Assembly: GCF_008801935.1 (NCBI RefSeq)
Contig: NZ_VZOT01000002.1
Span: 248,001-312,000, forward strand
Source of the DNA: Comamonas kerstersii
GTDB lineage: Bacteria; Pseudomonadota; Gammaproteobacteria; Burkholderiales; Burkholderiaceae_C
Length of the DNA stretch: 64,000 nt
Direction of reading: 5' to 3'
Of this stretch, positions 1-64,000 are shown one piece after another. Under the pieces are notes generated by a model. It did not search any database. It was given only the letters and a program-made list of their open reading frames with translations, and was not told where the DNA came from. Within the stretch, counting starts at the first letter, position 1. Every line of letters starts with the position of its first letter. The translations under genes were made by a program, and so were the position numbers.

Positions 1-136
1 TCCAGCGCTTGCCCGCCTCGGTATTGGCTTGCAACTCCTGTTGAAATGCCTGCTCGTTCGGGTAGATGTATTCGTCCATGAAACGCAGCAAGCGCGCCTG
101 CAATTCCTTGGTCTTGGGGGAGTAATCAAAATCCAT
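1..136 (-). CDS. acyl-CoA dehydrogenase, N-terminal fragment
   Basis: This is the first 45 residues of a protein that runs off the left edge. It begins [13 protein letters not shown] and continues with [10 protein letters not shown], the typical opening of the large acyl-CoA dehydrogenases related to ACAD10/11, FAD enzymes that oxidise acyl-CoA to the 2-enoyl form. The ATG (136-134) is preceded by a strong AGGAGG. It lies downstream of the phosphotransferase on the same strand; that pair also recurs in bacteria and is fused in eukaryotic ACAD10/11, which supports the call. The FAD site and catalytic glutamate are outside the window, so the family rests on the N terminus and context. Confidence 0.75.
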
Positions 137-253
137 GGGAGCCTCCTGTCGTAGTTAGGGCGAAACTTGGGCGAGCGCTGCCCTTCGGCCATCGCCTGCC
201 GTCTGATGCATGAAGGAAAAAAACCTGCAGACCTGCTGTGTCTGCAGGAACAC

Positions 254-1345
254 TCAAGCGCCGTGCTTTTGCGCGTAGGCCCAGGCCAGCTGGGCCATGG
301 GCCGTGCTGTCTCACCCGCGGCCTTGGCCTGTGCGCTGGACGCCGTGCCAGCCTCTACGCGTTTGGCAATGCCCTGCAAGATGGCCGCAATGCGGAACAT
401 GTTGTAGGCCAGGTAAAAGTTCCAGTCCGCCTGCAGCTGCTCGGGCGTTGCCAGCCCGGTACGCTCGCAGTAGCTGCGCATGTAGTCCTGCTCACTGGGA
501 ATGCCCAGCGCGGCAATATCCAGCCCGCCAATACCACGCCCCAGGCTGGCGGGAATGTGCCAGGCCATGCAGTGGTAGCTGAAGTCCGCCAGCGGATGGC
601 CCAGTGTGGACAGCTCCCAGTCCAGCACGGCCACCACACGGTCTTCCTCGGGTGCAAACATCAGGTTGTCCATGCGGTAGTCACCATGGACGATGGAGAG
701 CTTGCGCTCATCCCTGGCGCTATCGGGCATGTGGGCAGGCAGCCAGTCCATGAGGAGGTCCATTTCCTCAATGGGCTGGGTGATCGAGGCCTGGTACTGC
801 TTGCTCCAGCGGCCAATCTGGCGCTCAAAGTAATTGCCGCTCTTGCCGTAGTCACTCAGCCCATGCTGCTGCACATCTACGGTATGCAGCGCTGCAATCA
901 CGCGGTTCATCTCGTCATAGATGGCTGCGCGCTGCGGGTTCGCCATGCCCGGCAGGCCCTGATCCCACAGCACACGCCCCTGCTTGAACTCCATGATGTA
1001 GAAGGCCCGGCCGATGATGGATTCATCCTCGCACAGCGCATACATGTGGGGCACGGGCACATCGGTACCCGCCAGCGCACGCATCACGCGAAATTCGCGC
1101 TCAATCGCATGGGCCGAAGGCAGCAGCTTGGCTACCGGGCCGGGCTTGGCGCGCATCACATAGCTGCGCGCCGGTGTGACCAGTTTGTAGGTCGGGTTGG
1201 ACTGGCCGCCTTTGAACATCTCTGCCTGCACGGGGCCTTCAAAGCCATCCACATGGGAATGCATCCAGGCACTCAGTGCGGCAAGATCAAAAGCGTGGGC
1301 TTCCGAGACAGGTCTGGTACCTACAAATTGGTCAAAGTTGCTCAT
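254..1345 (-). CDS. APH-fold phosphotransferase family protein
   Basis: 363 residues with the aminoglycoside-phosphotransferase/choline-kinase fold. The catalytic motif HGDYRMDN is at residues 220-227 and the metal-binding DWE at 242-244, followed by TLGHPLADF. An N-terminal lobe has the nucleotide-binding region near GGQSNPTYKL (47-56). Together with the adjacent acyl-CoA dehydrogenase it resembles the two halves of eukaryotic ACAD11, in which the kinase half phosphorylates 4-hydroxyacyl-CoA; a role in hydroxy-fatty-acid breakdown is therefore inferred, and antibiotic resistance is unlikely. The start lies 6 nt after the stop of the upstream regulator, so the two are probably co-transcribed. 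The substrate is not proven by the sequence. Confidence 0.85.
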   Translation of the reverse strand: MSNFDQFVGTRPVSEAHAFDLAALSAWMHSHVDGFEGPVQAEMFKGGQSNPTYKLVTPARSYVMRAKPGPVAKLLPSAHAIEREFRVMRALAGTDVPVPHMYALCEDESIIGRAFYIMEFKQGRVLWDQGLPGMANPQRAAIYDEMNRVIAALHTVDVQQHGLSDYGKSGNYFERQIGRWSKQYQASITQPIEEMDLLMDWLPAHMPDSARDERKLSIVHGDYRMDNLMFAPEEDRVVAVLDWELSTLGHPLADFSYHCMAWHIPASLGRGIGGLDIAALGIPSEQDYMRSYCERTGLATPEQLQADWNFYLAYNMFRIAAILQGIAKRVEAGTASSAQAKAAGETARPMAQLAWAYAQKHGA

Positions 1346-1351
1346 AAGTCC

Positions 1352-2071
1352 TTAAAAGTCTATTTCCACAATACGCAGCAGCGCATCGCGGTCACGTACC
1401 ACCAGACCACCCGGTTCGATCCGGATGGCCCCCTCGCGCTCCATGCCCTTGAGCTCCTGGTTCACGCGCTGGCGTGAAGCCCCGAGCAGCTGGGCCAGCT
1501 CTTCCTGTGCCAGTTGCAGGCCGATGCGAATTTCTTCGCCATTGGCCAGGCTGGGAATGCCATAGCTACGCGCCAGATGCAGCAGCTGCTTGGCCAGCCG
1601 CGCACGCAATGGCAAAGTATTCAGGTCCTCCACCAGCCCATAGAGCTGGCGAATGCGCCGCGCTGCCAGCCACAGCATGGCTTCGTAAAACTCCGTGTGC
1701 GTTGCCAGAATGCGTTTGAAATCCGCCTTGGCCACACACAGCAGCGTGGTGGCGCCGTGTGCGTACGCATCGTGCGTGCGCCTGTCTCCGTCGAAAATTG
1801 AGGTATCCCCAAACCAGATCCCCGGCTCCACATAGGTGAGTGTGATCTGCTTGCCCGTGATGGAGGTGGAGCTGACCCGCACCGCCCCCCTGGCACACGC
1901 AAACCACTCCTCCGGCACCTCGCCACGCGCGCAGATCAAAGCACCATCCTTGAACCGTTTGACGTAAGCGCATCGCAATATGTCGTGCCGCAATGAAGGG
2001 GAAAGGGATGAAAACCAGCGACCAGCATTGATCGCCTCTCTCTCTCCCATAGTAAGAATCGGGTCGTCCAT
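1352..2071 (-). CDS. Crp/Fnr-family transcriptional regulator
   Basis: 239 residues. Residues about 30-145 form a cyclic-nucleotide-binding-like beta barrel (segment ALICARGEVPEEWFACARGAVRVSS and the later PGIWFGDTSIF). The C-terminal winged helix contains LAQEELAQLLGASRQRVNQEL, the Crp-type recognition helix with the R-x-x-V-N-x-E signature. There is no Fnr-type N-terminal cysteine cluster, so it is probably not an iron-sulfur oxygen sensor. Canonical cAMP contacts are not clearly kept and the ligand is unknown. It is the first gene of a minus-strand unit with the phosphotransferase and acyl-CoA dehydrogenase and may control them. An internal ATG at residue 8 (MGERE) is an alternative start. 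Confidence 0.85.
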   Translation of the reverse strand: MDDPILTMGEREAINAGRWFSSLSPSLRHDILRCAYVKRFKDGALICARGEVPEEWFACARGAVRVSSTSITGKQITLTYVEPGIWFGDTSIFDGDRRTHDAYAHGATTLLCVAKADFKRILATHTEFYEAMLWLAARRIRQLYGLVEDLNTLPLRARLAKQLLHLARSYGIPSLANGEEIRIGLQLAQEELAQLLGASRQRVNQELKGMEREGAIRIEPGGLVVRDRDALLRIVEIDF

Positions 2072-2385
2072 AGCCTGTCTTGTCTGTGACTAAAAACCGC
2101 CCCATTGTCGCGTCAGAGACCGGCCCATTCACCAGTCATCCCGGCTGCAAGCCTCTGCGCTGTCAACCTTGCGACAGACTTCATGCCTGCAGCCGGATGC
2201 TTCACGGGTAAACCCTGAGGCATCGGATACCGCTGCCTGCATACCCCATGCAGCCAGCCACAAAAAAAGCACATGGTGATTGCTCCACCATGTGCCACTG
2301 CATACGCTGCTGCGATGAGGCAGCTTCCAAATACATAGCTTCCAGCGCAGACTACATCTGCCCTGAAAGCCATTTTGATCAAAAT
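2072..2385. other. intergenic, no gene seen apart from a terminator
   Basis: 314 bases between the Crp-family gene and the 94-residue gene, both on the minus strand. The only feature I can support is the minus-strand terminator near 2262-2295. The stretch next to 2071 should hold the promoter of the regulator, but no convincing -35/-10 pair stands out. Confidence 0.6.
2262..2295 (-). terminator. Rho-independent terminator after the 94-residue gene
   Basis: Perfect 10-bp stem (2269-2278 with 2286-2295, arm GCACATGGTG) with a 7-nt loop. On the minus strand it is followed by a run of seven T. It lies about 90 nt after the stop of the small minus-strand gene. Confidence 0.8.
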
Positions 2386-2670
2386 TCAGGCTGCAGGCGG
2401 CTGCTCCTCGTCGGTCAGCTGTACGGGCAGGCGCTGGCCATCACCTGCGACCAGACAGTTCATCTGCCCTTCACGCAACGGCACGCCCAGAAACTCCCCA
2501 CCCCAGTCTTCGTCCAACTGAAAGTTCATGGATTCATTGATCAGCTTGCGACCTGTTCGCAGCGCCTGCAGATCCTGGGGCATCAGTTCAATGGCTTGGG
2601 GATAGGCGCCATCATGGGCCTTCCAGTACTCACGCAGCATCTGCGTCAAAGCGTCATAGAGATTTGGCAT
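2386..2670 (-). CDS. small uncharacterised protein (94 residues)
   Basis: I do not recognise a family. The protein opens MPNLYDALTQMLREYWK and is rich in Glu, Gln and Leu. It has no signal peptide, membrane segment or cysteine motif, so it should be a small soluble, acidic cytoplasmic protein. The ATG at 2670 was chosen because sequence beyond it reads as opposite-strand aminotransferase upstream DNA and because the protein from there looks like normal coding sequence. It is divergent from the class V aminotransferase-fold gene (177 nt apart) and ends in a good terminator, so it is a single-gene unit. Coding status is probable from codon use and terminator placement. Confidence 0.65.
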   Translation of the reverse strand: MPNLYDALTQMLREYWKAHDGAYPQAIELMPQDLQALRTGRKLINESMNFQLDEDWGGEFLGVPLREGQMNCLVAGDGQRLPVQLTDEEQPPAA

Positions 2671-2847
2671 GGTGTGAAGTGTAGGCAGCTTGGCAAAGCT
2701 GCAGGGCATGAGATGGTGATGATGTCGTCGACCAGTCAGGCTGGGACAAAAGCCTGACGACTGCCTACGTTGAATACGAGGTGCATCAGGCACGCTGCGC
2801 CCTAGACTGTCAGCACCGACCAGAAGCTCCCACTCACCCCCCATTTC

Positions 2848-3981
2848 ATGCACTATCTCAACCATGCCGCCTGCGGCCTGATGTCGGACGCTACGCGCAA
2901 CACCATGCATGCCTATATGTGCCAAGAGCAGCAAATGGGCAGCTATCTCGCAGCCAAGCAGGTACACAAAGACATCGCCAGCGTTTATCAAAAAATCGCG
3001 CAGGCTATCCATGCACGCCCTGAAGATATCGCTTTGACGCAAGGTAATAGCGACGGCTGGGGGCGCATCATCAGCAGCATGGATTGGCGCCAAGGTGGGC
3101 GCATTCTCGTTGCCCGCAATGAATGGGGAGGCAACCTGGGTGTCTTGATGCAGCTGCGCGCGCAGTACGGTGTCCGCATCGAAGAAATGCCATGCAATGC
3201 TGATGGCCTTGTGGATATAGATGCCTTGGACCGCTTGCTGCAAACACCCACCAGTCTGGTGGTGCTGACCTGGTTTTCATCCAACAGCCCGCTCATTCAA
3301 CCTGCACAGACCATTGGCGCACTTTGTGCGCAGTACAGGACGCCCTTGCTGATTGATGCAGCGCAGGCCATGGGACAGTGGCACATTGACGTGCAAGCAC
3401 TGCAATGTACTGCGCTCACCGCTCCCGGTCGCAAGTGGCTCAGAGGGCCTCGCGGCACAGGTTTTGCCTATGTGCATCCAGACTTTTTACCCTCCCTACA
3501 TCCACTGGGTGCAGACCACTTCTCCCGCCCATGGCAAACAGACAGTACGTGGGTCCATAGGACGGATGCAAAAAAACTGGAGCTCTCAGAGTCATCCATC
3601 GCCTTGCGACTGGGTTTGAGTCAGGCATTCGACGAATGGAATGCTGCTGGCGCAGCCAAGGTGCAAGAGCAAATCCAGGAACGTGCAACATGGCTGCGAG
3701 AGCGCTTGCAGACCCTCCCTGCGGTCAAAGTCCATATTCCACAACGCGAGCATCTCTCTGGCATCGTGACTCTGGAATGCGTATCGCACAGCCATGAACA
3801 TATCCACACCAGCCTGCAACGCCAGGGCATTGAAGCGGCGTTATGTCCGGCAGCTTTTACGCCATGGGATATGCAGGCCCGCCAGCTGCACTCTGTGCTG
3901 CGGTTCTCACCCAGCTACGACACGTCCTGGGACAGCATGGCATTTTGTGTAGATGCGCTGCAAAGAGCACTTCAGCCATAG
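2848..3981 (+). CDS. class V aminotransferase-fold PLP enzyme
   Basis: 377 residues of the class V aminotransferase/cysteine-desulfurase fold. It opens YLNHAACGLMS, the usual first strand of this family. LLIDAAQAMGQWHID carries the aspartate that binds the PLP pyridine nitrogen, and APGRKWLRGPRGTGF carries the Schiff-base lysine followed by the small GPRGTG loop. This lysine context resembles the branch that includes isopenicillin N epimerase-like and ergothioneine C-S lyase-like (EgtE) proteins more than NifS/IscS; no catalytic cysteine loop of the desulfurase type is visible. The substrate is unknown. The gene ends about 100 nt before a TPP riboswitch, which opens the next unit, so it is probably not part of the thiamin locus. 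Confidence 0.8.
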   Translation: MHYLNHAACGLMSDATRNTMHAYMCQEQQMGSYLAAKQVHKDIASVYQKIAQAIHARPEDIALTQGNSDGWGRIISSMDWRQGGRILVARNEWGGNLGVLMQLRAQYGVRIEEMPCNADGLVDIDALDRLLQTPTSLVVLTWFSSNSPLIQPAQTIGALCAQYRTPLLIDAAQAMGQWHIDVQALQCTALTAPGRKWLRGPRGTGFAYVHPDFLPSLHPLGADHFSRPWQTDSTWVHRTDAKKLELSESSIALRLGLSQAFDEWNAAGAAKVQEQIQERATWLRERLQTLPAVKVHIPQREHLSGIVTLECVSHSHEHIHTSLQRQGIEAALCPAAFTPWDMQARQLHSVLRFSPSYDTSWDSMAFCVDALQRALQP

Positions 3982-4079
3982 CGTTCCGCGACGCAGGCCC
4001 TCCACGCCGTGAAGTCCTGGCCACTGGCTATTTCCCCCATCCACAGGCACAATCCGCCCCGCCACTTTGCTGGCATTCG

Positions 4080-4161
4080 CTAGGGGTGTCCTGCTGCGCT
4101 GCAGCAGGGCTGAGATCACACCCTTTGAACCTGATTGAGGTCATCCTCGCGCAGGGAAGCT
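4080..4161 (+). promoter_or_regulatory. TPP riboswitch (THI element) of cytX
   Basis: The conserved TPP-sensor segments occur in order: AGGGGTGTCC, a short hairpin GCTGCGCTGCAGC, GGCTGAGATCACACCC, then TGAACCTGATTGAGGTCATC and GCGCAGGGAAGC. CTGAGA binds the pyrimidine part of TPP and the GAACCTGAT arm helps bind the diphosphate. It lies 83 nt before the transporter start, so it probably represses translation or transcription of cytX when TPP is plentiful. Confidence 0.93.
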
Positions 4162-4244
4162 GTTCTGGTGATTCGCCCGCCGTGGTTCCCGGTGCGGCGT
4201 GGCGCGCCGTCACGGCCCCTGCTTCGTTGACATACGGAGCATTC

Positions 4245-5525
4245 ATGTCTGTTTCTTCTTCCGCTTCAGCGCCGCACAACCAGGCGCTGTCACCCACCCA
4301 CCATACAGAGCGTGTCTTTGGTTTTCGTGACCATGCCGCATTGTGGTTCAGTCTGGGCGTAGGCCTGCTGGTCATGCAGGTGGGTGCCTATCTGGTGCCT
4401 GCACTGTCCACCCAGCAGGCGGTACTGGCGATTGTGCTGGGCTCCTTGCTGGGCGCAGGCCTGCTCGGCTGGATGGCATTGATTGCCTGCAGGTCGGGGC
4501 TTTCCAGCGCTGCGCTGATGACGCATGTCTACGGCACGCAGTTTGCCAAGCTGCCCATCCTGCTGAATCTGGTGCAGCTCATTGGCTGGGGTACGTTTGA
4601 ACTGGTGGTGATGCGCGATGCCACCATCGCCATTGCCCGCGAGGCTGGGGGCATGCAGGCCAGCTACTGGCCAGTGATGGCCACCCTGCTCTGGGGCATG
4701 GTGATTGCCCTGCTGATCAGCGGCTCCATGCTCAAGCTGGTGCGCCAGCTGATTGCACGCGTTGCACTGCCGCTGGTGGTGCTGTCGCTGCTGTGGCTGA
4801 GCTGGAGCTTTGTGCAGCTGGCACTGCAGCAAGGCTGGCACAACATCTGGCAGCGGCAAGGCACAGGCGGCATGGGCTGGTTACCAGCCATGGATCTGGT
4901 GGTAGCCATGCCCATTTCCTGGCTACCGCTGGTCGCTGACTATGCACGCCACGGGCGCGATGGCCGCTCTGCCCTGCATGGCACCTGGCTGGGCTTTGCG
5001 CTGGCCAACATCTGGTGCTACGGACTGGGCGTGCTGGTGGCATTGACGCTGCCAAGCCAGGATCTGGTCACCGCCTTGCTGCTGGCTCAGGGGGGGCTGA
5101 TTGCACTGAGCCTGATTCTGATTGACGAGGTCGACAACGCCTATGGCGACACCTACTCCGGCGCCATGGCGGTGCACAGCGTGCTGCCGCGCTGGAGTGT
5201 GCGCCAGTGGGGGCTGCTGCTGACGCTGGTCTGCGTGCTGCTGGCAATGGTGCTGCCCATGCACAGCATTGAGCCATTTCTGCTGCTGCTCAGCTCGGTG
5301 TTTGTACCTCTGTTTGGCGTGATTCTGGGACGCCTGGCCTGGCAGCCGCAAATACAGCTGCAGACCATGCACAGCGTGCGCTGGAGCACCGTCGTGCTGT
5401 GGCTAGGTGGCATTGTGCTCTACCACTGCATGCCGCTGATCAGCGAGGATGCAGGCCGCGCCATTCCTACCCTGCTGATCTGCTTTGTGCTGGCACGATG
5501 CCTGCCGCGTAGCGCAGTCAGCTGA
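4245..5525 (+). CDS. cytX: hydroxymethylpyrimidine transporter CytX (NCS1 family)
   Basis: 426 residues, almost entirely hydrophobic with about 12 membrane helices, in the nucleobase:cation symporter-1 (CodB-like) family. The opening FGFRDHAALWFSLGVGLLVMQVGAYLVP and the mid-protein segment PISWLPLVADYARHGRDG are typical of the group. Because a TPP riboswitch sits directly upstream, the substrate is inferred to be the thiamin pyrimidine precursor (HMP) rather than cytosine. The ATG at 4245 has a CGGAG ribosome-binding site; the frame stays open upstream through the riboswitch, but that extension is not coding. ThiD, encoded nearby, would phosphorylate the imported HMP. Confidence 0.88.
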   Translation: MSVSSSASAPHNQALSPTHHTERVFGFRDHAALWFSLGVGLLVMQVGAYLVPALSTQQAVLAIVLGSLLGAGLLGWMALIACRSGLSSAALMTHVYGTQFAKLPILLNLVQLIGWGTFELVVMRDATIAIAREAGGMQASYWPVMATLLWGMVIALLISGSMLKLVRQLIARVALPLVVLSLLWLSWSFVQLALQQGWHNIWQRQGTGGMGWLPAMDLVVAMPISWLPLVADYARHGRDGRSALHGTWLGFALANIWCYGLGVLVALTLPSQDLVTALLLAQGGLIALSLILIDEVDNAYGDTYSGAMAVHSVLPRWSVRQWGLLLTLVCVLLAMVLPMHSIEPFLLLLSSVFVPLFGVILGRLAWQPQIQLQTMHSVRWSTVVLWLGGIVLYHCMPLISEDAGRAIPTLLICFVLARCLPRSAVS

Positions 5526-6021
5526 TAAACCACTGATAAACCACTGAGAAATCACTGAAGACTGCAATGGCGCTGTACGGGACATACATCCCGACAGCGC
5601 CATTTCAATAGCCGCAGGCTACCGTTGAGAGATAGGAGCTGGCACAAGGCATGCTCGTCCTGCATATACGGCACTGGAATGCAACAGCCAGACCTTGCTG
5701 CTTTGTCATGCTTTCATCCAGCGCAAAATTGCTTGCGCAGTTTAGTTGTGTCCAAAGGTTTCAGCAGTTAATATGCGCCGCGTTGTAAAAATGTCAGCAC
5801 ATGCCTTCTGAGCTTGGAGGAAAACAACTTTCTATCAGACGCTGTGCGGCATGATCACCCCATGTGAGGCACTGTGTATTACGCTCGAAGCACCGCTCAC
5901 ACCACAAGGCAAGTCACAGGCTTGCACTGGTGATACCGCCGGGTTACGCAGGTGCTCAACCACCGGCATGTTTGAGTGAGCCCGGTGCCTCATCCCATTG
6001 ATTAACAGGAGTTATTGCCGC
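5526..6021 (+). other. intergenic region with cytX terminator and SH3-gene leader
   Basis: 496 bases. The first part has a short imperfect tandem repeat of AACCACTGATA (5528-5555) and the cytX terminator. Positions about 5610-5950 show no open frame or known RNA. A small hairpin (5961-5966 with 5982-5987) lies just before the ribosome-binding site AGGAG (6007-6011) of the SH3-domain gene. Confidence 0.5.
5566..5607 (+). terminator. terminator after cytX
   Basis: Long stem of AATGGCGCTGT (5566-5576) with ACAGCGCCATT (5594-5604), with a smaller CGGGA/TCCCG hairpin inside. The trailing T run is short (ATTTCAAT), so the terminator may be of moderate strength or bind factors. Confidence 0.6.
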
Positions 6022-6507
6022 GTGTTGCACTCATTCACCCTTCACCTCACCCGCTCCCTGCGCCGTGGAGGCTTTGCGACGCTGTTGCTGACTGGCATGC
6101 TGACTGCTGCCCCTACGCTAGCCCAAGCACAAGAGTTTCTGAGTATCAAGGGCAACACCGTCAACATTCGCGCCAAACCGACCACCAAGTCTGAAATTGC
6201 CTGGGAGCTGATCAAAGGCTATCCCGTGCAAGTGATTGCACGCGAAGGTGACTGGCTCAAGGTCAAGGACTTTGAAGGCGTGCTGGGCTGGGTGCACAAA
6301 CCCTTGACCACCGATGAGCCCCACTTCCTGGTCAAGGCCAATACAGTGAACCTGCGCTCAGGCCCTGGTACCAACCACGCAGTCGTGACCAAGCTGAACA
6401 AGTACGACATCGTCAAGACGCTGGAAAAGCAGAGTGACTGGGCCAAGATCCAAACTGCTGACGGCCAGGAAGGCTGGATGTCTACCAGCCTGGGCTGGGG
6501 CTGGTAA
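6022..6507 (+). CDS. secreted protein with two bacterial SH3 domains
   Basis: 161 residues. A Sec signal peptide (basic LTRSLRRGGF, then LLLTGMLTAAPTLAQAQ) is followed by two SH3b-type repeats, about residues 38-95 and 100-160. Both contain the VN-I/L-R signature (TVNIRAKPTTKS and TVNLRSGPGTNH) and a GWV/GWM strand (GVLGWVHK, GQEGWMST). Such domains usually bind peptidoglycan or other periplasmic proteins; there is no enzyme domain, so it is probably a periplasmic structural or adaptor protein. I chose the GTG at 6022 because AGGAG lies 10 nt upstream; the frame opens earlier at a TTG (5998) that would place the ribosome-binding site inside the gene. Confidence 0.85.
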   Translation: MLHSFTLHLTRSLRRGGFATLLLTGMLTAAPTLAQAQEFLSIKGNTVNIRAKPTTKSEIAWELIKGYPVQVIAREGDWLKVKDFEGVLGWVHKPLTTDEPHFLVKANTVNLRSGPGTNHAVVTKLNKYDIVKTLEKQSDWAKIQTADGQEGWMSTSLGWGW

Positions 6508-6530
6508 GAACTTCCCTCACCCAAACCGCA

Positions 6531-6557
6531 AACGGCGCTTCAAGCGCCGTTTTTTAT
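6531..6557 (+). terminator. terminator of the SH3-domain gene
   Basis: AACGGCGC stem, short TTCAA loop, GCGCCGTT and a run of six T. A textbook Rho-independent terminator 23 nt after the stop codon. Confidence 0.9.
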
Positions 6558-6598
6558 AGCTGCTTGCGCAGTCTGGATAAGCCCTAGCCCCTGAAAAT
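6555..6598. repeat. short-form dispersed repeat, holds the thiD stop codon
   Basis: ATAGCTGCTTGCGC, a short spacer, then GATAAGCCCTAG. It aligns over about 40 nt with the reverse complement of the element at 9096-9139 (ATAGCTGCCAGCGC, then GATAAGCGCTAG). The TAG stop codon of thiD (minus strand, 6586-6584) is formed by the CCTAG of this copy, so the repeat overlaps the last codons of thiD. Confidence 0.6.
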
Positions 6599-7450
6599 CA
6601 TCTGAGGCAATGGTGCAAAACCATGGTTCAGCGGCCCATGGCCCTGCCCTGTATGTACCTGCGCACCCGAGGCAATTGCCCCCACGATATAGGTGCGCGC
6701 ACTCTCCACCGCAGGCTGCAGTTCAAACCCTAGCGCCATGTGCGCCGCAATCGCAGACGAGAGCGTGCAGCCCGTGCCGTGGCCGTTGTGCGTATGAATT
6801 CGCTGGCTGCCCAGTTCCTTGCGCAAGCCGTCCTTGCCTGCCAGCAGGTCTACCACCCATTCACCAGGCAGATGGCCGCCCTTGAGCAGCACATGCGGCG
6901 CGCCCATATTCAGCAACGCCTGGGCGGCAGCTTCCATGTCTGAGACATCTTCAATCTTGCGTCCAATCAGCCAGCCTGCTTCGTCCAGGTTGGGCGTGAT
7001 GACGGTCGCCAGCGGAAACAGCTCGCGCACCAGCACTTCTGCGGTTTCATCATGGATGAGCTTGTCACCACTGGTGGCGACCATCACTGGGTCGAGCACC
7101 ACCTTGGTGATGCCATGGCGGCGAATGGCATCGGCCACGACATGCACAATCTCTGGCGCGTGCAGCATGCCGATCTTGATGGCGTCTGCACCAATATCCT
7201 GCATCACGGCATCGATCTGCGCCTGCAGCATCTCGGGGGGAATACCGTGGATGGCGCGCACACCTTGCGTGTTCTGTGCGGTAATGGCGGTAATCGCCGT
7301 CATGCCATAGCAGCCCAGTGCGGCAAAAGTCTTGAGGTCAGCCTGGATACCTGCGCCACCGCCGCTGTCCGAGCCAGCGATGGAGAGCACACGCGCATAG
7401 CGCGGCAGGGAGGAAGTGGCACTGCCCGAAGGCATCTGTTGCATCGTCAT
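6584..7450 (-). CDS. thiD: hydroxymethylpyrimidine/phosphomethylpyrimidine kinase ThiD
   Basis: 288 residues, ribokinase fold. ThiD phosphorylates HMP twice to give HMP-PP for thiamin. The N-terminal LSIAGSDSGGGAGIQADLKTF is the family signature; DPVMVATSGDKL and the later HNGHGTGCTLSSAIAAH (catalytic Asp region and anion hole, although the usual GTGC-T/S-x-S-A-A form is complete) follow. Length is slightly above the usual 265-270 because of a short N-terminal extension. The gene is divergent from the thiO operon and has no TPP riboswitch of its own in the 90 nt upstream. Its stop codon lies in a dispersed repeat. Confidence 0.95.
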   Translation of the reverse strand: MTMQQMPSGSATSSLPRYARVLSIAGSDSGGGAGIQADLKTFAALGCYGMTAITAITAQNTQGVRAIHGIPPEMLQAQIDAVMQDIGADAIKIGMLHAPEIVHVVADAIRRHGITKVVLDPVMVATSGDKLIHDETAEVLVRELFPLATVITPNLDEAGWLIGRKIEDVSDMEAAAQALLNMGAPHVLLKGGHLPGEWVVDLLAGKDGLRKELGSQRIHTHNGHGTGCTLSSAIAAHMALGFELQPAVESARTYIVGAIASGAQVHTGQGHGPLNHGFAPLPQMIFRG

Positions 7451-7539
7451 ACGAAAAATTATGACTCAAGCCAAGGCTTGTTCCTGCCTCAGCCCCGCAG
7501 TGCCCCCTGCTGTGCTGTAATCGAGGCTTGTGGACGAAA

Positions 7540-7664
7540 CAGGGGTGTCCCGCCAGAACTGCCAACGAACGGCAGCCCGGTGCGCGGCTGAGAAAGACCC
7601 TGGGGCAGACAATGCAGCCATGCAGGCCCCGCTACCCGATCCAGATCATGCTGGCGTGGGGAGT
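7540..7664 (+). promoter_or_regulatory. TPP riboswitch of the thiO-thiS-thiG-thiE operon
   Basis: Core segments are CAGGGGTGTCCCG, GCGGCTGAGAAAGACC, then CTACCCGATCCAGATCATG and CTGGCGTGGGGAG. Compared with the cytX riboswitch it has a longer helix between the CTGAGA and CCGAT segments (GGGGC at 7603 region pairing with GCCCC at 7626 region), the usual variable P3a. The normally conserved CCTGAT reads CCCGAT. A possible expression hairpin, CCGTTT with AAACGG, follows at about 7688-7716 just before the thiO start region. Confidence 0.88.
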
Positions 7665-7731
7665 TTCACCGGAGCGGCAGCACGCCCGTTTTGTCCTTGG
7701 CGACACAGATAAACGGACGTAAACACTCACC

Positions 7732-8835
7732 ATGATCGCTCTGACCTCACCTTCACACATTGCCATTCTGGGCGCAGGCCTGATGGGCCGTCTGCTGGCC
7801 CTGGAGCTGGCACGTGAAGGGCATCGCGTGGACATGTTCGAAGCCAAGGGACCCGAAGCCGATGGGGCCGCCGCTCGCGTGGCAGCAGCCATGCTGGCGC
7901 CACTGGCGGAGTCGGCCATCACCGAACCCGGCGTGGTGCGCATGGGCCAGTATGGCCTCACGCGCTGGCCTGAGCTGATTGCGCAACTCCAGGAGCACGT
8001 CTTCTTTCAGCAAAACGGCACGCTCGTTGTCTGGCACCGTCAGGACACAGCAGACGCCAACCGCCTGTGCGGACTGTTTGAGAAAAACCGCCGAATCAAC
8101 CCCACGCTGCCAGCGCTGGAAAACCTGAACGCCCAGCGCCTGAACGACGTAGAGCCCGCCCTGCAGGGCCGTTTTACTCAGGGCGTCTACCTGCCCGGTG
8201 AAGGCCAGCTGGACAACCGCCAGCTGCTGGCTGCCCTTGAAAAAACACTGACACGCCTGGGCGTTAATTTTCACTGGCACACCCCACGCGAAACCACCGA
8301 CTTTGCGCCTGGTACCGCAGGCCAGCCCGATCTGGTGATTGACGCCCGCGGCCTGGGCGCGCGCACCGAATGGAAATCCCTGCGCGGCATACGCGGCGAG
8401 GTCGTGCGCGTGTATGCACCTGAAGTGACCCTGCAGCGCCCCACACGCCTGGTGCACCCCCGCTATCCGCTGTACATCGCACCCAAGGAAAACCATTTGT
8501 TTGTGATTGGCGCGACCGAGATCGAATCTGACGACATGAGCCCAGCCAGCCTGCGCTCGGTCATGGAGCTGCTCAGCGCCCTCTACACCGTGCACTCAGG
8601 GTTTGCCGAAGCACGCATTCTGGAAATTGCCACCCAATGCCGCCCTACGCTGCCAGACAATCTGCCTGCCGTGCGCTGGCTGAGCGAGCGCGTGCTGCAG
8701 GTCAACGGCCTGTACCGCCATGGCTACATGATTTCTCCGGCTATGCTCGACGTCACGCTGCAGATACTGCGCACCGGTAGCACCGAGCTGGCCGAACGCT
8801 TTGACGTGCCCGTGCACCAGCCTGCTGGCGTCTGA
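7732..8835 (+). CDS. thiO: glycine oxidase ThiO (FAD-dependent)
   Basis: 367 residues of the DAAO family. ThiO oxidises glycine to iminoglycine (dehydroglycine), which ThiG condenses into the thiazole ring. The N-terminal HIAILGAGLMGRLLALELAREGH is the FAD Rossmann motif (GxGxxG), and the C-terminal part has VNGLYRHGYMISPAML, where Arg and the following HG contact substrate and FAD. It is the first gene after the second TPP riboswitch. Its stop is 37 nt before thiS. Confidence 0.92.
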   Translation: MIALTSPSHIAILGAGLMGRLLALELAREGHRVDMFEAKGPEADGAAARVAAAMLAPLAESAITEPGVVRMGQYGLTRWPELIAQLQEHVFFQQNGTLVVWHRQDTADANRLCGLFEKNRRINPTLPALENLNAQRLNDVEPALQGRFTQGVYLPGEGQLDNRQLLAALEKTLTRLGVNFHWHTPRETTDFAPGTAGQPDLVIDARGLGARTEWKSLRGIRGEVVRVYAPEVTLQRPTRLVHPRYPLYIAPKENHLFVIGATEIESDDMSPASLRSVMELLSALYTVHSGFAEARILEIATQCRPTLPDNLPAVRWLSERVLQVNGLYRHGYMISPAMLDVTLQILRTGSTELAERFDVPVHQPAGV

Positions 8836-8872
8836 TTTTTTCTACCCCGTCTTTGCCCTGATCTGGACAGAC

Positions 8873-9070
8873 ATGCACATCACCATCAACCAACAAACCG
8901 TGGAACTGCCTGACCACGCCACCGTGGCCGATGCCGTTGCCCAATGGCAACCCAAGCCACCGTTTGCCGTTGCCGTGAATACGGAATTCGTACCCAAGTC
9001 CGGCTATGCCACTCGCACCCTGCAAGCGGGCGATCGCCTGGAAATCATTGCCCCTGTCACAGGCGGCTGA
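8873..9070 (+). CDS. thiS: sulfur carrier protein ThiS
   Basis: 65 residues with a ubiquitin-like beta-grasp fold, starting MHITINQQTVELPD and ending in the required diglycine (PVTGG). The C-terminal glycine is adenylated and then thiocarboxylated to donate sulfur to the thiazole ring. I start at the ATG at 8873; upstream in-frame codons would only lengthen the protein into the thiO end. No ThiF-type adenylyltransferase is in the window, so activation must come from a gene elsewhere (thiF or moeB). Confidence 0.93.
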   Translation: MHITINQQTVELPDHATVADAVAQWQPKPPFAVAVNTEFVPKSGYATRTLQAGDRLEIIAPVTGG

Positions 9071-9095
9071 GCATCTTTCAGAAATTTGAATGAAA

Positions 9096-9139
9096 TTGGC
9101 CTCTAGCGCTTATCTTACGGGCGCTGGCAGCTATCAAAA
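9096..9139. repeat. short-form dispersed repeat between thiS and thiG
   Basis: GGCCTCTAGCGCTTATC, spacer, GGGCGCTGGCAGCTATC. The two halves form an imperfect hairpin around GCGC. It fills almost the whole thiS-thiG gap and ends 4 nt before the thiG start codon region. Related copies are at 6555, 18471 and 51322. Confidence 0.75.
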
Positions 9140-9143
9140 CGAT

Positions 9144-9953
9144 ATGACTACTGAGACTTCTTCTGCCACCGACAGCCTGGTGCTGTACGGCCAGACCTTC
9201 CACAGCCGCCTGCTGCTGGGCACCTCGCGCTACCCATCGCCTGCGGTGCTGGAAGCCGCCGTTACACGCGCCAAGCCCGCCATGGTCACCGCCTCCCTGC
9301 GCCGCCAGGGCAGCAATGCCGCCGAAACCGGCGCCAGCTTCTGGGAGCTGCTGCGCAAACTCAACGTGCCCGTGCTGCCCAACACCGCGGGCTGCATGAC
9401 CATCCAGGAAGCCGTCACCACCGCCCAGATGGCGCGTGAAGTGTTTGACACGCCCTGGATCAAGCTGGAGCTGATTGGCGACGACTACACCTTGCAGCCC
9501 GATACGCTGAATCTGGTGGAAGCTGCCTCCATCCTTATCAAAGACGGCTTTCAGGTGCTACCCTACTGCACCGAAGACCTGGTGCTGTGCCAGCGCCTGG
9601 TGGACGTCGGCTGCCAGGCCGTCATGCCCTGGGCTGCCCCCATTGGCACAGGCCGTGGCCCTGCCAACCCCTATGCCATGCAGGTGCTGCGCGAGCGCCT
9701 GAATGTGCCACTGATCGTGGACGCCGGTCTGGGCCGCCCCTCGCACGCTTGCACCGTCATGGAGTGGGGCTTTGATGGCGTGCTGCTCAACACCGCCGTG
9801 GCCCTGTCGGAAGACCCCGTGCGCATGGCTGGTGCCTTTGCCGATGCCGTGCAGGCTGGCCGTGATGGCTATCTGGCTGGTGCCATGGCTGAGCAATCTG
9901 CCGCCCAGCCCAGCACCCCCGTTCTTGGCACACCGTTCTGGCACCATGACTGA
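9144..9953 (+). CDS. thiG: thiazole synthase ThiG
   Basis: 269 residues. ThiG builds thiazole phosphate from 1-deoxyxylulose 5-phosphate, iminoglycine and ThiS thiocarboxylate on a TIM barrel. Visible signatures are [11 protein letters not shown], the segment [22 protein letters not shown] (substrate-lysine strand), [17 protein letters not shown] and [11 protein letters not shown]. The ATG at 9144 gives a normal N terminus (MTTETSS, then LVLYGQTF); a longer form from 9090 would be encoded by the repeat. The last codons overlap thiE (ATGACTGA), so the two are translationally coupled. Confidence 0.95.
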
Positions 9954-10860
9954 GCAGCACATCACCGAGATGGCCAGCGCCATCGTGGCCGCGCACCGCG
10001 CCACCTTTACGTCTGACACGCTGCCCTCGCAGCCTGTGCCAGCCCCCAGCCGCAGCGAACCGGCGTACCTCGCCGCTTTGCAGGCCTGCAGCGCGCTGGG
10101 CTTTATCGCCATTGACGCCGAATGCCTGGCCCAGGCCTGGCAGCGCCAGACAGAACGTACTGGCCAGTTCGATGCCGCCCACTGGCCTGATGACCCGCAG
10201 GACTTTGGCCTGGCAGGTGCAGACCCCACGCTGGCTTTCCCAGAATGCCCACGTGCTCTGGGTCTGTACGGCGTACTACCCACTGCCGAATGGGTGGGAC
10301 GCATGGCCCGCGCAGGTGTGCCCACGGTGCAGCTGCGCTTCAAAAGCGATGACCAGGCAGCCATTCGCCGCGAAGTGCAGGCCGCTGTGGCAGCCGTGCA
10401 AGGCACCAACGCACGCCTGTTTATCAACGACCACTGGCAGGCTGCCATTGATGCAGGTGCATACGGCATCCACGTGGGCCAGGAGGACCTCGATGCACTC
10501 GAAGGTGCGCAACTGGACGCCATCCGTGCCAGTGGCCTGCGTCTGGGCGTGAGCACCCACGGCTACGCCGAAATGGTGCGCGCCCATGCGGTGCAGCCCA
10601 GCTATATCGCCCTTGGTGCCGTGTTCCCCACCACGCTCAAGAAAATGGCCACCGCACCGCAAGGTGTGGCACGCCTGCAGGCCTATGTGCGGCTGATGCA
10701 GCAGTACCCACTGGTGGCCATTGGCGGCATTGCGGCTGAGCAGTTCCCACAGGTATTGAGCACTGGCGTGGGCTCGATTGCTGTGGTGCGTGCACTGGTC
10801 AATGCGCCAGATCCAGAAGCCGCAGCACAAGATTTGCTCAGCCGCATGCACAGCAAGTAA
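9946..10860 (+). CDS. thiE: thiamin phosphate synthase ThiE with N-terminal extension
   Basis: 304 residues. The C-terminal ~210 residues are the ThiE TIM barrel that joins HMP-PP and thiazole phosphate: [61 protein letters not shown] and VAIGGI. The first ~95 residues are an extension not found in the E. coli enzyme (about 211 residues); it contains [25 protein letters not shown] and resembles no domain I can name. The usual VQLR-x-K acid-base region is present with R-F-K. The gene overlaps thiG by 8 nt and is last in the operon. Confidence 0.92.
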
Positions 10861-10906
10861 AGACCTACTACTTCATCTTACGTAGTACCCACAACCATCC
10901 CTCGAT

Positions 10907-10923
10907 TTGGCACGGCTCATGCT
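10907..10923 (+). promoter_or_regulatory. possible sigma-54 (-24/-12) promoter of the porin gene
   Basis: TTGGCACGGCTCATGCT matches the consensus YTGGCACGrNNNTTGCW at all but one constrained position, with exactly 10 nt between the GG (10909-10910) and GC (10921-10922). It lies about 95 nt before the porin ATG. A hairpin of AACTGCAG with CTGCAGTT (10938-10945, 10960-10967) would fall in the leader, and an inverted repeat TACTAC/GTAGTA (10866-10887) lies upstream. No activator gene is adjacent. Confidence 0.4.
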
Positions 10924-11016
10924 TTATAAGCAAAAGCAACTGCAGACAGTGTTTTCAGCCTGCAGTTCGCTCAAAAAATTTCAAGCTTAGCTATTGACCT
11001 TTTGAGGGATTCCCCC

Positions 11017-12099
11017 ATGAAACACACTCTGATCGCCCTGGGTGCCGCGCTGGCATGCCTGGGTACTGCGCACGCCCAAAGCAACGTAGAACTGTCTGGA
11101 CTGGTCGACATGTATGTCGGCTCCATGAAGGCTCCCGGTGGTGCACGCACCAGCCAGGTGGGTTCTGGCGGCCTGACCACATCGTGGTGGGGCATCAAGG
11201 GCACGGAAGACCTGGGCAATGGTCTGAAGGCTGGCTTTGCACTGGGTGCTTTCTTCCGCGCAGACACCGGCACCCCTGGTCGTTGGGACGTAGGCTCCGG
11301 CGCCTACGACGAAACTTTCTTCGCGCGTGACGCCAATGTCTCCCTGTCTGGTGGCTTTGGTACGGTAAAGCTGGGCCGCTCCATGGCCCCCAACTTCCTG
11401 CCTACCATCCTGTTCAACCCCTACGGTGACTCCTTCACTGTCTCGCCGCTGGTGCTGCACGCCAATACGGGCTGGGGTGTGGATGATACCCACAACTACA
11501 AGACCACAGCTGCGGACACTGGCTGGAGCAACCAGATCACCTATAGCACTCCCAGCTTTGGTGGTCTGAGCGCCAACCTGCACTACCAATTTGGTGAGCA
11601 AAGCGGCGACAACAAGAACAAGAAGAACGTAGGCGCCAATGTGCTGTACTTCCAGGGCCCGCTGGCCCTGTCTGCTTTCATCGAGCGCGCTCAGATTCGT
11701 AACCCCAACACTTCAGAGCAGCCTACCAAGCAAAACTGGATGCTGGGCGGCAGCTATGACTTCTCCGTAGCCAAGCTATATGCCACATACGGCCAATCCA
11801 AGGTCAAGGACTCGACTGTACCCAAGTACGACGCCAAGACCACATCGCTGGGCGTAGACGTGCCTGTAACCAAGGCTGGCACCTTCAAGGCTGCTGCGGC
11901 CTACACCAAGGCAGAAACTGCTAACCCTGCAGATATCAAACGCACCACCTATACCCTGGGCTATGACCACTTCCTGTCCAAGCGCACCGATGTGTACACC
12001 GTGGTGATGTACGACAAGATCAAGAACATGCCTTCTCCATTCACAGCAAGCAACGGTTCCGGCACCAGCGTAGCCGTGGGTATCCGCCACCGTTTCTAA
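11017..12099 (+). CDS. outer-membrane porin (Gram-negative porin, Omp32-like)
   Basis: 360 residues. A signal peptide (MKHTLIALGAALACLGTAHAQ) is followed by SNVELSGLVDMYVG, the first beta strand of trimeric 16-stranded betaproteobacterial porins. RDANVSLSGGFGTVKLGRSMAP is the next conserved strand pair, and the protein ends GIRHRF with the C-terminal phenylalanine needed for Bam-mediated insertion. Lys-rich external loops suggest an anion-preferring channel like Omp32 of Delftia; that selectivity is inferred. The ATG at 11017 is preceded by TTGAGGGA. The gene stands alone between the thi operon and a terminator. Confidence 0.92.
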   Translation: MKHTLIALGAALACLGTAHAQSNVELSGLVDMYVGSMKAPGGARTSQVGSGGLTTSWWGIKGTEDLGNGLKAGFALGAFFRADTGTPGRWDVGSGAYDETFFARDANVSLSGGFGTVKLGRSMAPNFLPTILFNPYGDSFTVSPLVLHANTGWGVDDTHNYKTTAADTGWSNQITYSTPSFGGLSANLHYQFGEQSGDNKNKKNVGANVLYFQGPLALSAFIERAQIRNPNTSEQPTKQNWMLGGSYDFSVAKLYATYGQSKVKDSTVPKYDAKTTSLGVDVPVTKAGTFKAAAAYTKAETANPADIKRTTYTLGYDHFLSKRTDVYTVVMYDKIKNMPSPFTASNGSGTSVAVGIRHRF

Positions 12100-12118
12100 G
12101 CTACATCTGCTGGCAAGA

Positions 12119-12152
12119 AAAAACCGCTGCGGCTTGCGCCCAGCGGTTTTTT
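12119..12152 (+). terminator. terminator of the porin gene
   Basis: AAACCGCTG stem pairing with CAGCGGTTT and followed by a run of seven T, 20 nt after the porin stop. The A run on the left arm lets it act on the opposite strand too, at the end of the minus-strand gene that stops at 12178. Confidence 0.88.
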
Positions 12153-12177
12153 TCATGGATGGTGTTCAGCAGCCGTA

Positions 12178-12612
12178 TCAGCCAGCCTGGCGGAATCGCC
12201 AGAGGCTGCGCAGTGTCAGCACGGCACACAGCCAGTGCAGCGCCAGCAGTACCAGCACCTGTGCCTGACGCAGCAGACTCTCGTGCTGCGCCAGAAACTG
12301 TGTCAGCACACCATGGTGCAGCACCAGCGCAGTCAGCAAGCCTCCGATCACATAAATAAGTAGAGCGCCTTGCGCCCATTCCTGCTGGTTTTCCGAGTGT
12401 TTTTTACGCGAAATGACCAGCAGACCAGCGCAAGCTGCTATAGAAATCCATGACTGCCACAAACTCAGCTGCTGCAGCTGGTCACGCACCGCATGCCAGT
12501 TGCTGGCACTGTGCAGCAGCACGGCCACGGCCAGCGTGCTCAGACTGAGCGTCAGCAGCCAGCTGCCAGTGAGCGCCAGCGCAGCTTTGGGGCGTGTGCT
12601 GTGTGTGGCCAT
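12178..12612 (-). CDS. small membrane protein, DUF4149-like
   Basis: 144 residues with about four hydrophobic helices (residues near 12-32, 52-68, 84-104 and 117-135) and short charged loops. The position directly after greA on the same strand (18 nt) and the size match the DUF4149 membrane proteins that follow carB-greA in comamonads; I base the name mainly on this context, since the motifs are weak. No enzymatic residues are evident. The function is unknown. It is the last gene of the carAB-greA strand block. Confidence 0.65.
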   Translation of the reverse strand: MATHSTRPKAALALTGSWLLTLSLSTLAVAVLLHSASNWHAVRDQLQQLSLWQSWISIAACAGLLVISRKKHSENQQEWAQGALLIYVIGGLLTALVLHHGVLTQFLAQHESLLRQAQVLVLLALHWLCAVLTLRSLWRFRQAG

Positions 12613-12630
12613 GCCTGCTGAAGCGTTGCC

Positions 12631-13107
12631 TTAGATGTACTTGACCGCAACGATTTCGTAGCGGCGCACACCACCGGGGGCCTGCACTTCGGCCACATCG
12701 CCCTCTTCCTTACCGATCAGGGCGCGGGCAATAGGGCTGGAGATGTTGATCAGGCCGTGCTTCAGATCGGCCTCGTCTTCACCCACGATCTGGTAGGTCA
12801 CCTGGTTGCCCGTGTCTTCGTCTTCCAGATCGACAGTCGCGCCAAACACCACGCGGCCCTGCGCATCGAGTGCGGCGGGGTCAATGATCTGTGCGGTCGA
12901 GAGCTTGCCTTCGATCTCCATGATGCGACCTTCAATAAAGCCCTGGCGATCCTTGGCGGACTCGTACTCGGCGTTTTCACTCAGGTCGCCCTGGGCACGT
13001 GCTTCGGCGATGGCCTGAATCACTTCAGGACGGTCCACAGTCTTCAGGCGCTGCAGCTCGGCCTTGAGCTTTTCTGCGCCACGCTTGGTAATTGGAATGG
13101 TTGCCAT
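12631..13107 (-). CDS. greA: transcription elongation factor GreA
   Basis: 158 residues, the family size. The N-terminal coiled coil carries the acidic tip ([16 protein letters not shown]) that enters the RNA polymerase secondary channel and stimulates cleavage of backtracked RNA. The C-terminal FKBP-like domain ends with [24 protein letters not shown], the usual signature. The ATG at 13107 is used; upstream in-frame residues come from the leader. It is separated from carB by a terminator, so it probably has its own promoter. Confidence 0.97.
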
Positions 13108-13212
13108 GTCAGTTTCTCCACATACGGCTGGGCGTACACGCGCACGATTGCGCAGTTGCGCCACAAGGGCATGTCCAGAGCGCCACACGACGTGGCTGTA
13201 TGGATGGGACGC

Positions 13213-13251
13213 CCCAAAAGCAAACCGCCGCGCAGTGAGCCGCGCGGCGGT
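13213..13251 (-). terminator. terminator after carB
   Basis: Perfect 10-bp GC-rich stem (ACCGCCGCGC at 13224-13233 with GCGCGGCGGT at 13242-13251), 8-nt loop, followed on the minus strand by TTTGCTTTT. It lies about 70 nt after the carB stop. Confidence 0.85.
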
Positions 13252-13319
13252 GTTCCTAGGTTTAGGGATCAATTATGCCGTGTTTACAGCCGCCGACCCT
13301 CAGTAAAACCCGATGCAGC

Positions 13320-16300
13320 CTATGAATGCTGCAACATTGCGTGCAATTCCTGCACCGAATGTACTTCCAGATCGCCACGCATGGCCTTCATGCCATCCAC
13401 GGCAGCTTCTGCGCCGAAGATGGTGGTGAAGGTGGTCACGCGGTTGAGCAAAGCGCTGGTACGGATGGCGCGGGAGTCCGCAATGGCGTTGCGGCGCTCT
13501 TCCACCGTGTTGATGACCATGGCGATTTCGCCATTCTTGATCATGTCCACGATGTGAGGGCGACCTTCTGCCACCTTGTTCACAGCCTGCACTTCCAGGC
13601 CCGCTTCTGCCAGAGCAGCTGCAGTGCCGCGCGTAGCGCACAGGGTGTAACCCATGGCAGCCAGCTCCTTGCCCACAGCCACGGCACGTGCCTTGTCGTT
13701 GTTCTTCACCGACAGGAACACCTTGCCAGACTCAGGCAGATTCACGCCTGCGCCCAGCTGGCTCTTCACAAAGGCTTCGCCGAAGGTCTTGCCTACGCCC
13801 ATGACTTCACCAGTGGACTTCATCTCAGGGCCGAGGATGGTGTCCACACCGGGGAACTTCACGAAGGGGAACACCGCTTCCTTGACGCTGAAGTAAGGCG
13901 GTGTCACTTCCTTGGTGATGCCCTGCTCTGCCAGAGTGTCACCGGCCATGCAGCGTGCTGCCACCTTGGCCAGCTGCACGCCGGTCGCCTTGGAGACGAA
14001 AGGCACGGTACGCGAAGCACGGGGGTTCACTTCCAGCACGTAGATCACGTCCTGGCCGTCTTGCTCCTTGATGGCGAACTGCACGTTCATCAGGCCCACC
14101 ACGTTCAGGCCTGCGGCCATGGCAGCGGTCTGGCGCTTGATTTCAGCCACAGTGTCAGCCTTCAGGTAGTAAGGAGGCAGCGAGCAGGCCGAGTCACCGG
14201 AGTGCACGCCCGCTTGTTCGATGTGCTCCATCACACCGCCGATGTACACGGCACCTGTCTTGTCACGCACACAGTCCACATCGCACTCAATGGCGTTGGA
14301 CAGGAAGTGGTCCAGCAACACGGGGGAGTCGTTGGAAACCTTCACGGCTTCGCGCATATAGCGCTCCAGGTCGCGCTGCTCGTGCACGATTTCCATCGCA
14401 CGGCCGCCCAGCACGTAGGAAGGACGCACCACCAGGGGATAGCCCAGGCCAGCAGCCTTTTCCAGTGCTTCTTCTTCCGTACGCGCAGTCGCGTTAGGTG
14501 GCTGGCGCAGACCCAGGTCGTTGAGCAGCTTCTGGAAGCGCTCACGGTCTTCGGCTGCGTCAATCATGTCAGGGGTCGTGCCGATGATCTTCACGCCTTC
14601 GCGCTCCAGACCCAGGGCCAGCTTCAAAGGTGTCTGACCGCCGTATTGCACGATCACGCCGTCAGGCTGCTCCACGTCCACGATTTCCAGCACGTCTTCC
14701 AGCGTCAGTGGCTCGAAGTACAGGCGGTCGGACGTGTCGTAGTCGGTCGAAACGGTTTCGGGGTTGCAGTTGACCATGATGGTTTCGTAACCATCTTCGC
14801 GCATGGCCATGGCTGCGTGCACGCAGCAGTAGTCAAACTCAATACCTTGGCCGATGCGGTTGGGGCCACCACCCAGCACCATGATCTTCTTCTTGTCCGA
14901 AGGTGCGGCTTCGCACTCTTCGTCATAAGTCGAATACATGTAGGCGGTGTTGGAGGCGAACTCCGCTGCGCAGGTGTCCACGCGCTTGAACACGGGGCGC
15001 ACCTTCAGTGCCTTGCGGGCTTCGCGCACGGCCTTGTCGGTGGTGTGCAGCAGCTTGGCCAGGCGACGGTCAGAGAAGCCCTTTTGCTTCAAGGCGCGCA
15101 GCGTAGCAGCGTCCAGCATGGACAGCGCCTTGTCACCATGGGCTTCGTAGTGCTTGTCCAGTTCGAGTTCGATCTTCACGATCTCTTCGATCTGCACCAG
15201 GAACCACTTGTCGATCTTGGTGATGTTGTGCACTTCATCCAGCGTCCAGCCGGCAGCGAAGGCATCGCCCACGTACCAGATGCGCTCGGGACCAGGCTCG
15301 CCCAGTTCCTTTTCCAGGATTTCGCGGTCCTGGGTCTTCTCGTTCATGCCGTCCACGCCCACTTCCAGACCACGCAGGGCCTTCTGGAAGGATTCCTGGA
15401 AGGTACGGCCAATGGCCATCACCTCACCCACAGACTTCATCTGGGTGGTCAGGCGGTTGTCAGCAGCAGGGAACTTCTCGAACGCAAAACGTGGGATCTT
15501 GGTGACCACGTAGTCGATGGTGGGCTCGAACGATGCGGGGGTTGCGCCACCGGTGATTTCGTTCTTGAGCTCGTCCAGCGTAAAGCCCACAGCCAGCTTG
15601 GCCGCGATCTTGGCAATTGGGAAACCTGTGGCCTTGGAAGCCAGTGCCGAGGAACGCGAGACGCGGGGGTTCATCTCAATGACGATCATGCGACCGTCCT
15701 TGGGATTCACCGAGAACTGCACGTTGGAGCCGCCAGTGTCCACACCAATTTCACGCAGCACTGCCAGCGAGGCATTGCGCATGATCTGGTATTCCTTGTC
15801 GGTCAGCGTCTGTGCAGGCGCCACGGTGATGGAGTCACCGGTGTGTACACCCATGGGGTCCAGGTTTTCGATCGAGCACACGATGATGCAGTTGTCCGCC
15901 TTGTCGCGCACCACTTCCATCTCGTACTCTTTCCAGCCCAGCAGCGACTCTTCAATCAGGAGCTCGTTGGTGGGGGATGCTTCCAGACCGCGCTTGCAGA
16001 TGGTCTCGAATTCTTCGGCGTTGTAGGCAATGCCACCGCCTGTGCCGCCCAGCGTGAAGCTGGGGCGAATCACGGTGGGGAAACCCACGTGCTTTTGCAC
16101 TTCCCAGGCTTCTTCCATGGAGTGCGCAATGCCCGAGCGTGCGGAGCCCAGACCAATCTTGGTCATGGCGTCCTTGAACTTCAGGCGGTCTTCTGCCTTG
16201 TCGATGGCTTCAGGCTTGGCACCGATCAGCTCCACGTTGTACTTATCCAGCACACCGTGCTTCCACAGATCCAGCGCGCAGTTCAGCGCAGTCTGGCCAC

Positions 16301-16571
16301 CCATGGTGGGCAGGATGGCATCGGGGCGCTCCTTGGCGATGATCTTCTCGACCGTCTGCCAGGTGATGGGCTCGATGTAGGTCACGTCCGCCGTATTGGG
16401 GTCGGTCATGATCGTCGCTGGGTTGCTGTTGATCAGAATGACCTTGTAACCCTCTTCGCGCAGCGCCTTGCAGGCCTGCACGCCGGAGTAGTCGAATTCA
16501 CAGGCCTGGCCAATCACGATGGGGCCAGCGCCAATGATCAGAATGCTTTTGAGGTCGGTGCGCTTAGGCAT
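13320..16571 (-). CDS. carB: carbamoyl-phosphate synthase large subunit
   Basis: 1083 residues, full length. It uses ammonia from CarA, bicarbonate and two ATP to make carbamoyl phosphate for arginine and pyrimidines. Two homologous ATP-grasp halves are visible (first half with [17 protein letters not shown], second with [16 protein letters not shown]), each with the conserved glycine-rich ATP loop (FTLGGTGGG and YVLGGRAM), followed by the C-terminal MGS-like allosteric domain (about 940-1083; [11 protein letters not shown]). Its start overlaps the carA stop by 8 nt. Confidence 0.98.
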
Positions 16572-17736
16572 TTTTGTGGCTCTCCATCAGCGCGGTAAAG
16601 CGGTCAAACAAATAGGCGATGTCATGGGGTCCGGGCGAAGCCTCGGGGTGGCCCTGGAAGCAGAAGGCGGGCACATCGGTGCGTTCCAGGCCTTGCAGCG
16701 TGCCGTCAAACAGGCTGATGTGCGTGGGGCGAACATTGGCTGGCAGGGTATCCATTTCCACGGCAAAACCGTGGTTCTGGCTAGTGATGCTCACGCGGCC
16801 GGTGGCCAATTCCTTCACAGGGTGGTTGGCACCGTGGTGGCTGTTCTGCATCTTGAAGGTCTTGGCACCCGAGGCCAGGGCCATGATCTGGTGGCCCAGA
16901 CAGATGCCAAACAAAGGCTTTTTGGCGGCCATGATTTCCTGCGCCGCAGCAATGGCGTAGTCGCAAGGCGCTGGGTCGCCAGGGCCGTTGGACAGGAATA
17001 CACCATCAGGATTCAGCGCCAGCACGTCCTTGGCAGGCGTCTTGGCAGGAACCACGGTCAGCTTGCAGCCGCGCTCAGCCAGCATGCGCAGGATGTTCTT
17101 CTTCACGCCAAAGTCATAGGCCACGACGTGGAACTTGGGGCTCTCGAGCTTGCCGTAGCCTTCGCCCAGCTTCCACTCGGTTTCCGTCCAGTCGTAGGCA
17201 GCTTCGGTGGTCACCACCTTGGCCAGATCCAGCCCCTTCATGGCTGGCGCAGCCTTGGCAGCCGCCAGTGCTTCGTCAATCTTGGCCTGGGTCACTTGCT
17301 CACCCGCTGCCAGACCGACGATGGCACCGTTTTGCGCGCCCTTGTCTCGCAGCAGGCGTGTCAGCTTGCGGGTGTCAATGTTGGCAATGGCAACGGTGTG
17401 GTTGCGCACCAAATATTGGGACAAAGTTTCATCGCAGCGGAAGTTGCTGGCCAGCAGTGGCAGATTCTTGATGATCAAACCTGCAGCATGGACTTTGTCG
17501 GCTTCCACATCCTCTCGGTTCACACCGTAGTTGCCGATGTGGGGGTATGTCAGCGTAACGATCTGTTGGCAGTAGCTAGGATCGGTGAGGATTTCCTGAT
17601 AGCCAGTGATAGCAGTGTTGAACACCACTTCACCCACGGTGGTGCCTTGCGCACCAATGGAATTGCCAATAAAGACCGTGCCGTCTGCGAGCGCCAGGAT
17701 GGCGGATGGGAAGCTTCCCTGAAGAGACAAAAGCAC
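16564..17736 (-). CDS. carA: carbamoyl-phosphate synthase small subunit (glutaminase)
   Basis: 390 residues. The N-terminal CPSase domain ([17 protein letters not shown]) precedes a class I glutamine amidotransferase domain with the nucleophile in [15 protein letters not shown] (Cys near residue 280) and the His-Glu pair in [11 protein letters not shown]. The start is GTG at 17736, with GGAG 6 nt upstream (CGGAGAATCCA); no nearby ATG fits as well. It overlaps carB by 8 nt and the pair forms one operon. Confidence 0.97.
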
Positions 17737-17921
17737 TGGATTCTCCGGTTCTAAATACGGTTACGCCCAGCGCGTGCTCCTGCGACCTAGCGTCGTGGAG
17801 CAAGTGGCTACTGCAATGAATGACGAGTAAGCGTCGCTAGGCGTATGGAAAGAATGCTGAAAAGCCACTCATTATATCCATCGCCTCATGCAGGCTCTTA
17901 TAAACCCGCATGAGGAGTGCC

Positions 17922-18692
17922 TCACTTCAGTGCAGAAAGCGCGCTGGCGTGTAAACAGATAGCAGCCGCCGCACCAACATTCAGGGACTCTTCTCCGCCA
18001 GGCTGGGCAATACGCACATGCTGCGCAGCCAAGGCTTCTACTGCTTCACCCACGCCCTGCCCTTCATGCCCCATGGCCCATGCACAGGGCCATGGCAATG
18101 TCGATGCATGAATCAGCCCCCCACGGTGCGAACTGGTGACCAGCAGCGGCACCTTGAGCTGCTGCAGCGCCTCAGGCTCCACCCCTTCTACCAGGTGCAA
18201 GGCAAAGTGTGCACCCATACCTGCACGCAGCACCTTCTGGCTCCACAGCGCCGCCGTACCCTTCATGGCAATGATTTGTTTGAAACCAAAGGCAGAGGCC
18301 GACCGCAAGATGGAGCCTACATTGCCCGCATCCTGCACACGGTCCAACACCACGGTAGGAGCCTCCGGCAAGATGGCCGTATCCGCCTGCCAGGGCAGGA
18401 TGTAGCCCATGCGTGCAGGCGACTCCAGACCGCTGATATCTGCAAACAAGGCATCATCCAGAACTATTACTTTGCTAGCTGCTTGCGCCCATTCCACGGG
18501 CGCTAGAGGCCAAAAAGACTTAGAAAAAACAGCCACCTTGGGTGTCAGACCACGCGTGAGGGCTGCGCGGCACAGGTGGTCACCTTCCAGCCACACATGG
18601 CCCAGCTTGCGATACATGCCGCTTTCGCGCGAGAGGCGGCGCAGCTCTTTGACAAACGCGTTGTCGCGCGAAGAAATTTCTGTGATGTTCAT
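17922..18692 (-). CDS. SpoU/TrmH-family RNA 2'-O-methyltransferase
   Basis: 256 residues. The C-terminal SPOUT domain shows the three SpoU motifs: [21 protein letters not shown] (motif 1), [10 protein letters not shown] (motif 2) and [20 protein letters not shown] (motif 3, normally I-P-M/QPG-x-x-SLNVS). The N-terminal part resembles the RNA-binding L30e-like region ([11 protein letters not shown]). It methylates rRNA or tRNA; which site is not determined. Residues 59-74 ([16 protein letters not shown]) are encoded by a copy of the dispersed repeat, in the linker before the catalytic domain. It overlaps rnhB by 4 nt (ATGA) and ends the large minus-strand cluster. Confidence 0.9.
18471..18516. 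repeat. short-form dispersed repeat inside the TrmH-family gene
   Basis: GCTAGCTGCTTGCGCCC, then GGGCGCTAGAGGCCAAAAA. It matches the elements at 9096 and 6555 and is read in frame with no stop codon, encoding residues 59-74 of the methyltransferase. Confidence 0.75.
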
Positions 18693-19342
18693 AGCTCTGT
18701 CACTGCGCCAGAAAGCGCTGTCGAGGTTTGCAGCACCTGCGTCACAGGCGCAAAGCTGCGGCGGTGCTCGGGCGTAGCCCCCAGTCCGCGCAAAGCCTGC
18801 AAATGGGCAGCCGTGCCATAGCCTTTGTGTGCCGCAAAACCGTATTCCGGATATTGCAGATCAAACTCCTGACACCAGCGGTCACGATGCACCTTGGCGA
18901 GGATGGATGCAGCAGAGATGGCCTGCACCTTGGCATCCCCCTTCACAATGGCCTCGGCCTGCATGTCCAGCCTTGGAATGCGATTGCCATCCACCTGCAC
19001 CAGACTGGGCTTCAGGCGCAGGCCATTCACAGCTCTTTGCATGGCCAGCATGGTGGCCTGCAGGATGTTCAGGCGATCAATTTCTTCCACCGAAGCCTGT
19101 GCAATACAAAAGCACAGGGCCTTGGCACGGATTTCGTCGAACAGTTTTTCGCGACGTGCAGCGGAAAGCTTCTTGGAGTCAGCCAGCCCTTCAATAGGGT
19201 TCAAGTCGTCCAGAATCACTGCGGCGGCAACGACAGGGCCTGCCAGTGGGCCACGCCCTGCCTCATCCACCCCGGCAACCAGACCTGGCGCATGCCAAGG
19301 CAGTGTGCTTTGCTCAGGGAGAGAGGATTTTTTGGATGGCAT
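18689..19342 (-). CDS. rnhB: ribonuclease HII
   Basis: 217 residues. RNase HII nicks RNA:DNA hybrids, including single ribonucleotides in [25 protein letters not shown] carries the first catalytic Asp-Glu pair; VQVDGN and the later [12 protein letters not shown] (Asp in HRD) complete the acidic cluster. The start (MPSKKSS) lies inside the 3' end of lpxB, a 29-nt overlap, and its own stop overlaps the methyltransferase start by 4 nt, so it is co-expressed from the lipid A genes. This position is widely conserved. Confidence 0.97.
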
Positions 19343-20483
19343 GTGCTGATAACTGAGGGGTATCTCGAAACAAACTGTGGTGCAAGGCGGTAAAACGTGC
19401 CTGTATGGTCTTCACCTTGGCCCGTGCATGCTCGCTATGGTCCAGCCACTGTGCAATCGCATCAGCCAGCGCACGGGGTGTCGCCTGGTCTTGCAGGAGT
19501 TCAGGCACCACAAAGTCTGAACACAAGATATTTGGTAAACCCACCCATGGCTGCAATTGCTTGCGCTGCATGAGCTTGTAGCTCCATGGGTGCATGTTGT
19601 AGGCAATCACCATGGGGCGCTTGAACAAAGCGGCCTCCAGCGTAGCTGTGCCGCTGGCAATCAAGGTGCAATCACAGGCTGCCAGCACATCGTGCGACTG
19701 GCCTTTGACAATCTTCAGCCATGACGCCACTTGCAGCTCGTGCGACAAGGCAGTCAGACGCTCATGCAAAGCAGGCACTGCAGGCAATACCACCTGCAGA
19801 TCTGGAAACTCCTGCTTGAGCAGCGCTGCGGCCTGCATGAATGGCTTGGCGATGTACTGCACTTCGGCACGGCGGCTACCGGGCAGCAAAGCCAGCACGG
19901 GTTTGTCCTGCTCCAGCCCCAGGCGCGTACGCGCCGCAGCACGGTCAGGCTCCATGGGGATGACTTGCGCCAGCGGGTGGCCGACATAGGTCGCAGCAAT
20001 GTCATGCTGCGCCAGCAAATCAGGCTCAAACGGAAACAGGCAGAGTACATGATCGGCCGCAGCACGAATCTTGTGTACGCGCTCCGGGCGCCAGGCCCAG
20101 ATGGAGGGGCACACAAAATGCACAGTCTTGATGCCTGCCGCGCGCAGATCCTGCTCCAGCCCCAGATTAAAGTCCGGCGCATCTACGCCAACAAATACAT
20201 CAGGGCGATCTTGCAGCAGGCGTGCGCGCAGCTGCTTGCGGATGGACAGGATATCCCACAGCCGCATCAACACTTCAAAGCTGTACCCATGCACGGCCAG
20301 CCGCTCGCTGGGCCACAGCGCTTCAAAACCACGCTGCTGCATGCAGGGCCCACCAATGCCATAGCTGGAGACGCCGGGCCACTGCTGCTGCATGCCGTCC
20401 AAAAGCAAACCGGCGAGCAAGTCACCTGACGTCTCGCCGGCCACCATCGCTATGCGAGGCTGAAATAGGTCTTGTAGCGACAT
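19314..20483 (-). CDS. lpxB: lipid-A-disaccharide synthase
   Basis: 389 residues, GT19 family. LpxB joins UDP-2,3-diacylglucosamine and lipid X to give lipid A disaccharide phosphate at the inner membrane. Family segments include [18 protein letters not shown] at the start, [49 protein letters not shown] and [19 protein letters not shown]. The ATG at 20483 follows the lpxA stop by 2 nt. Confidence 0.97.
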
Positions 20484-20485
20484 AT

Positions 20486-21283
20486 CTAGCGTGCAATACC
20501 TCGGGTGGATGCCTGCAAAAATTCCTGCATCAACGCAATGTCAGCGGTCGCCTCAGGAATTTCTGTCAAGAGATCACCGATTGACTGCTGCGCTGCCTGC
20601 AAGGTCAGACCTTGACGGTAAAGCAGCTTGTGCATCTGCTTGACCGCCTGGATACGCTCTGGCGTAAAGCCACGGCGACGCAGACCTTCAATATTGAAGC
20701 CGCGCACAGCCAGTGGATTGCCTTCGACCATCATGTATGGGGGCACATCCTGTGCGATACGGCTGGCAAAACCCGACATGGCATGCGCACCGATTTTGAC
20801 AAACTGATGCACGCCCGTGAGGCCACCCAGAATCACCCAGTCACCCAGGTGAACGTGCCCTGCCAGCGTGGCGTTGTTCGCCAAAATTGTGTGATTGCCC
20901 ACCACGCAATCGTGCGCGATATGCACATAGGCCATGATCCAGTTGTCATTGCCCACGCGCGTCACACCCGAATCCTGTGCCGTACCCGTATTGAAAGTAC
21001 AGAACTCACGGATGGTATTGCGGTCACCAATCACCAGCTGCGTAGGCTCACCCGCATATTTCTTGTCCTGCGGCTGCGCACCCAGTGAAGCAAACTGAAA
21101 AATCTGATTGTCTTCACCAATGGTGGTGTAACCCTCAATGACGCAGTGTGGCCCAATACGCGTGCCAGCACCCACCTTGACATGACTGCCAATCACGCTG
21201 TATGCGCCCACAGTCACGGAAGGATGCAACTGTGCTCCTTCGTGGATGATGGCAGTGGAATGGATATTGGCGTTGCTCATCAA
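20486..21283 (-). CDS. lpxA: acyl-ACP:UDP-N-acetylglucosamine O-acyltransferase
   Basis: 265 residues. LpxA adds the first 3-hydroxyacyl chain of lipid A to UDP-GlcNAc. The protein is a left-handed parallel beta helix made of hexapeptide repeats ([26 protein letters not shown] onward). The catalytic base is expected at the His in [11 protein letters not shown]. The C-terminal helical region starts at about residue 195. The start overlaps the fabZ stop by 4 nt. Confidence 0.97.
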
Positions 21284-21732
21284 GCCTGCTTTTCAGGGCC
21301 TACATAACGCATGGTACACATCAGCTCTGCTTCACAGGCGACTTCATCACCCACACGAGCTATGCCTTTGAACTTCCAGATACCGGCGCGCACGCGATCA
21401 ATCGAAGCTTCCAGAATCAGCTGATCACCAGGCTCGACAGGACGCTTGAAGCGTGCCGAGTCAATGCCCACGAAGTAGTAGATATTGTTTTCATCAGGCA
21501 CCTGCCCCATGGCATCAAATGCCAGCAGGCCTGCAGCTTGCGCCAACGCTTCCAGCATCAGCACACCGGGCATCACGGGACGGCCAGGAAAGTGGCCCAT
21601 GAAGTAAGGCTCGTTGAAAGTAACGTTCTTGATGGCGCGAATGCGCTTGTTGCTCTCAAGCTCTACAACACGATCCACCAGCAGGAAAGGATAACGATGA
21701 GGAAGTTGCTTGAGAATTGCGTGAATATCCAT
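21280..21732 (-). CDS. fabZ: 3-hydroxyacyl-ACP dehydratase FabZ
   Basis: 150 residues, hot-dog fold. FabZ dehydrates 3-hydroxyacyl-ACP in fatty acid synthesis and competes with LpxA/LpxD for the same hydroxyacyl pool. [13 protein letters not shown] opens the protein, and the catalytic His is in [22 protein letters not shown], with the Glu in the same helix. The ATG (21732) shares one base with the lpxD stop (TAATG), so translation is coupled. The frame is open upstream inside lpxD, but that sequence is not part of this protein. Confidence 0.97.
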
Positions 21733-22739
21733 TATGAATTTCCGTTCTTGCTTTTTTCCGCTTGCATCGCAAGCTCCAGCTTTTTGATGCGCTCTCGCAG
21801 CACATGCAATTGCTTGAGCGATGCGGCGTTTTTCTCCCACTGCTCGTTAGTTTGCAGAGGAAAGATGCCAGTGTACAAGCCTGGCTGGTGAATCGAGCGA
21901 GTCACCATGGATGTTGGAGAAATACTGGTCCCATCGGCAATGCTCAGATGACCCAGGATGTTGGCTGCACCACCAATCGAGCAGTGCTTGCCAATGCGTG
22001 CACTGCCAGCAATACCTGTATTACCCGCGATTACTGTATGCGCGCCTACGTGCACGTTGTGCGCAATCTGCACGAGATTGTCGAGCTTGACGCCATCCTC
22101 AATCACAGTGTCATCCAGCGCCCCGCGGTCAATGCAGGTATTGGCGCCAATTTCAACGTCGTTACCAATGCGTACACCACCGAGCTGCTCGATCTTGACC
22201 CAGCTCCCGGCCTCATTCGCAAAGCCAAAGCCATCAGCGCCGATCACTACGCCTGGATGAACCAGGCAACGCTGGCCCAGCTCACAGCCATCGGCAACCG
22301 TCACTCGAGAGGTCAACACCGTATGCGCACCGATTTTCACGCCTGCGCCAATCACACACAGTGGCCCAATATAGGCAGATACATCCACCTGCGCCGTAGC
22401 GTCCACAACTGCTGACGGATGAATACCAGTCCGGACGCCACCCTGCTGCTGCGCTTTCCAGAGCTGCGTCAGCTTTGCGAAATACACATAGGGATTGGCC
22501 GCCACAATACATGGCCCACGTCGCTCGGCAGCTGCACGCATGCCAGGCGCAACAACGACACAGGCCGCCTTGGAGGCGGCCATTTGTGCTTCGTACCTTG
22601 GGTTACTCAGAAAACTGATAGATCCAGCATCTGCGGTCTCGAGGGGAGCAATTCGAGAAATTGGTATTTCTCTGCTGCCCCCCACCAGTTCTCCACCCAG
22701 GGCATCGAGTATTTGTCCAAGCTGAACAATCACTTCCAT
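21732..22739 (-). CDS. lpxD: UDP-3-O-(3-hydroxyacyl)glucosamine N-acyltransferase
   Basis: 335 residues. LpxD adds the second acyl chain of lipid A. An N-terminal uridine-binding domain (residues 1-100) precedes the hexapeptide beta helix ([20 protein letters not shown] onward); the catalytic His is expected in [19 protein letters not shown]-terminal helix ([19 protein letters not shown]) follows, as in E. coli. It begins 11 nt after skp. Confidence 0.96.
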
Positions 22740-22750
22740 GCCCTCAAGGC

Positions 22751-23260
22751 TTACTTGGAACCGTCGTTCAAAGCTTTGATCACTTTATCGGTGATGTCGT
22801 GCTTGGGATTCACGTAGACAGCTTCCTGCAGGATGATGTCGTACTTTTCCTTTTCAGCAACTTGCTGCACCACCCGGTTGGCCTGCTCAAGCACGCGAGC
22901 CAATTCCTCGTTCTTGCGGACACTCAGGTCCTCTTGGAACTCACGGCTCTTGCGCTGGAAGTCACGATCCTGCTCGACCAAGGCACGCTGCTTGGCCAGA
23001 CGCTGACTCTCCGACATCGTAGGCGCATCACGTTCAAAAGCTTCTGATGCACTCTTGAGTTGATTGCTTGCAGCGATCAGTTCACGCTCACGCTTGGAAA
23101 ACTCCTGCTCCAGCTTGCTTTGTGCAGCCTTGGCTGACGATGCCTCACGGAAGATACGATCCGTGTTCACAAAGCCCGCCTTAAATTCTTGTGCGTAAGT
23201 GGTCAGTGCCAGACCACCCAACAGGGCAGAAACTGCCAATGTGCGATACATTTTTTTCAT
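22751..23260 (-). CDS. skp: periplasmic chaperone Skp/OmpH
   Basis: 169 residues. A signal peptide ([23 protein letters not shown]) precedes the jellyfish-shaped Skp trimer fold: [25 protein letters not shown], then a long charged coiled coil rich in Glu, Lys, Gln and Arg (about residues 55-125), and [21 protein letters not shown] at the end. Skp escorts unfolded outer-membrane proteins to BamA. Its ATG shares one base with the bamA stop (TGATG), a tight coupling in keeping with the shared pathway. Confidence 0.96.
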
Positions 23261-25641
23261 CAGAAAGCCGTTCCAATTTGAAATTGAAGTTTTTGCAACT
23301 CATCACCTGGTTGTTTGCGAATGGGGTTCGCCCAAGCCAGTCGCAGTGGTCCCAGCGGAGAGATCCAGCTCAAGCCAATACCTGCTGATGCTCGCATACC
23401 ATCGGCGTTTATAACACCAAGACCTCGTGTCTGCTCCTTGTCACCATAAATAGTGCCAACGTCGACAAACGTGAACCAGCGCAGAGTTTTGTCGTTGCCA
23501 GCACCAGGAAACGGAGCAATCAGTTCAAAGTTCATGACGGCTTTTTTGTTACCGCCCAGATACGAGTAACTACCGCCACTGTATTTCTCAATAGAGCCAT
23601 TGGGGCCAATGTACTCTGTAGCACGTGGCCCCAGACTGCCTTGCTCAAAGCCTCGAACCGAGCCCAGACCACCCGCATAGAAATTCTTGAAGATGGGGTA
23701 GGCATTACCACCCAGACCCTTACCCCAGCCCAGCTCCGTATTAAAGGCAAATGTCACAGCCTTGGTCACTGGCACATACTGCTGGAACTGGTAAGTGGCT
23801 TTCACATACTTCAGATCACCAGCTGGAGACAACTCTGCGTTCACACGCTGATAACGTCCGGAATTAGGCGCCAGAGCACTGTCACGTGAGTCGCGCCCCC
23901 AGCCCAGCGTCAGAGGAATCGCAGTGTTGCTTTTACCCGCAAGCGCCTCATACTGTCGAGGCATGTAGACACCGCGATCAATCTTGGTCTGCTCAAAACC
24001 AGCACCGAAATACACGGTATCAATTTCGCTGAAAGGCACACCGAAACGAACTGAAGCCCCCTTGGAGACGATCTTGTACAGCTGGTCCGCCTTGACCACC
24101 TGGTCATCCACATACACATCACCAGAATAAGGGCGGGATGTTCTGTAGAAGGCATCAATCGTGCGAGAAATACCATCCTGTGTGAAATAAGGATCGGTGG
24201 TACTCAGCACCAGCGTACGGTTGTATTTGCTGGTATTGATATCAAGGCCCAAGTAGTTACCCGAGCCAAACGCATTTTCCTGCTTGATACCAAAGCTCAA
24301 AGACACTTTTTCAGCGCTCGAGAAACCCGCACCCAAGGTGACTGCTCCGGTGGGTTTTTCCTTCACACGCACCACCAAGTCCACTTGGTCAGGAGAACCA
24401 GGAATTTCCTGGGTATCGACATCCACTTCGGTGAAAAAGCCCAGGCGGTCTACACGATCGCGCGATAGCTTGATCTTGTCACCGTCATACCAAGAGGATT
24501 CAAACTGGCGGAATTCACGGCGAATCACCTCGTCACGCGTACGATCATTGCCTTCGATATGGATGCGGCGCACATAGGCACGGCGCGAAGGCTCAGCCTG
24601 CAGCACAAACTTGACGAGATTCTTCTCACGATCAATCTCGGGCACAGCCTCTACACGCGCAAAGGCAAAACCAAAATTACTGAAGTGATCAGAAAATGCC
24701 TTGGTCGTTTCTGCCACCTGGTCTGCGTTGTACGGCTGACCAGGGCGAATCTTCACCAGAGACTTGAATTCTTCTTCACGCCCCAGATAGTTGCCATCCA
24801 GCTCCACATCAGAGACGACAAACTTGTCCCCTTCATGGATATTGACCACCAGTGAGATCTTTTGCTTGTCTGGAGAAATCGCAACTTGTGTCGAGTCGAT
24901 ACGAAAGTCCAGATAGCCACGCTGCAGATAATACGAACGCAGCGCCTCCAGGTCAGCATTCAATTTGCTGCGTGAATAACGATTGGACTTGGTGTACCAG
25001 CTCATCCAGCCACCAGTGTCCTGGTCGAACTGTTTCTTGAGCGTCGATTCACTGAAGGCGTGATTGCCCACAATGCGGATGTCATTGATTTTGGCTGGCT
25101 CACCTTCAGTCACTGAGAACGTCAGGTTCACGCGATTGCGCTCGATGGGCGTGACTGTAGTCACAACATCTGCACCGTACAGGCTGCGGTTGATGTACTG
25201 GCGCTTGAGTTCCTGCTCTGCACGATCTGCCAGCGCCTTGTCAAAAGGACGACCCTCTGCCAATCCCACATCACGCATGGCTTTTTGCAAGGCTTCCTTA
25301 TCGAACTCCTTGGTGCCCACAAACTCTACGTTGGCAATGGTTGGGCGCTCTTCCACCACTACCACCAGCACATTGCCGTTCGCTTCCAGGCGCACATCTT
25401 TGAAAAGTCCCAACGCAAACAAGGCGCGAATTGCTGCCGCGCCTTTATCGTCGTTGTACTCTTCACCTACACGAATAGGCATGGAGGCAAATACCGTTCC
25501 TGGCTCTACGCGCTGCAGGCCTTCGACACGAATATCCTGGACCTTGAATGGGTCTAAAGCCCATGCAGCTTGTGCAGCACTCAGCAAGGCTGCCACAGCC
25601 AAGGCCGTGCGAGCAGCATATCGATTTTTAGATAGTTTCAT
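23260..25641 (-). CDS. bamA: outer-membrane assembly factor BamA
   Basis: 793 residues. After a signal peptide (AALLSAAQAAWA), five POTRA domains occupy about residues 30-420 (DPFKVQDIRVEGLQRVEPGTVF starts POTRA1), and the Omp85 16-stranded barrel follows (TGAVTLGAGFSSAEKVSLSFG near the start). The barrel includes VRGFEQGSLGPR, the conserved loop-6 VRGF motif, and the protein ends FQIGTAF with a C-terminal Phe. It folds outer-membrane proteins. I start at MKLSKNRY (25641); a longer in-frame start reaches into the intergenic gap with rseP. Confidence 0.98.
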   Translation of the reverse strand: MKLSKNRYAARTALAVAALLSAAQAAWALDPFKVQDIRVEGLQRVEPGTVFASMPIRVGEEYNDDKGAAAIRALFALGLFKDVRLEANGNVLVVVVEERPTIANVEFVGTKEFDKEALQKAMRDVGLAEGRPFDKALADRAEQELKRQYINRSLYGADVVTTVTPIERNRVNLTFSVTEGEPAKINDIRIVGNHAFSESTLKKQFDQDTGGWMSWYTKSNRYSRSKLNADLEALRSYYLQRGYLDFRIDSTQVAISPDKQKISLVVNIHEGDKFVVSDVELDGNYLGREEEFKSLVKIRPGQPYNADQVAETTKAFSDHFSNFGFAFARVEAVPEIDREKNLVKFVLQAEPSRRAYVRRIHIEGNDRTRDEVIRREFRQFESSWYDGDKIKLSRDRVDRLGFFTEVDVDTQEIPGSPDQVDLVVRVKEKPTGAVTLGAGFSSAEKVSLSFGIKQENAFGSGNYLGLDINTSKYNRTLVLSTTDPYFTQDGISRTIDAFYRTSRPYSGDVYVDDQVVKADQLYKIVSKGASVRFGVPFSEIDTVYFGAGFEQTKIDRGVYMPRQYEALAGKSNTAIPLTLGWGRDSRDSALAPNSGRYQRVNAELSPAGDLKYVKATYQFQQYVPVTKAVTFAFNTELGWGKGLGGNAYPIFKNFYAGGLGSVRGFEQGSLGPRATEYIGPNGSIEKYSGGSYSYLGGNKKAVMNFELIAPFPGAGNDKTLRWFTFVDVGTIYGDKEQTRGLGVINADGMRASAGIGLSWISPLGPLRLAWANPIRKQPGDELQKLQFQIGTAF

Positions 25642-25682
25642 TTGTGATGCAGGCGCCATCCTTGCGGATCGGCAGAGACTCG

Positions 25683-27044
25683 TTAGCCCCAAATGCGGCT
25701 GATATCGTTAAACAAAGCGATGGACATCATCACCAGCAAAAGGCCTATGCCCCCCCGTTGCAAGCGTTCCATCCAGACGTCACTGACCGCACGGCCAGTC
25801 ACACCTTCCCAAAGATAATACATCAGGTGCCCACCATCCAAAACAGGAAGCGGCAGCAGATTTAAGACGCCGAGGCTAACGCTGATCAGGGCCAAAAACA
25901 AGATGTACTGCACCAAGCCAAGACTGGCTGATTTGCCAGCATAGTCAGCAATCGTCAGCGGACCACTGAGGTTTTGCAAAGATGCCTGTCCAACCAACAT
26001 CTTGCCCATCATCTGCAAGCTCAGCACGGACACATCCCAGGTCTTGACCACACCTGCGAGCAAACTATCTATCGGCCCTTTTTGCACCAAGACCATGGCT
26101 GGTGCGCTGCCTATCATGGCGCCGACCCGGCCAATTGCCAGGCCTTTGTCTTCAACCACATCCAGTTCCACAGGAAGCTGCAGCTGGCGATCTTGACGCT
26201 CAATCAGCCACATCGCGTTTTGTACAGCTGGATCGGCTGCAGCACTGCGAATCAGACTGCGCAGCTGCGGAGCATCCGTAATCTGCATGTCATTGACCTG
26301 AAGTACCCGATCGCCAGGCTGCAACCCTGCTTTCTCGGCTGGCATGCCCGTGAGCACATCCCCCAGCACCGCGGGCGACCAAGGATATTCAATGCCAATC
26401 TGGCGCAAAGCAGTCTGATCCAGATCCGAGCCCTGCAAGGAGGAAAGCGGCAAATATGCCTGACCTTGCTCACGCCCGCCTGCCTTTTGCCAGATAAGTT
26501 CTACATCACGGCCATTGAGGGCTGCCTGCATCAGCGCCCAGCGCAAAGCCTCAAAAGACTCCACCGCAGCAGCATCTGCACCAGCAGTCTGCACACTGAG
26601 AATCTGCTCTCCGCCCAACAAGCCCGCACGCTCTGCCAGCGTCGCCTGCGCAGGCTTGGCAATAATGGCTTGCGGCTGCTCCTGCCCCATCCAGTTCACC
26701 AAGCCATACAGCAGGACGGCGAGCAGCAGATTTGCAGCGGGCCCTGCCGCCACAATTGCGGCACGCTTGCGCAAAGGCTGTCGATTGAACGCCCGTGAGA
26801 GCTGGTCTGCGGGCACGTCACCTTCTCGCTCATCCAGCATGCGCACATAGCCCCCAATAGGCAGTGCGGCAATCACGAATTCAGTTTCACCGTTCTTGCC
26901 TCTCCAGCGGAACAAGGGCTTGCCCATACCAATGGAAAAGCGCAGCACCTTGACACCACAGGCCACTGCTACGCGATAGTGACCATACTCATGGACAGCA
27001 ATCAGCAGCCCCAGAGCAACAACAAAGGCAAGAACAGTCAGCAT
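25683..27044 (-). CDS. rseP: RIP metalloprotease RseP (site-2 protease)
   Basis: 453 residues. An inner-membrane zinc protease of the sigma-E envelope stress pathway and of signal-peptide removal. The zinc motif HEYGH is at residues 18-22 in the first helix; the third metal ligand is in NLLPLPVLDGGHLMYY near residue 395. Two PDZ domains lie between (around residues 115-205 and 210-310; the second contains GLQPGDRVLQVNDMQI). It is followed by bamA after 41 nt. Confidence 0.97.
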   Translation of the reverse strand: MLTVLAFVVALGLLIAVHEYGHYRVAVACGVKVLRFSIGMGKPLFRWRGKNGETEFVIAALPIGGYVRMLDEREGDVPADQLSRAFNRQPLRKRAAIVAAGPAANLLLAVLLYGLVNWMGQEQPQAIIAKPAQATLAERAGLLGGEQILSVQTAGADAAAVESFEALRWALMQAALNGRDVELIWQKAGGREQGQAYLPLSSLQGSDLDQTALRQIGIEYPWSPAVLGDVLTGMPAEKAGLQPGDRVLQVNDMQITDAPQLRSLIRSAAADPAVQNAMWLIERQDRQLQLPVELDVVEDKGLAIGRVGAMIGSAPAMVLVQKGPIDSLLAGVVKTWDVSVLSLQMMGKMLVGQASLQNLSGPLTIADYAGKSASLGLVQYILFLALISVSLGVLNLLPLPVLDGGHLMYYLWEGVTGRAVSDVWMERLQRGGIGLLLVMMSIALFNDISRIWG

Positions 27045-27073
27045 GAATTCCTAGCGGCAGATAAGACGATGAC

Positions 27074-28252
27074 CTAAGCCACCATGTGACGCAGCAGCCC
27101 CCAGGCCACGCTGCGCGCTTCAGCATCCAAGCTTAACAAGGCTTCCAGGCTATCCGGGCGCTGAGGCTGCAATGCCTCCATAGTGGCACGGTTGACTGCG
27201 TGAATCTGGTCAAAGCGCAACTCACCAGACAGGAAGGCCGCAACGGCCACCTCATTGGCTGCATTGAGCACCGTCGTCGTACCTTCTGGCGCCTTCAGTG
27301 CCTGCCAGGACAGATACAGCCCCGGGAAACGCTGTTCGTCTGCTTCCTCAAAGGTCAGCGCCGTCAGCTTTGCAAAATCCAGGCGCTCCACACCGCTTTC
27401 GATACGCTCAGGCCATGCCAGACCACAGGCAATCGGCACACGCATATCGGGCGTGCCCAGCTGCGCCAAGATGGACGCATCCTTGAACTGCACCATGGAG
27501 TGAACGATCTGCTGCGGATGAATCACCACCTTGATCTGATCAGGCGCCACATCAAACAGCCAGCGCGCCTCAATCACTTCCAGCGCCTTGTTCATCATGG
27601 TGGCAGAGTCCACCGAGATCTTGCGCCCCATGGAGAAATTGGGGTGCTTACAGGCCTGCGCAGGTGTGATTTCCGACAGCGTACTGGGATCACGCTGACG
27701 GAAAGGGCCGCCTGACGCCGTCAGCAGCAGGCTGTCGATACGTGTCTTCCAGGTGCTGCGGTCTTCTGGCAGGCACTGGAAGATGGCAGAGTGCTCGCTG
27801 TCAATGGGCAACAGGGTGCAGCCACTGTCGTGCACGGTCTGCATAAACAAGGCACCACCTACGACCAAGGCTTCCTTGTTCGCCAGCAACAGGCGCTTGC
27901 CAGCACGGGCCGCTGCGAGCGCCGGCGCCAGACCTGCTGCCCCCACGATGGCCGCCATCACAGCATCAACATCCGGGTGAGATGCTATTTCTTCAAGAGC
28001 ATTAGAGGCAAGCAGGACCTGCGTTGGAAGGCTATTCGCCTTTAACTTTTCCTGCAACTGCAAGGCATGTGACTGACTGGCCATCACCGCGTAGCGCGGC
28101 TTGAACTCCGCACACTGTGCCAGCATCAGCTCCACCTGCGTGGCAGCACTCAGCGCAAAAATTTCGTATTGGTCGGAGTGGCGACGAACCACATCCAGCG
28201 TGTTGGTACCAATCGAGCCCGTAGAGCCCAGTACCGTCAGGCGTTGTTTCAT
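27074..28252 (-). CDS. dxr: 1-deoxy-D-xylulose 5-phosphate reductoisomerase
   Basis: 392 residues. Dxr makes 2-C-methylerythritol 4-phosphate, the committed step of isoprenoid synthesis by the MEP route, using NADPH and a divalent metal. LTVLGSTGSIGTNTLDVV is the NADPH motif, LLLANKEALVVGG and PIDSEHSAIFQCL hold metal and substrate residues, and MMNKALEVIEARWLF the central helix. It overlaps the end of cdsA by 4 nt. Isoprenoid product feeds uppS two genes upstream. Confidence 0.98.
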   Translation of the reverse strand: MKQRLTVLGSTGSIGTNTLDVVRRHSDQYEIFALSAATQVELMLAQCAEFKPRYAVMASQSHALQLQEKLKANSLPTQVLLASNALEEIASHPDVDAVMAAIVGAAGLAPALAAARAGKRLLLANKEALVVGGALFMQTVHDSGCTLLPIDSEHSAIFQCLPEDRSTWKTRIDSLLLTASGGPFRQRDPSTLSEITPAQACKHPNFSMGRKISVDSATMMNKALEVIEARWLFDVAPDQIKVVIHPQQIVHSMVQFKDASILAQLGTPDMRVPIACGLAWPERIESGVERLDFAKLTALTFEEADEQRFPGLYLSWQALKAPEGTTTVLNAANEVAVAAFLSGELRFDQIHAVNRATMEALQPQRPDSLEALLSLDAEARSVAWGLLRHMVA

Positions 28253-29103
28253 GAATGCACCAAAGAAGTCAGCATCATGGCCAGCGGCAGGGTGGGCAAT
28301 AAAGCATCAATACGGTCCAGCACACCACCGTGACCCGGCAAAAGCTGGCTGCTGTCCTTGACCCCCGCACTGCGCTTGATCAAGGACTCCACCAGATCGC
28401 CAATCACACTCATGGCTGTCAAGAAAAGCACAGCCATCAGCAACATCCACCAGCCTTGGTCAAACAAGCGTGTGTACAGGCTGCCAACCTGAGCATGCAG
28501 ACGTGCATCGAGCCACACCCACAGACAGGCCATCAAAAACACACCGGCAAAGCCACCCCATGCACCTTCCCAGCTCTTGCCGGGACTGATGGAGGGGGCC
28601 AGTTTGACCTTGGTAAAGCGCAGGCCAAAGGCACGGCCTGCAAAGTAGGCAAATATGTCTGCTGCCCACACCAGCGCCAGCACCGACAGCAAGAAGTTGA
28701 TACCTATGGCACGCGCCTGAACGATGGCCAACCCTGCCACCAACAAAGCCAAGACGCCCGCAACCCAGCGTACCGCCACAGGAATCTTTCCCCAACCCGG
28801 TACACCCGACTTGATCAAGGCCGCACTACCCAGCACCCACACCCCGCCAGCAGCCAGCCATAGCACCGTGTGCGACTGCGCAACAAAACCGCTATAGCCC
28901 AAGCCCAGCCCGGCTACCAGAACCAGCAGCCCTGTACATACGGCACCCGGCATGCGCAAACCATTCAGCCTTCCCCACTCCCAGCCAGCCAGTGAAAGCA
29001 TCAGCAAGACTATGGCGTTAAATGCCAAAGTATCAGAGCTGAGCATGGCAGGCAGCAAAATGGCCAGCAAAACCAAGGCCGTGATCACGCGCTGCTTGAG
29101 CAT
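28249..29103 (-). CDS. cdsA: phosphatidate cytidylyltransferase
   Basis: 284 residues, about eight membrane helices. CdsA converts phosphatidic acid to CDP-diacylglycerol at the inner membrane. The family signature is near the C terminus: SVIGDLVESLIKRSAGVKDSSQLLPGHGGVLDRID (S-x-x-x-D-x-x-x-S-x-x-K-R-x-x-x-K-D), with the catalytic Asp in GDLVESLIKR and the metal Asp in VLDRID. It lies 13 nt after uppS and overlaps dxr by 4 nt. Confidence 0.97.
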   Translation of the reverse strand: MLKQRVITALVLLAILLPAMLSSDTLAFNAIVLLMLSLAGWEWGRLNGLRMPGAVCTGLLVLVAGLGLGYSGFVAQSHTVLWLAAGGVWVLGSAALIKSGVPGWGKIPVAVRWVAGVLALLVAGLAIVQARAIGINFLLSVLALVWAADIFAYFAGRAFGLRFTKVKLAPSISPGKSWEGAWGGFAGVFLMACLWVWLDARLHAQVGSLYTRLFDQGWWMLLMAVLFLTAMSVIGDLVESLIKRSAGVKDSSQLLPGHGGVLDRIDALLPTLPLAMMLTSLVHS

Positions 29104-29116
29104 AGGCGCTCTCCCT

Positions 29117-29851
29117 TCAAGCGGACACCTGCTCGCCAGATGTCGGGGTTATTTGTTCAGAGGTTTTGCCAAAGCGGCGTTCACGCTGCGCAAAGTCAGC
29201 AATCGCAGCATCGAGCTGCTCTGCACCAAAGTCCGGCCACAGCGCCGAACTGAAATAAAACTCAGAGTACGCTGACTGCCACAGCAAAAAGTTGCTGATG
29301 CGTGTTTCAGCACCCGTACGAATCACCAGATCCGGATCAGGCACATGAGCCAGCGCCATGGCAGCACTCAGGCTGCTTTCCGTAATAGGTTTGCCTTCTT
29401 GGGCCAGCCGTGCTGCAGCCTGCACAATGTCCCAGCGGCCACCGTAGTTGAAACAGATATTGAACACCAGACAGTCATTACCTGCTGTCAGAGCCTCTGC
29501 CTGCGCAAAACCATTGCGCACTTTTTCAGAGAGATTGGCGCGCTCTCCCACAAAACGCAGCTGCACGCCTTCTGCGTGCAGGCTGGGCACTTCCTTGGTC
29601 AGTGCACCCGCCAGCAGATTCATCAGTCCACTGACTTCATCCTCAGGACGATTCCAGTTCTCCGACGAAAATGCAAACACCGTCAGCACACGCACGCCGC
29701 GCTCAATGCACAGGCGCACGCAGCGACGCAGAGCTTCCAGGCCTTGCTTATGCCCCGCCAGACGGGGCATAAAACGTTTTTTGGCCCAGCGCCCATTGCC
29801 ATCCATCACGATGGCAATATGCGACGGCACCACAGTCATCTTCGTAGTCAT
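29117..29851 (-). CDS. uppS: undecaprenyl diphosphate synthase (cis-prenyltransferase)
   Basis: 244 residues. UppS adds eight isoprene units to FPP to make the C55 carrier of cell-wall sugars. The N-terminal IAIVMDGNGRWAKKR has the catalytic Asp near residue 17, with TVFAFSSENWNRP next and DPDLVIRTGAETRISNFLLWQSAYSEFYF near the C terminus. It follows frr after 26 nt. Its product is the likely lipid acceptor of the UbiA-type enzyme at the right edge (an inference). Confidence 0.97.
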   Translation of the reverse strand: MTTKMTVVPSHIAIVMDGNGRWAKKRFMPRLAGHKQGLEALRRCVRLCIERGVRVLTVFAFSSENWNRPEDEVSGLMNLLAGALTKEVPSLHAEGVQLRFVGERANLSEKVRNGFAQAEALTAGNDCLVFNICFNYGGRWDIVQAAARLAQEGKPITESSLSAAMALAHVPDPDLVIRTGAETRISNFLLWQSAYSEFYFSSALWPDFGAEQLDAAIADFAQRERRFGKTSEQITPTSGEQVSA

Positions 29852-29877
29852 AAGCCTCGCTCTGCGTCCTTGACTGA

Positions 29878-30438
29878 TTACACAGCCAGGATGTCCTTTT
29901 CCTTTTCAGACACCAGCACATCGATCTCTGCGATGAACTTGTCTGTCAGCTTCTGGATGTCAGCTTCAGAGCGCTTCTGATCGTCTTCCGAAGCCTCCTT
30001 GTCCTTGACCAGGCGCTTGACGGCTTCGTTGGCATCGCGACGCAGATTGCGCACAGCAACCTTGGAGGCTTCGCCTTCATTGCGTGCCAGCTTGGTCATT
30101 TCCTTGCGACGCTCCTCGCTCATGGGAGGCATGGGCACACGAATCAGATCACCCATGGAAGCGGGGTTCAAACCCAGATCGCTTTCACGAATGGCCTTTT
30201 CGATCTTGGCCGACATGTTCTTTTCCCAGGGCTGAACGCTGATAGTGCGTGCATCCAGCAGCGACAGGTTCGCCACCTGCGACAGCGGTACCATGGAGCC
30301 GTAGTACTCCACATGGATCACATCCAGCAGCTGGGGGCTGGCGCGACCGGTACGGATACGCGACAGGTTGTTCTTCAGAGCCTCGATGGACTGCCCCATC
30401 TTGGTTTCCGCATTTTTCTTGATTTCAGCAATCGTCAT
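29878..30438 (-). CDS. frr: ribosome recycling factor
   Basis: 186 residues, the family size. RRF splits post-termination ribosomes with EF-G. The start [21 protein letters not shown] is the standard N terminus; [18 protein letters not shown]-type sequence and [20 protein letters not shown] follow, with the three-helix bundle completed by the C-terminal EKDILAV. I use the ATG at 30438 because the 14 residues upstream are encoded by the intercistronic hairpin region. It is separated from pyrH by 71 nt containing that hairpin. Confidence 0.97.
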
Positions 30439-30452
30439 ATCTGTTACCTCTG

Positions 30453-30490
30453 AAAGCAAACGGCCTTCCTGTGTTTGCACAAGGAAGGCC
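30453..30490 (-). terminator. intercistronic hairpin between pyrH and frr
   Basis: GGCCTTCCT (30462-30470) pairs with AGGAAGGCC (30482-30490), with an inner GTG/CAC. On the minus strand it is followed by GTTTGCTTT. It could cause partial termination or set the frr:pyrH ratio by RNA processing. Confidence 0.5.
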
Positions 30491-30509
30491 AGAAGTCGCT
30501 CTTAACAAA

Positions 30510-31232
30510 TCAAGCGTACACCAGTGTACCTTCGTCCTCGCCCATCACCACACGCAGCAAAGCGCCGGGCTTGACGATGGAAAACACGCGGATGGGCAAC
30601 TTCTGGTCACGGCACAGCGCAAAAGCCGTGGCATCCATGATGCCCAGATTGCGACCGATGGCCTCATCAAACGCCAGCTTGGTGTAACGCGTTGCCTCAG
30701 GATCCTTCATAGGGTCTGCGGTGTACACGCCATCCACCTTGGTCGCCTTGAGCACAACCTCTGCGCCAATTTCAGCGCCACGCAGGGCAGCAGCCGTATC
30801 TGTGGTGAAGAAAGGATTACCAGTGCCGGCTGCAAACACCACCACCTTGCCCTCTTCCAGATACTGCAACGCCTTGGGACGCACATAGGGTTCAACCACT
30901 TGCTCGATGCCAATAGCAGACATCACGCGCGCTGTCAGACCCTGCTTGTCCATGGCATCGGCCAGAGCCAATGCATTCATCACCGTGGCGAGCATGCCCA
31001 TGTAGTCGGCGGTTGCCCGGTCCATACCGACCGAGCCACCTGCTACGCCACGGAAGATGTTACCGCCCCCGATCACGATCGCTACCTCAACACCCACCTT
31101 GGTCACTTCAGCAATCTCGCTGACCATGCGTTCGATGGTGGCACGATTGATGCCGAACTGATCGTCCCCCATGAGCGCCTCACCAGACAACTTGAGCAAA
31201 ATGCGCTTGTGGACTGGTTGAACTTGTGTCAT
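30510..31232 (-). CDS. pyrH: UMP kinase PyrH
   Basis: 240 residues, amino-acid-kinase fold. PyrH phosphorylates UMP to UDP as a hexamer inhibited by UTP. Signatures are [19 protein letters not shown] at the N terminus, [37 protein letters not shown] and [17 protein letters not shown]. Start ATG at 31232. It lies between tsf (73 nt upstream) and frr, the near-universal bacterial order. Confidence 0.98.
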
Positions 31233-31305
31233 AGGGATTCTCCGGCGGCTAATTAAGGTGATATCAGGAAATAAAGGGAACGGTTGGGCTAGCTAAATAT
31301 AAATA

Positions 31306-32196
31306 TCAAGCGCCCTTAGCAGCGGCCATCTGGGCAGCCACTTCAGCAGCGAAGTCATCGGCCTTCTTCTCGATGCCTTCACCCACCACGTACAGGGTAA
31401 AGCCCTTCACGGTGGTGTTAGCAGCCTTCAGCATGGCAGCCACAGTCTGCTTGCCATCTTCAGCCTTCACGAACACCTGGTCAGCCAGAGACACTTCCTT
31501 CAGGTACTTCTGCACGGAACCTTCCACCATCTTGGTGACGATTTCAGCAGGCTTGCCGGATTCAGCAGCCTTGGCAGCAGCCACGGAGCGCTCTTTTTCG
31601 ATCAGGTCAGCAGGAACGTCAGCAGCAGTCAGCGCCACAGGCTTCATGGCGGCAACGTGCATAGCCACGTCCTTGGCAGCTACAGCGCTACCGTCAAACT
31701 CAACCACAACGCCGATGCGCGAACCGTGCAGGTAGGAAGCCAGGTTGCCTTCAAAGCGCTTGAAACGACGGAAGGACATGTTTTCGCCGATCTTGCCGAT
31801 CAGGCCCTTGCGCACGTCTTCCAGGGTAGGGCCAAAGCCGTCTTGCTCGTAAGCCAGAGCGCCCAGGGCTTCGATGTCAGCAGGATTGTGCAGAGCCACC
31901 AGCTTGGCAGCAGCGTCAGCCATGGCCACAAAGCTGTCGTTCTTGGACACGAAGTCGGTTTCGCTGTTCACTTCGATCATGGCACCCACGTTGCCTTCGA
32001 TGAAGCAAGCCACCACGCCTTCAGCAGTCACGCGTGCAGCAGCCTTACCAGCCTTGGTACCCAGCTTCACACGCAGCAGCTCTTCAGCCTTGGCCATATC
32101 GCCTTCAGCTTCCACCAGAGCCTTCTTGCACTCCATCATGGGCGCGTCAGTCTTTGCGCGCAGTTCAGACACCATGCTTGCGGTAATTGCAGCCAT
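31306..32196 (-). CDS. tsf: translation elongation factor Ts
   Basis: 296 residues. EF-Ts exchanges GDP for GTP on EF-Tu. The N-terminal UBA-like domain ([26 protein letters not shown]) is followed by the [10 protein letters not shown] loop, which inserts into EF-Tu and contains the essential Thr-Asp-Phe-Val. The dimerisation/core part and a coiled-coil region follow. It is the second gene of the rpsB operon, with a hairpin in the 102-nt gap. Confidence 0.98.
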
Positions 32197-32240
32197 CTTG
32201 TTTCTCCGTATTCAGTTCAAATCGTTACAGGATTTTGCTT

Positions 32241-32265
32241 AAAAAAAGGGGGCTACGTGAGCCCC
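32241..32265 (-). terminator. hairpin between rpsB and tsf
   Basis: GGGGCT/AGCCCC stem with a 5-nt loop (32249-32254 with 32260-32265), followed on the minus strand by a run of seven T. It is a good intrinsic terminator inside the operon, so tsf may depend on partial read-through or its own promoter. Confidence 0.75.
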
Positions 32266-32298
32266 GCTTTTTTATCGCGACAGAGCGCGTGCCAGGAC

Positions 32299-33051
32299 TT
32301 AGGCAGCGGACTCTTGCACTTCCACGAACTCGTCAGCGCCTTCACCGGCAGCTGCTTGAGCCACGTCGTTCAGACGGGCTTCGCGGCCTTCCAGGATCGC
32401 GTCAGCGATGGCGCGAGCGTACAGGGCAACAGCCTTGGCGGAGTCATCGTTACCGGGGATCACGTAGTCGATGCCATCGGGATTGTGGTTGGTATCCACC
32501 ACACCGATCAGTGGGATGCCCAGCTTCTTGGCTTCGGAAATAGCGATCTTGTGGAAGCCCACGTCGATCACGAAGATAGCATCAGGCAGGGCGTTCATGT
32601 CTTGAATGCCGCCGATGTCCTTTTCCAGCTTTTCCAGTTCGCGAGCAAACATCAGCTGTTCCTTCTTGGACATGGCTTCCAGGCCAGCTTCTTGCTGAGC
32701 CTTCATGTCCTTCAGACGCTTGATGGAAGTCTTCACGGTCTTGAAGTTGGTCAGCATACCGCCCAACCAACGCTGATCCACGAAAGGCACGCCAGCGCGC
32801 TGAGCTTGCTCAGCCACCAGTTCACGGGCTTGACGCTTTGTACCCACCATCAGGATGGTGCCGCCGTTAGCAGACAGCTGCTTGGCAAACTTCTGGGCTT
32901 CCTGCAGCATGGGCAGGGACTTTTCCAGATTGATAATGTGAATCTTGTTGCGGTGACCGAAGATGAACGGAGCCATCTTGGGGTTCCAGAAACGAGTCTG
33001 GTGACCAAAGTGGACACCAGCTTCCAGCATTTCGCGCATGGTAACGGACAT
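32299..33051 (-). CDS. rpsB: 30S ribosomal protein S2
   Basis: 250 residues. S2 joins late to the 30S subunit and is needed for S1 binding. [22 protein letters not shown] is the standard opening, with [17 protein letters not shown] in the body and [29 protein letters not shown] near the C-terminal domain. The start MSVTMREML (33051) is used instead of the upstream in-frame ATG at 33063 because GGAG (TTTGGAGAAAAAC) fits it and it matches the usual N terminus. Confidence 0.98.
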
Positions 33052-33369
33052 GTTTTTCTCCAAAGGTTGGGTCTTAAATTCGGCTCGATTTCGCCCCTGA
33101 CATCAGGAAGAGCGACACCTTGTGGAAGCCGATTTGCTATTTGCTTTGCCCAGGTTTCAGGCTTGAAATCCAAGCAACCAACTGCAAAGCCGAAAGATTT
33201 TAGCACAAGACAGTCCTGCACGAGCCGCCGCACACTACCAAACCGCCATAGATGCCGACAAACAGACAACAAAGGAAGTTCTTAAGGTTTCTTTGTGCGC
33301 TGCGCTATTGACGATAGGTTTTGCAGGTCAAAATCACTCTTTTCAATAGTGATAGCGCTTACACACGCC
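33052..33369. other. divergent promoter region rpsB / DadA-like gene
   Basis: 318 bases without a gene. It must hold the promoter of the ribosomal/envelope cluster (minus) and of the DadA-like operon (plus). The rpsB leader would be about 140 nt if the extended -10 at 33197-33205 is used. I see no known ribosomal-protein leader motif here with certainty. Confidence 0.5.
33197..33205 (-). promoter_or_regulatory. candidate extended -10 promoter for rpsB
   Basis: On the minus strand this reads TGCTAAAAT, a TGn-TAAAAT extended -10. No good -35 lies at 16-18 nt, which is acceptable for extended -10 promoters. A start about 140 nt before rpsB would follow. Confidence 0.35.
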
Positions 33370-34617
33370 ATGAAGATCGCCATCGTGGGAGCTGGCATAA
33401 CCAGCATCTCCACAGCCTTGGAACTTGCCCGGGATGGACACCAGGTTACCGTTTTTGAACAACGCAATGCCGCGGCCGAGGACGCCAGCTTTGCCCCTGG
33501 CGGCTGGCTGACCCCGCTGGCAGCGCACAGCCTGACCGCCCCCGGTCTGGGCATGCCCCTGAGGCAGCTGCAGAAAAACACCAGCCTGCTGCAGGCATCG
33601 GGCCGACTGGGCTCCCCCACCTGGCGCTGGATGCGCCAGTGGAAGAAAAACGAAGCACTGATCCATAAGCATGGCAGCAACCCTTTCGGCGCCGCGCTGC
33701 ATGCCATGGGTCAATTCAGTGACAGCCTGCGCTGGCAGCACTGCGAAGACAGCGAAGCACTGGCCGAGCGCAAGCGCAGCACCCTGATCCTCCTGCGCAC
33801 ACCGCAGGAAGCCAGCTTCTGGAGCACCCAGATTCCTGCACTGAAAGAGCAAGGTGTGCGCTGCGAGCTGCTGAACACCGCACAGGCACAGGAGCTGGAA
33901 CCCGGCCTTGGACAGGACATTGCCTGGCTGCACGCCCTGCACTTTCCCGATGGCGAAAGCATCAACCCACGTCTTTGGGCGCAGCACCTGCGACTGCAAG
34001 CCCAGGAACTGGGCGTAGCTTTTCACACGGGCATGGACATCACCCGCATCCACCACAACCCCGTGGGCGTAGAAGTCAACGGCCAGCTACACCCTTTCGA
34101 GCATGTAGTGATCTGCACCGGCGCACAGCGCAGCTTGCTGACTGCATGCGGCATAGCGCTGCCTCTTATGTCCATCTGGGGCTACAGCGTCACGGCTCCC
34201 GTGCGCGATCCGCTGCACGCACCACGCAGTGCCATCATGGACTGGGAGCAGCAGGCCACCATCTGCCGCATGGGTCAGCGCGTGCGCATCACAGCCGGAC
34301 TGGAAATGGGCAGCACGCCTGAGGCTGCACACCACCAACCCACGCTGCAGCGCATGTACCACCTGCTCAATGACTGGTTTCCAGGCGGCGTGCAGCTCGC
34401 ATCCGCACAGACCCAGATATGGCGTGGCGCACGCGGCTACCTGCCAGACGGATTGCCTGCCGTGGGCGCCAGCCAGCACCCAGGCATCTGGCTCAATGTG
34501 GCGCATGGCAGCCACGGCATCAGCCTGGCTGCAGGCTGCGCGCGTGCGCTGGCAGACATGCTGGCCGGGCACGATGCAGCGGTCGACATGCAGGCCTTCT
34601 CTCCCTTGCGCTTTTAG
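33370..34617 (+). CDS. DadA-like FAD-dependent amino-acid dehydrogenase
   Basis: 415 residues, DAO family. IAIVGAGITSISTALELARDGHQVTVFEQ is the FAD-binding Rossmann motif and ASFAPGGWLTPLA the conserved segment seen in D-amino-acid dehydrogenases (usually A-S-x-A-N-x-G). The C-terminal WRGARGYLPDGLPAVGAS and GSHGISLAAGCARALADML match the DadA end. It is probably a membrane-associated dehydrogenase of D-amino acids or related amines; the substrate is not fixed. The ATG at 33370 starts the Rossmann strand directly. The stop is 8 nt before the NAD(P)HX repair gene. Confidence 0.82.
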   Translation: MKIAIVGAGITSISTALELARDGHQVTVFEQRNAAAEDASFAPGGWLTPLAAHSLTAPGLGMPLRQLQKNTSLLQASGRLGSPTWRWMRQWKKNEALIHKHGSNPFGAALHAMGQFSDSLRWQHCEDSEALAERKRSTLILLRTPQEASFWSTQIPALKEQGVRCELLNTAQAQELEPGLGQDIAWLHALHFPDGESINPRLWAQHLRLQAQELGVAFHTGMDITRIHHNPVGVEVNGQLHPFEHVVICTGAQRSLLTACGIALPLMSIWGYSVTAPVRDPLHAPRSAIMDWEQQATICRMGQRVRITAGLEMGSTPEAAHHQPTLQRMYHLLNDWFPGGVQLASAQTQIWRGARGYLPDGLPAVGASQHPGIWLNVAHGSHGISLAAGCARALADMLAGHDAAVDMQAFSPLRF

Positions 34618-34625
34618 GAAAAACC

Positions 34626-36137
34626 ATGCTGCAGCGTATTCACTGGCTTAACACCACCCCCCAGCCGCTGTGGAATGCGCAGCGCAGCAAGCTGATTGAG
34701 CAACAGGCGCTCAGCCAGCCCCAGCACCCCAGCCTGATGGAGCGCGCCGGCCTGGCCATCGCCCAGCTGGCCTGCGCGATGGCACCGCACGCACGCCAGG
34801 CCTGGGTGCTCTGCGGCCCCGGCAATAACGGCGGCGACGGTCTGGTAGCCGCGCGCCACCTGGTGCAGCGCGGCCTCACCGTCTGGGTACACTGGCTCGG
34901 CACACCGGATGCATGCAGTGCCGACAGCAACAGCGCCTGGCAGCAGCTGAAACCCTACCCTGTGCACTGGCTTACCCCCGAAAACATTCCCACCCTGCAA
35001 GCCGATGACATCGTCATCGACGCCCTGCTCGGCCTGGGTCAGCAAGCACGCCCGGGCAGCTCCAACTCATCACTGCAGACACTGCTGCAGCACAGCTACG
35101 CCAGCCCTGCACACGCACTGGCAGTGGATGTACCCACCGGCCTGGACACCGACAGCGGCGCATGGCTCCCCGGCTTTACACCTCCTGCACACTGGCAACC
35201 CAGCAGCCGCCACACCCTGAGCCTGCTCACCCTCAAGCCAGGCCTATTCACCCACCATGGTCGTGACGCCTGCGGACAGATATGGTGGGACGATCTGGCA
35301 TGCAGCGACACCCTCCAGCAACACCCACCCACCGCCTGGCTCAATGCCACACCCACGCACATACAGCGCCACCACAACAGCCACAAAGGCAGCTTTGGCG
35401 ATGTACTGGTCATTGGCGGCGCCAGCAGCATGGCGGGAGCAGCCATCCTGGCCGCCACAGCCGCCCTGCACCACGGCGCTGGCCGCACACTGCTGCACCT
35501 GCTTGCCCCCAATACCAGCTGCCACCGTACCATCGCCCCCGACCTGATGCAGCCGGACGCCAGCAGCACCCGCGCATTGCTGGGCAGCGCGACCGTGGTG
35601 TGTGGCTGCGGCGGAGGCAGCGCCATTCATGCATGGCTGCCTGAAGTGCTGCAGCAGACACCCCGACTGGTGCTGGATGCCGATGCACTGAATGCCATCG
35701 CGCAGGATGCTTCTCTGGCAACCGCCCTGCAGGCACGCCGCGCGCGGGGGCAAGCCACCATCCTCACACCCCACCCACTGGAAGCCGCACGGCTGCTGCA
35801 ACAAAGCACAGCAGATATTCAAGCCCATCGTCTGCAAGCTGCACAGACGCTGGCTGAACGCCTGCAATGCACGGTGGTCCTCAAGGGCTCAGGCAGCATC
35901 ATTGCCAGCCCAGCGCAAACGCCACACATCAACCCCACCGGCAACGCCCGCCTGGCCATTGGCGGCACGGGCGACGTACTGGCCGGCATGGTCGCCGCAC
36001 GCTGGCAGCAGCAGCCATCAACGCACCTGGCGGCCTGCGAAGCCGTGTGGGAGCACGGCGCTCTGGCCGAAAACTGGCCCAGCACCCAGCCACTCACCGC
36101 CTCTGCACTGGCCTGTACGCCATGGCAGGTTATATAA
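34626..36137 (+). CDS. nnr: bifunctional NAD(P)HX epimerase/dehydratase
   Basis: 503 residues. The enzyme repairs hydrated NAD(P)H. The N-terminal YjeF_N domain (about 1-210) epimerises S/R forms (WVLCGPGNNGGDGLVAARHLVQRG). The C-terminal ribokinase-like domain (about 225-503) dehydrates with ADP (SFGDVLVIGGASSMAGAAILAATAALHHGAGR, NPTGNARLAIGGTGDVLAGMVAA). The ATG at 34626 is preceded by TAGGAAA at the end of the DadA-like gene, so the two form an operon. An in-frame open stretch upstream belongs to the other gene's alternative frame. A palindromic repeat follows directly after the stop. Confidence 0.95.
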   Translation: MLQRIHWLNTTPQPLWNAQRSKLIEQQALSQPQHPSLMERAGLAIAQLACAMAPHARQAWVLCGPGNNGGDGLVAARHLVQRGLTVWVHWLGTPDACSADSNSAWQQLKPYPVHWLTPENIPTLQADDIVIDALLGLGQQARPGSSNSSLQTLLQHSYASPAHALAVDVPTGLDTDSGAWLPGFTPPAHWQPSSRHTLSLLTLKPGLFTHHGRDACGQIWWDDLACSDTLQQHPPTAWLNATPTHIQRHHNSHKGSFGDVLVIGGASSMAGAAILAATAALHHGAGRTLLHLLAPNTSCHRTIAPDLMQPDASSTRALLGSATVVCGCGGGSAIHAWLPEVLQQTPRLVLDADALNAIAQDASLATALQARRARGQATILTPHPLEAARLLQQSTADIQAHRLQAAQTLAERLQCTVVLKGSGSIIASPAQTPHINPTGNARLAIGGTGDVLAGMVAARWQQQPSTHLAACEAVWEHGALAENWPSTQPLTASALACTPWQVI

Positions 36138-36139
36138 AA

Positions 36140-36225
36140 AAGTGAGCTGCCAGCGCTTACTACATCTGTATTTCAGATACAAAAGCATCTGAAAACAAGC
36201 ATATTCAAGCGCTAACAGCTCACTT
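36140..36225. repeat. long-form palindromic repeat, copy A
   Basis: Outer arms AAGTGAGCTGCCAGCGCTT and AAGCGCTAACAGCTCACTT (19 bp, two mismatches) enclose an inner perfect hairpin TTTCAGAT/ATCTGAAA (36171-36194). It sits 2 nt after the nnr stop and 29 nt before the convergent rnr stop, and is flanked by A and T rich ends, so it may act as a bidirectional terminator. Confidence 0.85.
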
Positions 36226-36253
36226 ATTAAGAGCTATCAGTCTGAAGCCAGGC

Positions 36254-38620
36254 TTAACGGCGCTTTTTGCCCGACTTGGCCACCGGCTTACCCTGCGGCT
36301 TGACTGATGCTTTGGCGGGATTGCCTTTCTGCCCACGCACAACACCAAAGCCTGCCGCAGCCACTGGATCTACCCAGGCACTGCCACCGCTTTTGGGTGA
36401 TGCAGCTGCTCCGCGCTTTTTACCTGCCTGAGGGCGGGCGCGTGGCGCTGGCTCTGCATAAGCAGGCACCGCTTCCTGCGCTTCGCGGCGTTCATGCCGC
36501 GCGGCGCGCTGGCGGCCGCCACCACTGCGTGCAGACGCGGCAGCCATGGCTTCATCCTGCACGATGCGAAAGTCAATCTTGCGCCCATCCAGATCCACAC
36601 GACTGACCTGCACCTGCAAGCGAGAGCCAATCGTGTAGCGCACGCCCGAGCGCTCGCCACGCAGCTCCTGGCGCTGCTCATCAAAGCGGAAGTAGTCCCC
36701 ACCCAGCTCGGTGATGTGCACCAACCCTTCCACATACATGGCATCCAGCGTCACAAAAATGCCAAAGCTGGTGACCGCCGTGACCGTGCCCGTAAACTCC
36801 TCGCCCAGGTAGTCACGCATGTACTTGCACTTGAGCCAGGCTTCCACATCGCGGCTGGCTTCATCGGCACGACGCTCATTGGCACTGCAGTGCAGACCGG
36901 CGGCCTCCCACCCCTGCAGCTCGGCCTGCGCCAGCTTGCTGCACGGCTTGATCTGCGGCTCGGTCACACGGCTGGCCAGACGCTTGGCCAGCTTTTCCTG
37001 CGCCTCACCGGGCACAGGCAGCTGGGGCAGCTTGTACTTGACGTCATGCAGAATGGATTTGATGACGCGATGCACCAGCAAGTCCGGATAGCGGCGAATC
37101 GGGCTGGTGAAGTGCGTATACGCATCAAAGGCCAGACCAAAGTGGCCGCCGTTGTCGGGTGTATACATGGCCTGCATCATGGTGCGCAGCAGCATGGTGT
37201 GGATTTGCTGCGCATCCGGACGCTCCTTGGTCGCATCCGCAATCGCCTGGAATTCCTCAGGGCGCGGTGAATCACTGACGGACATGTTCACACCAATGGC
37301 CTTGAGGTAGCCGCGCAGCAAATCAATCTTCTCTGCCGAAGGCTTGTCATGCACGCGGAATAGCGCCATACGGCCGTTTTGCTTAATAAAGTCTGCCGCG
37401 CAGACGTTGGCAGCCAGCATGCACTCTTCGATCAGACGGTGCGCATCATTGCGCGTGCGGGGCACGATTTTTTCAATGCGACCGCTTTCATCGCAGACGA
37501 TCTGCGTCTCCACCGTATCAAAGTCCACAGCTCCGCGCTGCTTGCGCGCCTCCAACAAAGCGCGGAACACGCCGTGCAAGTTCAACAGATCAGGCACGCG
37601 CTCCTTGCGCTGCGAAGCTTCCGGGCCACGGGTATTGGACAGAATCGCCGCCACTTCCGTATAGGTAAAGCGCGCATGGCTGTGCATCACACCGGGGTAG
37701 AACTGATAGGCATGCACCTCACCCTTGGCGGTGATCAGCATGTCGCAGACCATGCACAGGCGATCCACATCAGGGTTGAGCGAGCACAGGCCGTTGGAGA
37801 GCTTTTCCGGCAGCATGGGAATCACACGGCGCGGGAAGTACACACTGGTCGCGCGCTCGTAGGCATCCACGTCAATCGCATTGCCGTTTTGCACATAGTG
37901 ACTCACATCGGCAATCGCCACCAGCAGACGCCAGCCCTTGCTGCGACCGACCTTGGCAGGCTCGCAGTACACAGCATCGTCAAAGTCGCGCGCATCTTCG
38001 CCATCAATGGTGCACAGCGGCACATCGCGCAGATCAATGCGACCCTTGCGATCCTTGGCCATCACCTTTTCCGGCAAGGCCTTGGCTGCCGCCAGACAGG
38101 CTTCCGAGAACACATGGGGCACGCCGTACTTGCGCACCGCAATTTCAATTTCCATGCCGGGGTCATCCATCTCCCCCAGCACTTCCAGAATGCGGCCTAC
38201 AGGCTGACCAAACAGGGCTGGAGCCTCGGTCAACTCAACCACCACCACCTGCCCCGTCTTGGCCTGCCCCGTTGCCCCCTGAGGCACCAGTACATCCTGA
38301 CCATAGCGCTTGTCTTCGGGCGCCACCAGCCAGACGCCGCTTTCCTGCAGCAGGCGGCCAATCAAGGTCTTGGTAGGCCGCTCGATGATCTCCACGATAT
38401 GCCCTTCCGGGCGGCCGCGCTTGTCCTGGCGAACAATGTGCACGCGCACGCGATCCTTGTGGAGCACGGCACGCATTTCGTTGGCGGGAATGTAGATATC
38501 GGCCTCGCCATCGTCACGAATGACGAATCCATGACCGTCTCGATGCCCTTGCACCGTTCCTTCAATTTCCTTGAGCGAATTGCGCGAGTTGGTGCGTGGG
38601 TCCATTTTTTTGCTATACAA
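36254..38620 (-). CDS. rnr: ribonuclease R
   Basis: 788 residues. RNase R is a processive 3'-5' exonuclease for structured RNA. Two cold-shock domains open it (about 20-170; EIEGTVQGHRDGHGFVIRDDG), followed by the RNB catalytic domain with LCTIDGEDARDFDDAVY (metal aspartates, near residue 205) and GGHFGLAFDAYTHFTSPIRRYPDLLVHR (near 490), an S1 domain (about 625-710) and a basic C-terminal tail rich in Lys, Arg, Ala and Gly. The TTG at 38620 has AGGAAAG 7 nt upstream; the ATG at 38605 (MDPRTNS) lacks a ribosome-binding site, so I chose the TTG. Its start is only 18 nt from the divergent tRNA. Confidence 0.96.
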   Translation of the reverse strand: MYSKKMDPRTNSRNSLKEIEGTVQGHRDGHGFVIRDDGEADIYIPANEMRAVLHKDRVRVHIVRQDKRGRPEGHIVEIIERPTKTLIGRLLQESGVWLVAPEDKRYGQDVLVPQGATGQAKTGQVVVVELTEAPALFGQPVGRILEVLGEMDDPGMEIEIAVRKYGVPHVFSEACLAAAKALPEKVMAKDRKGRIDLRDVPLCTIDGEDARDFDDAVYCEPAKVGRSKGWRLLVAIADVSHYVQNGNAIDVDAYERATSVYFPRRVIPMLPEKLSNGLCSLNPDVDRLCMVCDMLITAKGEVHAYQFYPGVMHSHARFTYTEVAAILSNTRGPEASQRKERVPDLLNLHGVFRALLEARKQRGAVDFDTVETQIVCDESGRIEKIVPRTRNDAHRLIEECMLAANVCAADFIKQNGRMALFRVHDKPSAEKIDLLRGYLKAIGVNMSVSDSPRPEEFQAIADATKERPDAQQIHTMLLRTMMQAMYTPDNGGHFGLAFDAYTHFTSPIRRYPDLLVHRVIKSILHDVKYKLPQLPVPGEAQEKLAKRLASRVTEPQIKPCSKLAQAELQGWEAAGLHCSANERRADEASRDVEAWLKCKYMRDYLGEEFTGTVTAVTSFGIFVTLDAMYVEGLVHITELGGDYFRFDEQRQELRGERSGVRYTIGSRLQVQVSRVDLDGRKIDFRIVQDEAMAAASARSGGGRQRAARHERREAQEAVPAYAEPAPRARPQAGKKRGAAASPKSGGSAWVDPVAAAGFGVVRGQKGNPAKASVKPQGKPVAKSGKKRR

Positions 38621-38638
38621 TCTAAATCTTTCCTGAAA

Positions 38639-38723
<85 letters not shown>

Positions 38724-38865
38724 AGTTTAACGATAACTGGCAACAGTATCGGCGAACAAAAAAAGTTTGCAAATTTCATTTTTTGCCATCTTTTTTGTGA
38801 GTAGAATTCAAGGCTTCAGAGAAAAATTTGAAATTTTTTGAAACTTCTTGTTTCAGGAAATATCA

Positions 38866-38950
<85 letters not shown>

Positions 38951-39038
38951 AAATTTGCGATGCCTGCTTGTTCAGCAGGCATCAACAAAAGCAAATTGTT
39001 GAGTGCTACCTCACTTATTTAAAAACAATTTGTCTTTT

Positions 39039-39123
<85 letters not shown>

Positions 39124-39207
39124 AAATTTGCGATGTCTGTTTTGCAGGCATCAACAAAAGCAGGTTGTTAAGTGCTACCTCACTTACTAAAAAACAACTT
39201 GTCTTTT

Positions 39208-39292
<85 letters not shown>

Positions 39293-39371
39293 AAATTTGC
39301 GGCATTTGTCATGCCAACAGATATGGGTTGTGAAGTGCTACCACACTTCTTATAAAAATCAGCTCTTATTT

Positions 39372-39456
<85 letters not shown>

Positions 39457-39464
39457 GACAAGCA

Positions 39465-39498
39465 AAGGTCATTGCAAGCAATTGCAGTGACCTTTTTT
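39465..39498 (+). terminator. terminator of the tRNA-Leu array
   Basis: AAGGTCA pairing with TGACCTT and an inner TTGCAA/TTGCAG-type loop, followed by six T, 9 nt after the last CCA. Confidence 0.85.
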
Positions 39499-39530
39499 GT
39501 TTTACCCCTCCTTCACAACATCCAGACCAT

Positions 39531-39563
39531 AAAAAAACCACCTGTGCACAAAGCACAGGTGGT
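39531..39563 (-). terminator. terminator of the DUF349 gene
   Basis: Perfect 11-bp stem ACCACCTGTGC (39537-39547) with GCACAGGTGGT (39553-39563), followed on the minus strand by seven T. It lies about 27 nt after the stop. Confidence 0.92.
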
Positions 39564-39589
39564 TTCAGAGGAGGTGCAGCGGCAGCGCC

Positions 39590-42115
39590 TTATTTGCGCA
39601 GCAGCACCTTCAGCACATTCTGCAGGCGACGCGCAACTGCATCAGCGTATGCCGTTGCCAGAACGGCTGCCACGTCCTGTGTCCAGGTCTGCTCGGGTGC
39701 AGGTGCGTTGCGACGCGTGAGCAGCTGCAGTTGCAGCATGCGACGCGCAGACAGATGCTCTGCAGGCGTAGATACATCCGCTGCAATCTCCAGACGCAGC
39801 AGCGCCTCGGCAGCATCACCTGTAGCTGGTGTACCCAGCGCCTGCTCCCAGGCCTTGCGAGCCTGCGCGTTCATCTTGGCACCCAGCTCCTGCGCAGCAG
39901 GCAGCAGGGCTGCATCACGCTTGCTCCAGGCATCCATCAGCTTGCTCAGGGCTTCGCCGTGCGCCTGCGCCGCCAGCTTGCGCAGCGCATACTGCGCAGC
40001 CTCCATGGCATCGCGCTGTGCACGGAATGCAGCATCACCCAGACGAGGCGCACGCTCGGCACGTGCAGGACGCACATCCTTGCGAGCAGCAGGCTTGGCC
40101 GCCACAGCTGGTGCTGCTTCTTTCTTGGCACCAGGGCGATCATCACCACGCACAGCCACCACCGCCTTGGATGCAGCATTGGCCTCCACCACAGGCGCAG
40201 CTTCTGGCTCTGCTGCCACAGGCGCTGCCTCTGCAGCAGGATTGCGCACAGCATCTTCCAGCGCTGCCATGGCCGCACGGATTTGCTGCACATCACCGCC
40301 GGCATTGGCTGCCTGCAAAGCCTTGGCAGCCTCCAGCACAGCACGGTCGTGTGCAGACAGATTTTCTGCAGCAGGCACACGCACACCGCGCTCTACGCTC
40401 TTGCGGCTAAAGGCTTCGTCCAGCGGCTTGCGGAAGGTGTCCCACAGCTTTTGCTCGAACTTGCGATCCAGCGGCACCGCCTGTGCTTCCGCCTGCCAGC
40501 GCTGCTGCAGTGCCTTGATGGCATCAATACGCAGTGCAGCTGCCTGCGCCAGCTCCTGGGCTTCGGCAATCATGGCATTGCGGCGCTCGACACTTGCCTT
40601 TTGCGCAGCCTTGAGCGGCGCTTCCGCAGCCGTCATAGCCTGCTTGAAAGCAGTCTGCAGCTCTGCAAACACCTTCTCGCCCACATGGCCGCTTTCGCGC
40701 CAGCGTTCAGCAAACTGGCGCAAGGCGCGCGCCATGCCCTTCCAGTCCTGGCTGCTCTGTTGCTGCTGGGCCCATGCCTTGATTTCATCAATCAACGCCA
40801 GGCGTGCTGCCTTGTGCTGCGTGGATTCTGTACGCACGCGCTCCAGCCATGCTTCCACTTGCTTGTAGGCAGTATTGCAAGCCTCATCAAACTTTTTCCA
40901 CAGCGCATGGTTAGGAATAGCACCCTGGTCTGCCTGCTTCCACTGCTCACGCAGCTGGCGCAGGGATTCCTGCAGCTTGCGGCCACCCAGTGCCTGTCCT
41001 TCAGGGCGTGCGCTCAAAGCTTCTGCCTTGGCAATCAGCTCTTCACGCAGACGGTCTACTTGCTGGGGTTGCCAGCCCTGTGCATCACCAGCAGCAAGCA
41101 GCTGTTCATGCACCTGCTGGGCAACCGCCTGATCCAGCCAGCGGCCATGTTGCTTCAACACTGCACGCAGGGCTGCAATAGCCTCAGCCTTTTGTTCTGC
41201 AGAGGCTTCAGCCAGTGCCTTGAGTGCTGGCAGCACAGCCTGAACTGCTGCCTGCTGCTTCTGTGCCATGTCCTGCTTGGCTGGCTTGGCCGCTGCTGCG
41301 GGCTTGCTGGGGACGGCTGCCGCCAGCTGAGAAGGCAGACCACGCGCCACACGGATTTCATCAGCCCACACGGGTACGGGAGGCAGCTCAGCGTTTTCGT
41401 CAGCTGCAGCGGCCTGCGTCACAGCCAGGGCCGACTGGAATGCTTCCCAGACCACCAGCAATTGCGCACGCGATGCCTCCAGCAGCGGAGGGAAACGGTC
41501 ATTGACACTGCTCCAGCTGGCATCATTGGTGAGCACCTCGGCCTGTGCCTGCCAGTGCGCGACATCATTGACCAGACCTTCCTGCGCTGCTTCTGCGGCC
41601 TTCCACGACTTGGTGGACAGCACTTCAATGCGCTGAGCCAGCAAGACAGCCGCTTCACGCTGCACCTGCACACGGTGCTGCAGGTCTTCAATCGTCTTGA
41701 TGCGCTCGGCCAGCTCCTGCTTCAGAGCAGACAGTGGCTCGCGGGACAGCGGAGCGCCAGCCTTGGCTGCATCGCGCTGCCACGCCACGGCTTCCGCGAC
41801 ATTCAGGGTTGCACCGGCGAGCAAAGCACGGGCTTTCTCAGCCCATTCCACAGCGATGACTTCCTGCTCTTTGGCACGGCGAATGTCATCCATGCGTTCG
41901 CGCACCAGACGTGCCACGCTTTTGTCGCGCACGCTCAGTTCTTTGAACACCTCTTGCAATTGCTCACTGGATGGCTGGGAAGCCAGCCACTCACGGATGC
42001 AGGCAGCGCGCTCGCCGGATGTAGCGGCCGAGAACGCACCACCAGTCAGTGCATCCAGCGGATGAACCTCTGTGTGCTTGGCTGGGGAGGCATTCATTTC
42101 AGGTGCGTCGGACAT
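39590..42115 (-). CDS. DUF349 domain protein, large coiled-coil protein
   Basis: 841 residues, rich in Ala, Glu, Gln, Lys and Arg, with no signal peptide or membrane segment. Several DUF349-type repeats occur in the middle (ELREQWKQADQGAIPNHALWKKFDEACNTAYKQVEAWLE, and W-R-E-S-G / W-Q-A-E-A blocks), each with the W-K-x-x-G/A-x-x-x-x-x-x-x-LW-x-x-F pattern. Between about residues 615 and 685 is a low-complexity Ala/Glu/Val linker (AAEAAPVAAEPEAAPVVEANAAS in part). DUF349 proteins are otherwise uncharacterised helical proteins. It is a single gene with its own terminator. No function is assigned. Confidence 0.85.
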   Translation of the reverse strand: MSDAPEMNASPAKHTEVHPLDALTGGAFSAATSGERAACIREWLASQPSSEQLQEVFKELSVRDKSVARLVRERMDDIRRAKEQEVIAVEWAEKARALLAGATLNVAEAVAWQRDAAKAGAPLSREPLSALKQELAERIKTIEDLQHRVQVQREAAVLLAQRIEVLSTKSWKAAEAAQEGLVNDVAHWQAQAEVLTNDASWSSVNDRFPPLLEASRAQLLVVWEAFQSALAVTQAAAADENAELPPVPVWADEIRVARGLPSQLAAAVPSKPAAAAKPAKQDMAQKQQAAVQAVLPALKALAEASAEQKAEAIAALRAVLKQHGRWLDQAVAQQVHEQLLAAGDAQGWQPQQVDRLREELIAKAEALSARPEGQALGGRKLQESLRQLREQWKQADQGAIPNHALWKKFDEACNTAYKQVEAWLERVRTESTQHKAARLALIDEIKAWAQQQQSSQDWKGMARALRQFAERWRESGHVGEKVFAELQTAFKQAMTAAEAPLKAAQKASVERRNAMIAEAQELAQAAALRIDAIKALQQRWQAEAQAVPLDRKFEQKLWDTFRKPLDEAFSRKSVERGVRVPAAENLSAHDRAVLEAAKALQAANAGGDVQQIRAAMAALEDAVRNPAAEAAPVAAEPEAAPVVEANAASKAVVAVRGDDRPGAKKEAAPAVAAKPAARKDVRPARAERAPRLGDAAFRAQRDAMEAAQYALRKLAAQAHGEALSKLMDAWSKRDAALLPAAQELGAKMNAQARKAWEQALGTPATGDAAEALLRLEIAADVSTPAEHLSARRMLQLQLLTRRNAPAPEQTWTQDVAAVLATAYADAVARRLQNVLKVLLRK

Positions 42116-42333
42116 TTTGCTGCAAATAAATTAGAGATCATGAAATAGGAAACAGCCCTTCATCCCGCAAAGCATGAAGGGCTTGGTGTCATGTGCGAGC
42201 AGGCTGAAGCAGCACACTCACACGCATACAGGTATTTTCGCTGCTAATTGAACAGATCCAAAGCATCACTGGGTACAAATGTGTCACAGCATGGCAGGGT
42301 TGAGCACACTTCATGCCTGCATACACGGTAGAT

Positions 42334-44520
42334 TCAGGCGCTTTGTTTCAGTGCCACGCTGTCCAGCCACACCGGAACAGCCTCAGCAGCCATGGGCTTG
42401 GCAAACAAATACCCCTGCAGAACCCGACAACCCTGCTCTGCCAGCCAGCTGGCCTGCTCCTCGGTTTCCACGCCTTCTGCGACCACGGTCATATTGAGAC
42501 TGGTGGCAATATTGAGCACGGAGCGTGTGAGCGCACTGGCAGCAGAGCTGCTCACCACATCCTGCACAAAGCTTTTGTCGAGCTTGAGCTCGGAAATGGG
42601 CAGTCGATGCAAATAGCTCAGGCTGGAGTAGCCCGTGCCAAAGTCATCCATGGACAGACGAAGCCCCATCGCATGCAAGGCCTTGAGGTTTTCCAGCGTC
42701 ACGGGGCTGTTGTCCAGCATGACGCTTTCCGTGATCTCCAGTACCAAATCACTGCTCTGTAGCCCGTACTTGTGCAGGGTGAACTGCACCTGCTGCGCAA
42801 AACCCTGCGCATGAAAGTTGTTGGTAGACAGGTTAACCGCTACATGCGGTATAGGCAGCCCTTGCTTGCGCCACTGCGCCAGCTGCGAGCAGGCTGCATC
42901 CAGCAGCCATGCGGTGAGCGCATGAATCAGGCCACTGTCTTCTGCCACGGCAATAAAGCGCGCGGGTGACACCCAGCCCCACTCTGGATAGTGCCAGCGC
43001 GACAAGGACTCCAGCCCATACAGCACAGGCGTCTCCGGATGGCGCACCTGGGGCTGAAAGTGCAGCTGCAAGTCACCATTGGCCAGTGCAAGGCGCAGCT
43101 CCCGCTCCATGTCTGCGCGCTCCTGGCTGATCTGCCCCAACTCAGGGCGATAGCGCTCCCACAACTGACTCCCCTGGCTTTTGGCGGCATACATGGCCTG
43201 GTCTGCATGGCGCAGCAGGGTTTCAATATCAGTGCCGTCTTCGGGATATGCGCACACGCCAATGCAGGCATTGGGCAGGGTCATGACGCCGTTGATGCTG
43301 AAAGGCTGTGCAATGGCGTCGAGCAGATGCCTTGCCAGCTCGGGAATCTGCGCCTCTGTGCAACAGGGCATGAAGACCACGAACTCATCGCTGGACAGGC
43401 GGCCGATGATGTCCTCCGCCCTGGTGCACTGCGTCAGCCGGTGTGCAACCTCACACAGCAAGGCATCGCCCGCACCATGACCCATGCTGTCATTCCAGTA
43501 TTTGAAGCGATCCAGATCCAGATAAAAGAGCAGGCCTTGCTGGCCGCGTGTCGTGTGCAATGCCTGCTGCGCACATTCATTGAACATGGTGCGATTCGGC
43601 AAACGTGTGAGCGAGTCGTAATAGGCCAGCTGCCGGATACGCTGCTTGCTGGCATCGCGCTCCATGGCGATGGCCGTCAGGTGCAAAAAGGCCTTAACCA
43701 GCTGCTGGTGCAATGCATTGGGCACACGTGGCGTATCAAAGTACAGCGCAAACGTGCCAATTACTTGGTTGTCATGGTTCTTGACGGGGCAAGACCAACA
43801 GGCACGCAGCCCTGCTGCCAGAAACGGTGCGGCGTACAAGCGCCAGTTGGGGTCGCTGGACAAATCCTGACTGACCACTTCGCTGCCCAGATATGCGGCC
43901 TTGCCGCAGGAGCCTACATCTGGGCCGATGCGCAGACCGTCGATCAAGCAGGTGACGCCCTCTGGCAAGCTCGGCGCCGCCAGCGAATGCAAGGCACCAT
44001 CCTGTACAGACAGGATGCTGACATGCACGTCTGGCAAGATTTCCTCCAGCGAGCAGCACATATTGCGCATGAGCAGCGCCAGGGGCTTTTCATGCACGAT
44101 GTCTTCCAGCACCTCCCTTTGCAGGGCTTCAAAGCGCTTGGTAAATCCAATGTCCGTGAGCACGATGACCTGCGCACATGCCTCATTGGCATGCACCGGC
44201 TGCCGGTTCAGGTTGTTCACCATAGCCGCCACCCACAGGGCTGCCCCATCACGGTGCTGCAGCAGCAACTCACCGTTAAAAGCTCCATGACACTGCAGCT
44301 GCTCCAGGATGTGTGTATCCAGCTCGGGGCCGGATGCCATGAGCTTTTGCAGCGGCCTGTGACCCTGCATATCAGCCAGCGTATAGCCCGTCAGACGCGT
44401 GAAACCGTCGTTGATGGCAACGGTATTGAAATGATCATCCGTGATGAGCCAAGCACTGTCGCTGCTTTGCAGTGCTTGTAACCAGACCTCAAGGTCTGTG
44501 GCTGGCATCCTATGTGTCAT
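42334..44520 (-). CDS. PAS-GAF-GGDEF-EAL cyclic-di-GMP signalling protein
   Basis: 728 residues. Order: PAS (about 10-130; WLITDDHFNTVAINDGFTRLTGYTLADMQGHRP), GAF (about 150-290; LRIGPDVGSCGKAAYLGSEVVSQDL), GGDEF-like domain (about 305-470; YYDSLTRLPNRTMF) and EAL (about 480-720). The GGDEF motif reads SSDEF, so cyclase activity is unlikely. The EAL part keeps ESLSRW (EAL as ESL), VAVNLSTNNF, MDDFGTGYSSLSYL, LKLDKSF and VVAEGVET, so phosphodiesterase activity is likely. The ATG at 44520 is used; a TTG at 44547 is possible. It is divergent from aroC. Signal and partner are unknown; no membrane helix, so it is cytoplasmic. Confidence 0.92.
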   Translation of the reverse strand: MTHRMPATDLEVWLQALQSSDSAWLITDDHFNTVAINDGFTRLTGYTLADMQGHRPLQKLMASGPELDTHILEQLQCHGAFNGELLLQHRDGAALWVAAMVNNLNRQPVHANEACAQVIVLTDIGFTKRFEALQREVLEDIVHEKPLALLMRNMCCSLEEILPDVHVSILSVQDGALHSLAAPSLPEGVTCLIDGLRIGPDVGSCGKAAYLGSEVVSQDLSSDPNWRLYAAPFLAAGLRACWSCPVKNHDNQVIGTFALYFDTPRVPNALHQQLVKAFLHLTAIAMERDASKQRIRQLAYYDSLTRLPNRTMFNECAQQALHTTRGQQGLLFYLDLDRFKYWNDSMGHGAGDALLCEVAHRLTQCTRAEDIIGRLSSDEFVVFMPCCTEAQIPELARHLLDAIAQPFSINGVMTLPNACIGVCAYPEDGTDIETLLRHADQAMYAAKSQGSQLWERYRPELGQISQERADMERELRLALANGDLQLHFQPQVRHPETPVLYGLESLSRWHYPEWGWVSPARFIAVAEDSGLIHALTAWLLDAACSQLAQWRKQGLPIPHVAVNLSTNNFHAQGFAQQVQFTLHKYGLQSSDLVLEITESVMLDNSPVTLENLKALHAMGLRLSMDDFGTGYSSLSYLHRLPISELKLDKSFVQDVVSSSAASALTRSVLNIATSLNMTVVAEGVETEEQASWLAEQGCRVLQGYLFAKPMAAEAVPVWLDSVALKQSA

Positions 44521-44607
44521 CAAACAGTTCCAAGAAATAAAAGTCAAGAATTGGCAGTCAGCGTCCCTCCATGGAAGCCGTGATTCTCGCAGGCATAATC
44601 ATTGTCC

Positions 44608-45705
44608 ATGAGCGGCAATACTTTCGGAACCCTTTTTACGGTCACCAATTTTGGTGAATCGCACGGACCAGCCATTGGCTGTGTTATCGACGGCTGTCCC
44701 CCTGGATTGCCGCTGGCAGAGGCAGACATCCAGACCGATCTGGATCGCCGCCGCCCCGGCACCAGCCGACACGTGACCCAGCGTCAGGAAGCTGATCAGG
44801 TCGAAATCCTGTCCGGCGTGTACGAAGGCGTCACTACAGGCACACCGATTGCACTGCTGATTCGCAACACCGATCAGCGTAGCAAGGACTATGCAAATAT
44901 CGCGCAAAGCTTTCGCCCCGGTCATGCGGATTACGCTTACTGGCACAAATACGGCGTGCGCGATCCCCGTGGTGGTGGCCGCTCTTCCGCGCGCCTGACT
45001 GCACCCACCGTAGCAGCCGGCGCAGTGGCCAAAAAGTGGCTCAAGCAAAAGTTCGGCACGGAGTTCCGCGCCTGCATGACACAGCTTGGCGAACTGCCTA
45101 TTGCGTTTGAGAGCTGGGAGCATGTGCCCCACAACCCGTTTTTTGCCCCAGCAGCGGATGTAGAAGCGCTGGAAGCGTACATGGACGCACTGCGCAAGTC
45201 CGGCGACAGCTGCGGCGCGCGCATTCGCGTGCAGGCCACGGGCATGCCCGTGGGCCTGGGCCAGCCCTTGTATGACAAGCTCGATGCCGACATCGCCTAC
45301 GCCATGATGGGCCTGAACGCCGTCAAGGGCGTGGAGATTGGTGCGGGCTTTGCCAGCGTGGCCCAGCGCGGCACGGTGCATGGTGACTCCATGAGCCCCG
45401 AAGGCTTTCGCACCAACCATGCTGGCGGCATTCTGGGCGGCATCAGCACCGGGCAGGACCTGGAAGTCTCGATTGCCATCAAACCCACCAGCTCCATCCT
45501 GAGCCCCCGCGAATCCATTGATGTGCATGGCAACAGCACCGAAGTCATCACCAAGGGCCGTCACGACCCCTGTGTAGGCATTCGCGCTGCGCCGATTGCC
45601 GAGGCGCTGCTGGCACTCGTGGTCATGGACCATGCGCTGCGCCACCGCGCACAGTGTGGCGATGTGCACCAGGAGCCCGGCCCCATTCCGGCATCTGCTT
45701 CTTAA
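44608..45705 (+). CDS. aroC: chorismate synthase
   Basis: 365 residues. AroC converts EPSP to chorismate with reduced FMN. The opening [33 protein letters not shown] carries the GESHG signature; [30 protein letters not shown] and [18 protein letters not shown] follow, with the C-terminal [30 protein letters not shown]. Full length. I chose the ATG at 44608 rather than a TTG two codons upstream because it gives the standard N terminus. A long-form palindromic repeat begins 5 nt after the stop. Confidence 0.98.
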
Positions 45706-45710
45706 AAAAG

Positions 45711-45786
45711 AGCTGCCAGCGCTGATCAACACTTGATTTCAGATATAAAAGCATCTGAAATCTATGAATAACCAGCGCTGGCAGCT
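45711..45786. repeat. long-form palindromic repeat, copy B
   Basis: Perfect 14-bp arms AGCTGCCAGCGCTG (45711-45724) and CAGCGCTGGCAGCT (45773-45786), with a perfect 10-bp inner hairpin GATTTCAGAT/ATCTGAAATC (45735-45762). It lies directly after aroC and before the convergent nrdR. Confidence 0.9.
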
Positions 45787-45811
45787 ATAGTTTTTAAAGC
45801 CCTCAGCAATA

Positions 45812-45843
45812 ACAAAGGCCGCATCAGCGGCCTTTGTCTTTTC
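45812..45843 (+). terminator. terminator between aroC and nrdR
   Basis: ACAAAGGCCGC stem, ATCA loop, GCGGCCTTTGT and CTTTT. It is symmetrical enough to serve convergent transcripts: aroC on plus, nrdR on minus. Confidence 0.9.
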
Positions 45844-45857
45844 TGCATGACGTGTCT

Positions 45858-46307
<450 letters not shown>

Positions 46308-46318
46308 AGGGCTGCGGA

Positions 46319-47563
46319 TTACTTGTAGACGGGGAAGCGGGCTGTCAGCTTGGCCACTTCAGCGCGTACGCGTGCCAGTGTGGCTTCGTCGCTGGGGTTT
46401 TCCAGCACGTCAGCCACCAGGTTGGCAGTGATGCGCGCTTCTTCTTCCTTGAAGCCACGGGTGGTCATGGCAGGTGTGCCCACGCGGATACCGCTGGTCA
46501 CGAAGGGCTTCTCGGGGTCGTTGGGGATGGCGTTCTTGTTGATGGTGATGTGCGCCTGGCCCAGAGCCGCTTCAGCAGCCTTGCCAGTAATACCCTTGGA
46601 ACGCAGGTCCACCAGCATCACATGGCTTTCGGTACGGCCAGACACGATACGCAGACCGCGCTCGGTCAGGGTATCAGCCATGACCTTGGCGTTCTTCACG
46701 ACTTGTTCCTGGTAAGCCTTGAATTCAGGCGACTGTGCTTCCTTGAAAGCCACAGCCTTACCAGCGATCACGTGCATCAGAGGGCCGCCCTGCAGGCCGG
46801 GGAAGATGGCGCTGTTGATGGCCTTTTCGTGCTCAGCCTTCATCAGAATCACGCCGCCACGGGGGCCGCGCAGGCTCTTGTGGGTGGTGGTAGTGACCAC
46901 GTCAGCATGAGGCACGGGGTTGGGGTAGACGCCAGCAGCGATCAGACCTGCGTAGTGGGCCATGTCCACCCACAGGATGGCGCCGACTTCCTTGGCGATC
47001 TTGGCGAAGCGTTCAAAGTCGATACGCAGGGCGTAGGCAGAAGCGCCAGCCACGATGATGCGGGGCTTGTGCTCACGCGCCAGCTTTTCCAGCTGTTCGT
47101 AGTCGATCTCTTCCTTGTCGTTCAGACCGTAGGCCACGGCATTGAACCACTTGCCAGACATGTTCAGCGCCATGCCGTGGGTCAGGTGACCGCCTTCGGC
47201 CAGGCTCATGCCCAGAATGGTGTCGCCGGGCTTGGCAAAGGCCATCAGCACAGCCTGGTTGGCCTGAGAGCCGGAGTTGGGCTGCACGTTGGCAGCTTCG
47301 GCACCAAAGATGGCCTTGATGCGGTCAATGGCCAGCTGCTCCACCACGTCCACGTGCTCGCAACCACCGTAGTAGCGCTTGCCTGGGTAGCCTTCGGCGT
47401 ACTTGTTGGTCAGCTGGGAGCCCTGGGCTTCCATCACGGCGGGCGAGCAGTAGTTCTCGCTCGCGATCAGTTCGATGTGGTCTTGCTGGCGCTGGTTTTC
47501 AGCCTGGATGGCAGCAAAGACTTCTGGGTCGACGATCTCGACGGTATTGGTGCGTTGGAACAT
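46319..47563 (-). CDS. glyA: serine hydroxymethyltransferase
   Basis: 414 residues, PLP fold type I. GlyA interconverts serine and glycine while making 5,10-methylene-THF, the cofactor of ThyA encoded downstream in this window. [45 protein letters not shown] is the conserved opening, and the Schiff-base lysine is in [19 protein letters not shown] at 47563. The frame remains open into the leader, but homology begins at MFQRTNT. It has a long structured leader. Confidence 0.98.
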
Positions 47564-47760
47564 GAGTTTGGCAGTCCTGTGAACTTGTATTCCCTTGGAA
47601 AAGGGCTGCCCAGGCGAACGGCTGAAACGCCCGAACAGACTGGGCGGTACGCTCCCCGGTGGTTGGCAGGGCTGACAGGCCCTGCAGCGATTCCACGTCA
47701 GTGCAAGGCAGTGGAAAAACTGCTGCACCTATCGCCAGTTGCGTACCCTGTAAGTGTAGC
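47564..47760 (-). promoter_or_regulatory. structured glyA leader of unknown class
   Basis: On the mRNA three hairpins occur in a row before the glyA start: CAGGGC/GCCCTG (47684-47667), GCCCAG/CTGGGC enclosing 26 nt (47645-47608), and CCCTT/AAGGG (47605-47592). The frame is open but codon use does not match the gene. I do not recognise a glycine, SAM, SAH or THF riboswitch motif. Confidence 0.4.
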
Positions 47761-47785
47761 CCAGCCGCCATACCCTAGAAACAAC

Positions 47786-47832
47786 AATGCACAAGCACTG
47801 CAGAAGCTCTGGGCTCTACGCGTGCCTGTGCA
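47786..47832 (-). terminator. possible terminator after the lytic transglycosylase gene
   Basis: ATGCACA (47786-47792) pairs with TGTGCAT (47826-47832), extended by an inner GCAC/GTGC. On the minus strand TTGTTGTTTC follows. It lies 28 nt after the transglycosylase stop. Confidence 0.35.
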
Positions 47833-47860
47833 TTGGGGCGCAGCAGGGGTCTATGGGCAA

Positions 47861-48754
47861 TCAGAGGTTGGAGCTTGCCACCACCTGAGATGCTTCATCC
47901 TGGGTACGGTTCACCGCCACGGAAGCGGGGCCTTCGGTCTCTGCGGCCTTTTGTTCAGCAGCAGCTTCGCCCTCTTCCATCTTGATCGGGGTGATCTGGC
48001 GCTTGGCCACCAGGCCTGGGCGCACGGTGGTTTCAGGCGTGGAACGACCTGCTACCTGACGCATGCGGCTGTGCTCAGCCAGCACCTTGGCAACATAGCC
48101 ACCGTCATTGCCATGGTTGGCAGCACCGACGTAGTACTTGAGTGCACCTTCCACCGAGCCGGTGATCTGCATGTACTCACGCAAAATCGACGCCCCCACA
48201 CGCAGATTGCTGATGGGGTCAAACGCGGCATGGTTGCCGCCAAAGTTGTCGTATTTCTCGGTGTGCACACGCGTCATCACCTGCATTAGTCCCTGCGCAC
48301 CGACAGAGCTTTGGGCAAACGGGTTAAAGCGCGACTCGATCGCCATCACGGCCAGCAGCAGTGTGGGGTCGATCTTGTACTGCTCACCAATCTGGTAAGC
48401 CTCTTCCACCAGCGCACCAATGGGCTCAGGTGCCACGCGGTACTTTTTGCTGATCCAGTACGCAACAGCGGCCTGGTCTTTCGGCAATTCCTTGGGGTTC
48501 ACAGCCGTTGCGCGCTCAATCGCGCTGGGCTCGGGTGTGACCCCGACCACAGCAACATGCCGCTCCTGCAGCCAGGTGCGCAGCTGTGCCTCGCCTTGCT
48601 GACGCAACTCAGGTTGCGCAAACAATGCGATAGCAGCAAATGCAACAACCAGACCGATGAGGGCAAAGCTGTTGTGGGTAATTTCAAGAAAACCCTCGGC
48701 GATGTCTGACGCTATCGTGCGTACAGAAGCCGCCCAGTTTCCTGACTTGGACAT
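47861..48754 (-). CDS. membrane-anchored lytic transglycosylase (SLT domain)
   Basis: 297 residues. A short cytoplasmic N terminus is followed by one membrane helix (about 33-50; LIGLVVAFAAIALFA) and a periplasmic SLT domain (about 120-235). The catalytic glutamate is in LLAVMAIESRFNPFAQSSVGAQGLMQVM, and GASILREYMQITGSVEGALKYYVGAAN is the conserved later segment (normally A-x-Y-N-G/A-G). The enzyme cleaves peptidoglycan glycan strands. The C-terminal ~50 residues are a Glu/Ala-rich tail. ATG at 48754 with AAGGAAA upstream. It is 297 nt upstream of glyA on the same strand. Confidence 0.9.
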   Translation of the reverse strand: MSKSGNWAASVRTIASDIAEGFLEITHNSFALIGLVVAFAAIALFAQPELRQQGEAQLRTWLQERHVAVVGVTPEPSAIERATAVNPKELPKDQAAVAYWISKKYRVAPEPIGALVEEAYQIGEQYKIDPTLLLAVMAIESRFNPFAQSSVGAQGLMQVMTRVHTEKYDNFGGNHAAFDPISNLRVGASILREYMQITGSVEGALKYYVGAANHGNDGGYVAKVLAEHSRMRQVAGRSTPETTVRPGLVAKRQITPIKMEEGEAAAEQKAAETEGPASVAVNRTQDEASQVVASSNL

Positions 48755-49117
48755 GGCGTTTCCTTTCTCGAGGCTGGATATAGGCCGCAGAGGGCGCACT
48801 GGCAAACCAGCCTGGGTTCGATAGCTACTGTCATCTCATGCAACACCCCAGCGCCTTGGGGGCATGAGCATCCGTCAACGAACGGACTGAGCAAATGCGA
48901 AGACGAACCGTGTTGTGGTTCGAAGTGGGCGGATTCTATGTTTCGCCCAAATTACCAGTCAACACTTTTAAATAAATTTAATATGATTTTTTCTTATTTG
49001 AGACGCTTTATCGACCACAGCAGACGTCAGAAATCTAGGTAAAAACCATGATTTACGAGTGCTACGCCCACTTATAGCGCCATTCAAGCTTTTCTGTTTG
49101 ATTTTTCCAATAAAGTG

Positions 49118-49132
49118 ATTGATTTAATCAAT
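49118..49132. promoter_or_regulatory. perfect 15-bp palindrome, possible operator
   Basis: ATTGATTTAATCAAT: 7-bp arms around one base, in the AT-rich gap. It could be a repressor or activator site or a chance event in AT-rich DNA; no regulator gene is adjacent. Confidence 0.3.
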
Positions 49133-49203
49133 AAAGCAGCAAAAAACAGGAATTTTGTGGCTCAACAGCACCAAAAAGCGTACGCAATCGGCTGTGCATA
49201 CAC

Positions 49204-49243
49204 GAAAAAATGGCCTGCAAACTCTGTCTGAGGCTTGCAGGCC
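49204..49243 (-). terminator. terminator of the CBS-domain gene
   Basis: GGCCTGCAA (49212-49220) pairs perfectly with TTGCAGGCC (49235-49243). On the minus strand it is followed by ATTTTTTCG, 10 nt after the stop. Confidence 0.88.
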
Positions 49244-49252
49244 GGTCGTAGA

Positions 49253-49705
49253 TCAGGAGGCGTTTTTTTCCTGTTCAGGCCAGTCGCGGATATAGGCCTT
49301 GAGCAATTTGTTCTCAAAGTTCTGGCTTTCCACCACGGCCTTGGCCACGTCATACAGGCTCACCACACCGATCAACTGGCGCTTGTCCATCACGGGCATG
49401 TAGCGCGCATGGTGGTCCAGAATCATGCGGCGCACTTCATCCAGCTCGGTTTCCGCTGTGCAGGTCAGCGGCGCATCGTCCATCACCGAACGCACACGGG
49501 TGGTGCCCAGGCTACCGCCGTTTTTGGCAATGGCCTGAATGACCTCGCGGAAAGTCAGCACGCCTACGACATCACCGTGCTCCATGACCACCAGTGAGCC
49601 CACGTCTTTTTCAGCCATCACGGCCACGGCATCTGCCAAGGCATCATCTGCCTGCGCCACATACAGGCTATTGCCTTTGAAGTGGAGAATGTCGCTCACT
49701 TTCAT
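49253..49705 (-). CDS. CBS-pair domain protein
   Basis: 150 residues consisting of two CBS domains: residues about 5-65 (LYVAQADDALADAVAVMAEKDVGSLVVMEHGDVVGVLTFREVI) and 75-130 (LTCTAETELDEVRRMILDHHARYMPVMDKRQLIGVVSLYDVAKAV). There is no fused enzyme. Such proteins bind adenine nucleotides and act as small regulators of unknown targets. The ATG at 49705 is preceded by TTTTGGAG. Single-gene unit with terminator. Confidence 0.92.
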   Translation of the reverse strand: MKVSDILHFKGNSLYVAQADDALADAVAVMAEKDVGSLVVMEHGDVVGVLTFREVIQAIAKNGGSLGTTRVRSVMDDAPLTCTAETELDEVRRMILDHHARYMPVMDKRQLIGVVSLYDVAKAVVESQNFENKLLKAYIRDWPEQEKNAS

Positions 49706-50008
49706 TGGTAGATCTCCAAAACCAAGTCTTTGTCCATGTGAACAAATATAGCCCACATCGACGGTGCCTCAACAACGCAAAGCCACAAGGCTTGCATCTT
49801 GCCCCGCAGCATTCAAAAAAATAGCGCTTTGCGCTGATGAAACCTTGTTTTCACAATATTTTTGCGTTCAATTCCATATCCAAGCAGCCTGAGGCGCTCT
49901 TTGCTTTGTAGCAGACGGTATCCTGCGTCACCAAGGCGCTGACCGCCCACAGCTTCTGTGCCAGCATTGCATCCACTCATACCTATATAGATCTATGGAG
50001 ACATTGCA
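49706..50008. other. divergent intergenic region before metY
   Basis: 303 bases. It holds the promoter of the CBS gene (minus) and metY (plus). CTATATAGATCTATGGAG near 49983-50000 combines an AT-rich -10-like stretch with the metY ribosome-binding site. I see no SAM riboswitch. Confidence 0.45.
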
Positions 50009-51307
50009 ATGCCCGGCTATAGCGACCCTGGCTTTGACACCCTGAGCCTGCATGCAGGCGCGCAGCCCGACCCGGCCACGGGTGCACGCGCGGTGCCAAT
50101 TCATCTGACCACGTCCTTTGTCTTTGAATCCAGCGACCACGCGGCCAGCCTGTTCAACCTGGAGAGACCGGGCCACGTCTACAGCCGCATCAGCAACCCG
50201 ACCAATGCCGTGCTGGAGCAGCGCGTAGCAGCGCTCGAAGGCGGCATTGGCGCAATTGCCGTAGCCAGCGGCCAGGCCGCCCTGCACCTGTCCATTGCCA
50301 CGCTCATGGGTGCGGGCAGCCATATCGTGGCGAGCACGGCACTGTATGGCGGCAGCCAGAACCTGCTGCACTACACGCTGCGCCGCTTTGGGATTGAAAC
50401 CACCTTTGTCCAACCCGGAGACATTGACGGCTGGAAGGCCGCCATCCGCCCCAACACCAAACTGTTTTTTGGCGAAACCGTGGGCAACCCGGCGCTGGAC
50501 GTGCTGGACATTCCCACCGTCTCGTACATCGCGCACGAAGCGGGTGTGCCGCTGCTGGTGGATTCCACGCTGACATCGCCGTGGCTCATCAAACCCTTTG
50601 AGCATGGGGCGGATCTGGTCTACCACTCAGCCACCAAGTTCCTCTGCGGCCACGGCACGGTGATAGGCGGCATCGTGGTGGATGGCGGCAGCTTTGACTG
50701 GGAAGCCTCGGGCAAATTCCCCGAACTGACCGAGCCCTACGACGGCTTTCACCACATGGTGTTCAGCGAAGAGAGCACGGTGGGCGCCTTTTTGCTGCGC
50801 GCACGCCGTGAGGGGCTGCGCGACTTTGGCGCCTGCATGAGTCCGCACAGTGCCTGGCTGATCCTGCAGGGCATTGAGACCCTGCCGCTGCGCATGGAGC
50901 GGCACATGAAGAACACCGAAAAAGTGGTGCAGTTCCTGGCCACCCACCCCATGGTCGCCCGTGTGGGCCACCCCATGCTGGAATCCCACCCTTCGCACCG
51001 CCTGGCGCAAAAACTGCTGCCGCGCGGCGCGGGCTCGGTGTTCAGCTTTGATATTGCAGGCAACCGCAACCAAGGCAAGAAGTTCATCGAGACGCTCAAA
51101 GTCTTCAGCCATCTGGCCAACGTGGGCGACTGCCGCAGCCTGGTGATCCACCCGGCCAGCACCACACACTCTCGCATGAGCGATGAAGCGCTGGCACAGG
51201 CTGGCATCGGTCAGGGCACGATTCGCCTGTCCATTGGCCTGGAAGATGCGGACGACCTGATCGACGACCTCAAGCGTGCGCTGAAGGCGGCAGAGAAAGC
51301 CGCCTGA
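50009..51307 (+). CDS. metY: O-acetylhomoserine sulfhydrylase (MetY-like)
   Basis: 432 residues, Cys/Met-metabolism PLP enzyme family. DTLSLHAGAQPDPATGARAVPIHLTTSFVF opens the protein; YSRISNPTNAVLEQRVAALEGG and the Schiff-base lysine in YHSATKFLCGHGTVIGG follow; the C terminus has GTIRLSIGLEDADDLIDDLKRAL. Insert length (432) suits O-acetylhomoserine aminocarboxypropyltransferases, which make homocysteine from sulfide, more than MetB/MetZ (about 390). O-succinylhomoserine as substrate cannot be excluded. ATG 8 nt after GGAG. A short-form repeat separates it from the hydrolase gene. Confidence 0.93.
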   Translation: MPGYSDPGFDTLSLHAGAQPDPATGARAVPIHLTTSFVFESSDHAASLFNLERPGHVYSRISNPTNAVLEQRVAALEGGIGAIAVASGQAALHLSIATLMGAGSHIVASTALYGGSQNLLHYTLRRFGIETTFVQPGDIDGWKAAIRPNTKLFFGETVGNPALDVLDIPTVSYIAHEAGVPLLVDSTLTSPWLIKPFEHGADLVYHSATKFLCGHGTVIGGIVVDGGSFDWEASGKFPELTEPYDGFHHMVFSEESTVGAFLLRARREGLRDFGACMSPHSAWLILQGIETLPLRMERHMKNTEKVVQFLATHPMVARVGHPMLESHPSHRLAQKLLPRGAGSVFSFDIAGNRNQGKKFIETLKVFSHLANVGDCRSLVIHPASTTHSRMSDEALAQAGIGQGTIRLSIGLEDADDLIDDLKRALKAAEKAA

Positions 51308-51321
51308 AATTCATAACAAAA

Positions 51322-51360
51322 ACAGCCACTAGCGCTTATCTATATTGCGGAGACAGCTAT
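51322..51360. repeat. short-form dispersed repeat providing the next gene's RBS
   Basis: ACAGCCACTAGCGCTTATC, spacer, GGAGACAGCTAT. It matches the 9096 element in both halves. The GGAG and the AT of the hydrolase ATG (51359) lie inside the copy, so the repeat supplies the translation start signals. Confidence 0.7.
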
Positions 51361-52180
51361 GTTTTTTAAAGTCAATGACTCACAGCTTTACGCCTACACC
51401 GGCGGCAGGCCTTTTGATGCCACCAAGCCCACCGCCATCCTGATTCACGGCGTGCTCTGCGACCACAGCGTCTGGGCGCTGCAAAGCCGCTATCTGGCCC
51501 ACCACGGCTGGAATGTGCTGGCCATAGATCTGCCCGGCCACTGCCGCAGCAACGGCGCTGCCCCTGACAGCGTGGAAGCCGCAGCACACACCATCGCCCA
51601 GCTCATGGATGCCGCTGGCCTGCAGCAGGCGGCCTTGGTTGGCCACAGCTGGGGCAGCCTGATTGCACTGGAAGCTGCGGCACAGCTCGGCCCACGCGTG
51701 AGCCATCTGGCCCTGGTCGGCACGGCATATCCCATGAAAGTCTCTGCTGCCCTGCTCGAAAGCGCACAGCACACGCCGGAAAAAGCGATTGCCATGATTC
51801 AGACCTTCTCGCGCGCCACGCTCTCGCCGCCCAGCGGTGCGGGCAGCTGGGTCCATGGCGCGGGCATGGCGCTGGGCCGCCGTGTGCTGGCGAGCAACCA
51901 CAACACCAATCTGCTCTACACGGGCTTCAAGGCCTGCGACAGCTACGCCAACGGCGAGCAAGCCATTGCCGCCGTGCAGTGCCCTGTTCTGTTTGCGCTG
52001 GGCCAGCAGGACCAGATGACACCGCCCAAAGCCGCACAAGGACTGATCAATGCCGCCAAGGCGGCAGGCAAGCAGGTGCAAACGGTGATGCTGCCCATGG
52101 GCCACAACCAGATGACAGAGGCACCCGACGAAACGCTGTTTGCGCTGCGCGATTTTCTGACACAGCCTGTCAGGGCCTGA
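51359..52180 (+). CDS. alpha/beta hydrolase
   Basis: 273 residues. LIHGVLCDHSVWALQSRYLAHHGWNVLAIDLPGHCRS has the oxyanion HG and the following strand; the nucleophile is in ALVGHSWGSLIALEAA (GHSWG), the acid in ALGQQDQMTPPKAA and the His in MGHNQMTEAPDETL. Substrate unknown; esterase or thioesterase activity would fit. The ATG and ribosome-binding site come from a dispersed repeat. It probably belongs to the metY transcript, because no terminator separates them. A bidirectional terminator follows. Confidence 0.9.
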   Translation: MFFKVNDSQLYAYTGGRPFDATKPTAILIHGVLCDHSVWALQSRYLAHHGWNVLAIDLPGHCRSNGAAPDSVEAAAHTIAQLMDAAGLQQAALVGHSWGSLIALEAAAQLGPRVSHLALVGTAYPMKVSAALLESAQHTPEKAIAMIQTFSRATLSPPSGAGSWVHGAGMALGRRVLASNHNTNLLYTGFKACDSYANGEQAIAAVQCPVLFALGQQDQMTPPKAAQGLINAAKAAGKQVQTVMLPMGHNQMTEAPDETLFALRDFLTQPVRA

Positions 52181-52255
52181 GTTACGGGCTGAAGTTTTTC
52201 GCAACCCTGCCGATACAGGCAGCAACTGCATCGCACCAAGTCTAGGTGGATGTCA

Positions 52256-52293
52256 AAAAGCCCCGGCTGCAGCAGCAACCGGGGCTTTCGTTT
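52256..52293 (+). terminator. bidirectional terminator
   Basis: AAAGCCCCGG pairs with CCGGGGCTTT, with A and T runs on both sides. It lies between the hydrolase (plus) and the acyl-CoA ligase (minus), which converge. Confidence 0.92.
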
Positions 52294-52314
52294 TGGAGCA
52301 TGCAGCGGGCTGAT

Positions 52315-54153
52315 TTAAGCCACGCGGCGCTTGCCGTACAGCCCTTCAATATCTTCCGCGTAACGCTCCATGACCTGCTTGCGCTTGACCTTGAGCGTAG
52401 GCGTGAGCAGCTGGTTTTCCACGCTCCAGGGCTCCATGCTCAGCAACAAAGCACGGGGCTGTGCGTAGCTGGGGAAATCGGCGCTCAAGGCCTGCAGACG
52501 CTTGAGCACGGTCTGAACCACTGCAGGCTGGCGCAGGGTTTCCAGGCTCTGCCCATCCCAGCCCTGCTCGGCCGCAAGCACGGCCCAGTTCTCGGCATTG
52601 AGCACAGCAATCGCGCTGACATAAGGGCGGTGATCGCCCAGCACCATGATCTGGTCGATCAGCGGATCAGCCAGCAGGGCCAGTTCCAGATCGGCGGGCG
52701 AGAGCTTTTCACCCGTCGATGTCACGATGATTTCCTTCAGGCGCCCCATCAGGCGGATACGACCACGCACCAGCTCGGCCTGGTCGCCCGTACGCAGCCA
52801 GCCGTCTTCGGTAAAAGCAGCGGCCGTGTCTTCAGGGCGCTTCCAGTAGCCCTTCATCACCGTGGGGCCACGCACCTGCAGCTCGCGCTGCTCACCAATG
52901 CGTACCTGCACGCAGGGCAGTGGTTCGCCCACGGTGGCGGGGTCATTGCTGTCCGGCGTGACCACGGAAATCACAGGCGTGGTTTCCGTCATGCCATAGC
53001 CTTGCAGCAAGGTCACACCCAGCGCCAGGAACACCTTGGCTGTGCTGTGTGGAATGGCTGCGCCACCGGTAATCGCCATGCGCACACAGCCACCAAACAG
53101 GTTGGCAATCTGCTCCGACAGCGCAGGGTAGGCCGCAGGCGCTGGCGTGCCAATCAGGCTGGCGTCGTGCTTGTGCAAGTCCGTAATGCCCTGGCGTGCA
53201 CAGAAGTTGGCCCAGCCCCACTCCACGCAGCGAAAGAAGGCTTCGCGCTCATCCTCAGGGCCTGCCAGCACTTTTTCCAGCACCTTGGCATGGGCGCGTT
53301 CGTAGATGCGCGGCACACACACGAGGATGGTGGGCTTTTCAGTCTGCATGTCCTGCATCAACAGTGCTGCCGAGCGCGCATACGAGGTGCAGGCGCCGCA
53401 GGCAATGCTCAGGTAGTAGCCGCAGGTGCGTTCAAAGGTGTGCGACAGCGGCAGGAATGACAGAAAGCGGTCGTCTTCATTGGGACCCAGACGATCGACA
53501 AAATCCGTCACGTCTGCCAGCACGTTGCCGTGCGTGAGCATCACGCCCTTGGGCTTGCCCGTGGTGCCCGAGGTGTAGACGATGGCCGCCACATCTTCTC
53601 GTTGCGGCAGGGCGGGGGCAGGTGCATCTGCCAGCGCTTCGCCTTCCTGCAGCCACTGCGCCAGGCTGAGCACGCGGGGTTCGCCCGGCTGGGCAGGTAC
53701 ATCTTCTGGCAAATCAATGACCACCACCGTACGCAGGCTGGCCATGGCGTATTCGGTGCCACGCACGCGCTCCCACTGGCTCAGGCTGGACAGCACCAGC
53801 AGGCTGATTTCTGCATTGTCAAAAATGTAGGCAATGCTGGCGGGGTTATCGGTGCTGTGCACGGGCACCGCAATCGCTCCAATCTGCAGGGCCGCCTGGT
53901 CCATGCACATGGCATATATGCTGTTGGGCAGCCAGATGCCCACACGGTCTGCATGCACAATGCCGCTGCGCTGCAAGGCACAGCGGTACTGCATCACGGC
54001 TGCTCCCACTTCGCCCCAGCTCAGCTGCTTCCAGGGCAGGTCTTTGCCCACAGATTCACGATAGGCTGGCAGTGCCGGGCTGGCAGCAACACGTGCCTGC
54101 AACATATGGGCCAGGCTGGCTTGTTGCCATGGTGGAGAGACAGTTACGCTCAT
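52315..54153 (-). CDS. long-chain acyl-CoA synthetase (AMP-dependent ligase)
   Basis: 612 residues, ANL superfamily, FadD15/ACSL-like branch. ATP loop IVYTSGTTGKPKGVMLTHGN, LSFLPLSHTFERTCGYY, LLQGYGMTETTPVISV, GWLRTGD, GRLKEIIVTSTGEKLSP and the C-terminal TPTLKVKRKQVMERY (catalytic Lys) are all present. It activates long-chain fatty acids with ATP and CoA; chain length is inferred from the branch. The ATG at 54153 (MSVTVSPP) is used; one at 54174 is possible and neither has a strong ribosome-binding site. Confidence 0.92.
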   Translation of the reverse strand: MSVTVSPPWQQASLAHMLQARVAASPALPAYRESVGKDLPWKQLSWGEVGAAVMQYRCALQRSGIVHADRVGIWLPNSIYAMCMDQAALQIGAIAVPVHSTDNPASIAYIFDNAEISLLVLSSLSQWERVRGTEYAMASLRTVVVIDLPEDVPAQPGEPRVLSLAQWLQEGEALADAPAPALPQREDVAAIVYTSGTTGKPKGVMLTHGNVLADVTDFVDRLGPNEDDRFLSFLPLSHTFERTCGYYLSIACGACTSYARSAALLMQDMQTEKPTILVCVPRIYERAHAKVLEKVLAGPEDEREAFFRCVEWGWANFCARQGITDLHKHDASLIGTPAPAAYPALSEQIANLFGGCVRMAITGGAAIPHSTAKVFLALGVTLLQGYGMTETTPVISVVTPDSNDPATVGEPLPCVQVRIGEQRELQVRGPTVMKGYWKRPEDTAAAFTEDGWLRTGDQAELVRGRIRLMGRLKEIIVTSTGEKLSPADLELALLADPLIDQIMVLGDHRPYVSAIAVLNAENWAVLAAEQGWDGQSLETLRQPAVVQTVLKRLQALSADFPSYAQPRALLLSMEPWSVENQLLTPTLKVKRKQVMERYAEDIEGLYGKRRVA

Positions 54154-54329
54154 ACGAGATAAAAATAAATGCACCAGAGCACAGCCTAAGGCCGTGCTCC
54201 AAGCGTACGTGTAGGTTGACAGGGAATTGGCCAGCAGGCCGGACCTGCGCAGGTCTGCTGCTTCTCATCCAGAGATCCATGCCAGATGCTGCATGCCATA
54301 CGCATACTTCTGTTCTGACACACCAAGGT

Positions 54330-54391
54330 AAAAGGCCTTGGTAGTACTGCAGCATGACATCTATGCTAGCGAACACTTACCAAGGCCTTTT
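54330..54391. terminator. long inverted repeat after yihY, probable terminator
   Basis: AAAAGGCCTTGGTA (54330-54343) and TACCAAGGCCTTTT (54378-54391), a perfect 14-bp match, with a smaller AGCAT/ATGCT hairpin in the 34-nt loop. It lies 65 nt after the yihY stop (minus). The T runs are short. Confidence 0.5.
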
Positions 54392-54456
54392 TGCTTCCAA
54401 TAAAGAAGCATTTAGCGCTTATCCATCAAGGGTTTACGCCATAAAACACCAATATT

Positions 54457-55746
54457 TTACCTTGGCAAGCCCAGACCTGCAGGCGCTGGCACGCCAGCCT
54501 CAGCCGGCAGCACCTGGCGCAGCGCGCACTCTGCCCACCCGCTTTGCTGCCACAAGGTCGCTGTACTTTCCGTCTGCGCAAGCAACATGTGCTCCATCAG
54601 CGGTGCAAGCAAGGTCGTATCCGGGTCAGCCAGCAGCACAAAGCAGGGCTCGCCTTCTTCCAGATAAGCCGTGCCACTGGCAGGCATGGCCGCCACCCAG
54701 CGCAGGCTCGTCAAAGCGCCAAGTGCTGCTTCCAGCTGCAGCTTGCTCACGCGCAGTCGCTTGGCCAGTACGCGCGCAGACAGACCACGCTGAGGCTGCG
54801 TGCGCAGGGGGTCGAGCACTGCAATAGCTTCCAGCGCCAGCGCCAGCTGCCAGCCCGCATGGCGCATATCACGTGCAGAACCCGCCAGCAGACCGGGCAA
54901 ATAGGCGGCAACGACGGCACCGAGCAGAAAGATGATCCAGCAGGTGTAGATCCAGATCAGCAAGATAGGCAGCGTGGCGAACGTGCCATAAATGGCCGAG
55001 TACGTGGGCACTGTGGACAGATACATGCCCAGCGCCGTCTTGGCCAGCCCCATGCCGATCGCCACAAACAGACCACCCGCCCAGGCATAGCGCCACTTCA
55101 CCGGGGTATTGGGCACGAAGTGGTATAGCGCCGTCATGGCTGCGGACAGCAACAGGAACTCCAGTGAATTAAAGGCTACCTGTGCGCTCTCCGGCAGCAC
55201 TGCCACCAGCCCACGCGAGGCAGAGAGCACATAGGACGTGGTCGCAATGCTCAGCCCCATGAGCAGCGGACCAAACGTGAGCACGCCCCAATAGATCAGC
55301 AGCCGCTGCCCCAGTGGACGCATGCGGGGCACGCGCCAGATGCGGTTGAGGGTCTTGTCCATGGTCAGAATCAAGCTGACCACGGTGAGCAGCAAAAAGG
55401 CCAGCCCCACAATACCCAGCTGACTGGCCTTGCTGGCAAACTGCGTCAGATAGTCAATCACCTGCTCGGCAATCTCTACGGGGATCAGCTTGTCGATCAG
55501 CCAGGTCTGCAAGGTTTCCTGCAGACGCCCAAAGCTGGGGAAAGCCGTAAACACGGCCAGCAACACCGTGAAAAATGGCACCAGCGCCAGCAGCGTCGTG
55601 AACGTAAGACTGCTGGCTGTCAGGCCCAGCTGGTCTTCACTGAAGCGTTGCTTGAGGATGTGCAAGGTATTGCGCCAGGGAAATGTGCGCAGCATTTGCC
55701 CCAGCTGAACCAGCCGCTGGCGTGCACGGTGAAAAATCTCAGACAT
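54457..55746 (-). CDS. YihY/BrkB-family inner-membrane protein
   Basis: 429 residues. The first ~300 residues hold six membrane helices with the YihY signature: RFSEDQLGLTASSLTFTTLLALVPFFTVLLAVFTAFPSF and TLNRIWRVPRMRPLGQRLLIYW, then YAWAGGLFVAIGMGLAKTALGMYLS and YSAIYGTFATLPILLIWIYTCWIIFLLGA. A ~120-residue cytoplasmic C-terminal part (LRTQPQRGLSARVLAKRLRVSKLQLEAAL) looks like a winged helix. The family was once called RNase BN in error; its function is still unclear. It starts 21 nt from the divergent DUF2069 gene. Confidence 0.92.
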   Translation of the reverse strand: MSEIFHRARQRLVQLGQMLRTFPWRNTLHILKQRFSEDQLGLTASSLTFTTLLALVPFFTVLLAVFTAFPSFGRLQETLQTWLIDKLIPVEIAEQVIDYLTQFASKASQLGIVGLAFLLLTVVSLILTMDKTLNRIWRVPRMRPLGQRLLIYWGVLTFGPLLMGLSIATTSYVLSASRGLVAVLPESAQVAFNSLEFLLLSAAMTALYHFVPNTPVKWRYAWAGGLFVAIGMGLAKTALGMYLSTVPTYSAIYGTFATLPILLIWIYTCWIIFLLGAVVAAYLPGLLAGSARDMRHAGWQLALALEAIAVLDPLRTQPQRGLSARVLAKRLRVSKLQLEAALGALTSLRWVAAMPASGTAYLEEGEPCFVLLADPDTTLLAPLMEHMLLAQTESTATLWQQSGWAECALRQVLPAEAGVPAPAGLGLPR

Positions 55747-55767
55747 GGGCCGTATGATGCCACCCCA

Positions 55768-56181
55768 ATGAATTCTGCAAGCAACAATTTCTCCGGCAGC
55801 CCCGTCGTTGCTGCCTCTCGCTGGCTGGCCGTAGGCAGCCTGCTGGGCCTGATCATTCTGTGCGTCGCATGGGAGCTGTGGCTGGCACCGCTGCGCCCCG
55901 GCGGCTCCTGGCTGGTGCTCAAGGCCCTGCCGCTGTGTATTCCGCTGGTGGGCCTGCTCAAGCGCCGCATGTATACCTACCGCTGGGTCAGCCTGCTGAT
56001 CTGGCTGTACTTCACCGAAGGCGTGGTCCGTGCCTGGAGTGACCGGGCACCGGGCAACTACCTTGCCATGCTGGAAATCTTTTTCTGCCTGCTGCTGTTT
56101 GTGGCCTGTGTACTGCATGTGCGTATCCGCCTGCAGACCGCCAAGGCTCAGCCCGCAGCACCAGTCACACCAGAACATTGA
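55768..56181 (+). CDS. DUF2069 membrane protein
   Basis: 137 residues with four hydrophobic segments (about 20-37, 42-60, 70-83, 95-114). WELWLAPLRPGGSWLVLKALPLCIPLVGLLKRRMYTYRWVSLLIWLYFTEGVVRAWSD matches the compact DUF2069 family in proteobacteria. No enzymatic motif. It starts 21 nt from the divergent yihY, so the two share a promoter region inside each other's 5' ends, and lies 14 nt before the FAD oxidase gene, probably in one unit. Confidence 0.85.
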   Translation: MNSASNNFSGSPVVAASRWLAVGSLLGLIILCVAWELWLAPLRPGGSWLVLKALPLCIPLVGLLKRRMYTYRWVSLLIWLYFTEGVVRAWSDRAPGNYLAMLEIFFCLLLFVACVLHVRIRLQTAKAQPAAPVTPEH

Positions 56182-56195
56182 GAAAGCAAAGAGAC

Positions 56196-57620
56196 ATGAA
56201 ACAAGCCGCACTTCTGGCACAACTGCGCGACATCGTCGGCGCAGCCCATGTGCTGACCGATGGTGACCTCAGCGCCTATGAGCAGGACTGGCGCAAGCGT
56301 GTGCATGGCAAGGCGCTTGCCGTGGTGCGCCCAGGCAGCACACAGGAAGTGGCTGCCGTGGTCAAAGCCTGTGCTGCCGCGCATGTGAGCATCGTTCCCC
56401 AGGGGGGCAATACCGGGCTTTCTGTAGGCTCTACGCCCGACACCAGCGGCGAGCAGATTGTGCTGAACCTGCAGCGCATGCATGCCGTGCGCCAGCTCGA
56501 TGCAGACAACCTCACCATCACCGTCGAAGCGGGCATGGTGCTGCAGACCCTGCAGGAAACAGCCGCACAGGCCGGTTTTCTGTTTCCGCTCTCTCTCGCT
56601 GCCGAAGGCAGCTGCACCATTGGCGGCAATCTGGGCACCAACGCTGGCGGCACCCAGGTGCTGCGCTACGGCAATACGCGCGAGCTGTGCCTGGGCCTCG
56701 AGGTAGTCACCCCTCAGGGCGAAATCTGGGATGGGCTTTCCGGCCTGCGCAAGGACAACACGGGCTACGACCTGCGCGACCTGTTTATCGGCAGCGAAGG
56801 CACGCTGGGCATCATCACCGCCGCCACCATGAAGCTGTTCCCGCAACCTGCGGCCCAGCTGACTGCCTTTGCCGCCGTGCCCAGCATGGAAGCTGCCGTG
56901 CGCCTGCTGGGCCTGGCCCACAGGCATCTGGCGGCCGGGCTGACAGGTTTTGAGGTGATGGGGAAATTTGCGCTGTCTCTCGTCGTCAAGCACATGCCCC
57001 AGCTGCGTGTGCCCTTTGCCGACATGGCCGATGCGCCCTACTGCGTGCTGCTGGAAAACTCCGACAGCGAATCCGAAACCCATGCCCGAGCGCGCTTTGA
57101 GCATCTGCTGGAGCTGGCGCTGGAAGATGGCTGCGTGCTCGATGCTGTGGTGGCCGAGAACATGACCCAGGCGCATGAGCTGTGGCATATCCGCGAGAGC
57201 ATTCCGCTGGCACAGGCTGAGGAAGGCTTGAACATCAAGCACGACATTTCCATCCAGGCCTCGCGCATCCCTGCCTTTGTCGCGCACACGGACGCGCTGC
57301 TGCAGCGTGCCATTCCTGGCGTGCGCCTCGTGAACTTTGGACACCTGGGCGACGGCAATCTGCACTACAACGTGCAGGTGCCGGAAGGGCAGGACGGCAA
57401 AGTCTTTCTGCAAGAGAAAGAAGACATGGTCAACACACTGGTCTATGACGCCGTGGCGCAGTTTGGCGGCTCTTTCTCCGCCGAACATGGCGTAGGCGCG
57501 CTCAAGGCTGACAAGCTGGTGCACTACAAGTCACCCGTGGCGCTGCAGATGATGCGCGCCATCAAGCAGGCACTGGACCCGCAGGGCATCATGAACCCAG
57601 GCTGCATCCTGCAGCGCTGA
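56196..57620 (+). CDS. FAD-linked D-2-hydroxyacid dehydrogenase/oxidase
   Basis: 474 residues. FAD_binding_4 domain (about 35-215) with VPQGGNTGLSVGSTPD and EGSCTIGGNLGTNAGGTQVLRYGNTRELCLGLEVV, then the FAD-oxidase C domain with VNFGHLGDGNLHYNV (metal/substrate His residues) and FSAEHGVGALK. This is the GlcD/D-2-hydroxyglutarate dehydrogenase/D-lactate dehydrogenase family; which acid is oxidised is not decidable. ATG at 56196. A terminator follows at 57645. Confidence 0.9.
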   Translation: MKQAALLAQLRDIVGAAHVLTDGDLSAYEQDWRKRVHGKALAVVRPGSTQEVAAVVKACAAAHVSIVPQGGNTGLSVGSTPDTSGEQIVLNLQRMHAVRQLDADNLTITVEAGMVLQTLQETAAQAGFLFPLSLAAEGSCTIGGNLGTNAGGTQVLRYGNTRELCLGLEVVTPQGEIWDGLSGLRKDNTGYDLRDLFIGSEGTLGIITAATMKLFPQPAAQLTAFAAVPSMEAAVRLLGLAHRHLAAGLTGFEVMGKFALSLVVKHMPQLRVPFADMADAPYCVLLENSDSESETHARARFEHLLELALEDGCVLDAVVAENMTQAHELWHIRESIPLAQAEEGLNIKHDISIQASRIPAFVAHTDALLQRAIPGVRLVNFGHLGDGNLHYNVQVPEGQDGKVFLQEKEDMVNTLVYDAVAQFGGSFSAEHGVGALKADKLVHYKSPVALQMMRAIKQALDPQGIMNPGCILQR

Positions 57621-57644
57621 AACTGCCTGCCCCAAGAAAACCAA

Positions 57645-57682
57645 GAAAAAACGCCGCAGCTTGCATGCTTGCGGCGTTTTTT
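57645..57682 (+). terminator. terminator of the FAD dehydrogenase gene
   Basis: AACGCCGCA (57650-57658) pairs with TGCGGCGTT (57670-57678), with six T after it. The left A run makes it work also for the lipoprotein gene coming from the other side. Confidence 0.92.
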
Positions 57683-57716
57683 GCTGAGTGAGCCCCGTGA
57701 CCAGGGCTTACGCTTG

Positions 57717-58289
57717 TTACTGCTTGGATTCCTGGAAGTTGCTGATCATGGTCTGCACATCAGCAGGCCATGGCACCTCCACCTGTGCAGGGTCCTGGAA
57801 CACCTGGCTCTTGCCCTCCGTGCTCAGCCACACGCGAACGGCATTCTGTGCAGGATCCACCACGATGGCTGCCATTTCTTCACCACCCTGATGCGCACGG
57901 TTGCCCGTGATGAACAGGCGTTCACCATCCTTGCTCAGCGGGCTGGCCACTTCCAGATTCTGCAGCACGAGCTTATAGGTATCTTCACCCAGCAGTGCCT
58001 TCAGGCGCTCTGCCAAGACACCGGAGACCAGATAGCTGTTGTCTCCAGGATAAGTGCCCACACTCTTTTCCAGTTCCTGCAAAGTGGAGGCAGTGCTGGC
58101 AGGTGTACTGGCCTCAGGGGCTGGAGCATTTTCCACCACCACGCTCTCAGCAGTCACCACCTCTTCCTGCGGTGCAGGTGCTGCGCCCGAGGTGTTGTCC
58201 GTACTCGCTCGATCACAGGCCGACAATGCCACAGCAGCAGCCAGTACCGCTGCGACCTGCAGTGCAGAAGAAGAAAAACGCAATTTCAT
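57717..58289 (-). CDS. lipoprotein of unknown function
   Basis: 190 residues. A lipoprotein signal peptide ends in the lipobox LSAC (Cys25), followed by a flexible Ala/Glu/Pro/Ser/Thr region (residues 26-70) and a folded part (about 72-190) that includes GDNSYLVSGVLAERLKALLGEDTYKLVLQNLEV and NAVRVWLSTEG. I recognise no family. Asp at +2 after the Cys would favour inner-membrane retention under the E. coli Lol rule; that may not hold here. ATG at 58289 with TTGGAGG upstream. It is divergent from thyA. Confidence 0.8.
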   Translation of the reverse strand: MKLRFSSSALQVAAVLAAAVALSACDRASTDNTSGAAPAPQEEVVTAESVVVENAPAPEASTPASTASTLQELEKSVGTYPGDNSYLVSGVLAERLKALLGEDTYKLVLQNLEVASPLSKDGERLFITGNRAHQGGEEMAAIVVDPAQNAVRVWLSTEGKSQVFQDPAQVEVPWPADVQTMISNFQESKQ

Positions 58290-58472
58290 AAGGGCCTCCA
58301 AAAAAAGTGTGAAGCAGGCATCCGCTCTGCATGGACTGCAAGACGCCCCATTGCGTCTTACTGCGTCCTCCATTGACATTATTGATGGCCTGACACCGGT
58401 GCGCCTGTCCGCCAACACCGCATATCCTGCCTCACGGACCTTTTTTCGGCTCATGGCACAATGAACCATTGG

Positions 58473-58506
58473 CCGCCCGGCTCATTGGCTTGGGCGGTTT
58501 TGCTTT
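58473..58506 (+). promoter_or_regulatory. terminator-like hairpin just before thyA
   Basis: CCGCCC (58473-58478) pairs with GGGCGG (58492-58497), followed by TTTTGCTTT. It ends about 12 nt before the thyA start, where the ribosome-binding site should be. No upstream plus-strand gene needs a terminator, so it may be an attenuator of thyA. Confidence 0.4.
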
Positions 58507-58518
58507 ACGAGATTCCGC

Positions 58519-59361
58519 ATGACACTTTCCACCAACCGCCCAGTCCGTTCTCAGTACGAAGACTTTATGCGCCATGTCTACGAACATGGTGTGAGCAAAA
58601 GTGACCGTACCGGCACCGGCACACGCAGCGTGTTTGGCCATCAGATGCGCTTTGACCTAAGTGAAGGTTTTCCACTGGTCACGACCAAGAAAGTTCACCT
58701 TAAATCCATCATTCTCGAACTGCTGTGGTTCCTGCGCGGTGACAGCAATGTGAAGTGGCTGCAAGAGCGTGGATGCACGATCTGGGACGAATGGGCCCGT
58801 GAAGACGGCTCTCTTGGCCCTGTGTATGGCGTCCAATGGCGCAGCTGGCCCAAGCCTGACGGCGGCCACATCGACCAGATCGCCGAAGTGGTTCAACAGC
58901 TCAAGAACAATCCTGACAGCCGTCGCATCATTGTGAGTGCCTGGAATGTGGCTGACCTCGATCAGATGGCACTCATGCCCTGTCACGCCTTCTTTCAGTT
59001 CTATGTGGCACCTGCGCAAGAGCCTGGTGGCAAAGCCAAGCTCTCCTGCCAGTTGTACCAGCGCAGTGCAGATATTTTCCTCGGCGTACCCTTCAACATT
59101 GCGAGCTACGCACTGCTCACGCACATGCTGGCCCAACAGTGTGACCTGGATGTAGGCGATTTCATCTGGACCGGGGGAGATTGCCACATCTATAACAATC
59201 ACTTTGAGCAAGTGCAGACGCAGTTGTCACGCCAGCCCTTTGCATATCCGACACTGCATATCAAGCGCAAACCAGCGTCCATCTTCGACTATGAGTTTGA
59301 GGACTTTGAAGTGCTGGGCTACGAACACCACCCAGCCATCAAGGCACCCGTAGCCGTTTGA
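58519..59361 (+). CDS. thyA: thymidylate synthase
   Basis: 280 residues. ThyA methylates dUMP to dTMP using 5,10-methylene-THF and releases dihydrofolate, which FolA (next gene) reduces. [55 protein letters not shown], the catalytic Cys in [14 protein letters not shown], and [20 protein letters not shown] are all conserved. Full length for the E. coli type with a small insertion after the Cys region ([11 protein letters not shown]). ATG at 58519. Confidence 0.98.
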
Positions 59362-59430
59362 CGTCTCACTCCGTATTGGTTCTTTTGCTCAGCGAGTTAC
59401 CTCTCGGAAAAGAGCAAATATCAAAAACAG

Positions 59431-59508
59431 GAGCTGCTAGCGCTTGATATTCATAGATTTCAGATATAAATCTATCCAAAGTCTATGAATCATCAGCGCT
59501 AGCAGCTC
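59431..59508. repeat. long-form palindromic repeat, copy C
   Basis: Perfect 14-bp arms GAGCTGCTAGCGCT (59431-59444) and AGCGCTAGCAGCTC (59495-59508). Inside are ATTCATAGA/TCTATGAAT and a small AGATTT/AAATCT hairpin. A T6 run follows, so it may terminate the thyA transcript before folA. Confidence 0.9.
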
Positions 59509-59539
59509 TCTTTTTTAAATAGACACTGTCCTGAGCCCT

Positions 59540-60040
59540 ATGGCTATCCATTTGATTTATGCACGCGCAGCCAATGGCGTGATTGGTCTGAACAACAGCA
59601 TGCCCTGGCACCTGCCGGAAGACCTGGCGCACTTCAAGCAGCTGACCAGCGGCAACCCCGTCATCATGGGGCGCAAAACCTGGGATTCGCTGCCCGAGCG
59701 CTTCCGCCCCCTGCCCGGCCGCACCAATATCGTGGTGACACGCAATACCGACTGGAGCGCTGACGGCGTGGTGCACGCCAGCAGTCTGGAAGAGGCACTG
59801 CGCATCGGCGCCCAGCACGGCAACACCGTCTGGGTCATGGGCGGGGCGCAGATCTATGCACAGGCACTGCCTCTGGCCGATGTGGTGGAAATGACCATCA
59901 TTCACCAGGACTATGCAGGCGATGCCTACGCCCCCGAGCTGGATGCCCAGTGGCGGGAAACCGCACGCGAAGACCATGTCAGCGCCAAGGGGCTGCCGTT
60001 CAGCTTTGTGCGCTACGAGCGACAGCACGCGGCTGACTGA
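59540..60040 (+). CDS. folA: dihydrofolate reductase
   Basis: 166 residues. FolA reduces dihydrofolate with NADPH. IHLIYARAANGVIGLNNSMPWHLPEDLAHFKQLTSGNPVIMGRKTWDSLP is the typical N-terminal part, with the proton-relay acid in PEDLAHFK; the nucleotide loop GAQIYAQALPLAD follows. ATG at 59540. It lies 178 nt after thyA, with the palindromic repeat between them, an arrangement (thyA-folA) common in proteobacteria. Confidence 0.97.
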   Translation: MAIHLIYARAANGVIGLNNSMPWHLPEDLAHFKQLTSGNPVIMGRKTWDSLPERFRPLPGRTNIVVTRNTDWSADGVVHASSLEEALRIGAQHGNTVWVMGGAQIYAQALPLADVVEMTIIHQDYAGDAYAPELDAQWRETAREDHVSAKGLPFSFVRYERQHAAD

Positions 60041-60160
60041 CTAGTGATTTCCCGAGGTCGGCTGCAGGAAGAACAAGGCAGGATTGACGTGCTTGCTGCA
60101 TTGCAACAATATAGAACGCTCGATCGCTTTTGCGCAGACCTTTGTTGAAAACGCCCCACC

Positions 60161-61237
60161 ATGAGCCTGATCCAGCCCCTGCCCCCCGGCCCGCTTGACA
60201 TCGTCGGAGACATCCACGGCGAGCTGCATGCATTGCTGGATCTGCTGCGCCACCTGGGCTATGACGCGGATGGCCGCCACCCACAGTCGCGCACCCTGGT
60301 GTTTGTGGGCGACTTTGTAGACCGCGGCCCGGACAGCCCCGGCGTGGTCGATGTGGTGCAGCGCCTGGTGGAAGCAGGGCATGCCCGCGCCATCGCGGGC
60401 AACCATGAAATCAACCTGCTGCGCCATGATGCCAAGGACGGCGCAGGCTGGTTTTTTGATGCCCGGCTGGACAGCGATCTGCGCAAATACCGCCAGTTCG
60501 CCCGCGCCACCACCACGCTGCAGCGTGCACGCATTGAAACTTTTCTGAACAGCCTGCCCCTGGGGCTGGAGCGCGAGGATCTGCGCGTCATCCACGCTGC
60601 ATGGCATGCCCCCGACGTCGCCAAGGCCCGCAGCATGCCGCTGGGCGGTGCGCGCGCCGCCTACGACCACTGGGAAACGCAGGCCGCGCAAATCGCTGTG
60701 CAGCGCCGCATTGCCGAGCGCATGGCCGAGGAAAAAAACCGCTGGCCCCACAGCCTGGAAGATGGCGAGCGCCACCCACCATTCCTGCAGGCACACTGCG
60801 ACAACGAACTTAACAAGGCCACGGTCAACCCGCTCAAGGTACTGACCTGTGGCCTGGAACGCCAGACCCATGCGCCATTTTTTGCGGGCAACAAATGGCG
60901 CTTTGTCGAACGCATGGCCTGGTGGGAGCAATACGCCGAGCCCACGCCCGTCGTCATGGGCCACTACTGGCGCTCCACCCTGCCGCACCAGAGCACGCAG
61001 GAGGGCTTGTTCAGCGACATCAGCCCCTATGCCTGGCACGGCCAACTGGGCAATGTGTTCTGCGTGGACTACTCCGTCGGTGCACGCGCGCAGGCGCGTA
61101 CCTTTGACCAGCCACATGCCCACATGAAGCTGGCAGCCCTGCGCTGGCCCGAACGTGCGCTGGTCTTTGATGATGGCAGCCAGCACGCCACAACAGGCTT
61201 TCTGCAGCCCGAGAAAAACACAGCACACTCTGCCTGA
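60161..61237 (+). CDS. metallophosphoesterase (PPP-like)
   Basis: 358 residues, calcineurin-like phosphoesterase. DIVGDIHGELHALLDLL (D-x-H), LVFVGDFVDRGPDSPGVVD (GD-x-x-DRG) and AIAGNHEINLL (GNHE) are the metal-binding motifs; the later VVMGHYWRS provides the distal His. The pattern is nearest to PPP phosphatases and diadenosine-tetraphosphatase-like enzymes, with an additional C-terminal ~180 residues. Target unknown. ATG at 60161, 120 nt after folA; no terminator is visible between them. Confidence 0.88.
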   Translation: MSLIQPLPPGPLDIVGDIHGELHALLDLLRHLGYDADGRHPQSRTLVFVGDFVDRGPDSPGVVDVVQRLVEAGHARAIAGNHEINLLRHDAKDGAGWFFDARLDSDLRKYRQFARATTTLQRARIETFLNSLPLGLEREDLRVIHAAWHAPDVAKARSMPLGGARAAYDHWETQAAQIAVQRRIAERMAEEKNRWPHSLEDGERHPPFLQAHCDNELNKATVNPLKVLTCGLERQTHAPFFAGNKWRFVERMAWWEQYAEPTPVVMGHYWRSTLPHQSTQEGLFSDISPYAWHGQLGNVFCVDYSVGARAQARTFDQPHAHMKLAALRWPERALVFDDGSQHATTGFLQPEKNTAHSA

Positions 61238-61392
61238 AAGCAGGTGCAAGCCAGCTTGCACACGGCACTGCATATACACTGCCACCCTGTAAAAAAGTGC
61301 ATCTTTTGCTGAGGCCGCACTGATCTGCGCTGGCACTCACCACCAGGACCTTCTGTCATTACCTGTCTTGCTGGCAAGCATGCAAAAGGGCG

Positions 61393-62913
61393 ATGCCCAC
61401 GACCATCAGGTCGCATATTTTTAAGAAACGCCCCATTTCTCCATCCAATACTGTGCAAGATACATTCAACGCCCTGGAGCCGCTGTATGTGGATCTCGAT
61501 GGCACATTGACCCCCGTAGATACACTGCACGAAGCATTGACGGAAGTACTCCGCAGCCAGCCGCTCGCACTGCCCCAGGCACTGCGCAGCCTGCTCCAGG
61601 GCAAATCTGCGTTCAAGGCAACGACTGCCCAGCTCGCTTCCCTGGATGCCAGCACGCTGCCCTATAACCAGCATCTGCTGGAATTACTGCGTGCGGAAAA
61701 GCAAAAAGGCAGAAAGCTGATTCTGGCCAGCGCTGCAGATATTCGTATCGTGCGCGCCGTGGCGGAGTATCTGCAGATATTTGATGACATCATCGCGACC
61801 AACCAGCACGATGCCACCAACTTAAGTGGCGCCAACAAACAGGCTGCGATTGCAGCGCATGCTGCTGCACTCGGTTTTACGGAATATGCCTATGCAGGCA
61901 ACAGCCATGACGATCTGGCTGTGTGGGAAAAAGCAAGTCTGGCTATTGCAGTGGATACCCCAGCCAGCGTGCTGAAAAAACTCAGGCAGCAGCACAGCAA
62001 CATCATTGAAATGGTTGCAGCGAGGCAGCCATTGAAAGTATTTCTGAAGTCCATTCGTATCAATAACTGGACCAAGAATGCATTGATTTTTCTTCCCCTG
62101 CTGGCGGCCCATTGCCTGGAAGTACCTGCCTGGACCCAGGCACTGCTGGCATTTCTGGCCTTTGGCCTGTGCGCATCCGGCACGTACCTGATCAATGACC
62201 TGCTGGACATTCCCAACGACCGCAGTCACCCGATCAAATCCAAGCGCCCCCTGGCTTCTGGCCGCATGCCTGTTCTGCAGGGCTGCGCACTGTCCGCTCT
62301 CTTGCTGGCAGCAGCGGCCGTGACAGCCCTCTCTCTGTCGCCTGCCTTCTTTCTGACCCTGCTGATCTATACGGCGCTGACACTCTCCTACTCCGTCAAG
62401 CTCAAGAAAATCGCTATTCTGGATATTCTTGTGCTGGCCTTTCTCTACACCATCCGCATTATTGCTGGCGGGGTTGCATCGAATATTCAAATTTCCAAAT
62501 GGCTGCTGGCAATTTCTATTTTTGTCTTTATCAGCCTGGCACTGGCCAAACGCTGTGCAGAAATCACTCGCATCAAAAATGCAGGTCTGGCGAAAATTCA
62601 AGGCAGAGGCTACTCCATCGATGACCTTGAAACCGTCAGAAGCATGGGCATTGCCAGCGGCTTCATGAGTGCGCTGGTACTGGCGCTCTACATAGAAAGT
62701 CCTACCAGTTTTATTAACTACAATTTGCCCGAACTTCTGTGGATCACTCCAGCGATATTTTTGGCATGGATCATGAGAATCTGGATCAAAACCGGAAGAA
62801 ACGAGCTCACTGGTGAAGATCCCCTGCAGTTTTCCCTGAAAGACAAACCCAGCTGGATCTGCCTTTCCCTGATTTTCATATTCGCAAGCATTGCCATGGT
62901 CGGAGAAGCATGA
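61393..62913 (+). CDS. HAD phosphatase-UbiA prenyltransferase fusion
   Basis: 506 residues in two domains. Residues about 30-215 are a HAD-like phosphatase: YVDLDGTLTPVD (nucleophile Asp), LILASAADIRIVRAVAEYL, and YAYAGNSHDDLAVWEKA. Residues about 225-500 are a UbiA-type membrane prenyltransferase with eight or so helices: IRINNWTKNALIF, and the metal motif YLINDLLDIPNDRSHPIKSKRPLASG (near 267-275). This combination resembles decaprenyl-phosphate phosphoribosyltransferase (UbiA, Rv3806c) joined to a phosphatase; a role in moving a sugar phosphate onto a polyprenyl carrier is inferred. The stop overlaps the next start by ATGA. The start at 61393 has no strong RBS. Confidence 0.85.
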   Translation: MPTTIRSHIFKKRPISPSNTVQDTFNALEPLYVDLDGTLTPVDTLHEALTEVLRSQPLALPQALRSLLQGKSAFKATTAQLASLDASTLPYNQHLLELLRAEKQKGRKLILASAADIRIVRAVAEYLQIFDDIIATNQHDATNLSGANKQAAIAAHAAALGFTEYAYAGNSHDDLAVWEKASLAIAVDTPASVLKKLRQQHSNIIEMVAARQPLKVFLKSIRINNWTKNALIFLPLLAAHCLEVPAWTQALLAFLAFGLCASGTYLINDLLDIPNDRSHPIKSKRPLASGRMPVLQGCALSALLLAAAAVTALSLSPAFFLTLLIYTALTLSYSVKLKKIAILDILVLAFLYTIRIIAGGVASNIQISKWLLAISIFVFISLALAKRCAEITRIKNAGLAKIQGRGYSIDDLETVRSMGIASGFMSALVLALYIESPTSFINYNLPELLWITPAIFLAWIMRIWIKTGRNELTGEDPLQFSLKDKPSWICLSLIFIFASIAMVGEA

Positions 62914-63281
62914 ATTTTTTTACCTACGTCATCGCGCTGGTATGCATTGCCATGTCATCACTCGCCCAGATTGCCATGAAATATGGCATGAGCGCAGGCC
63001 GTGCAGACAGCAGCGACCTCAAATCCATCTATTTACAGGCATTGCTGAACTCTTATGTCTGGCTAGGCATCGGCTTTTATGGCCTGAGCGCAGTCATCTG
63101 GCTGTGGGTACTTTCACGGCTGCCGGTGAGCGTTGCCTACCCCATGGTCAGCCTGGGTTTTATTCTGACCATGCTGATCGGCAAGTTTTTCCTGCATGAA
63201 AACGTGAGCTGGCAGGCCGCTCTAGGTGGCGCCTTGATTCTTATTGGCGTCACACTGATTGCAAGCACCCATCGGATTTAA
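62910..63281 (+). CDS. small four-helix transporter, SMR/EamA-like
   Basis: 123 residues, four predicted membrane helices (about 2-18, 40-62, 72-91, 98-118). ALVCIAMSSLAQIAMKYGMS and AYPMVSLGFILTMLIGKFFLHENVSW match the small multidrug-resistance/EamA fold and the ArnE/ArnF flippase subunits, in which the conserved LG-x-x-L-T segment and helix 4 carry the signal. With its neighbours a flippase for a polyprenyl-linked sugar is the likeliest role, but drug export cannot be excluded. The start overlaps the UbiA stop by 4 nt and the stop is 1 nt before the glycosyltransferase ATG. Confidence 0.8.
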   Translation: MNFFTYVIALVCIAMSSLAQIAMKYGMSAGRADSSDLKSIYLQALLNSYVWLGIGFYGLSAVIWLWVLSRLPVSVAYPMVSLGFILTMLIGKFFLHENVSWQAALGGALILIGVTLIASTHRI

Positions 63282-63282
63282 T

Positions 63283-64000
63283 ATGAACAGCAATACTTAT
63301 AAAAATCTATTCATAAAAATATTCTGCATCACACTGCTGGTCAAAATATTCCTTGCCTACTTCACGCCCATGACGGGGGATGAGGCATTTTTTTATCAGT
63401 GGGGGGTATTTCCTGCCGCTGGATATTCCGACCACCCTCCCATGGTGGGCTGGCTGATTTTCCTGCTGCGCATGCTGGGTGAGCACCCACTGATTCTGCG
63501 TGCATTCACCGTGCTGCTCACCAGCATCATTGGCCTGGGCATTGTCCTGCTGTGCCAGAAAACCCTGGATCAAAAATACCAGGCACATGCCTGGCTGATT
63601 GGTGCGCTGTATCTGTGCCTGCCATGGTCCTGGCTGTTCTTCATGGTCACCACAGATACCACGCTGGTGTTGTTCATGTTCTGCTCCGGGCTGGTGTACA
63701 TGTTGGCAGACCGACAGGCATCTGACTCCAAGGCGCTGGTACTTTATGCCTTGTGCGGTATCTTGCTGGGCCTGGCCTTCCTGTCCAAGTACTTCTCTGC
63801 ACTGCTTGGATTTGCGTTTGCCATTCACTGCCTGCTTTTCCGACGCAAGCGCCTCTGGGCCCCATTTGTGATTCTGGCCTTCGCCCTGCCCGCCATCTGC
63901 TTCAACCTGTGGTTCAACGCCACACACGGCTGGAGCAACATCATGTTCAATGTGTTTAACCGCAATCAGGACAAGCAATGGTCCATCGGCACGCTCATTG
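63283..64000 (+). CDS. ArnT/GT-C-type membrane glycosyltransferase, N-terminal part
   Basis: 239 residues are visible before the right edge cuts the gene. It begins MNSNTYKNLFIKIF and then LVKIFLAYFTPMTGDEAFFYQWG, the first luminal loop with the catalytic acid of GT39/GT83 (PMT/ArnT) enzymes, followed by AGYSDHPPMVGWLIFLLRML and several membrane helices. Such enzymes take a sugar from a polyprenyl phosphate and transfer it to lipid, protein or glycan in the periplasm. The start lies 1 nt after the SMR stop, so the three genes form an operon. Donor and acceptor are unknown. Confidence 0.85.
   Translation, partial: MNSNTYKNLFIKIFCITLLVKIFLAYFTPMTGDEAFFYQWGVFPAAGYSDHPPMVGWLIFLLRMLGEHPLILRAFTVLLTSIIGLGIVLLCQKTLDQKYQAHAWLIGALYLCLPWSWLFFMVTTDTTLVLFMFCSGLVYMLADRQASDSKALVLYALCGILLGLAFLSKYFSALLGFAFAIHCLLFRRKRLWAPFVILAFALPAICFNLWFNATHGWSNIMFNVFNRNQDKQWSIGTLI

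Follow-up and report, generated by a model that had tools for sequence, protein, structure and literature searches.

The last three genes of the window, by which we mean the whole analysed stretch of 64,000 nucleotides (C2:248001-312000 of its genome), are the kind that is labelled merely 'UbiA family prenyltransferase' and 'PMT_2'. The question is whether these genes act together and on what. Read jointly, they make sense as a sugar-addition system. We consider it quite probable that the operon encodes a complete three-component system by which a pentofuranose (most likely D-ribofuranose) is attached outside of the cytoplasmic membrane.

Layout of the operon and its known counterpart

The first gene (61393..62913, forward strand) codes for a HAD-UbiA fusion protein of 506 aa, a predicted polyprenyl-phosphate phosphoribosyltransferase with a fused 5-phosphatase. 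According to Pfam the HAD domain (PF12710, 44 bits) covers approximately residues 31-205 and the UbiA domain (PF01040, 78 bits) approximately residues 215-503. The gene overlaps with the second one by an ATGA at 62910-62913. This second gene (62910..63281, forward strand) encodes a small membrane protein of the EmrE/ArnE-ArnF kind with 123 aa, a predicted flippase. Between its TAA and the start codon of the third gene (ATG at 63283) there is a single T. This last gene lies on the same strand and is cut by the window end, so that only the N-terminal part of the GT-C glycosyltransferase (63283..64000) lies within the window. In the continuation L004, where the window position equals the L004 position + 58000, the full gene is found at 5283-6815. 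It thus extends to the equivalent of position 64815 or so and codes for 510 aa from the ATG at 63283. The coordinates of the open reading frames confirm the original prediction of three genes joined by an ATGA and a 1-nt junction. Among the open reading frames past the window end, the next recognised gene downstream of the GT-C gene is an ion channel gene on the opposite strand, thus convergent to the operon. We therefore conclude that the operon holds three genes. A terminator-like hairpin on the operon's strand is present at L004 6912, though such hairpins are hardly more frequent in the region than in shuffled sequence (6 against a mean of 4.3).

Pathways of this type had been considered as only sparsely described in Gram-negative bacteria. 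This view is outdated, as the fusion and the three-component pathway have been characterised in Citrobacter youngae (Kelly et al. 2024, PMC11127046; here and below we refer to parts of this study). The HAD-UbiA fusion ORF15 of C. youngae makes farnesyl-phosphate ribofuranose from PRPP. This product serves in vitro as donor for the GT-C enzyme ORF12 (GT136), which is also required in vivo. For the flippase the authors propose ORF14, a protein with four helices which resembles EmrE and ArnE. Such three-component systems are called widespread (PMC11127046). Their features are present in the window, namely a fused phosphoribosyltransferase-phosphatase, an adjoining protein which is EmrE/ArnE-like by family, and an adjoining GT-C enzyme. 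As in the C. youngae O1/O2 system (ORF15, ORF14, ORF12), an N-terminal HAD domain (PRP) is fused to a DPPR-synthase-like UbiA domain, the GT-C enzyme has ArnT as nearest solved relative, and ribofuranose requires no epimerase (PMC11127046). The pathway type has been known since 2024 and the operon of the window is a further example. There are also differences. The C. youngae genes are part of an O-antigen locus, whereas the window genes stand alone between housekeeping genes, and the GT136 enzyme carries a C-terminal carbohydrate-binding domain, our comparison of the window GT-C enzyme with ORF12 being by description only (PMC11127046). Beyond the parts of this study referred to here go the GT-C family of the window, the location outside of O-antigen genes, and the occurrence with and without DprE1.

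The fused enzyme and the small membrane protein

The NCBIfam model NF006088 spans the entire fusion protein with 554 bits (cut-off 351). Thus, the fusion represents a protein family which is already catalogued. The equivalog models for decaprenyl-phosphate phosphoribosyltransferase (NCBIfam PRK12324) give 152, 149 and 125 bits, and none of their cut-offs (207, 234 and 474) is reached. Judged by these scores the fusion belongs to NF006088, a sister model of the decaprenyl-phosphate phosphoribosyltransferase equivalogs. A literature search on PRK08238 found no paper.

The UbiA superfamily also comprises the enzymes of quinone and heme-O synthesis, and the general Pfam UbiA match would also fit an operon unrelated to sugars, with the domain acting as a prenyltransferase of the quinone, heme-O or another type. 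However, the models for 4-hydroxybenzoate octaprenyltransferase (TIGR01474) and heme O synthase (TIGR01473) give only 24 and 35 bits (cut-offs 275 and 210) as compared to 152 bits for the DPPR synthase and 554 bits for the fusion family. Among solved chains, the mycobacterial phosphoribosyltransferase 8j8j is the best sequence match (E = 3.9e-29), and the alignment brings the Asn-Asp...Asp...Asp motifs together. The same chain is also the closest fold to the structural model of the fusion (24 sequences, mean pLDDT 91) with a TM-score of 0.85 by target length. Moreover, the other two UbiA proteins of the genome score only 22 and 34 bits with a profile of the fusion-type UbiA domain, while stand-alone DPPR-synthase-like proteins score 126-190. 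Neither family scores nor fold place the domain with the quinone or heme-O enzymes, the grouping which had been named as speaking against a role in sugar transfer, and the profile searches proposed at that time returned UbiA, HAD and DPPR-synthase-like matches on the fusion. We therefore regard a function unrelated to sugars as extremely improbable. A UbiA tree as test against the quinone and heme enzymes was dropped. Its two outgroup rows sit on branches of length 10, so that the tree tells nothing on this point, and the family scores were used instead.

Phosphoserine phosphatases, among other HAD proteins, are the structural matches of the HAD part of the model. All 20 fusions in an alignment share D34, K149 and D174 in the HAD domain and N268, D269, D272, D276, R387 and E390 in the UbiA domain. 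Matched by motif and spacing, N268, D269, D272, D276, R387, E390 and D34 appear to correspond to N247, D248, D251, D255, R366, E369 and D18 of C. youngae ORF15, all of which have been replaced by alanine in the C. youngae study (PMC11127046). The variants R366A and E369A retained activity (PMC11127046). Thus, the invariance of R387 and E390 in the fusion tells little about function.

The small membrane protein matches EamA (PF00892) with 30.3 bits, just above the cut-off of 28.2. It stays below the curated cut-offs for ArnF (57 bits, cut-off 99) and ArnE (50 bits, cut-off 92). With a profile built from 12 relatives, PDB chains of EmrE are recovered at E values of 0.005-0.05. By family the protein is EmrE/ArnE-like, that is, flippase-like, and it may well flip the lipid-linked sugar. 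We count against our explanation that the curated ArnE and ArnF cut-offs are missed and that the small protein is absent from one member of the clade (L231, see below).

Glycosyltransferase, sugar and acceptor

The sole Pfam match of the full GT-C protein at E = 0.1 is PMT_2 (PF13231, 50 bits). At E = 0.01 no NCBIfam model matches the full protein, ArnT included, which we also count against our explanation. The window part of the protein scores 13.8 bits with the curated ArnT model (cut-off 567), and a profile of the GT-C protein finds no PDB sequence at E = 0.1. The fold was therefore read from a homologue of Hydrogenophaga palleronii (L091) which is 59% identical over the window part and 50% over the whole protein. 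The model of this homologue (mean pLDDT 78) has ArnT (5f15) as best Foldseek match (E = 3.9e-7). In a second structural comparison Pmt4 (Z = 25.1, 332 residues) and ArnT (Z = 24.5, 429 residues) tie, and the mycobacterial arabinosyltransferases score lower (Z = 11.7-16.6). On the basis of this model the third protein has a GT-C fold; the acceptor cannot be inferred from the fold. The original description of the operon as a HAD phosphatase fused to UbiA, a small protein of the ArnE/F kind and an ArnT-like GT-C enzyme is thus supported by families, sequence matches and modelled folds. The modelled GT-C fold and the family of the small protein recall ArnT and ArnE/ArnF of lipid A modification. 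Unlike in the ArnT system, however, the donor synthase of the window is of the UbiA type, and the ArnT score of the GT-C part is far below the cut-off.

The neighbourhoods of the GT-C family provide a link to the donor. Profile matches at E = 1e-30 are present in 49 of 399 genomes of the order, and the surroundings were examined in all 49 (in G111 and G316, where the match is split, for one of the two pieces). A DPPR-synthase-like UbiA gene lies within about 9 kb of the GT-C gene in 31 of these genomes and a DprE1-like gene in 10. At least one of the two is found in 33. The remaining 16 have neither nearby, several of them on short contigs or at contig ends, and these we count against our explanation. 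By a rough estimate of one such UbiA gene per millions of bases, the neighbourhood of GT-C and UbiA is far beyond chance. In 20 of the 31 genomes a stand-alone UbiA gene adjoins the GT-C gene, and neither DprE1 nor a HAD domain above threshold was found nearby. These 20 neighbourhoods tie the GT-C family to polyprenyl-phosphate pentose independently of the fusion. Taken together, the DPPR-synthase match, the HAD motifs, the recurrence of the three genes (see below) and the 33 of 49 GT-C genes close to UbiA or DprE1 make a pathway via polyprenyl-phosphate pentose well supported.

We suggest the following reactions by homology to the Citrobacter system, set beside the operon, families, catalytic motifs, modelled folds, gene conservation and DprE1 search which we computed directly. 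First, the UbiA domain would move 5-phosphoribose from PRPP onto undecaprenyl phosphate. Then, the fused HAD domain could strip the 5-phosphate, which would leave undecaprenyl-phosphate ribofuranose. This lipid-linked sugar might be flipped by the EmrE/ArnE-like protein, and finally the ArnT-fold GT-C enzyme would pass the ribofuranose to an extracytoplasmic acceptor, either LPS or another envelope glycan, or a protein. What we infer and do not observe are the lipid (undecaprenyl), the final sugar (ribose) and the class of the acceptor.

Genes for epimerases of the DprE1/E2 type had been expected beyond position 64000. None is found among the open reading frames of the 14 kb past the window end, and the operon stops after the GT-C gene. 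A DprE1 was not found in the genome with the family model either (best 60 bits, cut-off 500). When queried with the DprE1-like protein of another locus of the same genus (L028), the genome gave at best 31 bits over 145 residues. This L028 protein scores 367 bits with the DprE1 model and is itself below the cut-off of 500. Several FAD oxidases match DprE1 weakly and in part, including one at 56304-56867 of the window with 43 bits. We rejected these as DprE1 and read them as ordinary FAD-linked oxidases. As neither DprE1/E2 genes after the operon nor a DprE1-like protein in the genome were found, the sugar would probably remain D-ribofuranose, and this sequence comparison makes ribofuranose the likelier final sugar than an epimerised pentose.

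Alternatively, the lipid-linked ribose could be epimerised to arabinofuranose or xylofuranose before transfer, as by mycobacterial DprE1/E2, with the enzymes encoded elsewhere. Homologues of DprE1/E2 and of ORF13 are given as marks of arabinose and xylose, respectively (PMC11127046). Members of the same GT-C family reside near DprE1-like genes in 10 of the 49 genomes, and fusion loci with DprE1 are common (40 of 72 counted, one of them, L028, in the same genus), both of which speak for epimerisation. Against this stand the genome's best scores of 60 and 31 bits versus 367 for the L028 protein and the flanks of the seven loci with all three genes (L091-L096, L098), in which no dprE1 or dprE2 was found. 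On balance we hold epimerisation to be rather unlikely. The mycobacterial decaprenyl-phosphate arabinose pathway (Rv3806c, Rv3807c, DprE1/E2, Rv3789) resembles the system proposed here in its UbiA phosphoribosyltransferase with PRPP, its small SMR-like proposed flippase and its GT-C transferases. Mycobacteria, however, have a separate phosphatase of another family and epimerise to arabinose by DprE1/E2 (PMC11127046), whereas here the phosphatase is fused and no DprE1 was found.

We also considered whether DprE1 and the small flippase exclude each other. In 72 fusion loci (12 of 84 with less than 2.5 kb downstream were left out), DprE1 occurs alone in 38, the small protein alone in 19 and both together in 2, with 13 lacking either (Fisher p = 5e-7, ignoring relatedness). 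Relatedness accounts for much of this signal and a tree-aware test rests on 3 pairs, which cannot support mutual exclusion. The idea was rejected.

As to the acceptor, the GT-C enzyme may modify a protein, e.g. pilin, or lipid A instead of a surface polysaccharide. This alternative touches on nothing but the acceptor and can hold together with the ribofuranose system proposed here. Pmt4, a protein O-mannosyltransferase, and ArnT, which acts on lipid A, tie as structural matches. The open reading frames flanking six of the seven loci (all but L094) were inspected by eye, and no O-antigen locus was recognised in them. In addition, TfpW of Pseudomonas aeruginosa puts D-arabinofuranose on pilins (PMC11841053). 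However, the common GT-C fold does not reveal the acceptor and no pilus genes were recognised beside the three genes in the same six loci, in which by eye no recurrent glycan or pilus locus was seen. We give a protein or lipid A acceptor a good chance, yet somewhat less than even. Upstream of the Herminiimonas genes are sequences which we take to be kds and lpt genes. TfpW is a Gram-negative GT-C enzyme using a polyprenyl-phosphate pentofuranose whose donor is proposed to come from a DPPR-synthase homologue; its system differs by a separate phosphatase, arabinose and the pilin acceptor, the likeness being by description and not by sequence (parts of PMC11127046 and PMC11841053).

We see a somewhat less than even chance that the window enzyme belongs to a Burkholderiales family of pentofuranosyltransferases which is separate from ArnT and from GT136. 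Such a family might use a ribofuranose donor in the three-gene sets and an arabinofuranose donor where DprE1/E2 are present, with an envelope acceptor other than the O-antigen, and the three genes might spread as a stand-alone module between housekeeping genes. As the GT-C family occurs with and without DprE1-like genes, it is a testable question whether a single transferase serves for ribose and arabinose donors.

Distribution and origin of the gene set

A scan of species genomes confirmed at least 549 relatives of the fusion, the best 80 of which were taken as loci. In 7 of these best 80 (L091-L096, L098) the fusion, the small protein and the GT-C enzyme are encoded in the same order, which makes the arrangement beyond chance. 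The seven loci belong to four Hydrogenophaga, a Comamonadaceae MAG, Herminiimonas sp. KBW02 and a Burkholderiaceae MAG. Two further genomes have the full set (L230) or the fusion and the GT-C enzyme without the small protein (L231). A 'quick' tree of the UbiA domain, built without bootstrap (108 rows entered; L237 had no UbiA match), unites the window and these nine loci in a single set of 10 rows (SH-aLRT 99). The small protein is encoded in 9 of these 10. With its homologues in Hydrogenophaga and Herminiimonas, the operon would be a compact and self-contained set to make and use a ribofuranose donor outside of O-antigen loci.

The fusion as such is common. Genomes with a match above the family cut-off number 41 of 399 in the order and 48 of 398 in the phylum, but just 2 of 53 in the genus. 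The upstream neighbour of the operon is by family match a calcineurin-like phosphoesterase (60161-61237) which is present in 52 of the 53 genomes. In eight relatives whose surroundings of the phosphoesterase were examined, none has the three genes there. The order of phosphoesterase and, by our own assignment of gene names, xthA and MFS of the window's genome is kept in L203, L204 and L205; L208 keeps xthA, and no xthA was seen in the examined stretch of the other four. The gap from phosphoesterase to xthA is about 580 bp in L205. An intergenic element which follows the phosphoesterase in L205 and L203 is located after the three genes in the window's genome (L004 approximately 7000-7120). The second fusion of the genus (G017) is accompanied by DprE1/E2, lies elsewhere in the genome and in a different part of the UbiA tree. 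We read the empty site in the relatives together with the different position of the G017 fusion as separate horizontal acquisitions. The three-gene set was probably imported. We do not rely on low G+C as a sign of transfer, as the operon has 49-56% and part of the left flank also has 53-56%. Among plasmid records 102 match, each below 60% identity, and phage records a single match, to the UbiA part alone, with 28% identity.

Stand-alone UbiA genes in relatives

The GT-C glycosyltransferase family of the trio occurs in 49 of the 399 genomes of the order. In 20 of these 49 genomes the GT-C gene is directly adjoined by a stand-alone UbiA gene resembling decaprenyl-phosphate phosphoribosyltransferase (loci L239, L241, L242, L244-L248, L253, L254, L256, L257, L260-L262, L265, L266, L271, L273 and L276), and near these pairs neither a HAD phosphatase nor DprE1 nor a small flippase was detected.

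Three genomes of the same genus (G008, G031 and G052) carry, at loci L029, L030 and L032, a stand-alone UbiA gene together with GtrA-like, DprE1-like and DprE2-like genes. This set looks like a separate arabinofuranose system.

The UbiA portion of the HAD-UbiA fusion also has a match on a phage record, MT837543.1 (6.6 kb, unannotated, from human faeces), with which the protein encoded at positions 4910-5746 shares 28% identity over that portion.

Small flippase-like protein and FAD-linked oxidase

In the three-component pentofuranose system of Citrobacter youngae, ORF14, the proposed flippase, is named a MATE protein, yet it is described with four helices and similarity to EmrE/ArnE (PMC11127046). 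As far as this description goes, ORF14 fits the small SMR-like class of the small protein in the window (62910-63281).

The window also encodes an FAD-linked oxidase (open reading frame 56178-57620), which could be confused with the missing epimerase. Its match to DprE1 is partial, covering 56304-56867, and weak, with 43 bits against a cut-off of 500.

Stretch downstream of the phosphoesterase

Among relatives the stretch 3′ to the calcineurin-like phosphoesterase gene (60161-61237 in the window) varies in length and content (L203, 3503-6213; L204, 3088-4209; L208, 3415-8438), and thus this spot may often acquire new DNA. The stretch in L208 contains open reading frames of about 35% G+C.
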